A DNA stretch of 33,785 nucleotides, from the NCBI GenBank assembly GCA_030595125.1, contig JAUVDV010000058.1, positions 1 to 33,785 on the forward strand, in the 5' to 3' direction. Shown here one piece after another: positions 1 to 33,785 of the stretch. Origin of the DNA: Deltaproteobacteria bacterium (GTDB lineage: Bacteria; Myxococcota_A; Polyangia; JAAYKL01). Positions within the stretch are counted from its first letter, which is position 1. Each line of letters starts with the position of its first letter. Made by a program: the position numbers and the translations under genes. Below the pieces are notes generated by a model. The model made no database searches. It saw only the letters and a program-made list of their open reading frames with translations, and was not told where the DNA came from.

Positions 1-140
1 CTCTCCCGGTCCCCCAGTCCCAAAAGGTGTTCTGGGGGCCAGCCCAGTGAGTCATGTCAGCGGAGGAGCCGTATGGTGGAAATCTCCAAGTACGGATCTG
101 GCGAGGGGCTCGGGACGGGAACGTCCCGAGCCTACTCTAC
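1..140 (+). mobile_element. Group II intron, 3' end only (domains V and VI)
   Basis: The 3' end of a self-splicing group II intron, judged from RNA structure. Domain V is at about 66-99: GAGCCGTA pairs with TACGGATC around a GAAA loop, and the AGC catalytic triad is at 67-69. Domain VI is at 103-137: an 11-bp stem (107-117 with 122-132) closed by a GGAA tetraloop sits on a GAG/CTC base pair set. A134 is left unpaired as the expected branch-point adenosine, seven bases from the end. The intron then ends ...CTCTAC, putting the splice site after 140. A further 7-bp hairpin (11-17 with 32-38) probably belongs to domain IV. The reverse transcriptase/maturase, if present, lies upstream of the window. 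The G·A mismatch at the third base of the domain V triad stem is slightly unusual. Confidence 0.85.
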
Positions 141-368
141 CCCTTCGGGCTTTGGCGGATGAACGATCTATGCGGTTACGGTCGGGCGGCGCGTGCCTTT
201 TCTCTTGAGGATGTCGAGGTTGAACTTGGCGGCGGTCGACGGGTCGTTTGCGAAGATGCCTTTGTTGCAATATGGAACGGTCGCATTCTGCGTGAGGATC
301 GCACGGCACGCGTAAAATGGTGGTATAATGATTTTTTTACATGGGAGGATAATGTAGCGGGGTAAAAG
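141..368 (+). other. 3' exon of the intron; possible gene remnant
   Basis: The stretch between the intron and the first clear gene. One frame stays open from the intron end to a stop at 363-365 and includes an ATG at 159. It would encode about 68 residues with a plausible mix (for example RVVCEDAFVAIWNGRIL) but with no recognised domain and no good ribosome binding site. It may be the tail of a gene interrupted by the intron, or chance. The promoter of the next gene lies inside its last 45 bases, which argues that any coding role is vestigial. Confidence 0.3.
321..329 (+). promoter_or_regulatory. Extended -10 promoter of the propeller lipoprotein gene
   Basis: TGgTATAAT is a perfect extended -10 element (TGn plus TATAAT), 39 bases before the ATG at 369. 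No convincing -35 hexamer is present at the right spacing, as is common for extended -10 promoters. The same architecture precedes two other lipoprotein genes in the window. Confidence 0.6.
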
Positions 369-1406
369 ATGATCTTTAGGTACACAAGAATGCTCGTGTC
401 GGTCCTGATACTGCCGATCGGGCTTTGTTTTTGCGCCTGCAATGGTGGTGGGAACGGCGGTGATGACGACACTGCTTACGGCGGCCCGCAGTGCACGGTT
501 GGAAAAACGGAAATATTTGCCAAACGATTTTGTGGCTTGTCTGAGAGTAGTGTTTTTGCACTCTCTTCGGGGATATTGAATAAGTTCGACGGAAGCACAT
601 GGTCGCAAGTGGAGGTCGAAGGTGAGGAAGCTGCGATGAAAGGCATCTGGTGTTCAAGTGAATCGAATGTCTTTATTGTTGGTTTCACGGGCGGTGGCCA
701 GGTAGAAACCATGATCCGCCACTACGACGGCCAGACCTGGTCCGACATGGCGCACCCGGACGGATACGAGCGGATGCTCTCGGTTTGGGGCGCGTCACCG
801 AACGATGTGTTTGCGATAGCCGAAGGCCCCGATGGAAACGCCGTGCTTCATTACGACGGACAAGCCTGGACAGAGATGCATACCGGCATCGATTCGTTTG
901 AGAAAATATGGGGTACCTCCGGCAGTGACGTGTATGCCTTCAGTAAGGACGCGGGCGACGGGAATCTTGAAAGAATGTATCACTACAATGGTGAGATATG
1001 GAGCGAATTCACTCTGCCTGTATCGAGTTTGGGAGCCATCGATGACGTATGGGGAACCGATCCCGACAATCTTTATTTCGTCGGCACGACTTCCGGCAGC
1101 CCCGGGTACCCGGTGATCATCCACAAGAACGGCGCGAACTGGACGCCGACGGTCTTCGAGTACTGGTACGACGAGCTGACCGATGAGGCGCCGAACTGCG
1201 GCTTCGGCGCGGTATGGGGCTACGGGGACGACAGCATCTTCGCGTTCGGGTGCAAGGACTACTACTTCGACGGCGAGCAGTGGTGGGACATAACCAACTA
1301 CCTACATGAAAAGGAATTCTCCGGCGGAGGAGGGGGCGCATGGGGAACAAGTTTGCAGAATACTTTTACCGCTGGCGTTTTCGTCAATATTCTCAGTTGC
1401 CAATAG
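369..1406 (+). CDS. Secreted lipoprotein with WG-type beta-propeller repeats
   Basis: A 345-residue secreted protein. The N-terminus is a signal peptide with Cys residues at its end (LCFCAC), followed by a Gly/Asp-rich linker, so it is probably a lipoprotein. The rest is about seven copies of a roughly 45-residue unit whose core reads like VWGASPNDVFAIAEG then HYDGQAWTEM. Such repeats are common in secreted proteins of Myxococcota and probably fold as a beta-propeller. The first and last units are incomplete, which could close the ring. No catalytic residues are evident, so a binding or scaffold role at the cell surface is an inference. The start is supported by the extended -10 promoter upstream and a weak purine-rich site before the ATG. 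It appears monocistronic; mnmE starts 104 bases later. Confidence 0.8.
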   Translation: MIFRYTRMLVSVLILPIGLCFCACNGGGNGGDDDTAYGGPQCTVGKTEIFAKRFCGLSESSVFALSSGILNKFDGSTWSQVEVEGEEAAMKGIWCSSESNVFIVGFTGGGQVETMIRHYDGQTWSDMAHPDGYERMLSVWGASPNDVFAIAEGPDGNAVLHYDGQAWTEMHTGIDSFEKIWGTSGSDVYAFSKDAGDGNLERMYHYNGEIWSEFTLPVSSLGAIDDVWGTDPDNLYFVGTTSGSPGYPVIIHKNGANWTPTVFEYWYDELTDEAPNCGFGAVWGYGDDSIFAFGCKDYYFDGEQWWDITNYLHEKEFSGGGGGAWGTSLQNTFTAGVFVNILSCQ

Positions 1407-1510
1407 CTCACGCGAATCATACTTTCGCATAATGTGCCCGACCCCACTGCAAAGAGTTTCACGATCACTTCTACGCCCGGAGAAATCCGACCGGTCAAGT
1501 GAGGTGAGCC

Positions 1511-2881
1511 GTGGGTGACACAATCGCCGCCGTGGCGACGGCGAGAGGACCGGCCGCCCTCGGTATAGTGCGCATTTCGGGTCCCGGGGCGGGGGAAGTG
1601 CTCGAAGGGGTCGTTCCGGGCACTAGTTGTCTGTCCGAACACCGTAAGATGTTGCACGGCCTGGCGAGGGATCCTGTTTCGGGGACGGTGCTGGACGAGG
1701 TGCTCTGCTTCTTTTCACCCGGGCCAGGCACCGCAACCGGCGAGGACGTGGCCGAGATCCACGGTCACGGAGGCGTGCTGGTCATGAAGACTCTCCTTTC
1801 CGCCGCCATCGAGGTCGGCGCCAGAGCGGCCAACCCCGGGGAGTTCACTTTTCGCGCATTTTCCAACGGCAAGATCGACCTCACCCAGGCGGAGGCCGTG
1901 ATGACTCTCATCGGAGCGCGCTCGGACCGTGCCGCCCGTGCCGCCCTCAGGCAGCTCGCCGGAGGTCTCGGATCCCTTCTGGGGAGGATCCTGGACGACC
2001 TGACCGGTGTCGCTGCCCTGATCGAGGCGGGTCTTGATTTTCCCGACGAGGATCTGCCCGCAATTGAGATGGAGAAGCTATCGGCCAGGCTGGTTCCCAT
2101 GGGCGATGAGCTAGAGAGGGCTACGAAATCCTTCGAGTTCGGCTCCAAACTGACCCTCGGCGCTGCCGTCGCCATTGTCGGACCCGCGAACGCCGGCAAG
2201 TCGAGCCTGCTGAATCAACTCGCGGGCGAAAACAGAGCCCTCGTGGATCCGGAGCCGGGAACGACCCGCGATGTGGTGGAGGCCGCTGCGGAGATCGGCG
2301 GCGTGCAGTTGAGATTCCTCGACACGGCCGGGCTCAGATCTCCCGCCGGGCGTCTGGAAAAGCGCGGCATGGAAATGACCGCCGATGCTGCGGCCGGCGC
2401 GGATCTTTTGCTGATCGTCATCGACGGAGCCGCCCCGGGATCTTCCCGGGAAGGCGCTATTGAGGAGCTTGTAGCTCTTCGTGGAGTGTCCGATGCAGGT
2501 GCTATCGTCGTCCTCAACAAGAACGATTTGCCCACATGGAAAGACGAAGTGCCGGCCGCCCTTGCGCAACTGGAAAGGGTGGCGCTCAGCGCCCTCAACG
2601 GTGACGGCATCTCCGATCTGCGCGATGTCGTCGAGAAGATGCTCGGATCCGGACAGGGCGAAAACGACGTGTTGCTGACCACCGCGCGTCAGCACGCGGC
2701 CGTGTCCACTTGCGAAAAACATGTGAAAAGGGCGATCGGAATTCTGGAGCGGGGCGCTGATCCCGAACTCGCCGCGACGGACCTGCGCTGGGCCCGCGAA
2801 TCCCTGGCATCCCTGTGGGGTCGCAACGCAACGGACGAAGTCATCGAAGCGATCTTTTCCAGCTTCTGTCTGGGGAAATAA
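1511..2881 (+). CDS. mnmE: tRNA modification GTPase MnmE
   Basis: MnmE (TrmE) works with MnmG to install the cmnm5 group on wobble U34 of certain tRNAs, using methylene-tetrahydrofolate, glycine and GTP hydrolysis. The 456-residue length is normal. The N-terminal folate-binding domain begins TIAAVATARGPAALGIVRISG. The G domain, embedded in the helical domain, shows G1 GPANAGKSS at about 224-232, the TTRD switch, G3 DTAGLR at 271 and G4 NKND at 336. The protein ends in FCLGK, matching the conserved C-terminal C-x-G-K motif that carries the essential Cys. The start is a GTG at 1511 preceded by GAGG at 1501-1504. The usual neighbours (yidC, mnmG, rnpA) are absent; the genes either side encode lipoproteins. 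Confidence 0.97.
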   Translation: MGDTIAAVATARGPAALGIVRISGPGAGEVLEGVVPGTSCLSEHRKMLHGLARDPVSGTVLDEVLCFFSPGPGTATGEDVAEIHGHGGVLVMKTLLSAAIEVGARAANPGEFTFRAFSNGKIDLTQAEAVMTLIGARSDRAARAALRQLAGGLGSLLGRILDDLTGVAALIEAGLDFPDEDLPAIEMEKLSARLVPMGDELERATKSFEFGSKLTLGAAVAIVGPANAGKSSLLNQLAGENRALVDPEPGTTRDVVEAAAEIGGVQLRFLDTAGLRSPAGRLEKRGMEMTADAAAGADLLLIVIDGAAPGSSREGAIEELVALRGVSDAGAIVVLNKNDLPTWKDEVPAALAQLERVALSALNGDGISDLRDVVEKMLGSGQGENDVLLTTARQHAAVSTCEKHVKRAIGILERGADPELAATDLRWARESLASLWGRNATDEVIEAIFSSFCLGK

Positions 2882-2950
2882 GCTCGCGCTCGACCGGTTC
2901 GAGTGCGGTATACTGACACCACCATGTCCTGAAAAGAAAAGGAGCACGCC

Positions 2951-3694
2951 GTGGCTCGAAAAGCACTGATCGCAATTGCGCTGGGAATGTCCCTGTACTC
3001 GCACGTGGTGTCCTGCGGAACACCGATCTCCCCAAAGGAGACCGTTGTGAACGCGGCGTCCGCCGGTGTGAAAGGCGAGCTGGTGGAAACGAGCCGCTTC
3101 GAGGTCGAGTACGGCGACGACTCCATCGGGTTTTCACCTGCGGGACCGGAGCACCAGGCGCTCGGGCCCGGGGCCTTCTGGGTGGATACGGCCGGCTCGG
3201 TTCTCGTTGCCGACCCGGTCCACGGGAGGTTCGTGTGTCTCGAGCCCGACGATTCCGACATCACCGTGGCCCACGACGATGGCGCCATAGATGATTTGCA
3301 CCCCATGTTCACACCGCGCGATCGCGGCGCGGATTTTCCCAGGACCGTGAAGCTGGGCGCGCAAAGCGGCGCCGTGGATTTCGGCGAAGGATCGGAGCAC
3401 CGGGTGCGTCTCGTTTTTGACAGATCTCTGGCATCTCTTCGCATCGTAGGTACGGACAATCGATCCAGGGCGTTTGTGCTCGTGGAGTTCTTTTCGAAGC
3501 CGGGTTCCGTGGAGGTCGATCGCGTTATAATTGTAGTCTCATCCGAAGGTCTCGAGACCGGCGAACTGCGGATCGACGGCATCCCGTCGCTTCCTGTCGC
3601 GCGGGAATTCATGGTAGCCCCCGACGGATCCCTCTACCGGATGCTGCCGCTTGATGACCGGGTAGTGTTTCACCGCTGGGAGGTGAAACAATGA
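2951..3694 (+). CDS. Putative lipoprotein of unknown function
   Basis: A 247-residue protein with an N-terminal signal peptide ending in VVSC at residues 19-22, a credible lipobox, so it is probably lipid-anchored. The body is beta-rich and reads like propeller strands (GAFWVDTAGSVLVADPVHGRFV and later FMVAPDGSLYRMLPLDD), but no family was recognised. The GTG start at 2951 is preceded by GGAG at 2941-2944. Its stop overlaps the ATG of the next gene by four bases (ATGA), implying translational coupling with the NlpC/P60 protein and a shared envelope role. It lies 69 bases after mnmE and may be read from that transcript or from a weak TATACT-type promoter at 2909-2914. Confidence 0.75.
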   Translation: MARKALIAIALGMSLYSHVVSCGTPISPKETVVNAASAGVKGELVETSRFEVEYGDDSIGFSPAGPEHQALGPGAFWVDTAGSVLVADPVHGRFVCLEPDDSDITVAHDDGAIDDLHPMFTPRDRGADFPRTVKLGAQSGAVDFGEGSEHRVRLVFDRSLASLRIVGTDNRSRAFVLVEFFSKPGSVEVDRVIIVVSSEGLETGELRIDGIPSLPVAREFMVAPDGSLYRMLPLDDRVVFHRWEVKQ

Positions 3695-4872
3695 TGCCTG
3701 ACAGAAACTCCTTTCGCCTGACGGTTGTCCTGGTGGTCATCGTTATTGCCTCCACTTCCGCAGCCGTGGAACGCGGGCAGATGCTCTCCAACGCCACCGA
3801 CTACGAACAACACCAGTGGGTGATGGAGCCCGAAAATCTCATAGCGGATTGCGCCCCACCGGGCGAATGGTCTTGTACCGTTTGCGAGCTGGGTGACCAC
3901 GTGGGCCTGCCTTACTGCTGGGGTGGCGACGTCACACTCGACGAGTTCGACGATCATCTGGCAAACGATTACGCCGCCGGATCCGCGGCCTCAGGGAATT
4001 TTCCGGATTGCACCACCGGGGTCGATTGCTCCGGATACGTGAGCCGATTGTGGGAGCTGCCCTGGCATTACAGCACATCCACAATTCCGGACATCAGCGA
4101 CGCCATCGACTCTACGAACATGCACCCGGGCGACGTGTACAACGCCGCCGGCAGTCACGTAATCATGTGGGTGGGCAAGGACGAAAGCGGTGAAGCGGTA
4201 ATCACCGAATCCGGATATCTTTGCATGGGCGTCTGCCAGGCGGTTGTCGGCTGGAGCCATTTTACGGGCTACACCCCTCGACGAGCGCCTTCGGATTACG
4301 TCGAGACCGCGACCGTCGGCACTTACGAGGGCACCGTGGACGATCCGATCCTTATTGAAAATCTGCCGTTTCGAGACTGGCGCAACACCAACGAGGCAAC
4401 CGGTGACGACTTTGATTTCTACTCTGCGGCGCCCGATATGGACGAGAGCGGCCCGGAGTACATATACGAGATTGAACTCACGGAAAGCGGGACTCTCACG
4501 GCCCATGTCCTCGACGCACCCGGCGCGGATATTGACCTGCACCTTCTCGCGTCACTCGATGCCGACGATTGCCTCGCGCGGGCGCACATCGATCTGGAAC
4601 ATAGTATCGAAGAGGCAGGCACGTACTACATAGTTGCCGACTCTTTCGTCGGAACCGATACCACGGTTTACTCCGGCGCCTATGTCCTCGATGTGAGCTT
4701 CGAAGCGGGCGGTGAAGACGCCGGCCCGGACGCGGACACGGACGTGGATTCAGATTCCGACAGTGACGCCGATGACGACCAGGACGATCCCGACGACACC
4801 AAAAGCGACGGCTGCGATTGCAACATGGACAGCCGCACGGGATCCGTATCGATATTGGGAATTCTCTTCTAG
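3691..4872 (+). CDS. Secreted NlpC/P60-type peptidase with PPC-like domain and Cys-x-Cys tail
   Basis: A 393-residue exported protein: signal peptide at about 1-25, then an NlpC/P60-like domain (GVDCSGYVSRLW, nucleophile Cys113; GSHVIMWVG, His156). Enzymes of this family cut peptides in peptidoglycan, or act as amidases. After residue 215 comes a beta-rich segment (DFDFYSAAPDMD, later GTYYIVADSF) resembling a pre-peptidase C-terminal (PPC) domain. A long Asp/Ser-rich linker leads to GCDCNMDSRTGSVSILGILF and the stop. Cys-x-Cys after an acidic linker resembles the MYXO-CTERM sorting tail, but the membrane helix and Arg cluster that should follow are missing. Ribosome site GGAGGTG lies inside the upstream gene, which it overlaps by 4 bases. 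ATG 3694 is an alternative start. Confidence 0.82.
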   Translation: MMPDRNSFRLTVVLVVIVIASTSAAVERGQMLSNATDYEQHQWVMEPENLIADCAPPGEWSCTVCELGDHVGLPYCWGGDVTLDEFDDHLANDYAAGSAASGNFPDCTTGVDCSGYVSRLWELPWHYSTSTIPDISDAIDSTNMHPGDVYNAAGSHVIMWVGKDESGEAVITESGYLCMGVCQAVVGWSHFTGYTPRRAPSDYVETATVGTYEGTVDDPILIENLPFRDWRNTNEATGDDFDFYSAAPDMDESGPEYIYEIELTESGTLTAHVLDAPGADIDLHLLASLDADDCLARAHIDLEHSIEEAGTYYIVADSFVGTDTTVYSGAYVLDVSFEAGGEDAGPDADTDVDSDSDSDADDDQDDPDDTKSDGCDCNMDSRTGSVSILGILF

Positions 4873-4900
4873 AACGCGCCAATGACCCCCAGGCCCGCAG

Positions 4901-4921
4901 CCCGCGCAATTCATGCGCGGG
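4901..4921. other. Intergenic hairpin CCCGCGCA/TGCGCGGG
   Basis: A perfect 8-bp inverted repeat with a 5-base loop (4909-4913), 29 bases after the NlpC/P60 gene. No T-run follows on either strand, so it is not a standard intrinsic terminator. It may still protect the 3' end of the upstream mRNA, and it sits directly upstream of the next promoter. Confidence 0.45.
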
Positions 4922-4932
4922 GGACTCTGAGG

Positions 4933-4941
4933 TGTTATAAT
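4933..4941 (+). promoter_or_regulatory. Extended -10 promoter of the gene at 4975
   Basis: TGtTATAAT, a perfect extended -10 element, 33 bases before the ATG at 4975 and without a clear -35 hexamer. It has the same form as the promoter at 321-329. Confidence 0.6.
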
Positions 4942-4974
4942 CACTCCATATTTGCTTATTTGACGGAGTGCCTT

Positions 4975-5706
4975 ATGAACCATCCTGCGAGCAGATCTTT
5001 GTGGTCTCTTTTCACATTAATGACAGTCACGTTCATCTGTCTGGCGGGTTGCAACGCGGTCTACGCCCCGCCGGTGCGGATCTCCCAGCACGGGGCCCCG
5101 CACCCGGTGTCCCGTGGCACCGCCGAGTTGGGTGGCGCGATCTACGGCGTGAATCAGCCGGTTGGTGGCGCCGGCACGGGTTCGGTCGCCGTTACCGATC
5201 GGCTGGGGCTCGAGCTCGGCTTCGACTCCACGTCGGTGGATTTCGCGATGGGTCACCTGGGCCTCCGGTTCACCCCGAAGGCGGTCCAGCTGAGCAACGT
5301 GGCCCTCGAGGCGCTGATCGACCTCGAGTTCGGTGGCGGCGCGGGCGCCGGCGGCGAGATATGCGAGGAGCCGGCCGCGGACGACCAATCCCTTACGGCC
5401 TGCGCCGAGGACGACCGGCGCTGGACCGAGCGCCCGGCAGGCGGGATCTACGGCGGGGCAGGGCTGGGGTTGCGCTACCGGGCGGTGGACGTCTTCTACC
5501 GCCTGCGGCTCCAGGGCACAGTTGCGACCGACGTGCCTCTGACCTTCTGGCACTCCAGCTTTCTCGGTCTCCAGGTTCGCGTGCTGGAGCTACTCAGGAT
5601 CTACTCCGGCGCGGGCTTCTATAGTTATCGCAACAGACAAGACGATTTTATCGTGCCGTACTGGGAGGTCGGTTTGTCGGTCTTTGTGGGAGGTACTAGG
5701 GAATAA
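4975..5706 (+). CDS. Outer-membrane-type lipoprotein, unknown function
   Basis: A 243-residue predicted lipoprotein. The signal peptide ends in CLAGCNAVYAPP, a clear lipobox. The remainder is Gly-rich with alternating hydrophobic and aromatic residues (AVTDRLGLELGFDST, GGAGLGLRYRAVDVFYRLRLQG) and ends in a beta-signal-like stretch, typical of small outer-membrane beta-barrel proteins. The ATG at 4975 is chosen rather than an upstream in-frame ATG at 4882 because it gives a proper signal peptide, has GGAG at 4965-4968 and lies just after the promoter. Its last 11 bases overlap the convergent gene at 5696. Confidence 0.75.
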   Translation: MNHPASRSLWSLFTLMTVTFICLAGCNAVYAPPVRISQHGAPHPVSRGTAELGGAIYGVNQPVGGAGTGSVAVTDRLGLELGFDSTSVDFAMGHLGLRFTPKAVQLSNVALEALIDLEFGGGAGAGGEICEEPAADDQSLTACAEDDRRWTERPAGGIYGGAGLGLRYRAVDVFYRLRLQGTVATDVPLTFWHSSFLGLQVRVLELLRIYSGAGFYSYRNRQDDFIVPYWEVGLSVFVGGTRE

Positions 5707-7846
5707 TCTCGAACCTTACCGCCGCGAAGTCATTGTGCACCACCGGTACGGTGAACTGCTCTGCAGCTACCTCCGAACCGTTTTGCAGCACGCTGCCGGT
5801 AATATCCAGATCGACTATTCCCGAAAGGCTGGCCGGCGTTGCGATCAGGTAATACGGCCCCAATGCCGGATCGACCGCCACCGTTGCGCCGCCGGGCTCG
5901 TAAACAAGCTCCCATACGCCGATGGCGTCGAACGCCTCGCCGCTTTCGAACGCGGCCTTGTTGGCCTCGTCCACAAAGTACATGTTCAGCAGGCCGTCCG
6001 CCGGATCCCTCATCAGGGTCTTGATGAAGTAGTTATTGCCTCCGAAAAAGCCGGTCATATCCCAGGTGAGTTCGATACCCCACTCGCCGGATTCCGAGAA
6101 ACCGAGCTCGTTGACCGTTACCGCCGGGATTGCCGATGTCAGCTTCACGTCAAAGGTGCGGGTTTCGCCCTTGATCGGATCCTCGAGCAGATCATCCACG
6201 GTATTGTCGGCGGCCGGAATGTTCTCGATGGCCGACTCCACCCTGAAGTAGTACTTGTTCGCTTCTCCCAGAAGGAACGATGCGCGACCGTCGAGATCGG
6301 TGATCCCCCACGTAACTATCGAGATACCCGGATTGTCCGGATAGGTGGTGGAATATCCCGCGATCATCACCGTGGCGCCGTCCACGGGATCGTCGTTCGC
6401 GTCGGTGACATTGACATCGAGGGTAAACTCGCCGGCGTACCTGTCGGTCACTGTCCACACCTTGCCGTCTCCGCGCCAGGCAGAAACCGCGAAGTTCCGG
6501 TTGGTCGACGGAGTCATCTCGTCCGCGCCCGGATAAATTGAACCAGCGGCGTCGTTGCAGTCGCCTTCGGCGATCGTATGACCGTCACCATCGTTGTCGG
6601 TCGTGTCGGTTCCGTCGTCCGCGACCCCGTCGCAGTCGTTGTCCTTGAAGTCTCCAGCTATTTCCGTCTCGCCCGGGTTTATCGTGTCATCGTGATCGTT
6701 GCAGTCTCCCTGGGCCACGGTATATCCGTCCGTGTCCGAGTCGGTGGTCGGGTCAGCCAGATCGCACCCCTCGTCCACGTCCAGGTCACAATCGTTGTCT
6801 ATCCCCAAGCCGCTGCGGTGGTAGTTTCCGTCCGCGTCGGCGTAATAGTAGTAGTGCTCCACGTATGTATTGACCGGCTCCCACTGCACCCATCGCTGAT
6901 CCCAGAACTCGTTCCATACGTGGTCGTTGGCCCATGCCGCCAGGTTGATGGAGGGGATGAGCGCGCTTCGGGCCGCTGCGGAGGAGAGGTCCGAGTGCTC
7001 GCCGCACCTTCCATAATGCTTGGCGTAAATCCGCACCGGCTGGACCGGCCGCTCCGAATCGGAAGTGAAATCAAGGGAGTCCACCACCCACTGAATGATG
7101 TTTCCGATGGCGCCGTTGTCGTCCTTGTCGTAGCTCTTGCCCTTCCAGACGTATTCCTGGCCGGCCAGGTAGTCCACCAGCGGCGTGTAGGTGTCGTCCG
7201 CCTCCCAAAAAAGGTAGTCGCGCCAGAAACGGCCGTCCGGGGGATCGGCCACCATGCCGCTGGCCGGGTTGATGTAAGTACTCATTTCGTCCTCGATCAC
7301 CGGAAAAACTATGTACCAGTAGTAGTACTCTCTATCCATTTCGATAACGTCGTCCACACCGTCTATTTGAATGGCGTACTCGACCGTTGAGTAGTAATCA
7401 TCGTCGGACAGCGGATCGCCGTAATCGACGATATCCGCATAGACGATCTCCTCATCTATCAAGAAGAGCGATTCCACGTTGTCCGTGATCAGTTCCGTGT
7501 AGAATCCCTCGGAAGCGAGCTGAGTCGGTGAAATATGCCCGATGCAGAAGGCCACCTCGTCGAGCATCTGTGGATCCTCCAGATCCAACATCAGGGCAGA
7601 CAACGAGTTCTGTATATCGTCCTCGAGGGTCGTAAGGTTTGCTCGCATGTCCGGCCTCAGCCAGTCGGGCGCCATGGAGATAGCGAGGACGGCGTCCTCG
7701 GTGAGCGCATGCTCGCCCGTCATCAGCGAGATCAGCCCATCACCACCATCCGGGCCGGCGTCGCCGCTGGATTTATAGTCGTCCGCGCACCCGCCCAAAT
7801 ACATGGCAATGGCTACAACCGTGATGACCGCAATTTTCTTTTTCAT
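5696..7846 (-). CDS. Lipoprotein with transglutaminase-like domain and putative metal-binding repeats
   Basis: A 716-residue exported lipoprotein (MKKKIAV..., lipobox YLGGC), starting at the ATG ending at 7846 with GGAGG five bases upstream. An upstream GTG at 7858 lies across that ribosome site and is rejected. An N-terminal region of about 270 residues is unrecognised. It is followed by a transglutaminase-like core: GRCGEHS (Cys about 281), DHVWNEFW (His about 308) and VQWEPVN, where the third catalytic position carries Glu rather than the usual Asp. Next come Asp-rich motifs of the myxobacterial putative metal-binding type (GIDNDCDLDVDEG, then DGYTVAQGDCND and DGHTIAEGDCND) at about 350-440, probably calcium sites. 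A carboxypeptidase-regulatory/Big-like beta domain (VTDANDDPVDGATV) and further beta domains complete it. Cross-linking or peptidase activity at the cell surface is inferred. Confidence 0.85.
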   Translation of the reverse strand: MKKKIAVITVVAIAMYLGGCADDYKSSGDAGPDGGDGLISLMTGEHALTEDAVLAISMAPDWLRPDMRANLTTLEDDIQNSLSALMLDLEDPQMLDEVAFCIGHISPTQLASEGFYTELITDNVESLFLIDEEIVYADIVDYGDPLSDDDYYSTVEYAIQIDGVDDVIEMDREYYYWYIVFPVIEDEMSTYINPASGMVADPPDGRFWRDYLFWEADDTYTPLVDYLAGQEYVWKGKSYDKDDNGAIGNIIQWVVDSLDFTSDSERPVQPVRIYAKHYGRCGEHSDLSSAAARSALIPSINLAAWANDHVWNEFWDQRWVQWEPVNTYVEHYYYYADADGNYHRSGLGIDNDCDLDVDEGCDLADPTTDSDTDGYTVAQGDCNDHDDTINPGETEIAGDFKDNDCDGVADDGTDTTDNDGDGHTIAEGDCNDAAGSIYPGADEMTPSTNRNFAVSAWRGDGKVWTVTDRYAGEFTLDVNVTDANDDPVDGATVMIAGYSTTYPDNPGISIVTWGITDLDGRASFLLGEANKYYFRVESAIENIPAADNTVDDLLEDPIKGETRTFDVKLTSAIPAVTVNELGFSESGEWGIELTWDMTGFFGGNNYFIKTLMRDPADGLLNMYFVDEANKAAFESGEAFDAIGVWELVYEPGGATVAVDPALGPYYLIATPASLSGIVDLDITGSVLQNGSEVAAEQFTVPVVHNDFAAVRFEIIP

Positions 7847-7935
7847 CGAAACCTCCACCGCAAAAATAACAAACCCAATGCTACCGTAAAACCCCCTTTT
7901 TCGCCTCAGTAGAAAAACTCAACACCTCCACGGGG

Positions 7936-7969
7936 TAGACTTTTTCCCTACAATGTAGTATAGTGTAGG
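7936..7969 (+). promoter_or_regulatory. Promoter of the AMIN protein, with operator-like inverted repeat
   Basis: TAGACT (7936-7941), 17 bases, then TATAGT (7959-7964) form a good sigma-70-type promoter. Transcription would begin about seven bases after the -10, at or next to the A of the ATG at 7971, leaving essentially no leader. The inverted repeat CCTACA (7947-7952) / TGTAGG (7964-7969) brackets the -10 box and could be an operator. Confidence 0.6.
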
Positions 7970-7970
7970 C

Positions 7971-8561
7971 ATGGAATCGTCAAACTCGAGAACCTGGACG
8001 GGGAGGGTAGGGAAGGTGGTCAACGACCTCGATCCTCGAACCGTGCGCCTGAGGGATCCTGGAGAGGGTCTCATCAAGCGGCCGGTTCTGGTTATTGTTC
8101 CGGTGGTGGCTTTCCTTGTCTTGGGCGCTGTGGCGTTCGGCGCAAGCGGCGGTGTTTCTCGAAACCCCGCAGTGGATGAAGACGTGGCGAAGATCGGATC
8201 GATCAATGAGGCAGTAGATACCGTCGCTCCTGTAGAACGTGTCGAGCCGACCATCCCGGATACAACGGCAAAAAGACCGATGAACTTCCACGATCCCCTG
8301 TACGTGTTCTGCGACGAAACCGCTTACAAAGTATCAGCCTATCCACTGGCCGATCCTCCGGGAGTGGTTGTAAACCTGGACGGTGTTCCAGAGCCCGAGG
8401 CAGACGCAAAGGGCATGGTGGGAAAAGATTCGAGGATCCGCGCGGTCCGACGCCGGGTCACGTCCACGGGAATACGCTATATTCTCCGGCTCGACACTCC
8501 CATCAGGCGGATCCGGATCATCCACGAAGGCGCCGTGATCATTATCTTGCCCGTCAGCTAG
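7971..8561 (+). CDS. Single-pass membrane protein with a C-terminal AMIN-like domain
   Basis: A 196-residue protein. A basic cytoplasmic segment (about 37 residues) precedes one membrane helix at about 38-57 (RPVLVIVPVVAFLVLGAV), then a linker, then a domain from about 115 reading VVVNLDGVPEPEAD, SRIRAVRRR, RYILRLDTPIRRIRI, HEGAVIIILP. That pattern of beta strands matches AMIN domains, which bind peptidoglycan and localise PilQ and cell-wall amidases. Topology would put it in the periplasm. No ribosome site is seen, consistent with a leaderless mRNA. Its last 8 bases overlap the 3' end of pyrE on the other strand. Whether it partners PilQ, which carries two AMIN domains in this window, is speculation. 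Confidence 0.72.
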   Translation: MESSNSRTWTGRVGKVVNDLDPRTVRLRDPGEGLIKRPVLVIVPVVAFLVLGAVAFGASGGVSRNPAVDEDVAKIGSINEAVDTVAPVERVEPTIPDTTAKRPMNFHDPLYVFCDETAYKVSAYPLADPPGVVVNLDGVPEPEADAKGMVGKDSRIRAVRRRVTSTGIRYILRLDTPIRRIRIIHEGAVIIILPVS

Positions 8562-9195
8562 CGCCGCCCCTTTCTGAAGACCATGCGCTCGGATCGCGCT
8601 GCCATTCGGCGATAATGGCCTTTTGTGATGCTGAAAGTGAGCCTGCGGCACGCGCCTCGTCCATGAGCGCGTTGAAGTTGGTGAGGGAGGATAACCGAAT
8701 TTTGGCCTCTTCAAATCTGCTGGCCGCCACCGGGAGCCCGTAGGTGAAGATCGCCGCCACGCCCAGCAGCGCGCCTCCCGCGTCGATGACCGCTTGCGCC
8801 GCATCGAGGGAGCTTCCGCCGGTGGAGATGAGATCCTCGATCAGCACGACCCTCTTGCCGCTGTCGAGTTTCCCCTCGATTCGATTTCCCTTGCCGTGTC
8901 CCTTGGTGGCTGATCGCACGTAGATCATCGGAAGGTCCATGAGATCGGACACCCACGCCGCGTGGGGAATTCCCGCCGTGGCGGTTCCGGCTATTACCTC
9001 GGGTCGCCAGCCGTTGGCCTCGATCATCTCGACGAAGGCCGCCGCCACCTGCTTTCGGCCCGAGGGCGCCGACATGATCAGGCGGTTGTCGCAGTAAATC
9101 GGTGAAAACCTGCCCGATGCCCACGTGAACGGCGGCTCAACCCTCAACGCCACCGCGCCGATATCCATCAGGATCTTCGTGATGTCTCGCTCCAT
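8554..9195 (-). CDS. pyrE: Orotate phosphoribosyltransferase
   Basis: PyrE joins orotate to PRPP to give orotidine 5'-monophosphate in de novo pyrimidine synthesis in the cytoplasm. The PRPP-binding loop is VVLIEDLISTGGSS at residues 116-129. The orotate/PRPP contact segment YVRSATKGHGKGNRIEG is at 92-108, and FTWASGRFSPIYCDNR near the start is typical. Length 213 is normal. The start at 9195 is favoured by GAGGAG five bases upstream. An in-frame ATG at 9237, inside the MITE-like element, would add 14 residues and is judged secondary. Before the element inserted, this gene would have started 13 bases after the stop of the gene at 9370-10242, so it was probably the last gene of that operon. 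Confidence 0.96.
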   Translation of the reverse strand: MERDITKILMDIGAVALRVEPPFTWASGRFSPIYCDNRLIMSAPSGRKQVAAAFVEMIEANGWRPEVIAGTATAGIPHAAWVSDLMDLPMIYVRSATKGHGKGNRIEGKLDSGKRVVLIEDLISTGGSSLDAAQAVIDAGGALLGVAAIFTYGLPVAASRFEEAKIRLSSLTNFNALMDEARAAGSLSASQKAIIAEWQRDPSAWSSERGGAS

Positions 9196-9211
9196 TTCCA
9201 CTCCTCTTTTA

Positions 9212-9369
9212 GAGCCTATCTCAGTAGGCACTCCCATCGCCTGGCAACCGATCCACTTCGCATTGCTGCGTTTCTCCTCCGCGCCTTGCCACCAGCAAGG
9301 CTTGTCGTCATGCCTTGCACAGCTCGTGCCTCGAATGCCATGCTCGGTCCGGCCTACCGGGATAGGCTC
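9212..9369. mobile_element. 158-bp MITE-like element with terminal inverted repeats and TTA duplication
   Basis: The ends are inverted repeats: GAGCCTATCtcaGTAGGC at 9212-9229 and its partner at 9352-9369, matching at 16 of 18 positions. The unit is flanked by TTA at 9209-9211 and 9370-9372, a 3-bp target duplication. A central hairpin GCCTTGC/GCAAGGC (9283-9289, 9295-9301) lies inside. No protein is encoded. GAG-starting ends plus a T-N-A target resemble IS1031-like members of the IS5 family, so a non-autonomous relative mobilised in trans is likely. The right-hand TTA is also the stop codon of the neighbouring minus-strand gene. Confidence 0.75.
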
Positions 9370-10242
9370 TTAGTCAGAAGGCCGATCATATCTGATCAGA
9401 TCGAACGTGATCACCTTATTTTTATTTGGGGTCGGATATTCGACACGTCGTCGTACGATGCCGATTCCCTTTGCCATCCACGTGGTTTCGAAGCGGAACG
9501 GCTCCGTCGTCAGGCCGGCCAGCACAGTTCTTGCGCCGGCCCGCAACTCCAGGCGCCCGAGCCAGTCGATGCGCAGCGCATCGAAGCGTCCGGCGGCTAC
9601 GATGACAACCTCCATCTCGCCCACCATCGCGCGATCGACCTGCTCCCCGACGGCCTTCTGCATGTGTGTCACGCCGTGTTTGTCGGGAGACTCGTGGACC
9701 ACATCCCGCTTGTAAATGTGCTTCCATACCGCGCCTTCGATCATGGCCGAAGAAAACGGCAGAAAGGAGCCGTCAACCGCAGTGGGCCGGTTGCCGCGAA
9801 ACTGCAGCGGTTCCACGAACGGCAGGCCCTCCAGAGAAATGGACTCTCCCTCTTTCCACACTCCGTACGCCAACATCTCTTCGCCGAACCCCATCTCGAT
9901 CTCGCCTGGTTTTTCATCGGCGGGAACGCGGGTGATTTTCATTGACCAGGTTTTTGCCAGGTTCAGATCGTCCGGACCCTCCACCTTGTAGATCCACTCG
10001 CTCCCTTCGACCAGCGGCCAGAAGAGATGTTCAACCCCCTTCGCCGGCTTCGCAGCGCCGGGTCGTATCTGTTTGTTGATGGTCAACGGTTCCGCAGAAC
10101 TCAAATCGGGCTCGCCGCGAGCTTCAGTTTGTGTGGAATCTTCGTCTTTGAGATTCTCTTCCTCGCCGGTGGGCAAGAGGGCAGCGGCGACGAGGGCCAC
10201 CGCCACTACCAGCAGAAGGATATCTCTGGCCCTTGATGACAT
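9370..10242 (-). CDS. Predicted exported or membrane-anchored protein, unknown
   Basis: A 290-residue protein with an N-terminal hydrophobic segment (ILLLVVAVALVAAALLP) that is a signal anchor or signal peptide without a lipobox Cys. An acidic, Thr/Ser-rich linker follows to about residue 65. The folded part begins LFWPLVEGSEWIYKVEG and continues with alternating beta strands (MEVVIVAAGRFDALRIDWLG, FETTWMAKGIGIVRRRVEY). This pattern is seen in secreted 'DUF3108-like' beta-barrel proteins, but the match is only by eye. It lies 32 bases downstream of the lipoprotein at 10275-11117, probably in one transcript. Its TAA stop is one copy of the MITE target duplication. Confidence 0.7.
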   Translation of the reverse strand: MSSRARDILLLVVAVALVAAALLPTGEEENLKDEDSTQTEARGEPDLSSAEPLTINKQIRPGAAKPAKGVEHLFWPLVEGSEWIYKVEGPDDLNLAKTWSMKITRVPADEKPGEIEMGFGEEMLAYGVWKEGESISLEGLPFVEPLQFRGNRPTAVDGSFLPFSSAMIEGAVWKHIYKRDVVHESPDKHGVTHMQKAVGEQVDRAMVGEMEVVIVAAGRFDALRIDWLGRLELRAGARTVLAGLTTEPFRFETTWMAKGIGIVRRRVEYPTPNKNKVITFDLIRYDRPSD

Positions 10243-10274
10243 GACGGAGCGAATAGTATCTGTTTTGAGTTTGG

Positions 10275-11117
10275 TTAGCTACTGGGTTCGGCGCAATCGT
10301 CGCAGGTCATGGTGATCGTGTTGCCGGAGGAATCGACGGATTGCCATACGGAAGTTCGTGCGTAACCCAGTTGTCTGCAGTCGATCACCGTTCCGGCGCT
10401 GTTCGCAACCCCTATGGAGCAGACGTCGACTTCTTCGCCGCTTTCACAGAAAGTCCCGCACAGGTCCACACAGGGTGACCAGTCAATCAGGCAGTTGCAG
10501 CAGGTCTTGACCATGAACGAGAACTCCTCGGTCTCCACATCTCTGCCTCCCTGGGTATGGCCAAGAAAACGAACCACGGAATAGACCGTCCCCGTGTCGG
10601 ACTCCCATGACGGTGGCCACATGCGCGGGTTCTGTAGCGCCAGAGCGGCTATCTCGTCGGGGTCGTTGTACGCGTCTATTCGCTGGCAGCCTGCTTCGCC
10701 GGCAAGGTCATCCATAACCGACTGGGGGATGGAGATCGCGGCCAATATCTCCGACGATTCCGGAGGAATGTAGTGCGCGAAATCGAAATACTCGGTGCCG
10801 CCGACGAGCCCACCCGTCGTGGACTCGACGTACACCTCCATGCCCTCGACCATAATGCCGTCAGTCTCGGCGCGGATATTGTCGTAGTCCTCGCGGAGCA
10901 TGGCGGCGTTGGTCACGTAATAGAAGTTGGAAAAACTGCTGGCCACCGCCAGATCGATCAATCCCGAGGACGAGAAATCATCTCCGGCACTCGTGGAGCA
11001 CTGGGGCGCTTCGGGTTGAACCTTCACATGCTCGACAAAGAAGGTCACATCGTTTTCGACACAACCGAGGATTGCCAGGGTAATGCTCAGCGCCATCACC
11101 GTAATTGTGGCACGCAT
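10275..11117 (-). CDS. Cys-rich lipoprotein, unknown function
   Basis: A 280-residue predicted lipoprotein: MRATITVMALSITLAILGC gives a textbook signal peptide and lipobox. The start at 11117 has GGGGAGGTG upstream and is preferred to an in-frame ATG at 11180, which would precede the promoter and spoil the signal peptide. The mature part has no recognised family. Its C-terminal third is rich in Cys (CCNCLIDWSPCVDLCGTFC), suggesting disulphide bonds in the periplasm or at the surface. It is 80 bases downstream of pilQ but has its own extended -10 promoter, and it leads an operon with the gene at 9370-10242 and, ancestrally, pyrE. Confidence 0.75.
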   Translation of the reverse strand: MRATITVMALSITLAILGCVENDVTFFVEHVKVQPEAPQCSTSAGDDFSSSGLIDLAVASSFSNFYYVTNAAMLREDYDNIRAETDGIMVEGMEVYVESTTGGLVGGTEYFDFAHYIPPESSEILAAISIPQSVMDDLAGEAGCQRIDAYNDPDEIAALALQNPRMWPPSWESDTGTVYSVVRFLGHTQGGRDVETEEFSFMVKTCCNCLIDWSPCVDLCGTFCESGEEVDVCSIGVANSAGTVIDCRQLGYARTSVWQSVDSSGNTITMTCDDCAEPSS

Positions 11118-11159
11118 ACCGCACCTCCCCGCCTCCCTTTCGGAGGCTGTCATTTTTCT

Positions 11160-11168
11160 ATTATAGCA
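11160..11168 (-). promoter_or_regulatory. Extended -10 promoter of the Cys-rich lipoprotein
   Basis: Read on the minus strand, TGcTATAAT occupies 11168 to 11160, 42 bases before the ATG ending at 11117. No clear -35 is seen. It is the third perfect extended -10 element preceding a lipoprotein gene in the window. Confidence 0.6.
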
Positions 11169-11197
11169 TCTCATGGTCACGTCCTCACCTCGTTTGA

Positions 11198-14100
11198 TCA
11201 GGTGCCGATACTCTCGGCTCGGTTCACGATACGAGGCGTAATGAAGATCAGCATCTCAGAACGCCTGTCCGAATCGGAGCGGCTCTTGAACAGCCACCCG
11301 AGAATCGGGATGTCTCCAAAGAACGGAACCTTCTTGTAGCTCGTACCGTGGTTCCGCGTATAGATTCCGCCGATAACCGCTGTATGGCCGTCCGCCACGA
11401 GCAGCTCCGTATCCGCTTCACGCTTGAGGATCGTGGGATCACCGCGAGCGCCCTTGTTGTTGAAATCGGGTTCGTCCCTGGTCATCTTGATCTTCAGGAG
11501 CACCGATCCGTCGGCGGTCACGTGGGGCGTGACGGTGAGGTTCAGCTTGGCTTCCTTGAAAGCAGTCTGGATACCCTGCGCGGATATTCGGCTGTACGGG
11601 ATGAGTGTGCCCTGCTCGATGTGAGCCTGGCGGTTGTCCAGGGTCAGGATCTTCGGCGAACTCAGGATTCTCAGGGTACCCTCTTCTTCCATCGCCGAAA
11701 GCCTCAGGTTGAGGTTTGCGTTGTTGGCGATGGAGCCCAGGGTGATACCGAGTGCACCACCGGACCCGGTGCCCGCCGCTGCGGGCAGGTTGACCGCGAA
11801 GTTGGGATTGGGTCGTCCGCCCGCCACCGGGCTGAGACCGCCCACCGGCGTCTGGTTGTCGGTTGCGCCACCGGCCACGCCGACGGTGCTGGGGAACGCG
11901 AGACCTGTGGGGTTGGCGGTGGCCGCGCTGGCCGAGAAGTCGCCGCCCCACTGAATACCGATCTCGCGGGCGTATGTGCTGGAAGCCTCTACTATGCGGC
12001 CCTCTATCAGGACCTGCGGGGTCTGGGTATCCAGGTTGCGGATAAGTGCCTCTATCTGATCCAGGTTGGACACGGTATCCCGAGCGATGATTACATTCGT
12101 TCGGCTATCCACAGAGAGCTTCCCGCGATCGGAGAGCAGATCGTCCGCCCGGGGCTGCAGCTCTCCTGCCTGGGCGTAGGATACCGGGATGAGGCGCGTC
12201 TCGAGTGGCTCCAGGGCCTTGCTCTGCTTGCGCCTTGCGATCTCCATTTCCCGCTCCTTTTCGAGAGTTGCCAGGGGCGCCACTCGAATCAGGTTGCCAT
12301 CGCGCACCATGCCAAGCTTCTTGGCCATCAGGATGACGTCCAGCGCCTGATCCCACGGCACGTTTCGCATCCTGATGGTGACCGATCCGCTCACGTCGTC
12401 AGCGGTGACGATGTTCACATGACCCACATCTGAAAGGAGTCTCAGAATGTTGTGTATATCCGCATCCTTGAAATCGAGGTCAATTTTGCGACCTGTGAAT
12501 TTCTTCTTTTTGAATTTCTTCTTCTTGAGCTTGACCGCGTATGCCGCCGTGCGGTCCATGGGATAATCGTATGCGCTCGCGTCCTCGCGATCGATGGTTT
12601 TGGAGTTGGCTCCCAGCGGGGTGATCTTCTTGTCCTTGACCTCGGGCTTCCTGGAGTTGGCGGTAAAGATCCACTCGATGGTATTGCCGTCTTGTCGGAC
12701 AATGTTCTTCGCCGTCTTGCCCAGCGCTACTTCGAATTTTACGTCATCGCCGACCTTATATGAGCTGATGCGATCGATGGCGCCTCCGAAGTCGGTCACA
12801 TCGAGAGTGCGCTCCAGCAATGGACCAAGATCGGTGCCGTTGAGCACCAGCGCGGCTTTCTTCTTCCCGTTTTTGGATTGCTCGATTTTTATGTCGCTGT
12901 TTGTGGAAATCAGGATCTTCTGTACCGAACCCTCGTTCACGAAACGGATATCCGTTACTGCGGAGGCGACGGTTGCAGATTTCTTGCTGTCCTGCGAGGC
13001 GGCCGTCTTGTCCCAACCGCGCATCTGCGCCAGACGCAGCAACCTGAGATCCTCCTGCGTCATACTCTTGTTGCCCGCAGCCTTGACCCTCGCATTTTCT
13101 GCTCTCATGCGGGTCTCGCGCAACGTGCTTATCTCCTTCTTCTGGTCCGCTATTGTGCTGTTGGCTTTCGAAAGCTCGGTGTTCGCGGCAAGAATGCGCT
13201 CATCGCTGCCCTTCAGCTTGCGCTTTGTGTTTTTGAGATTGTCCTTCGCACGGGCAACGCGCCTGTCACGATCGGCAATCTCCTTCTTCGCGATTTCCAG
13301 TTCGGCTTTCGACCGGGTAACGAGTTCGTCGCGATCGGCAATCTCCTTTTTCGCGATCTCCAGTTCCGCTTTTGCCTGAGCGACGCGCTCGTCACGGGCC
13401 TTCAGCTTGCGTCGTGCGCTTTTGAGATCGTCCTTCGCACGGGTAACGCGCCTGTCGCGATCGGCAACCTCTTTATTCGCGATCTCCAACTCCGACCTGG
13501 ACAGGGCATTACGTGAATCGCTGTTCTTTAACTTGCGCTTGACGCTCCAGAGATCCTTCTTCGCACTGGTAACGCGCTTTTCGTGTTCGGTAATCGCCTT
13601 TTTGGCGATCTCCAGCTCCGCTTTCGCCTGGGTGACGCGCTCGTCGCTGCCCTTCAGCTTGTGCTTTGCGCTTTTCAGATCATCCTTGGCGCGGGCAACG
13701 CTATTGTCGCGATCGGTGATCTTCTTGCGAGCGTTTGCCAGCTCCGCCTTCGACAGGGCAACACGATTGTCGCGATCGGCAATTTCCTTCTTTGCAATCT
13801 TCAGTTCCGTTTTGGACAGGGCAACACGCTTGTTACTATCTTCAAGCTTGCTCCTTGTGTTCTCGAGATCAGCTTTCGCCACCGCAGCCATCCTGCTCAC
13901 TCGCCGGGCCCGTGACTTGGCCACGCGGATTTCGCGCTCGGAGAAAGCCAGCTTGTCCTCCAACGTCGAGACCACGTCGTTGGCCTTTGCGATTCGGCCC
14001 TCGAGATCCCTGAATTTCTTCTCGGATTCGCTACGCGCCTTTTGCGCCTTTGCCATTCTCTCGATAGCAGCGGCGACCTTCTCGGATGCCTTGGCATCCG

Positions 14101-15454
14101 CCCGAGATCCCTTCAGATCGATCTTCTTCTTGAGCCGGGCTACTTCTTCTCGTTCATCTTTTTTTGCCAATTCGGCCCTGGCCGCCCGAGACATCGCTTT
14201 TCGCTTCGCGGCATTGGCCTGCTCGCGCATTTTTTCGGCTCTTGCCAGGTTCCTGCGCGCCCTGGTCTCCATTTGGCGCTGCTTCTCTTCTAATTGCTTG
14301 ACCGTCGCGTTCGCCACGCGCAGCGCTTTTTCGGCCTTCGCGACTTTCTTGTCCGAAAGATCCCTGGCCTGCTCGGTCGAAGAGAGGCGTCGTTTGGCCT
14401 CGACCGTTTCCTTTTCCCGGCGCTTGAGCACCTTGAGCAATTCGGCCTTTTCTCCTTCTGCCGCCTTCTTGTAGGCAGATGAAGCGTCCTTCTGTGCGTA
14501 AAGCGCCTTCCGTGCCTCCTTCTTGGCTGCCGACGCTGCCAGGGCTAGAACTTCCATGTCTTCCTTGAGACTATCGGCCCTGTTCCTGGTGTCATCTCTC
14601 GATGCCACGACAGTTTCCGTCTGAGTTCGGACGACCTCAATCTCCTCATTCACTAATCGCAGTTTCTTCTCCAGGCGCTCACGCTCGACCTGCTCAACCT
14701 TCGCGACTTTTCGCGCACGCTCGATCTCGTTTTCCAGTCTGGCGATCTTTTTTGAAGCCTGCCTGGTAGCCTTTTCAAACTTGGTCTTCTTCAATTCGTC
14801 GCGCTTGTCCTGCTCCAGGCGGGCCTGCTCCAGAGCTGCCTTTGCGGCCTGCGCCTCATGCCTGGCCTTCTGTGCCTGTGAATTGTTTTCAGCGCTCAGG
14901 GCCTTCATTCGTTCGATCTCCCTGATCGCCTCGATCAGTTTTTCCTGAGCGTTCACCGTCTGCGCTTTGGCCGCAGCCATCTCGATCTCGTCGGAGGTCG
15001 TCTTCGAGTTCTCCTCCACGGCTTGCAAGGGAGCGCCCGACATCGAGATGACAAGGGTCTTCCCCTTCACCTTGACGCGGTAGGCGGCCTCCTTTTTGAA
15101 ATTTATCATCACCCTGGCCACCGGAACTCCACCGGTGGAGAACTGGGACACAGCCACGCCCTCAACCAACGCGGTGGATTTGTCCAGCACGGATGGCACC
15201 CCTTTAATGTTACTGTTGGCCAGATCAACCACCAGCCTTTTGGGGGAGGACAACTTGAACGCGGTGTATGTCGGTCGCTTGGTTCCGACCACTGTGATGA
15301 TGGTCTTCCCGGCTGACTGACTGACCTGGATCTTGCGAACCTGGTTTGAGTCACCTGCCTTGTCCGCGGTGACGATTCCGGCGAACAGCACTACCGCGAG
15401 CGCAACAATCGACGCCCTTGCCAATTTATTAAGTCGTTGAATGGACCGTTTCAT
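11198..15454 (-). CDS. pilQ: Type IV pilus secretin PilQ with giant internal coiled coil
   Basis: PilQ forms the outer-membrane channel through which the type IV pilus passes. Here it has 1418 residues against roughly 700-900 in most relatives. Domains: signal peptide 1-30; first AMIN domain about 41-138; coiled coil about 153-795; second AMIN domain about 825-930 (AVTDIRFVNEGSVQKILI); Lys-rich linker with KKKKFKKKKF; secretin N0/STN from about 988 (IDLDFKDADIHNILRLLSDVG); N1 from about 1083; and the secretin core about 1150-1413 (VLIEGRIVEASS, VPFFGDIPILGWLF). The start at 15454 has AAGGAG upstream and gives a clean signal peptide. It lies 124 bases after pilP. The coiled coil is Ala/Lys/Arg/Glu-rich and includes eleven exact-length 21-residue repeats. 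The secretin domains look intact, so the protein is probably functional. Confidence 0.96.
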   Translation of the reverse strand: MKRSIQRLNKLARASIVALAVVLFAGIVTADKAGDSNQVRKIQVSQSAGKTIITVVGTKRPTYTAFKLSSPKRLVVDLANSNIKGVPSVLDKSTALVEGVAVSQFSTGGVPVARVMINFKKEAAYRVKVKGKTLVISMSGAPLQAVEENSKTTSDEIEMAAAKAQTVNAQEKLIEAIREIERMKALSAENNSQAQKARHEAQAAKAALEQARLEQDKRDELKKTKFEKATRQASKKIARLENEIERARKVAKVEQVERERLEKKLRLVNEEIEVVRTQTETVVASRDDTRNRADSLKEDMEVLALAASAAKKEARKALYAQKDASSAYKKAAEGEKAELLKVLKRREKETVEAKRRLSSTEQARDLSDKKVAKAEKALRVANATVKQLEEKQRQMETRARRNLARAEKMREQANAAKRKAMSRAARAELAKKDEREEVARLKKKIDLKGSRADAKASEKVAAAIERMAKAQKARSESEKKFRDLEGRIAKANDVVSTLEDKLAFSEREIRVAKSRARRVSRMAAVAKADLENTRSKLEDSNKRVALSKTELKIAKKEIADRDNRVALSKAELANARKKITDRDNSVARAKDDLKSAKHKLKGSDERVTQAKAELEIAKKAITEHEKRVTSAKKDLWSVKRKLKNSDSRNALSRSELEIANKEVADRDRRVTRAKDDLKSARRKLKARDERVAQAKAELEIAKKEIADRDELVTRSKAELEIAKKEIADRDRRVARAKDNLKNTKRKLKGSDERILAANTELSKANSTIADQKKEISTLRETRMRAENARVKAAGNKSMTQEDLRLLRLAQMRGWDKTAASQDSKKSATVASAVTDIRFVNEGSVQKILISTNSDIKIEQSKNGKKKAALVLNGTDLGPLLERTLDVTDFGGAIDRISSYKVGDDVKFEVALGKTAKNIVRQDGNTIEWIFTANSRKPEVKDKKITPLGANSKTIDREDASAYDYPMDRTAAYAVKLKKKKFKKKKFTGRKIDLDFKDADIHNILRLLSDVGHVNIVTADDVSGSVTIRMRNVPWDQALDVILMAKKLGMVRDGNLIRVAPLATLEKEREMEIARRKQSKALEPLETRLIPVSYAQAGELQPRADDLLSDRGKLSVDSRTNVIIARDTVSNLDQIEALIRNLDTQTPQVLIEGRIVEASSTYAREIGIQWGGDFSASAATANPTGLAFPSTVGVAGGATDNQTPVGGLSPVAGGRPNPNFAVNLPAAAGTGSGGALGITLGSIANNANLNLRLSAMEEEGTLRILSSPKILTLDNRQAHIEQGTLIPYSRISAQGIQTAFKEAKLNLTVTPHVTADGSVLLKIKMTRDEPDFNNKGARGDPTILKREADTELLVADGHTAVIGGIYTRNHGTSYKKVPFFGDIPILGWLFKSRSDSDRRSEMLIFITPRIVNRAESIGT
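13148..13840 (-). repeat. Eleven tandem 63-bp (21-residue) coiled-coil repeats in pilQ
   Basis: Eleven consecutive units of exactly 63 bp, 21 residues (three heptads) each, with no indels, at about residues 539-769 of PilQ. Two flavours occur: one with KAELEIAKKEIAD-like ends and one with KDDLKSAKRKLK-like ends, mostly alternating. DNA copies differ at many synonymous positions, so the array is old rather than a recent slippage product. The 21-residue spacing keeps the heptad register. Confidence 0.9.
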
Positions 15455-15480
15455 TGTCCTCTCCTTGCCATTGCCAACAC

Positions 15481-15519
15481 CCACGCCACCTCACATGTGA
15501 GGCGGTGTGGATTATTGTA
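15481..15519 (-). promoter_or_regulatory. Near-perfect palindrome and possible -10 upstream of pilQ
   Basis: A 30-bp palindrome (15481-15510) with a perfect 14-bp centre CCTCACATGTGAGG and one mismatch plus one G-T in the arms lies 27 bases before the pilQ start. A TACAAT hexamer (15519-15514, minus strand) directly upstream could be a -10 box, which would place the palindrome over the transcription start. It could be an operator or an mRNA 5' hairpin. No good -35 is visible. Confidence 0.5.
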
Positions 15520-15578
15520 CACCCTTATCCTACACGCACACCTCTACCGAGTACAAATTTTTGGCGTTTTTTTTTAGA

Positions 15579-16232
15579 TTAGTTGGAATGCAGGGGCATG
15601 AAACGAGTGATATCTTCGGGGGTTTTGGTCAGGGGATCGTCGCGGACCAGATAAATTCCCCGCTCCTCTTCCTTGCCGGTACCGTGGATGCGGGCAACCC
15701 GCCAGTTGACTTGAATTTTGTCTCCGCCGGCGCCGGGATCCACGAAATCCGCCTTGCCGACATAATCGCCCCGGCGAAGCACGATCCCCTCTTTTGCGGG
15801 AGTCACGACCATGGCCCGCGGATCACCGATGTTTGTGATGATCGCGATGAGCTTGAGTTCGGCCACATCGTATTCCTTGAGCTTGATCTCGCGCTGGACA
15901 GTCTTCCGGATCTCTTCCTGATTGACCACGACTTCGATATGTGCCCTGAACGGATCGCGATGCTTGGCGCCCTCGATGAAATCCGTTTCCGAGAGCTTTG
16001 GGAGAACCATGGCGCCGAGTTTTCCCTTGGCGGTGGGGGCTTCAACCAGTCCGGCGCCTTTTTCCGCGATTTTTTTCTTTGCTTCAATGGAAGACATCCC
16101 GGGGCGGGCGCGCCCTCTGCCCGGTTTTCGGTAAGTCTCCTCGTCGTCTCCACAGCCGGACGAAAACACGGTTGCGGCCACGAAGACAACCGCGAGCACC
16201 ATGCTGGCTTGTCTCTTTGAAGTGAGGAACAT
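15579..16232 (-). CDS. pilP: Type IV pilus lipoprotein PilP
   Basis: PilP is the inner-membrane lipoprotein that links the PilN/PilO ring to the PilQ secretin. This 217-residue protein has a signal peptide ending in SSGC, a low-complexity basic linker (YRKPGRGRARPG), and then the PilP core: HRDPFRAHIE, LKEYDVAELKLIAIITNIGDPRAMVV, and GIVLRRGDYVGKADFVDPGAGGDKIQV, which is the usual 'DPF...EL.L.G...A.V..p.g....v..Gd.iG' pattern. It starts two bases after the pilO stop and its ribosome site lies in the pilO 3' end (AAGGAG). Confidence 0.94.
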   Translation of the reverse strand: MFLTSKRQASMVLAVVFVAATVFSSGCGDDEETYRKPGRGRARPGMSSIEAKKKIAEKGAGLVEAPTAKGKLGAMVLPKLSETDFIEGAKHRDPFRAHIEVVVNQEEIRKTVQREIKLKEYDVAELKLIAIITNIGDPRAMVVTPAKEGIVLRRGDYVGKADFVDPGAGGDKIQVNWRVARIHGTGKEEERGIYLVRDDPLTKTPEDITRFMPLHSN

Positions 16233-16234
16233 TC

Positions 16235-16825
16235 CTACTTCTTCTCCTTCTTGCCGTCCCTGGGCTGCACCGAACGGAAAGTCGTGGCGAGCACCTCGGC
16301 CGTCAGCACGATTCCGGAATCATCCATCTCTCCGCCGCCCAGGTTGATGTCCTCGATGTTGATGATCCTTTTCAGGTTGCCCACCAGATAGAAAAATTTG
16401 GATATCTGATGAAAACTGCCGCGAAGCTTGAGCTGGACCGGGATTCTTGCGTAGTACCTCGCCGGCTCTTCATCGAGGGGCTTGACCGACAGGATCTCCA
16501 GGCCAACGAGCTCGGCCTGGGCATTGAGATTGTTGAGAAACGACGCCATCTCCGAATCGGGCGGAAGCATCTGGAGTTGTTTGGAGGAAGACTTTGACAA
16601 CTCGGCGTGTTTTTGGCGATCCGCCTCGTAGGTCTTTTTTGTTTTCTCCGCCTGCGCGAGATTCTTGACCAGGGAATTGTGCTTTTTCTCGAGGCGATCG
16701 AGATCCTCCGATATTGGACTGTAGAAATTGAACCAGAAACCGGCACCAAGCAGCACCGCGAAGAAGGCGAGGAAGAACACCTTCTTTGCCACGGGCATCT
16801 TGGTCAGTTTCTCTACAACGCTCAT
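16235..16825 (-). CDS. pilO: Type IV pilus inner-membrane protein PilO
   Basis: PilO pairs with PilN to form the periplasmic alignment ring of the pilus machine. The 196 residues show a short cytoplasmic tail, one membrane helix at about 14-33 (KKVFFLAFFAVLLGAGFWF), a coiled coil (SEDLDRLEKKHNSLVKNLAQAE), then the ferredoxin-like domain with LPPDSEMASFLNNLNAQAELVGLEILSV split from IPVQLKLRGSFHQISKFFYLVGNLKRIINIEDI. These are typical PilO segments. It lies 12 bases after pilN and 2 before pilP. The C-terminus is Lys-rich. Confidence 0.94.
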   Translation of the reverse strand: MSVVEKLTKMPVAKKVFFLAFFAVLLGAGFWFNFYSPISEDLDRLEKKHNSLVKNLAQAEKTKKTYEADRQKHAELSKSSSKQLQMLPPDSEMASFLNNLNAQAELVGLEILSVKPLDEEPARYYARIPVQLKLRGSFHQISKFFYLVGNLKRIINIEDINLGGGEMDDSGIVLTAEVLATTFRSVQPRDGKKEKK

Positions 16826-16837
16826 TGCGCTTCCTCG

Positions 16838-17500
16838 CTATTTGTAACGTACCTTGCCGTCAATTACGAAATGAACTACAGCGTCAGCATCCTGGGATTC
16901 GAAACTATCACTGGGGATCCGCGGTTGAGCCAGGTTGGTGGAGACGAGATCGCTCGACACGAAGAAATCGGAGAGGTTCAGTCTCCTCAGAAACTCCGCC
17001 ACGTCCTCATGGGTGAGGCCCTGACCCGTCAACCTGACGACCCGATCTTTTTCCTTGAACGTCTCCAGCCAGAGCATTCGATAATCCCAGCCCTCGTCGA
17101 GAGCCAGCGCCGGGTTCGCCTGGATCTTCTGCTGGTATTTGTCGTGATTGAAGTTCGGTTTCCCGCCCTTGCTCAGGATGGCAGACAATTCGAGCATAAC
17201 GAAGACAGGGCCGGAGCGGGCTGCCTGAAGATCGTCGATGGAGGCCTGACGTTTTTCGTAGTCCTCTATTTCCGAAAGTATGCGCTTGTGATCCTTGACC
17301 TGCTTCTTGATCCGATCCACCTGCACAGTGATTGCGTTGTTGGCGTTCTTTTGCGCGTCCAGTTCGGCGGAGGTGTTCAGGTAGATGACCGTGAACGCGA
17401 CCAACTCCACCGCAATGATAAGGATCCCCAAAAGAAGCTGGTTGCGCCCCGTCTCTCTGCGTCGTTCCTGTTTGACCGGCAAAAGGTTGATCCTGAGCAT
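16838..17500 (-). CDS. pilN: Type IV pilus assembly protein PilN
   Basis: PilN is a bitopic membrane protein whose cytoplasmic N-terminus docks on PilM. The motif INLLP at residues 4-8 is the known PilM-binding peptide. A membrane helix follows at about 21-43, then a coiled coil (DRIKKQVKDHKRILSEIEDYEKRQ) and a ferredoxin-like periplasmic domain with DRVVRLTGQGLTHEDVAEFLRRL. Length 220 is normal. The ATG abuts the pilM stop with no spacer, indicating translational coupling and a matched PilM:PilN supply. Confidence 0.94.
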   Translation of the reverse strand: MLRINLLPVKQERRRETGRNQLLLGILIIAVELVAFTVIYLNTSAELDAQKNANNAITVQVDRIKKQVKDHKRILSEIEDYEKRQASIDDLQAARSGPVFVMLELSAILSKGGKPNFNHDKYQQKIQANPALALDEGWDYRMLWLETFKEKDRVVRLTGQGLTHEDVAEFLRRLNLSDFFVSSDLVSTNLAQPRIPSDSFESQDADAVVHFVIDGKVRYK

Positions 17501-18562
17501 TCAGATCTTCTCCTTTTGCTTTCGGAGAGCCAGCCCGAGGCAGATGGACGCCTGAGGCGCCTGAAGCTTCAACTCTTCCGGATTGAATTGACGATCGTCG
17601 AATAGTACCCGCCTGAAAGGATCGAGGAGTTCCACCGGCGCTCTTGATCGGCGCTCGATCGCCGTCCGAAGATCGGGGATCTTGGCGGTCCCTCCGGAAA
17701 TGTATATCCGCTCAACCTCGCCCCGATTGGTGGTGGCAATGTAGAAATCGAGTGAACGCTGGATCTCGCCCGCGATGGCCTCGACAACACCGGAAATTAT
17801 CCCGTCCACCTCCTGTGGAATCACCTCGTGCGAGTGCAGTCCGCCGCCGGCCTTGTAGGATTCAGCTTCATCGAAACTCACCTGAAGCTGTTTCTGGATC
17901 TCCTCGGTGATGGAGGAGCCACCGTTTGTAATGTCGCGGGTGAACTGAGATACGGCCCCGTGCACGATGTTGACCGTCGTGATCTCGGCGCCCACATTGA
18001 GGAGCGCCACGGTTTCGTTTTCATTGAATCCGTAATTTAACTCATACACGTTTTGAATGGCGAACGCGTCGATATCTACAACAATGGGTTTCAGTTTGGC
18101 TTCCTTGACGACTTCGACAAGATCCTGGATCTCATCTTTTTTCGCCGCCACGAGAAGTACGTCCATCTGACCCAGATCCTGATTTTCCCACAGGATATTG
18201 TAATCTATCTCGACTTCCGAAATGTCGAAAGGAATATGCTGCTCGGCCTCCCACTGAATCTGCTCCTCCAGCTCATCTTGCTTCATGAGCGGAAGGTTCA
18301 GCTTCTTGATGATCACCGAGTTGCCGGATATGGAGAGTCCGACCTCCTTCTGAGATATTCGAAGATCTGAAAACACTTTTCTCAACGCATCCACGACCGC
18401 GCCGCTGTTCATCACGTGACCGTCGACGATGGATTGTGGAGGGAGGGGTTCCACTCCGTACTTCAGCAGGTGGATACCTTTTCCGGATTCCTTTACCTGA
18501 ATTACTTTAATCGCGGAGGTTCCAATGTCGACGCCGACCAGGTTCTTTCCCTCGAAACTCAT
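17501..18562 (-). CDS. pilM: Type IV pilus assembly ATPase-fold protein PilM
   Basis: PilM is a cytoplasmic actin/FtsA-like protein that binds PilN and couples the motor to the periplasmic ring. The 353-residue sequence has the ASKHA phosphate loop VGVDIGTSAIKVIQVKE at the start, QIQWEAEQHIPFDISEVEIDYNIL in the middle, the second phosphate motif VALLNVGAEITTVNIVHG and the adenosine motif IYISGGTAKIPDL near the end. It follows the XRE regulator gene with no spacer and abuts pilN, so the three genes are tightly coupled. Confidence 0.96.
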   Translation of the reverse strand: MSFEGKNLVGVDIGTSAIKVIQVKESGKGIHLLKYGVEPLPPQSIVDGHVMNSGAVVDALRKVFSDLRISQKEVGLSISGNSVIIKKLNLPLMKQDELEEQIQWEAEQHIPFDISEVEIDYNILWENQDLGQMDVLLVAAKKDEIQDLVEVVKEAKLKPIVVDIDAFAIQNVYELNYGFNENETVALLNVGAEITTVNIVHGAVSQFTRDITNGGSSITEEIQKQLQVSFDEAESYKAGGGLHSHEVIPQEVDGIISGVVEAIAGEIQRSLDFYIATTNRGEVERIYISGGTAKIPDLRTAIERRSRAPVELLDPFRRVLFDDRQFNPEELKLQAPQASICLGLALRKQKEKI

Positions 18563-18970
18563 TTACTCATCCTCGAAAACCATTCGACGATCCACAAGTT
18601 TCAAACCGAGCGCCCTGAGGATCTTGCGCTTGGTATCCATTCGGCAACCATACCCCTTCTCTATTCGCGCCACGGTCAGCACAGACAGCCCCGCTTTTCT
18701 CGCGAGTTCCGCCTTGCTCATCATGTTTTCGATGCGGTAATGACGCAGGTTGTTGCGAACAGCGCCCGCGCCGCTCGCTACCTTCGGTTGTTCCGAGTTG
18801 GCCTTGACGACTGGGGGCATTTTTTCGTCGTCGCCTACCGACTTTGGTGGGGATATTTCAGGAGATATTTTTTTCGACTCGACATCGTCTTCGAGCGACG
18901 AAGGCTTCTTTGAAATAGTTTTCTCGTCGCCCTTGTCCGTCGAATTTTGCTTGCCGTTTTTCTTTTCCAT
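18563..18970 (-). CDS. XRE-family regulator heading the pil operon
   Basis: A DNA-binding protein of 135 residues (138 if the ATG at 18979 is used; neither start has a strong ribosome site). The first 70 residues are Lys/Glu/Ser/Asp-rich and look disordered. The C-terminal part is a Cro/C1-type helix-turn-helix: NLRHYRIENMMSKAELARKAGLSVLTVARIEKG, then TKRKILRALGLK. Its stop codon abuts the ATG of pilM, so it belongs to the pil operon. An AT-rich control region with palindromic motifs lies just upstream, making autoregulation of the operon a reasonable inference. No sensory domain is seen. A dedicated regulator as the first gene of pilMNOPQ is not the usual arrangement. Confidence 0.85.
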   Translation of the reverse strand: MEKKNGKQNSTDKGDEKTISKKPSSLEDDVESKKISPEISPPKSVGDDEKMPPVVKANSEQPKVASGAGAVRNNLRHYRIENMMSKAELARKAGLSVLTVARIEKGYGCRMDTKRKILRALGLKLVDRRMVFEDE

Positions 18971-18979
18971 TATTCCCAT

Positions 18980-19310
18980 GCTCGGTTGTGCGAAACCAAT
19001 ATTTTTAGGGAACTACAACACAATAAATTTTGCTAAATAGCTAACAAATGTCAAGTTAATTACATCTAAGTCATAGTTAACTATATATCATTCAAGCTCA
19101 TTTTAAAAAGATAATCAACCATGCACATTTGGGATTGTCGCCCCAAGTTCGCACATGGTCAAATTTTTAGCTAATCTTTAATTAAAAAGGTGTTTTTGGC
19201 GATTTTGGGGGTCAAATGTCCCTTGCGACGGTGGTGGATGTGACACGGGGGGTCATTAGCGACCCATGCGGCTTGTCAATAATTTGAATATTGCCTATTA
19301 TATTAACTAT
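18980..19310. promoter_or_regulatory. AT-rich control region between the kinase/activator and the pil operon
   Basis: 331 bases without a gene, far more AT-rich than its surroundings. For the pil operon (minus strand) there is a perfect -35 TTGACA (19054-19049) with CAAAAT (19032-19027) 16 bases on. ATAGCTAAC lies in the spacer, AAGTTAATTA across the -35, a perfect palindrome ATAGTTAACTAT at 19073-19084, and ATTAACTAT at 19302-19310. These related sites are candidate operators for the XRE protein. A weak hairpin GGGTC/GACCC (19250-19265) lacks a T-run. No sigma-54 (-24/-12) site was found on the minus strand, despite the activator gene next door. Confidence 0.55.
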
Positions 19311-22300
19311 TTATCGGGATTCGCTTCCGTCGATCAAGCCCATTTTTTTGAGTCTCCTGTAGAACGTCCTGCGCGGGATGCCTAATTTCTTCGCCGCTTT
19401 GGAACGGTTCCACTGGCACTCCTCGAGCATTTCGACAATACGCCTTTCCTCGTCGACCCCGACGGGCTCCGATCGATTCTCTCGCCGCGCCACAACAGCA
19501 ACCTCGTCGTCGAATAGAAGTTCGGGGGTCAATATGCCGCTACCGTCGGAAACGACAATGGCCCGTCTGATTACCTGCTCGAGCTCCCTGATGTTGCCCG
19601 GCCACGGGCGCCCTATCATTGCGTTCACCGCTTCGGGCGATAGATCGTGATGATCCCGATCCATGCGTTCGCATTCACGGCTGAGTATGCGCCGGGCCAG
19701 GATCGGAATATCCTCTTCTCGCTCGCGAAGTGGGGGAATATCCACGCTGAGAACCTGAAGACGATAAAACAGATCCTCTCGAAGAAGGCCCCGTTCCACC
19801 AGTATCTCCGGGCTCTCCCGGGTAGATGCGATCAATCTGAAGTCCGTCTTCAAGGATGCGGATCCGCCAACGGGTGTGAAACAACCCTCCTGCAGAACCC
19901 GGAGAAGGTCTACCTGCATTCTCGCCGGCATCTCGCCGATGTCGTCGAGATACAAGGTACCTCCGCTTGCGGTGATGAGCAGTCCGGGGCGCTCGCTGTC
20001 AGCTCCGGAGAAGGCGCCCCTGGTGTGTCCGAAAAGAGTTGCCTCCACGAGGTTCTCGGGCATGCCCCCGCATGACACGGGTACAAACGGCCCCTCTCGT
20101 CGGTCACCCACATCGTGAAGAACCCTGGCCATGAGGTCCTTCCCGGTTCCGCTCTCGCCCACGAATATCACCGGGACGTCGAGATTTTTCACCCGTTCGA
20201 TCAGCTCGAATACTGCGCGCATGGCGCTTGTTGAGCCGATCACCCCATGGTAATCGCCCGATCCTTCTATTCTCCGGCGCACTCGTTCGAGGCGCTCTTC
20301 CACCAGTTTGAGATCCGTGCTTCGGGATTTCAGGTCCATGTCCTGGCGCGCGACCATCCCCTCCAGAGCGCGAGTCGTTTCCTCCAGATCCGCGCCGCGC
20401 GTCCTGGCCTCGTCGAGTAGCTTCGCCTGGGATATGGCGATGGCGACCTGGTCCGAGAACGCACCGAGGACGCGGAGATCTTTGCCGCCGAAGCGCCCGC
20501 GTCGCAGGCGGTTCTCGAGATAGAGCACTCCGAAATCCGATCCCCTGTACGTGATTGGAACGCACGCGACGGAACGAATCTTCAGCGCGTGGATCGAGAG
20601 AAACTCATTGAAACGATCATCGCCCTCCGCATCCACGGTGACCACCGCCTCACCATCGAGGTACACCGATTCGGCGATGGAGCGACTGAACTGCTCGTGG
20701 GGATCCCGGGCGTCCCCCTGGCCCACCTCGCGCGCCGCGCGCACCTCGAGAACCCCCTCCGTCGGCATCAGCACGAATCCGCGTTCTGCGCCGGTCAGTT
20801 CCACCGCGGCATCCAGGATAGCCTCCATGAGGTGATCGAGGTCCGTCTCCGTGGCAAGGCGCTTGTTGAACTCGAGCACCCGGTAGAGTGCCACCGCCTC
20901 GGCATCGAGATCATCACCTCCATGGCCCATGGAAGCCGCTGCGATTCGCGACAGGCCGGATGATGGTACCGTCGTGGCCAGAAGGCGTCGCACCTCCACT
21001 CGCCGGACGTCCTGCCAGAAGGAGAGCCTGTGCGCGGACGGCAGTCCTGCGGCCAGCACTTCGAGGATCCGCTCCGCCTGCATGAGGTGCTTGCGGGCCG
21101 GTGCATTGGAGCCTCTTTTCAGCATCTGGGCGGCCACCGACAGGTGCGCCTGCCAGGCCAGATCCCGTCCGCCCTCCCGTTGCAGGCGAGCGATGAGAGT
21201 ATCGAGTTCGCCGACACCTTCCTCGAACTTGCCCGTCGCCATCTTGAGAGTACCGTTGGCAAGGGCGAACATCCCCTCGAATCGCCTCCCCCTGTCTTCC
21301 CGCTTTCTTAGTGCGGCGCGCTCGATCAGATCCGCGGCCAACGCCACGTCGGAATCTTCGCTGCGCCAGAGCCTCGTCTGGGCAGTTTCTAGCTCGATCT
21401 CGGAGCAAACTCCGTTCATCCCCATCCCGTCCAGGCCATCCCTGGCCTCCATCCATCGTTCTATCCCCTCGTCAATGCGGCCCTGCCAGGCGAGGAGATC
21501 CCCCTGAAACACCATGGCGCGCAACTCCAGTTCCCTCAGGTCCAGGACAGCCGCCTCCTCCCGGGCGCCCTCGAGAACCAGCGCCGCTCGCTCGAACCGC
21601 CCCACGGTGTTCAACGCGGCGCCCAGCCCGATGCGAACCTCGATGCCCTGGGCCGGGTTCGCCACCACCCCGGCGAGACGGCTAGCCTCCTCGTACTGTT
21701 GCAACGCCTGGCTCAGTCTCTCGGTCCACCAGTAGAGATCGCCGAGGATTTGCTGCGCTCGCATCAATCTCCTCATGTCTCCGATCTCTGCGTTCAGCGA
21801 CACCACGCGTTCGAGATCCTCGATGGCTCCATCGAGATCTCCGGACTGCTGCCGGGCCCATCCGAGCCTGTCCACGGCCAGGGCGAGGGTGCGCCTGTCC
21901 CCACTTTCGGTTGCCGCCTCGACAGCCTGTGTGCAGCGGGACAGCGCCTCGTTGTGCTTGCCCGCGAAGGTTGCGATCTTGCCCAGGACGCCCAGCAGGT
22001 CGGCCCTTACCCGGTGCCCCGGCGGTGTTTTTCCCAGCCCCTTCCGCGCCGTCTCGACGGCCGAAGAAACCTCTCCCGAGCGAAGGTTGACGTTGGCCAG
22101 TTCACCCAGGATCTTTGCCATATCCAGCGGCTCGCCCCCGATATCGAGAGCCTTTTTGAAACACTCACCGGCCTCGAAAAGCTCGCTGCGGAAAAAATGA
22201 ATGCGACCCAGGAGCGTGAGCGCGTCACGTCTCAACTCAGTGCTCGAAGCATTTGCCGGTCGTTCCAACAGCTCCAACGCTGCACGGTAGTTCCCACGGG

Positions 22301-24407
22301 CGGAAAGGATCCTTCCGAGGGCCAGTTGTACAAAGAGGGACTCATCGCTGTCGTCCAGAACAGGTCTGATCGCCTCGAGCAGATCCGTCGCCGCCGCGAG
22401 TGCTCCCATTTTCTCCAGCCGTCGAGCCACCTCGAGACCTCGCCCGCGCAGGGCATCGCTCTCTCCGCAGGCGGCCGCGTGCATCAACCCGCGCACCTCG
22501 TCTGTTTCCTCCTCCATCGCGCGACGGTGAAGCTCTAAGAGTTGTCCCGCAGGAATTCCTCCGAGCACCTTGAGAGCAAGAGGCGCCGTCGCCACGAACC
22601 ATCCGTCATCGCCGCGTCCCATCAGACCGGCCATATCGAGGCGCGCCGCCGTCATCGACAGGTCGGCCGCTTCCATTCCGGCAATACGCGCGAGGATTTC
22701 GTCGCGACCCGGGCGGCCGAGCACCGCGCTCGCCTCGAGGATCGCCCTCTCGCTCCGGGTCAGGGCGGTCATCCTGTTCATCCAGTACGCTTCCAGTGGC
22801 TGGGGAGGGCCGAGATCCTCCAGCCGCTCCAGGCCTCCTCCCGACGCGGCCAGATCCTCGATGACGGTGCTCACGAAAAGCGGATTTCCACCGGTATGGG
22901 CGAGCAACTTGTCCACCGCATGGTCCTGCGCCACGCCGAAATAGTCCTCGACGATCGATTTTACCTGCTCCCGGTGAAGCAACGGAAGCAGCACCGCGAA
23001 TCCACTCCCGAGATGCTCCTTCCAGGAAAACCCCGCCTCGGTGGTGACCATGAATGCCAGCTTTCCTGCCCCGGCCTGAGCGATGATTCCTCTGAGTACC
23101 TCCAGGGTCTCCGGCGACGCCCGGTCAACGTTGGAAATGACCACGAGGGCGGGTGTATCGCGTGACACCCGCGCGAGCAACGAGCCCACTGCTACGGACA
23201 GACCTCCCAGATCCGTATCGTCTCCGTCGGGGCGGTCCATGATGTCGAGGAGTCTCGACACCCGGGCAACAGCCTCCACGTCATCGGATACCAGGTCCAC
23301 CGCCTGCTCCATCAGCGCCGCCACCGGCGTGAGAAGGCCTCCTTCGCAGCGTGATTCCAACACGGCGACGCCGTTCAGTTGCGCCCGCCAGGTTATGACC
23401 TTTCCCACCGCGGCCCTTCCCGTTCCCAGCTCCCCCTCAACCACGTGCAGCGCCGGATGCTCTGACGGGTTTGCCAGGCGCCCGTCCATCGACGCCTGCA
23501 ACCTGAGCACCTCCTGATCGCGACCGACCGCAGCTGCCTGTATGGGAATCGCCGGTACCGTGTCGGCTTCGATCCCGCTAGGGCAAAGCGTGACGAGAGC
23601 AGCTTCCACTTCCTCGATATCCGGAAAACGCCGATCGGGATCCCGCTCCATCATCCGGCTCACCACCGCCTTCAGACCGCTCACCACCCGGGTCGAGTCA
23701 CCACTGCGGGTCCGTACTCTCTTTGCGTTCGGCGTGGGCCGTGAATCCCCGAGATGTCCCGATATGATTTCCTTGAGGGTTCCCTCGAAGGGAGGCACGC
23801 CGTCGATTATCTCGAAAAACGTTATACCCAGCGAATAGATATCGGATCGCACGTCCCCGGCGCCGCCCTCGATCGTTTCCGGGGCCATGTAATGAGCGGT
23901 TCCGGCCCCCTGCGCACCGTCGTCTTTTCTCCCGGCCGCCCTGACAAACGAGAAATCAATCAGGTGGGCTACGCCATTGGTCCCCAGGATGATATTCCCG
24001 GGCTTCAAGTCCCCGTGTAGCAATCCCCTCGCGTGGAGTGGCCGCAACGCCCGGCAGACCTCTACCGCCACGGAGATGATCTCCTGTGCGTCCATGTCGC
24101 CGGTCGCCTCCAACAGGTCAGAGCCATCGACGAAATCCCGTGTGAAAAACACACCGCCGTCCCCGGTGGTTCCAAAGTCGTACACCCGCGCCAGCCTCGG
24201 GTGCTTGAGGCCCGCGAGCACCTCGAACTCGTGCTTGAACAGATCTAGCCATTCTCGTTGCTCCCGGGGACGGAACACCTTGACGGCCACCTCGCGATCC
24301 CCGTGAAAACGATCGGACGCCAGGATCACATCCCCCTGAGCGCCAGTACCCAGCGAACGGATCATCCGGTACCGACGCCCGAGAACACCTGCGTTTTTTT
24401 GTTCCAT
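19311..24407 (-). CDS. Ser/Thr kinase - ATPase-like - TPR - GAF - sigma-54 activator fusion
   Basis: A 1698-residue regulator. Kinase, about 10-275: glycine loop GTGAQG (20-25), Lys43, HGDLKPGN (131-138), APE (175-177); the usual DFG is DFS (151-153). An AAA_16/STAND-like segment, about 290-680, has the Walker A region reading GELGTGRA, without the GK[S/T] core. TPR-like helices run to about 1150, then a GAF domain, about 1180-1325, and a coiled-coil linker. The sigma-54-contacting AAA+ domain, about 1389-1612, has Walker A GESGTGKD, loop GAFSGA (usually GAFTGA), Walker B LYLDDIGEM (usually DE) and arginine-finger segment LREDLFYRL. A Fis-type helix-turn-helix (RSKAAKKLGIPRRTFYRRLKK) ends the protein. 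Start at 24407 with GGGGGAG upstream. It probably activates sigma-54 promoters in response to a GAF or kinase signal; targets are unknown, the pil operon being the nearest. Confidence 0.92.
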   Translation of the reverse strand: MEQKNAGVLGRRYRMIRSLGTGAQGDVILASDRFHGDREVAVKVFRPREQREWLDLFKHEFEVLAGLKHPRLARVYDFGTTGDGGVFFTRDFVDGSDLLEATGDMDAQEIISVAVEVCRALRPLHARGLLHGDLKPGNIILGTNGVAHLIDFSFVRAAGRKDDGAQGAGTAHYMAPETIEGGAGDVRSDIYSLGITFFEIIDGVPPFEGTLKEIISGHLGDSRPTPNAKRVRTRSGDSTRVVSGLKAVVSRMMERDPDRRFPDIEEVEAALVTLCPSGIEADTVPAIPIQAAAVGRDQEVLRLQASMDGRLANPSEHPALHVVEGELGTGRAAVGKVITWRAQLNGVAVLESRCEGGLLTPVAALMEQAVDLVSDDVEAVARVSRLLDIMDRPDGDDTDLGGLSVAVGSLLARVSRDTPALVVISNVDRASPETLEVLRGIIAQAGAGKLAFMVTTEAGFSWKEHLGSGFAVLLPLLHREQVKSIVEDYFGVAQDHAVDKLLAHTGGNPLFVSTVIEDLAASGGGLERLEDLGPPQPLEAYWMNRMTALTRSERAILEASAVLGRPGRDEILARIAGMEAADLSMTAARLDMAGLMGRGDDGWFVATAPLALKVLGGIPAGQLLELHRRAMEEETDEVRGLMHAAACGESDALRGRGLEVARRLEKMGALAAATDLLEAIRPVLDDSDESLFVQLALGRILSARGNYRAALELLERPANASSTELRRDALTLLGRIHFFRSELFEAGECFKKALDIGGEPLDMAKILGELANVNLRSGEVSSAVETARKGLGKTPPGHRVRADLLGVLGKIATFAGKHNEALSRCTQAVEAATESGDRRTLALAVDRLGWARQQSGDLDGAIEDLERVVSLNAEIGDMRRLMRAQQILGDLYWWTERLSQALQQYEEASRLAGVVANPAQGIEVRIGLGAALNTVGRFERAALVLEGAREEAAVLDLRELELRAMVFQGDLLAWQGRIDEGIERWMEARDGLDGMGMNGVCSEIELETAQTRLWRSEDSDVALAADLIERAALRKREDRGRRFEGMFALANGTLKMATGKFEEGVGELDTLIARLQREGGRDLAWQAHLSVAAQMLKRGSNAPARKHLMQAERILEVLAAGLPSAHRLSFWQDVRRVEVRRLLATTVPSSGLSRIAAASMGHGGDDLDAEAVALYRVLEFNKRLATETDLDHLMEAILDAAVELTGAERGFVLMPTEGVLEVRAAREVGQGDARDPHEQFSRSIAESVYLDGEAVVTVDAEGDDRFNEFLSIHALKIRSVACVPITYRGSDFGVLYLENRLRRGRFGGKDLRVLGAFSDQVAIAISQAKLLDEARTRGADLEETTRALEGMVARQDMDLKSRSTDLKLVEERLERVRRRIEGSGDYHGVIGSTSAMRAVFELIERVKNLDVPVIFVGESGTGKDLMARVLHDVGDRREGPFVPVSCGGMPENLVEATLFGHTRGAFSGADSERPGLLITASGGTLYLDDIGEMPARMQVDLLRVLQEGCFTPVGGSASLKTDFRLIASTRESPEILVERGLLREDLFYRLQVLSVDIPPLREREEDIPILARRILSRECERMDRDHHDLSPEAVNAMIGRPWPGNIRELEQVIRRAIVVSDGSGILTPELLFDDEVAVVARRENRSEPVGVDEERRIVEMLEECQWNRSKAAKKLGIPRRTFYRRLKKMGLIDGSESR

Positions 24408-24443
24408 GATCTCCCCCGTTGACACAGTTAGTGCCAAAGTTGA

Positions 24444-24455
24444 GCCATTATGGCA
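24444..24455 (-). promoter_or_regulatory. Possible extended -10 promoter and palindrome before the kinase/activator
   Basis: On the minus strand TGcCATAAT (24455-24447) resembles an extended -10 element, about 40 bases before the start codon. It overlaps the palindrome GCCATTATGGC (24444-24454), which could be an operator. No -35 is convincing. Confidence 0.4.
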
Positions 24456-24496
24456 CACTTTTTCAGGATTTGCCCTCATAAAGGTGGGTTAAAGGT

Positions 24497-24543
24497 GGGG
24501 TCAGACACTTTTTAAAAGGGGGAAAAGGGGGTCAGACACTTTT
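24497..24543. repeat. Direct repeat GGGGTCAGACACTTTT, REP-like
   Basis: Two copies of GGGGTCAGACACTTTT, at 24497-24512 and 24528-24543, 31 bases apart, joined by purine-rich sequence, with partial AGGTGGG copies before them. Short GGGGTCAGAC-type repeats occur widely in environmental genomes, often near REP-associated (Y1) transposase genes. No transposase is present here. Confidence 0.55.
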
Positions 24544-24560
24544 CAAACGAGCGCAAATTA

Positions 24561-25520
24561 CTAAAACGTCAATGCCATGGTCAGGCCGGGGACGGTTTTG
24601 CCGGATGGTGTTCGCATGGGGGTGGGCGCTATCGCGATGGTAGGTTTCTTCTTCTGCTGGTGGCGCAGGTTCATTTTGTCCGCAGCCCTTCCCACGAGGC
24701 CCGCATCAATTAGGGTCAGTGTGAGAGTGATGGTCGCGCTGATGAAACCCAACACAACGAAAGTGCGCGGGGTGGTGGTGTCATGACCACAGGAGGGGTC
24801 GTCAGCTTCACAGTGGTTAATGTCATTTATGACTACATAAGATTGTCCATGTGCATACAAAAAAAAGCCAGCTGTCGCGCCTCCCATCACCATGCGCCCG
24901 GCGGCCCAACCCCAACCGTGGGCGCGGCGGCCCAAATAGAAATACCCGGTGGAAGGACCGAAGACCAAACTGTGACTCGCGAGGACTATTCCAAACGCGA
25001 AAAGACCACCGCTATTGTTTTTTAACCCGATGATGGATAACACCGTGCCCACAGAGATCGGCAAGATAGAGAAACCCATAGATAGTCCCAGTGCGACACG
25101 GCGATTGTAACGGGTCTCCAGCACAACGAGTTCGAGACTATCTATTTTGACCGTGGGCTGTTTTCCACTCAGAGAGGCAAGGGGCGTTTCCAACAAATTG
25201 CGGGCCATGGTTCGGGCCTGCGCAGCGGCGGAGGCGGAGGTGACAATCCGGGTTTCTTCCAGGGTCTTTTTGCCCTCGCACACCAATTTCACCTGCAAAG
25301 AGATACCACCCGATATCATTTCCCCGTGGGCTCCCAAAACACATTCTCCCAGTTCATCGGTCGGTAAATCCGACACGAAAGTTCGAAGAGAAGCGTCGAT
25401 GTAGTTCGCGGTTTGAGCTGGAATATCCCCGCTACATTCCGAGGTTGAAACTGCGCCCATGGCCGTTTCGCAAATTGCCAGACAGGTCGTCGTCACGGCA
25501 ATAAAGAGAAAAGAACGCAT
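24561..25520 (-). CDS. Exported protein with C-terminal membrane helices, unknown
   Basis: A 319-residue protein: signal peptide at about 1-22 (SFLFIAVTTTCLAICETAMGA), a periplasmic segment of about 110 residues with few Cys, then about four to five hydrophobic helices (ALGLSMGFSILPISVGTVLSIIGL, GLFAFGIVLASHSLVFGPSTGYFYLG, GRMVMGGATAGFFLYAHG, TFVVLGFISATITLTLTLIDAGLVG) and a basic tail. This secreted-domain-plus-membrane layout is common among uncharacterised envelope proteins of Myxococcota-like genomes. The start has GAGGGGG upstream. It lies 35 bases downstream of the DUF5615 gene on the same strand and may share its transcript. No function can be assigned. Confidence 0.7.
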   Translation of the reverse strand: MRSFLFIAVTTTCLAICETAMGAVSTSECSGDIPAQTANYIDASLRTFVSDLPTDELGECVLGAHGEMISGGISLQVKLVCEGKKTLEETRIVTSASAAAQARTMARNLLETPLASLSGKQPTVKIDSLELVVLETRYNRRVALGLSMGFSILPISVGTVLSIIGLKNNSGGLFAFGIVLASHSLVFGPSTGYFYLGRRAHGWGWAAGRMVMGGATAGFFLYAHGQSYVVINDINHCEADDPSCGHDTTTPRTFVVLGFISATITLTLTLIDAGLVGRAADKMNLRHQQKKKPTIAIAPTPMRTPSGKTVPGLTMALTF

Positions 25521-25555
25521 CGCGGATCCCCCTCAAAATCAGATTCTCAAATCAC

Positions 25556-25909
25556 TTATAAAGATCCCTCGCGGATCCTCACGCGGCCCGGCTGCGCTGT
25601 AACGATCGCACCTGCCAGCAGTTCCTTGCCGTAGTCCCTGAGCAGGCGCACGCAGATCGCGCCCTGTTGTTTCGCGCTGAAACCACCGAGGCGCACGATC
25701 CCCGAGTGCGGTAAAGCATGGACGATCATCAGCTCGCCGAAGTCCTTATCCAGTGTCACCAGGATGCGGCTCTCTCGATGGGCCTCAGCCAATATCTTCT
25801 CGTCCCCGGGGTCCTCATCCCAGCTCGTCACTGACACAACATCGTGCCCGGCCGCTGAGATTTCGGCGATCGCTCCACTCCAGATACAGCTGTCCAGGAG
25901 CAGCTTCAT
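25556..25909 (-). CDS. DUF5615 PIN-like protein, putative toxin
   Basis: A 117-residue protein matching the DUF5615 (Mut7-C-like PIN) pattern: an N-terminal MKLLLDSCIW with acidic Asp6, GHDVVSVTSWDEDPGDEKILAEAHRESRILVTLDKDFGEL in the middle, and GIVRL further on. Members are small putative RNases that pair with DUF433 partners. The start overlaps the stop of the DUF433 gene by four bases, the usual sign of a coupled toxin-antitoxin pair. 'LLDSC' in place of the common 'LLDEN' is a small variation; the acidic residues needed for a PIN-type site remain. Nuclease activity is inferred from the family. Confidence 0.85.
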   Translation of the reverse strand: MKLLLDSCIWSGAIAEISAAGHDVVSVTSWDEDPGDEKILAEAHRESRILVTLDKDFGELMIVHALPHSGIVRLGGFSAKQQGAICVRLLRDYGKELLAGAIVTAQPGRVRIREGSL

Positions 25910-26160
25910 GAACCTGTATCATCGAGCAGAGGCTCCACACGTTCGTGCCCGACCAGGCGCCGGGCGTAGACAAGGCAAGCCCGAATGTCCTCGATCTCGA
26001 GCCAGTCGTAGCCCGCGAGGATCGTTTCAGGTGAGTCTCCGGCGGCGAGCATGTCCAGCACGTGCTCCACCGCGAGCCTGCGGCCACGAATGATCGGCTT
26101 GCCGCCGAAAATTTTGGGGTTCACGGAGATCCGCGAAAGCAACTGGTTACCGTCAAGCAT
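25906..26160 (-). CDS. DUF433 protein, putative antitoxin
   Basis: An 84-residue protein of the DUF433 family, with the diagnostic RISVNPKIFGGKPIIRGRRLAVEHVLDMLAAGDSPETILAGYDWLEIEDIRACLVYA. This is a winged-helix-like fold regularly found just upstream of DUF5615 proteins and regarded as the antitoxin or DNA-binding partner. The start at 26160 is chosen for the GAGGAG site upstream; an in-frame ATG at 26187 would add nine residues. It lies directly downstream of the duplicated rsmB tail. Confidence 0.87.
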   Translation of the reverse strand: MLDGNQLLSRISVNPKIFGGKPIIRGRRLAVEHVLDMLAAGDSPETILAGYDWLEIEDIRACLVYARRLVGHERVEPLLDDTGS

Positions 26161-26233
26161 TTTTCTACTCCTCAAATCAGAGGTCAAGATACCGCTTCAC
26201 GACGATGATACCAGAAAGCTTCTATTGAAATAT

Positions 26234-26334
26234 GCCTTATTGCCTCGCGAGGCACGCGATGAAGTAGCCGTCGGTTCCGTGCGCGCTGGGATCGACGAAG
26301 GGCAGGCCGCCTCGCCATGGGATCGAGTCTGGCC
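26234..26334 (-). pseudogene. Duplicated 3' end of rsmB (remnant)
   Basis: 26247-26334 matches 27181-27268, the tail of rsmB, at 85 of 88 bases. In the rsmB frame it still reads PDSIPWRGGLPFVDPSAHG and then TDGYFIACLARQ before a TAA stop (26234-26236). One difference from the intact gene is silent (CCA/CCG) and one codon gives Ala instead of Val. The copy has no start and cannot make a protein. It lies on the far side of the DUF4405 gene from rsmB, 934 bases from its match, and its LARQ-stop ending looks more like the natural C-terminus of RsmB than the FSGC extension now present. Confidence 0.85.
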
Positions 26335-26346
26335 TCTACTGTGAGG

Positions 26347-27135
26347 TTACTTGCGCTCAAGCATCCGGAGCAGATCGTTGGGCAGCAGTCCGTACTTGTC
26401 GGCCAGAGTGCGAACGTTGTCACCCCTTGTGGCGGTGATACCCCGACTGCCGAGGATCTCGATCGCTCGATCCACTTCGATTCCCGCTCTCGCCGCGAGT
26501 TCGTCGACAGTCGCGCGGCTGAGACCGCGCCTTTGACCCCAGATCTGCTCCGTTCGACGGCGCTCACCTCGATCAGCACCCCGGCCGGTTCCCCAGCCCC
26601 CACGCCTGCCCATGCTCCGGTCCCGCGGTTTTGCATAGTCCTCGAGGTAGCGATCCTCGGCATGCGGAACGGGGGCGCGATTGACTTCGTGCTCCCAGGC
26701 AGCCTTGATCTCCTCCTCCGCCTCCATGATCGTCCCGAAGGGCGGAAGTCCGATGATGCTGGCGACTATGGCGAACACGCCGAGCACCAGCGTGGCGGTC
26801 AGTTCCCTGGAGATCCGGATCCTCTTCTGGAGTCGCGATCGGCAGTACGTCCAGAACGGACGCCAGTTGACGACCAGATGGAAGACCATGATGACCAGAA
26901 AAATCAGGCTTGCGTTCACGTGCACCGACTGCCACTGATCTTTATTCAGACCCAGGAGCCGCCACCCCGTCCAGTGGGCGACCCGGCCCTTCGGCGCAAT
27001 GTAGAGGACAGCTCCCGACACGAACAGGGCCAGGAAGAAGAACGCCGCCAACAGGGAAGTGAAATTCCTCCCCCGAAACCTCCGACCGGTGGAACCCGTG
27101 GTAGTCTCCTCGACCGTGTTGGATGAACAAATCAT
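26347..27135 (-). CDS. DUF4405 membrane protein (cytochrome b561-like fold)
   Basis: A 262-residue integral membrane protein. Helices: about 24-46, 71-91 (VHVNASLIFLVIMVFHLVVNWRPF) and 112-130 (TATLVLGVFAIVASIIGLPP). His54, His72 and His86 are placed as in DUF4405 proteins, where the H...H pattern suggests haem binding. The long cytoplasmic tail ends in a helical unit (LSRATVDELAARAGIEVDRAIEILGSRG, then TLADKYGLLPNDLLRML) often seen at the end of this family. The start at 27135 has AAGGAGG upstream. It is 23 bases downstream of rsmB and bracketed by the rsmB tail and its duplicate. A role in electron transfer is inferred from the family. Confidence 0.82.
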   Translation of the reverse strand: MICSSNTVEETTTGSTGRRFRGRNFTSLLAAFFFLALFVSGAVLYIAPKGRVAHWTGWRLLGLNKDQWQSVHVNASLIFLVIMVFHLVVNWRPFWTYCRSRLQKRIRISRELTATLVLGVFAIVASIIGLPPFGTIMEAEEEIKAAWEHEVNRAPVPHAEDRYLEDYAKPRDRSMGRRGGWGTGRGADRGERRRTEQIWGQRRGLSRATVDELAARAGIEVDRAIEILGSRGITATRGDNVRTLADKYGLLPNDLLRMLERK

Positions 27136-27158
27136 ATCTTCAGCCTCCTTGACCTTTT

Positions 27159-28496
27159 TTAGCAACCTGAAAATCGCCTGGCGAGGCACGCGATGAAGTA
27201 GCCGTCGGTTCCGTGGACGCTGGGATCGACGAAGGGCAGGCCGCCTCGCCACGGGATCGAGTCTGGCCACGTTGACGGAGGATCGCGGACGGGTTCGAAT
27301 CCGGGATGCTCCTCCAAAAATCTCTCGATCTGTTTTTCTCCCTCTTCTTTGAGAATCGAGCACACTGCGTATACGAGCCGTCCGCCCTCGGCTACGAGAG
27401 GCGCAACGCTATCAAGCATGGCGCGCTGAACACTCACGAGAGAGGCCACTTGATCCGGTGAAAGTCGCCAGCGGATCTCGGGTCGCCTGCCCAGGGTTCC
27501 GGTCCCGGAGCACGGCACGTCGAGAAGGATCCTGTCGAACGGGCCCTCCAAGGCCCCTTTGCCCGCCTGGAGATCCACCACAACGGTGTTCGCTGAAAAC
27601 CCCTGGCGGTTCAACTCGAAGGCCGCGCGATCGAGCTTGCTCCGGCTGCGATCTGCAGCTGTGATTTCGGCCCTGTCGCCGGCGAGCATCGCGATGGTCC
27701 CGGTTTTGCCGCCCCTCCCCGCGCACGCGTCGAGAACCTTTGATTCTGGTTTGGGGTCGAGGGCCGCAACGACCAGTCCCGCCCCCTCGTCCTGATACGC
27801 GGCGAGCCCCTCTTCTTCGATCGTTCTCCCGTCGCGCCGGTCGCTAACGTTGATTGACCACGGCAGGCAGGGGCCCGGCGACGCACTGTCTGAAAGTCTC
27901 TTGAGGAGATCGGCTCTTGTGATCCGCGATGTGTTGACTCTCATGGTGCGTGCGGATCTGTCGTTGAAGATGCGGGCGATGGCCAGCGCTTCTTTTGTTC
28001 CCCGATCGTCGATCCACCGGGCGAGCAACCATCCGGGAAGCCCGTAACGCAGGGCCAGTTCTTCCACTGAAGCGCCGTCGTCGTCCGCAGGAGGCCGCAG
28101 GGCATCGGGTTCCCTTGCTGCCAGATTCCGAAGCAGCGCGTTCGCCAGCCCGGAGAGCCTCGGTGCAGCAGAACGTTTGACGGAGGACACGGCCTCGAAA
28201 ACCGCCGCCCTCACGGGGATTCGATCCAGATAGGCTATCTGGTACGCCCCTATACGGAGGATGTTGCGCACGGTGACGTCGAGCTTGCGGAGGCTTCCCC
28301 CCGACGAGGCCGAATCGAGAAGATGGTCGAGCCACGGGCGTCGTCGAAGGACGCCGAGAACCAGCTCGGTTGCGAGCGAGGAATCCCGTTGGTCTTTCAG
28401 GGTTGCCGCCTCGGATTCGAGAACCGCCGCCGCGAAGGCCCCGTCCCGCTCCACGCGGTCGAGCACCTTGCGCGCAACATCTCGAGCCGAAGCCAT
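27159..28496 (-). CDS. rsmB: 16S rRNA (cytosine-967-C5) methyltransferase RsmB
   Basis: RsmB methylates C967 of 16S rRNA using S-adenosylmethionine. The 445-residue protein has the N-terminal NusB-like RNA-binding domain (about 1-150; RNILRIGAYQIAYLDRIP), the SAM-binding motif LDACAGRGGKT, motif IV DVPCSGTGTLGRRPEIRWR with its Cys near 328, and motif VI YAVCSIL with the catalytic Cys near 377. Motif VI more often reads YATCS. The last residues FSGC replace the expected short end, because the 3' end appears to have been rebuilt by the event that placed the DUF4405 gene here. The ATG is two bases after the rseP stop, so the two genes are probably cotranscribed. Confidence 0.95.
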   Translation of the reverse strand: MASARDVARKVLDRVERDGAFAAAVLESEAATLKDQRDSSLATELVLGVLRRRPWLDHLLDSASSGGSLRKLDVTVRNILRIGAYQIAYLDRIPVRAAVFEAVSSVKRSAAPRLSGLANALLRNLAAREPDALRPPADDDGASVEELALRYGLPGWLLARWIDDRGTKEALAIARIFNDRSARTMRVNTSRITRADLLKRLSDSASPGPCLPWSINVSDRRDGRTIEEEGLAAYQDEGAGLVVAALDPKPESKVLDACAGRGGKTGTIAMLAGDRAEITAADRSRSKLDRAAFELNRQGFSANTVVVDLQAGKGALEGPFDRILLDVPCSGTGTLGRRPEIRWRLSPDQVASLVSVQRAMLDSVAPLVAEGGRLVYAVCSILKEEGEKQIERFLEEHPGFEPVRDPPSTWPDSIPWRGGLPFVDPSVHGTDGYFIACLARRFSGC

Positions 28497-28498
28497 CT

Positions 28499-30154
28499 CT
28501 ATCCGACGATCAGTCGCGAGATGTCGTTCCAGGTCGCAAAAAGCATCAGCATTACGATCATCGCCAACCCCACGACCATGACGCGCTCCTTGATCCGGAG
28601 ACTCACCGGCTTGCGAATGATCCCCTCCACGGCAATGAAGATCAGCTGGCCCCCGTCGAGCACAGGGATGGGAAGCAGGTTGAGGAAGCCCAGGTTCAGG
28701 CTGATGAGCGCCATCATCCAGAAGAAACTCGACGGCCCCTGCTCCCCCGCCATCCCGGCGAGTTGGCCGATCATGATGGGACCGCCGATGCTGCGCATGG
28801 ATACCTCGCCGCGAAACAGGAGCTTGAAACCGATGCCGATCATGCGAATTCCGGCCCAGGTTTCATCTTTCGAGTAGCGCCACGCGCTCGAGATGAGCGA
28901 CGGGTTGGAGATCTTTTTCATGGGGTCGGTCTGCGCGTAGGTCTCGAACCCCTTGTCGTACACGTCCCGTGCTATTCCCAGATCCTTGGCCTCCCCGGCG
29001 GGAATGAAGCGGGGCTTGAAAGAGGCCTTCATCCGCTGCGCTTTGCGGTCCCACTCCAGCACCCTGGCCTCGCCGGGTTTCTTGTAGACGGCCGACGATA
29101 TCTGACCCAGGCCCAGGCTAAGGCCCCCGTATGAGATGAGACGATCTCCCCTCTTCAGGCCTATCTCGGCAGCGGCGCCCTTGGGATCCACATAGGCCAC
29201 GAAGTCGGTGCTGCAGGTAAGCCCCACGTCATCGAGAGAGGAAACGTGCGCGGGGATCGGGAGGGTGATCTTGAGGGGTTCCGCCGACTCGTCGTAAGGG
29301 AGTGGGGATTTTGGGCTGAAGTCGGCTCTCATGCGTCTGACCGAGAGAGTTACGGTCTTTCCCCTGGAAGCGACGATGGCGTTTTCCAGATCCTTGAGGC
29401 GTTTCACCTCTTGTTTGTTCACGGCGACGATCATGTCGAATGTCTCGAGGCCCGCTCTGGCGCCGGGGCCGTCGAGATCGGTCACGCCCACGGTGGAAGT
29501 CAGGTAGCTCCTTCCCACGCCGATCCGGCCTATGGTCTCCTTCTCCGAGAGCACCACCGTGGCCTCGATGGATTCGGGGGCGATATCGCGCTCCAGGATC
29601 TCGCCGTCCCGATCGATCTTGAATCGAAGCGTGACATCGGGGTTGGGCGCAACGATCGCCACCATCTCATCGAAGGTATTCACATCGTCGCCCTCGATGG
29701 AGACGATCCGATCTCCCGCACGCAGACCGGCTGCGGCTGCCGGGCTGTCCGGGATGACGAAGCCCACATCCGACGGCAGGACATCGGTCATGGTGAGCCC
29801 CACTCCGAAGTGCAAAATGAGTGGGAAGATCAGGTTCATCACCGGCCCGCCGACGATGATCAAGAAACGTTGCCACAGTGGCTTATCGGTGAAGGCGCGG
29901 CCGCGATCTTCGTCCCCAATTTCCTCGGTGGGGTCCTCTCCGAGCATCTTGACGTATCCCCCGATGGGCACCGCGGAGATCTTGTACAGAGTCTCTCCCT
30001 TGCGAAAACCCAGGAGCTTCGGCCCGAAGCCCAGGGAGAACGTGTGCACCTTTACCTTGAACAACTTGGCCATCACGAAGTGACCGCCCTCGTGGATGAA
30101 CACGAGCACACCGATCAGGATAATGAAATATAGTGCGTAGGAAACAACTGTCAT
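28499..30154 (-). CDS. rseP: Site-2 membrane metalloprotease RseP, with three PDZ-like domains
   Basis: RseP cuts membrane-embedded proteins, classically the anti-sigma factor RseA, after a first cut by another protease. The zinc motif is HEGGH at 21-25 in the first helix and the second metal motif is VLDGGQLIF near 500. PDZ-like segments: DSPAAAAGLRAGDRIVSIEG, then GPGARAGLETFDMIVAVNKQEV, then PKGAAAEIGLKRGDRLISYGG, so there appear to be three rather than the two of E. coli, which explains 551 rather than about 450 residues. HEGGH rather than HELGH or HEFGH is a small variant. It is divergent from pyrG. The usual neighbours dxr and cdsA are not seen here. Confidence 0.94.
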   Translation of the reverse strand: MTVVSYALYFIILIGVLVFIHEGGHFVMAKLFKVKVHTFSLGFGPKLLGFRKGETLYKISAVPIGGYVKMLGEDPTEEIGDEDRGRAFTDKPLWQRFLIIVGGPVMNLIFPLILHFGVGLTMTDVLPSDVGFVIPDSPAAAAGLRAGDRIVSIEGDDVNTFDEMVAIVAPNPDVTLRFKIDRDGEILERDIAPESIEATVVLSEKETIGRIGVGRSYLTSTVGVTDLDGPGARAGLETFDMIVAVNKQEVKRLKDLENAIVASRGKTVTLSVRRMRADFSPKSPLPYDESAEPLKITLPIPAHVSSLDDVGLTCSTDFVAYVDPKGAAAEIGLKRGDRLISYGGLSLGLGQISSAVYKKPGEARVLEWDRKAQRMKASFKPRFIPAGEAKDLGIARDVYDKGFETYAQTDPMKKISNPSLISSAWRYSKDETWAGIRMIGIGFKLLFRGEVSMRSIGGPIMIGQLAGMAGEQGPSSFFWMMALISLNLGFLNLLPIPVLDGGQLIFIAVEGIIRKPVSLRIKERVMVVGLAMIVMLMLFATWNDISRLIVG

Positions 30155-30216
30155 GGGGGGACCTTACCACAAGAAAAGTCCGACACAATCGCGGCTTCTT
30201 TTTACAAAAGGTCCAT

Positions 30217-30246
30217 TTGACAATTCAGACGTTTGTTCAGTATAGT
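30217..30246 (+). promoter_or_regulatory. Strong sigma-70 promoter of pyrG
   Basis: TTGACA (30217-30222), 18 bases, then TATAGT (30241-30246). The predicted transcription start is at about 30252-30254, within TCCCG, so the RNA would begin at or beside a run of C and directly enter a hairpin. It leaves a leader of about 110 bases before pyrG. Confidence 0.75.
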
Positions 30247-30251
30247 CCAAT

Positions 30252-32325
<2,074 letters not shown>

Positions 32326-32338
<13 letters not shown>

Positions 32339-32529
32339 TCTCGGCCCCGCAACAGATCCATATCAACGTCCAGTTCAACCTTGCCTTTGTATTTCTTCAG
32401 CCCGGATATCTTTTTCTTACGAATCAACTCCTCCAAAGCGGTAATAATTACCTTGGTTTTCGTTTGAATATGAGTAGCTTTCATCGCTTCGTTCAACAAG
32501 TCTTCCGGCAAGTCCAGTGTCGTTCTCAT
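32326..32529 (-). CDS. vapB: VapB-type antitoxin
   Basis: A 67-residue protein beginning MRTTLDLPEDLLNEAMKATH, a typical ribbon-helix-helix start of type II VapB antitoxins (the VapB 'MRTTLxLxxxLxxEA' group). The C-terminal part (KKYKGKVELDVDMDLLRG) is the usual toxin-binding tail. GGAGG lies eight bases before the ATG. It should repress its own promoter through the operator upstream, alone or with VapC, and neutralise VapC by wrapping its active site. Confidence 0.92.
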
Positions 32530-32541
32530 GGCAATACCTCC

Positions 32542-32579
32542 GTATGCATAAATGTAGCCATCTATGCATACGCGGTCAA
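32542..32579 (-). promoter_or_regulatory. vapBC promoter with 9-bp inverted-repeat operator
   Basis: On the minus strand: -35 TTGACC (32579-32574), 17 bases, -10 TACATT (32556-32551). The perfect inverted repeat GTATGCATA (32542-32550) / TATGCATAC (32563-32571) has one arm in the spacer and the other right after the -10. The arm centres are 20 bp apart, two helical turns, so two ribbon-helix-helix dimers could sit on one face and block the polymerase. Confidence 0.8.
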
Positions 32580-32665
32580 GTGGCTTTTATCCTTATCCAA
32601 GATCCAAGTCGTGCTATAAAATCGATTTTTAGGTTGTCACAATTTGGTTGGGGCCTTCGGAAGGG

Positions 32666-33409
32666 CTAGGCGGCGGTCACGGGCTCCGGGTCGGGTTCGG
32701 TGGCGCCTGCGGTATCGTCTATGCCCCGGTCGTGCATTACGGCGATGTAGTTGCGAATCTCGTTGAGGCGATAGCGCTTGCGGGCGGCGGAGCCTTCCTC
32801 GAACACGGCTTTCGCGCAACGCTCGATCTCGGCCAGCTTGTCATCGAGCCGATCTTCCAGTTCGTCGAGAGCCTCGGTGTTATCGATCTGATAAGCAAGA
32901 GCGTCGACCGCTTCCTGATCTTCAGCCTCCGCTTTCGCGACCAACGCCGCCCCCTCGTCGGCGAGGGCGGCCGTCAGGCCTCTCGCAATCGCAAGTGGTT
33001 CGCTACAGAGTTTTTGAATAGCGTTCACCAGGAGCCTGCCCTCTCTCAGGACAGTTGCCGCTCTTTTCGACCGTAGCTTGCCCGGCCGATAATGGCGCAG
33101 CCTCTTGTCGTCGGCGAAAGCTATCCGCGCGCGAGGAATTACCTTCTTCGACCTCCACTTGATGATGGCCGCTATCGCTTCGGTGGCCTCGATCTGCTCC
33201 ACCTCCGCATCGGACTTGGCGCCTTCCTGTCCGCCTTCAAGCTCGACCATCTCGTCGGCTATTTTGTCGACGTCCTCGAACTTCGCCTGGGTCAAACCTA
33301 TACCGAAAAGCATCTCCTTGTTCTCCGGGCTGTCCTGCCTGTACAGCCCCGCGCTCTTCTTCGCCTGGTCGGAGAGTATCTGCGTCGGTACCTGGTAAAT
33401 GTTGGTCAT
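32666..33409 (-). CDS. Predicted helical protein, unknown function
   Basis: A 247-residue, strongly acidic protein predicted to be almost all helix, without signal peptide or membrane segments. It begins MTNIYQVPTQILSDQAKKSAGLYRQD and has a long helical, probably coiled-coil part (ALVAKAEAEDQEAVDALAYQIDNTEALDELEDRLDDKL) and an Asp/Pro/Thr-rich tail (DPEPVTAA). No family was recognised. The start at 33409 has GAGGA upstream, and the codon pattern is consistent with a real gene. The neighbours (vapBC and a non-coding repeat tract) are typical of accessory DNA, but nothing ties it to them functionally. Confidence 0.7.
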   Translation of the reverse strand: MTNIYQVPTQILSDQAKKSAGLYRQDSPENKEMLFGIGLTQAKFEDVDKIADEMVELEGGQEGAKSDAEVEQIEATEAIAAIIKWRSKKVIPRARIAFADDKRLRHYRPGKLRSKRAATVLREGRLLVNAIQKLCSEPLAIARGLTAALADEGAALVAKAEAEDQEAVDALAYQIDNTEALDELEDRLDDKLAEIERCAKAVFEEGSAARKRYRLNEIRNYIAVMHDRGIDDTAGATEPDPEPVTAA

Positions 33410-33785
33410 GTTCCCAATCCTCGTTATCGGCGCTTGCCTTTGGTTGAAATTACAGCCCCAATGTACGCAGAGACCCTATACAGTCGAATTTGAGATGTCA
33501 ACAGCTAAAGAATCGAGAAACCCCAAAGCCCGCAAACCCGCGCCGAATATGACGGAACGGCTCCCCATGCGGATCCGGACCACATATTGACCCCTCAAAC
33601 CGATCCCTGAACCCACGGAACCGACCAACCGATGCGCGATCCGACTCCCCTAACCCACGGAACGGGTTCCGGAGCGACGGAACGGGCGTACCGATACCTC
33701 CGACCTTCCGACCGGGGCACGGAACGGATCGAAATCGCATTAATTCCGCCGTTCCGTGGTTCAGGGGAGTTTTCGACCCCCTTCG
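33410..33785. other. Non-coding stretch with phased CGGAAC motifs
   Basis: About 375 bases without a convincing gene. A possible promoter for the minus-strand gene at 33409 is TTGACA (33501-33496) with TATAGG (33480-33475), but the 15-base spacer is short. From 33553 the DNA is dotted with CGGAAC: direct copies at 33553, 33616, 33658, 33678 and 33720, inverted copies at 33666 and 33751. Gaps between direct copies are 63, 42, 20 and 42, close to multiples of 21. Two longer copies share CTxAACCCACGGAAC at 33607-33621 and 33649-33663. The region may continue beyond the window. A minus-strand frame (33498-33740) is open, but its composition follows the repeats. Confidence 0.45.

Follow-up and report, generated by a model that had tools for sequence, protein, structure and literature searches.

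An IS5-type MITE at a stop codon upstream of pyrE and the 20-bp remnants of its family

A 158-bp sequence with no coding capacity for a transposase separates pyrE from the gene upstream of it in a deltaproteobacterial contig, and it lies between two TTA triplets, one of which coincides with a stop codon. This raises the questions of whether a mobile element landed there, what the insertion did to the two genes, and what becomes of such insertions in related genomes. We analyzed these questions in a window of 33,785 nt (the whole stretch of DNA under study; assembly GCA_030595125.1, contig JAUVDV010000058.1, here genome G000) together with related genomes, among which G001 and G002 belong to the same genus and G007 belongs to the same family.

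The element between pyrE and its upstream gene

An earlier note, made from the sequence alone, had read the 158 bp as a MITE between TTA copies, one of them being the TAA stop of the upstream gene. Both points were borne out: the element has 18-bp terminal inverted repeats with two mismatches between them, it has dispersed copies and an empty site in relatives, and the minus-strand ORF at 9370–10242 ends exactly in the second TTA copy. The features of the locus are as follows, with the IS5-type MITE at 9212–9369 and, including the flanking TTA copies, the whole insertion at 9209–9372.

8554–9195, minus strand: pyrE, orotate phosphoribosyltransferase, from its native start (ATG 9193–9195; TIGR00336)
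9201–9206, minus strand: native pyrE ribosome-binding site GAGGAG, assigned by eye, outside the element and identical in G001 and G002
9209–9211, no strand: target-site duplication TTA on the pyrE side; a single such triplet (TGA there) in the empty allele of G001
9212–9369, no strand: MITE, 158 bp, multicopy in relatives
9212–9229, plus strand: terminal inverted repeat, "A" end, GAGCCTATCTCAGTAGGC, a quasi-palindrome GCCTA...TAGGC
9214–9218, plus strand: micro-repeat GCCTA, outer copy, partner of 9352–9356
9225–9229, plus strand: micro-repeat TAGGC, inner copy, partner of 9363–9367
9235–9237, minus strand: in-frame ATG inside the element, a potential 14-residue extension of PyrE, without a good ribosome site by eye
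9352–9369, minus strand: terminal inverted repeat, "B" end, GAGCCTATCCCGGTAGGC
9352–9356, plus strand: micro-repeat GCCTA, inner copy; deletion between this pair would leave 20 nt
9363–9367, plus strand: micro-repeat TAGGC, outer copy; deletion between this pair would likewise leave 20 nt
9370–9372, minus strand: target-site duplication TTA, the TAA stop of the upstream gene
9370–10242, minus strand: upstream gene, 290 aa, whose product has no Pfam or NCBIfam match

Twelve of 38 relatives, all from the same genus or family, gave a match to the upstream gene, and in 11 of these 12 it adjoins pyrE on the same contig and strand (in G004 the two genes are on different contigs); therefore, the pair looks like an old operon. 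Excising the element and one TTA copy leaves 13 nt before the pyrE ATG (9196–9208) with GAGGAG kept, as the earlier note had stated, and its view that neither gene was damaged also holds, given that the upstream stop and the pyrE ribosome-binding site are both retained. The gene-strand RNA of the element is predicted to form one long hairpin of −79.9 kcal/mol compared with a mean of −55.7 kcal/mol for shuffled sequences (z = −5.5), and none of 200 shuffles matched its stability.

The further proposal that the insertion changed transcription and translation of pyrE found no support. Patterns for sigma-70-like promoters and intrinsic terminators gave no match in 9150–9450, leaving a promoter or terminator supplied by the element unsupported, and with the native ribosome site intact, pyrE can still be translated from its own start. 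By lying between the upstream stop and that start, the hairpin would end any coupling of the two genes. The suggestion that an ATG at 9237 could extend PyrE by 14 residues stood in part, in that this codon is in frame and the frame is open for 14 residues, but its ribosome site is weak by eye and its use found no support. In 10 of 13 family relatives, the PyrE alignment begins at native residue 1, in a comparison whose query could not show a longer N-terminus, and the in-frame ATG is probably unused. Taken as a whole, the analysis confirms the observation in the earlier note; the interpretation given there is largely correct, although only partly supported overall.

Copies in other genomes and the search for a partner IS

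Matches to the element with an e value of 0.001 or better were present in 8 of 96 genomes, G000 included, when at most eight candidates per genome were scored. Scoring all candidates in four genomes, we found nearly full copies in G001 (two), G002 (three), G007 (five, with further copies cut at contig ends) and G009 (one), which answers the earlier note's call for a search for other copies; the pyrE copy is the only full one in G000. Public genome contigs, scanned for one end together with a short motif downstream of it, yielded six stretches, which comprised two on contigs of the same genus (G002:C89 and G001:C174), one in a Planctomycetota MAG with a similar end, one in a Proteobacteria MAG with a 20-bp palindrome, and those of Serratia symbiotica and Pluralibacter (Enterobacterales), in which an end of this kind belongs to a different element. 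On the Proteobacteria MAG contig (L269, 2376–2400), the palindrome GAGCCTACCGGGATAGGCTC lies about 60 bp from another end-like sequence.

The same-family genome G007 carries a 923-bp IS5-family IS (L250, 1050–1972) that has TAA on both sides and ends reading GAACCTATCCCAG... Its two overlapping frames match DUF4096 (PF13340) in the first and DDE_Tnp_1 (PF01609) in the second, the IS5-family model NF033580 spans both, and all three models score over their cut-offs. The transposase is split into frames of 145 and 158 aa (L250, 1125–1968), which may reflect programmed frameshifting or a broken gene.

With the second ORF of L250 as query, relatives were found in G007 only among 20 genomes, and none were found in G000. 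The nine DDE_Tnp_1 loci of G000, a genome that is 95% complete, were rejected as partners because none has a pair of such ends, and rescanning these loci with the full 18-base ends gave only single loose matches at the chance level of 0.9 per 3 kb. No DDE_Tnp_1 match is present in G001, and 18 of 19 transposase loci of G002, G007, and G009 were rejected as well; among the rejected loci, L251 of G002 has two loose end-like matches, but both fall within its 468-aa ORF. At the DDE_Tnp_1 loci of the draft genomes G000, G001, and G002 no IS with such ends was found, and by this search the MITE family of these three genomes looks orphaned. The search for an IS5/IS1031-type transposase with matching ends, which the earlier note had proposed, thus gave a nearly matching IS in same-family G007 and none at the DDE_Tnp_1 loci of G000.

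Bacterial MITEs that are mobilized by IS5-family (IS1031-type) transposases are known, and the IS1031-like subgroup is defined by GAG ends and a 3-bp TNA target. In the family described here, the ends are GAG or GAA and the targets are mostly TAA or TTA but also TTG, CTG, and CTA, that is, YTR. The element shares with those MITEs its short, noncoding sequence, its inverted repeats, a 3-bp TNA-like duplication, dispersed copies outside called genes, and an IS with nearly the same ends within the family; it differs from them in that no partner IS was found in the window's genome and in that a large share of copies is reduced to a 20-bp remnant. The properties by which bacterial MITEs are recognized are present in that the element is short (158 bp) without a transposase gene, has terminal inverted repeats and multiple dispersed copies, and shows a target-site duplication by comparison with the empty allele (TAA twice in G000 vs. 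a single triplet, TGA, in G001). In G000 itself, no IS sharing the ends and target of the element was found at the DDE_Tnp_1 loci, and we keep the name MITE because a MITE family can outlive its partner IS. The transposase of the candidate partner is of IS5 type (NF033580, PF13340, and PF01609 in the L250 ORFs). An IS with GA(A/G)CCTATCCCAG ends exists in a same-family genome, and we infer that the G000 copy is a MITE that would have been moved in trans by a transposase from that IS or from a lost relative of it.

In the portions of PMC2229807 and PMC2759123 drawn on here, the Correia, RUP, ERIC, and YPAL repeats are likewise small nonautonomous hairpin-forming repeats, but they have other ends and targets (mostly TA), and these portions mention no uniform collapse to 20 bp.

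Empty, full, and scarred alleles

At the pyrE site, the genus shows an empty, a full, and a scarred allele, each in a different genome. The full allele of G000 reads TAA, 158 bp, TAA, and 13 nt. The empty site that the earlier note had proposed to look for in related genomes is found in G001, with the predicted 13-nt spacer containing the same GAGGAG followed by ATG and with the stop TGA instead of TAA. In G002, the site consists of TAA, the 20-bp palindrome GAGCCTACCGGGATAGGCTC, TAA, and the same 13 nt.

Simple deletion of the G000 copy that kept its B end would give a palindrome whose loop is the reverse complement of the one in G002. Therefore, either G002 once carried a copy inserted the other way round or a flip of the palindrome or of the element took place; the G002 scar, not being a simple deletion of a G000-like allele, requires an insertion event of its own or the inversion of either the element or the loop. 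Identity at the pyrE locus is 90.0% between G001 and G002 and 88.1–88.3% for the other pairs, and over nine other loci the three genomes are about equidistant at 89.4–90.0%. The loop orientation and these near-equal distances therefore make two independent insertions at one stop codon a live possibility. That copies inserted in opposite orientations at the same pyrE stop in G000 and G002, with the G002 copy then collapsing, is a contender to which we give somewhat less than even odds: besides the opposite loops, it would fit with the slightly higher identity of G002 to the empty-site genome G001 than to G000 at this locus and with the family lying on stop codons more often than expected (see later), but one insertion suffices if the 6-nt loop, or the element between its ends, then turned around, and the near-trichotomy of the three genomes is compatible with more than one branching order.

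Remnants of this kind are not confined to pyrE. Four of 20 genomes contain the exact pattern GAGCCTA-N6-TAGGCTC, at 11 sites in total (one in G000, two in G001, seven in G002, and one in G007); a reversed-pattern control gave no site in any of the 20. At 17 of 42 loci with element ends, representing 16 distinct sites, the remnant is clean, measures exactly 20 nt, and is bordered on either side by target-like triplets (YTR or YAR). Remnants of other lengths also exist (22 nt and about 35–68 nt), and two remnants, one of them of the 22-bp type, are common to G000, G001, and G002. Our literature search (titles and starts of abstracts in openly licensed PubMed Central) found no description of uniform 20-bp MITE scars, and the parts of PMC6382973 and PMC3119063 drawn on here contain nothing on them.

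Comparison of alleles with relatives took in 19 sites, about half of which were unclean against at least one relative. Empty alleles are 161 nt (158 + 3) shorter at three full copies, namely G002_C128, which is empty in both relatives; G001_C365, which is empty in G000; and G001_C69, whose empty counterparts lie in three places, two elsewhere in G001 and one in G002, and are apparently paralogous. At scars, empty alleles are 23 nt (20 + 3) shorter for G000_C25 in both relatives, for G001_C50 in G000 (G002 has the same scar), for G002_C264 in G000, and for G002_C10 in G001; for G001_C128 the difference is 23 nt in G002 and 22 nt in G000. Differences of 22–25 nt that are not exactly 23 nt were obtained at G002_C65, C29, C216 (vs. 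G001), and C185 (vs. G001). Among the other comparisons, G000_C30 had no usable alignment, G002_C178 was 31 nt shorter, G002_C3 was 19 nt shorter in G001 and had an unalignable right flank in G000, and G002_C288 faces other DNA in the relatives. Against G000, G002_C216 was 36 nt shorter, G002_C89 could not be compared on its left flank, which was lost in G000, G002_C10 showed an apparent local tandem duplication, G002_C113 faced 35 nt of unclear sequence beginning GAGCC, and G002_C185 faced a diverged 20-nt remnant.

Full and scarred alleles of one site are seen at two sites, pyrE and G002_C113/G001_C495. At the latter, a 159-bp element in G002 stands at the same place and in the same orientation as GAGCCTGCTGGGATAGGCTC in G001, and this scar matches the right end of the full copy, variant base included. 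The counterpart of the full G001_C365 site in G002 has just GAAC between two TTA copies, matching the unusual GAACC start of that element.

The uniform length of the scars is predicted by the element itself. When the element and its flanking triplets are searched for direct repeats of 5 nt or more whose span is 100 nt or more, just two pairs emerge, GCCTA (9214 and 9352) and TAGGC (9225 and 9363), and both pairs predict a remnant of exactly 20 nt. These micro-repeats exist because the inverted repeat is itself quasi-palindromic, so that the inner arm of each repeat duplicates the outermost bases of the opposite end. Deletion between them (5 nt, or 7 nt with one mismatch) would remove 138 bp and leave a 20-bp scar between the target copies. 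The clean scars end in TC (13 of 17) or AC (4 of 17). In the five intact copies of the same scan, the sequence runs on into AC or GC at one end and into CG at the opposite end; a TC scar therefore has the inner side of one repeat fused to the outer tip of its partner.

Tn10 undergoes nearly precise excision by deletion between short repeats located at the base of a hairpin. The part of PMC12524634 drawn on here describes it as copy choice between short direct repeats, citing d'Alencon et al. What the alleles suggest for the present family is an event of the same kind, a deletion between short direct repeats inside inverted-repeat ends that leaves a short remnant and keeps the target copies. 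It differs from Tn10 in that the repeats, 5 nt long or 7 nt if one mismatch is allowed, are part of the 18-bp inverted repeat and in its 20-bp remnant, which is present in natural alleles across the genus. The scars are best read as near-precise excision, as for Tn10, between micro-repeats that form part of the inverted repeats, most likely by slippage across the hairpin during replication.

With a probability of about 0.8, we conclude that a nonautonomous IS5-family MITE inserted at the TAA stop of the upstream gene, duplicating TAA, and that copies of this family can collapse to a 20-bp scar by deletion between the micro-repeats. With the upstream stop and the pyrE ribosome site retained, both coding regions remained whole. 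An unlikely alternative for the scars is transposase- or IEE-dependent excision that joins both ends, instead of passive slippage; IS-excision-enhancer (IEE) systems exist, and the junction of one inverted repeat with the outer end of the other, seen in the 13 TC scars with TC at neither inner end of the five intact copies, is what such a process might produce. However, scars are frequent in G000–G002, where no partner IS was found, the exact palindrome occurs only once in G007 despite the IS and five nearly full plus contig-edge copies there (several short partial G007 matches being left out of this count), and the micro-repeats alone predict the 20-nt length. We regard it as highly improbable that the 20-bp palindromes are mobile units themselves, or a separate small element, and not collapsed MITEs: the G000_C25 scar does face exact empty sites in both sister genomes, and other scars face an empty site in one sister with no full allele seen, but a full allele is present at two scar sites, at one of which the scar matches its end, 20 bp is too short for two separate 18-bp ends, and the 4-nt footprint in G002 opposite G001_C365 suggests loss from a full copy. 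A conserved regulatory pyrE leader (attenuator or riboswitch) in place of a mobile element, which the very strong hairpin and its position directly before pyrE might have suggested, is rejected as next to impossible, the sequence being missing from G001, only 20 bp long in G002, and present at other sites with 3-bp duplications, with no Rfam match in 9000–9600 up to an e value of 1 and no terminator-like site.

Stop codons as landing sites

Genes around the collected sites were called with a home-made caller (668,810 bases in 41 sequences, 545 genes). None of 36 collected elements lies inside a called gene, and 9 of 26 TAA/TTA-flanked elements lie exactly on the stop codon of one. Counting distinct sites, 7 of 24 TAA/TTA sites are on a stop codon compared with 101 of 1,699 (5.9%) noncoding TAA/TTA triplets (P = 4e-4), in a post hoc test that was devised after the pattern had been seen and applied to a hand-collected set. 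Seven other nulls (including same genus only and sequence context) gave expectations of 6.7–12.0% and P values from 0.0007 to 0.02, the last from the strictest. Three second copies of one site were removed from the count, and G002_C127, G002_C273, and G001_C39 never entered it. It also leaves out longer partial copies (C171, C288, and C153 of G002; C174, C9, and C243 of G001; C81 of G007; and C275, C87, C227, and C21 of G009), the contig-edge copies of G007 (C194 included), C203 and C179 of G000, and short partial matches that were not fetched. The simplest reason for the excess would be that the TNA-like target matches TAA and TGA and that its duplication restores the stop, so such insertions survive and copies would persist at gene ends.

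More interesting than the insertion itself are the collapse of the family to 20-bp remnants and the stop-codon excess. A tentative generalization, which we hold slightly more doubtful than not, is that the family is gene-neutral twice: its target restores stops, so it accumulates at gene ends, and its quasi-palindromic repeats make every copy prone to collapse, without a transposase, to the same 20-bp scar. If this is true, uniform scars are strewn over the genomes of the genus as a record of earlier insertions, and new hairpins at operon junctions could arise from them. The empty, full, and scarred alleles in three genomes show the life cycle of a MITE, from insertion and the splitting of an operon to collapse to a remnant of fixed size, and such collapse offers an origin for short dispersed palindromes in bacterial genomes. 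They also provide a sequence rule, by which an inverted repeat whose inner arm repeats the opposite terminus predicts MITEs that leave uniform scars, and a reason why stop codons may be favored landing sites of TNA-targeting elements.

A parallel is found in Enterobacterales, where an element resembling that of Pluralibacter, with the same type of ends, is present in 5,375 of 5,426 Escherichia coli genomes at a median of five places. One copy of about 143 bp (L282, 600–742) lies between the pheM leader and pheS and may resemble the repeat called RSA; a literature search for the name of this repeat gave no result. At least 80% of a 550-bp stretch around it is held by 4,749 of the 5,375 matching genomes; among the 40 matches listed, 35 hold the whole stretch, about 145 bp is missing from four, and one is a match to a small piece only. 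Two of those four genomes were fetched, and both have an empty site. The pheM-pheS element resembles the pyrE one in its end GAGCCTATCCCATCAGGC, its TAA flank, its position in the spacer before an operon gene, and an empty allele in some strains, but it differs by eye in internal sequence and, in the two strains fetched, shows the empty allele only and no 20-bp scar. It is possible that this element affects pheST expression.

Two further observations concern other parts of the window. A minus-strand gene run at 11198–18562 resembles pilM, pilN, pilO, and pilP by eye and includes a 1,428-aa PilQ-like secretin with a very long, charged, repetitive insert. A 96-nt direct repeat with 95% identity is present at 26239–26334 and 27173–27268; it repeats the 3' part of the ORF at 27159–28496 at a distance of about 930 bp, in what seems to be the partial duplication of a gene.

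Follow-up and report, generated by a model that had tools for sequence, protein, structure and literature searches.

A DUF4405 gene downstream of rsmB in this deltaproteobacterial genome is bracketed by two copies of the rsmB 3' end, and we regard the arrangement as most likely the scar of a gene gained through ordinary recombination, real but unremarkable. The reading we lean towards, with some confidence, is that a piece of about 0.93 kb, made up of an rsmB 3' end and the DUF4405 gene, came from a close relative and recombined into the resident rsmB. This reading builds on four observations: the repeat, its junctions, the layout in a congener and the low synonymous divergence of the DUF4405 gene.

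A direct repeat of the rsmB 3' end brackets the DUF4405 gene

The window, i.e. the whole stretch of DNA that was analysed (33,785 bp), comprises the entire contig C71; the genome, 5.39 Mb in 203 contigs, is 95% complete. On the minus strand the locus runs in the order rseP, rsmB, DUF4405, second rsmB tail, DUF433, DUF5615, a 319-aa gene and a kinase/sigma-54 activator gene (Table 1). According to an earlier note on this DNA, 88 bases of the rsmB 3' end recur 934 bases away in the same orientation with 85 matches. Realignment proved this exact and extended the match to 91 of 96 bases (95%), with unchanged spacing. The 88-base core holds three mismatches, at positions 17, 52 and 53 in gene orientation, the 8 further bases add two, and the longest identical runs in the tail alignment are about 35 bp. 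In a search of the genome itself the repeat gave E = 3.5e-36, which is far beyond chance, and neither tail had any further match in the whole genome. The only other direct repeat of at least 40 bp in the window was a coding repeat at 13.2-13.9 kb, consisting of 63/126-bp tandem repeats (13196-13879) within a 1428-aa AMIN/secretin (PilQ-like) gene.

Table 1. Features of the rsmB-DUF4405 locus (positions in the window).
Feature	Position	Strand	Evidence or remark
rseP	28499-30154	-	
rsmB, 16S rRNA m5C967 methyltransferase, 445 aa, LARRFSGC end	27159-28496	-	Pfam NusB + Methyltr_RsmB-F; NCBIfam RsmB equivalogs; 91% aa identity to G002
rsmB repeat copy within the 3' end of the working gene ('own' tail)	27173-27268	-	Repeat search and alignment
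DUF4405 gene, 262 aa, putative membrane b-type cytochrome	26347-27135	-	PF14358, 7.5e-17; common to G002 at low synonymous divergence
Novel junction: last DUF4405 codons and stop, plus 12 bp	26335-26356	-	Matches neither G002 nor rsmB upstream of the tail
Displaced second rsmB tail copy, in frame, LARQ-stop; stop codon just below the 26239 region	26239-26334	-	Repeat search and alignment
DUF433 protein, likely antitoxin	25906-26187	-	PF04255, 7.3e-22; absent here in G002
DUF5615 PIN-like protein, likely toxin partner	25556-25909	-	PF18480, 2.2e-17
319-aa protein, member of a small paralogous family in its own genome	24561-25520	-	No Pfam match
Ser/Thr kinase - TPR - GAF - sigma-54 activator fusion	19311-24479	-	Next gene common to G002

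The displaced tail corresponds to the last ~31 codons of rsmB and translates to PDSIPWRGGLPFVDPSAHGTDGYFIACLARQ followed by a stop, in agreement with the in-frame LARQ-stop end noticed earlier. RNA structure was rejected as a reason for the retention of this tail, as both copies fold no better than shuffled sequences (z of 0.8 and 0.5). In relatives RsmB mostly ends 8-11 residues past the DGY motif, with both 8 and 12 in use. The LARQ end is typical in this respect (8 residues), the FSGC end of the working gene is slightly long (12), and the congener G002 likewise ends 12 residues after DGY (RFPGS), so that both LARQ and FSGC are viable RsmB ends. The opinion that LARQ is the more natural end thus stands insofar as it lies within the usual range, but the length of the FSGC end is matched in G002, and the idea that LARQ proves the original end was rejected in view of the tail lengths used by relatives.

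The locus in related genomes

The family sample comprised 14 genomes, two of which (G001 and G002) belong to the same genus as ours; G002 is Deltaproteobacteria bacterium CSMAG_2956 (public contig JAUXHN010000028.1). There, rseP, rsmB and DUF4405 are found in the same order and with the same spacing, their proteins being 91-94% identical to ours, and no second rsmB tail was found at the locus. Because G002 has DUF4405 behind rsmB at this spacing, the adjacency is not unique to our genome, and because it lacks the second tail, the bracketed layout is not the state of the only comparable relative, which is the outcome of the comparison with close relatives that the earlier note had proposed. In G001 both flanks match, and the contigs break off within rsmB, at codon 189, and within the kinase gene, leaving a gap exactly at the site. 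The site is consequently occupied without a second repeat in G002 and falls into a contig gap in G001, and the DUF4405 gene is absent from the other genera of the 14-genome sample. No relative was found in which rsmB with a LARQ end and without DUF4405 runs into DUF433, the congeners compared being G002 and, with its gap at the site, G001.

Beyond DUF4405, G002 has a small membrane-protein ORF and a DUF2225-like gene, followed by the same kinase gene. The DNA from DUF4405 to the kinase is wholly different between the two genomes and must therefore have been rearranged in at least one of them; apart from pieces of the paralogous 319-aa gene, neither spacer was detected elsewhere in the other genome at the DNA level. 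Judged by family alone, DUF433 and DUF5615 resemble a toxin-antitoxin pair. The family member G006 has a 70% identical pair (compared with 25556-26187) at a different place, which suggests a module that moves. Two partial paralogues of the 319-aa gene are present elsewhere in its genome; its N-terminal third (25184-25520) shows 79-83% DNA identity to these loci, on contigs C55 and C151, and the remainder diverges, a pattern indicative of a paralogous family whose front is conserved and whose back varies. Just upstream of the kinase gene, where the homology to G002 ends, there are two copies of GTCAGACACTTTT 31 bp apart (24500-24543). Six copies were counted in the whole genome, two in G002, where the sequence also occurs upstream of the kinase, and none in G006 or G007. 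A RAYT/REP element at this boundary was considered and dropped, since no HUH-transposase-like gene was recognised by eye near the other sites. The kinase gene itself encodes an unusual 1722-aa fusion of a protein kinase, a TPR region, a GAF domain, a sigma-54 activator and a Fis-type HTH.

The DUF4405 gene is less diverged at synonymous sites than its neighbours

Synonymous divergence (dS) between our genome and G002 was 0.098 for DUF4405, versus 0.335 for rsmB, 0.306 for the kinase gene and 0.241 for rseP, and the synonymous differences of DUF4405 departed from those of the three neighbours with Fisher p values of 2e-7, 7e-8 and 3e-4, respectively. At four-fold sites its divergence (0.057) was the lowest among 89 windows of 262 codons taken from this and a second locus (median 0.19), a list that includes a few spurious antisense ORFs left out of the argument. 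Differences at codon positions 1, 2 and 3 numbered 16, 7 and 20 in DUF4405 and 26, 22 and 96 in rsmB; DUF4405 thus appears to combine few third-position changes with weak constraint on its C-terminal half. The change-point in divergence was placed at 27130-27332, which includes the own tail, with a gain of 10.7 log units that only 2 of 5000 codon shuffles reached. Raw nucleotide identity was abandoned as evidence of transfer, as the value for DUF4405 (94.7%) was barely above that of the best control window (94.6%) and synonymous sites alone stand out. Divergence also varies in the rseP 3' end and in other genes. The rsmB 5' end together with the rseP 3' end (28116-29004) shows raised identity to G002 (~94.5%), possibly owing to another local exchange or just to constraint.

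The low synonymous divergence points to a younger common ancestor for the DUF4405 stretch than for the flanking genes, and hence to movement of the gene between both lineages, or into both, after their split. In samples from the class (318 genomes) and the phylum (379 genomes), genes of this DUF4405 type were found in our genome and G002 alone, the next matches having at most 39% identity. Such weak matches in the rest of the class sample, together with the low dS, make DUF4405 look like the piece that came in. A product of recombination with foreign DNA, the reading we favour, was among the options that had been raised earlier.

DUF4405 proteins bind heme b and have been proposed to be membrane electron carriers (PMC11334425). 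In the present protein, a putative membrane b-type cytochrome, the Pfam domain covers positions 25-91, and a C-terminal extension is common to a paralogue. A defence function was discarded as no match was obtained with PADLOC, and so was a long antisense ORF (26317-27126, plus strand), the DUF4405 frame having both the Pfam match and full-length paralogues.

Age and mosaic structure of the two tails

Own tail and copy differ at 5 of 96 positions (dS 0.14, i.e. 3 differences over 23.5 sites), own tail and G002 tail at 9 of 96 (dS 0.30). Among the 12 sites that vary between the three tails, seven are unique to G002, three to the copy and two to the own tail. The duplication is probably younger than the species split and about as old as the transfer of DUF4405, an estimate from very few sites that unequal rates could mislead; as the own-copy dS is of the same order as that of DUF4405 (0.10), both would be compatible with one post-split event. 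The variable sites also form a mosaic, in that own tail and copy agree against G002 six times over positions 1-53, the own tail has the base of G002 and not that of the copy at positions 89 and 94, and position 86 shows the opposite. Such a pattern, here spread over only 12 variable sites, is what a crossover inside the tail would produce. The upstream tail of G002 differs from both of ours at 6 sites, so G002 itself is not the donor of the whole tail.

A probable recombination scar and its alternatives

According to the reading we favour, incoming DNA of ~0.93 kb that bore DUF4405 and ended within an rsmB tail would have met the resident rsmB. A crossover in or near the 96-bp tail would leave the upstream part of rsmB native and provide it with the donor's end (RFSGC, compare RFPGS in G002) and with DUF4405 behind. 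The old end of the recipient, LARQ-stop with DUF433/DUF5615 and the 319-aa gene after it, would be displaced to the far side of DUF4405 and persist there as a non-functional remnant of 96 bp. The direction of transfer, the donor, the LARQ copy as the older end and the route are here inferred from sequence. Only the distal copy has an in-frame, natural rsmB end, and the DNA that follows it is different; this supports DUF4405 as the likely incomer. It is also possible that an ancestral DUF4405 was later overwritten by homologous exchange, as G002 has DUF4405 at this spot too.

Two routes could lead to this picture. A circularised fragment could integrate by a single crossover, in which case the homologous stretch would stand as a direct repeat on both sides of the insert and no sequence would be lost; the order would then be native rsmB, donor end, DUF4405, ligation join (26335-26356), start of the other tail and the recipient's rsmB end. 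Alternatively, one-sided homologous recombination could be combined with illegitimate joining at the other end (homology-facilitated illegitimate recombination, HFIR). In E. coli, ligation or circularisation of incoming linear DNA followed by a single crossover is a main described fate (PMC3240628). Campbell-type integration of this kind resembles the present locus in that direct repeats of the homologous stretch flank the insert and the gene is rebuilt on one side, apparently with no loss, but the rsmB case is an ancient natural event, read from the DNA alone, with a fragment of ~0.93 kb. The flanking repeat is present here, and the ancestry of the insert differs from that of its flanks (dS 0.098 versus 0.24-0.34), as single-crossover integration expects. 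HFIR products usually carry a similarly sized deletion and microhomology of 3-10 bp (PMC3240628), and displaced 3' remnants formed by HFIR have been proposed for the T6SS immunity arrays of Vibrio cholerae (PMC5361080). Homology at one end, an illegitimate join at the other and displaced 3' remnants are shared with our locus, which nevertheless shows a duplication and not a deletion, and no obvious microhomology; its illegitimate junction is 22 bp that match neither parent, with no linked deletion seen. The type IV pilus genes of the window (PilM, PilN, PilO and secretin) are only suggestive and make DNA uptake thinkable at most.

The main competing history, which we consider possible but hardly probable, puts DUF4405 behind rsmB already in the genus ancestor. 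A tandem duplication of tail and DUF4405, followed by deletion or by another rearrangement bringing DUF433/DUF5615, would have left the second tail, and DUF4405 would have been exchanged separately between the species by homologous recombination. Such a history agrees with the equal spacing in G002, with the completely different spacer towards the kinase and with the two tails being nearer each other than to G002, but it takes two or three separate events, more than the transfer we favour, turns the in-frame stop of natural length after LARQ into a chance product of deletion, and offers no reason why tail copy and DUF4405 exchange should be about equally old. It is quite improbable that the tail copy instead came from a relative together with the DUF433/DUF5615/319-aa block, DUF4405 and rsmB being native. 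G002 indeed has no such block at this position, and in our genome the tail lies directly against it in its natural orientation, but the low synonymous divergence of DUF4405 would be left unexplained and the homologous pair in G006 is not beside an rsmB tail; co-travel of the tail was rejected since the G006 match starts well inside the module. An assembly artefact joining two strains is very improbable: the assembly is fragmented into 203 contigs and a single contig shows the junction, but the copies differ at 5 sites, the junction has no homology through which an assembler could join, and rsmB and DUF4405 are independently adjacent in G002.

A further reading, suggested earlier on account of the repeat and in our view unlikely, is a tiny mobile unit (or trimmed island) with site-specific targeting of the rsmB 3' end, the tails being its left and right attachment sites. 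It would explain the attL/attR-like layout, in which a gene-end repeat (91/96) flanks the insert and rsmB is intact, and the occupied site in G002. As the earlier note had remarked, DUF4405 is the sole cargo; no integrase, transposase or recombinase was detected among the Pfam-scanned ORFs of the window, though short ORFs or those outside the scan may still encode one, and no tRNA was found there. Moreover, the repeat is long (96 bp), its copies are not identical, and G002 lacks a second one. Nor did the search for the gene at other sites return a near-identical DUF4405 in the genome itself, in the family, class and phylum samples or on plasmids, where two Ruegeria matches at 29-30% were all that appeared. 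SGI1-type islands at the 3' ends of protein genes likewise restore and duplicate the end of their target, but the rsmB locus differs in the missing integrase, the single cargo gene and the longer, imperfect repeat, and in a literature search on island sites no paper with rsmB was among the matches listed. A dedicated mobile unit is not needed, because the scanned ORFs hold no integrase, transposase or tRNA. General recombination could remove the 934-bp unit at a low rate. There is no sign of programmed excision. It is unlikely, too, that in this genus small integrase-less units (here DUF4405) land recurrently at the rsmB 3' end and are swapped there between species, with a displaced tail as their footprint.

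As a single case, the rsmB scar changes little. It illustrates that a gene can slip in after a housekeeping gene with no dedicated mobile element involved. It also illustrates that such a scar, a displaced gene tail with a natural end, is legible in the sequence and can be dated by comparison with a congener.
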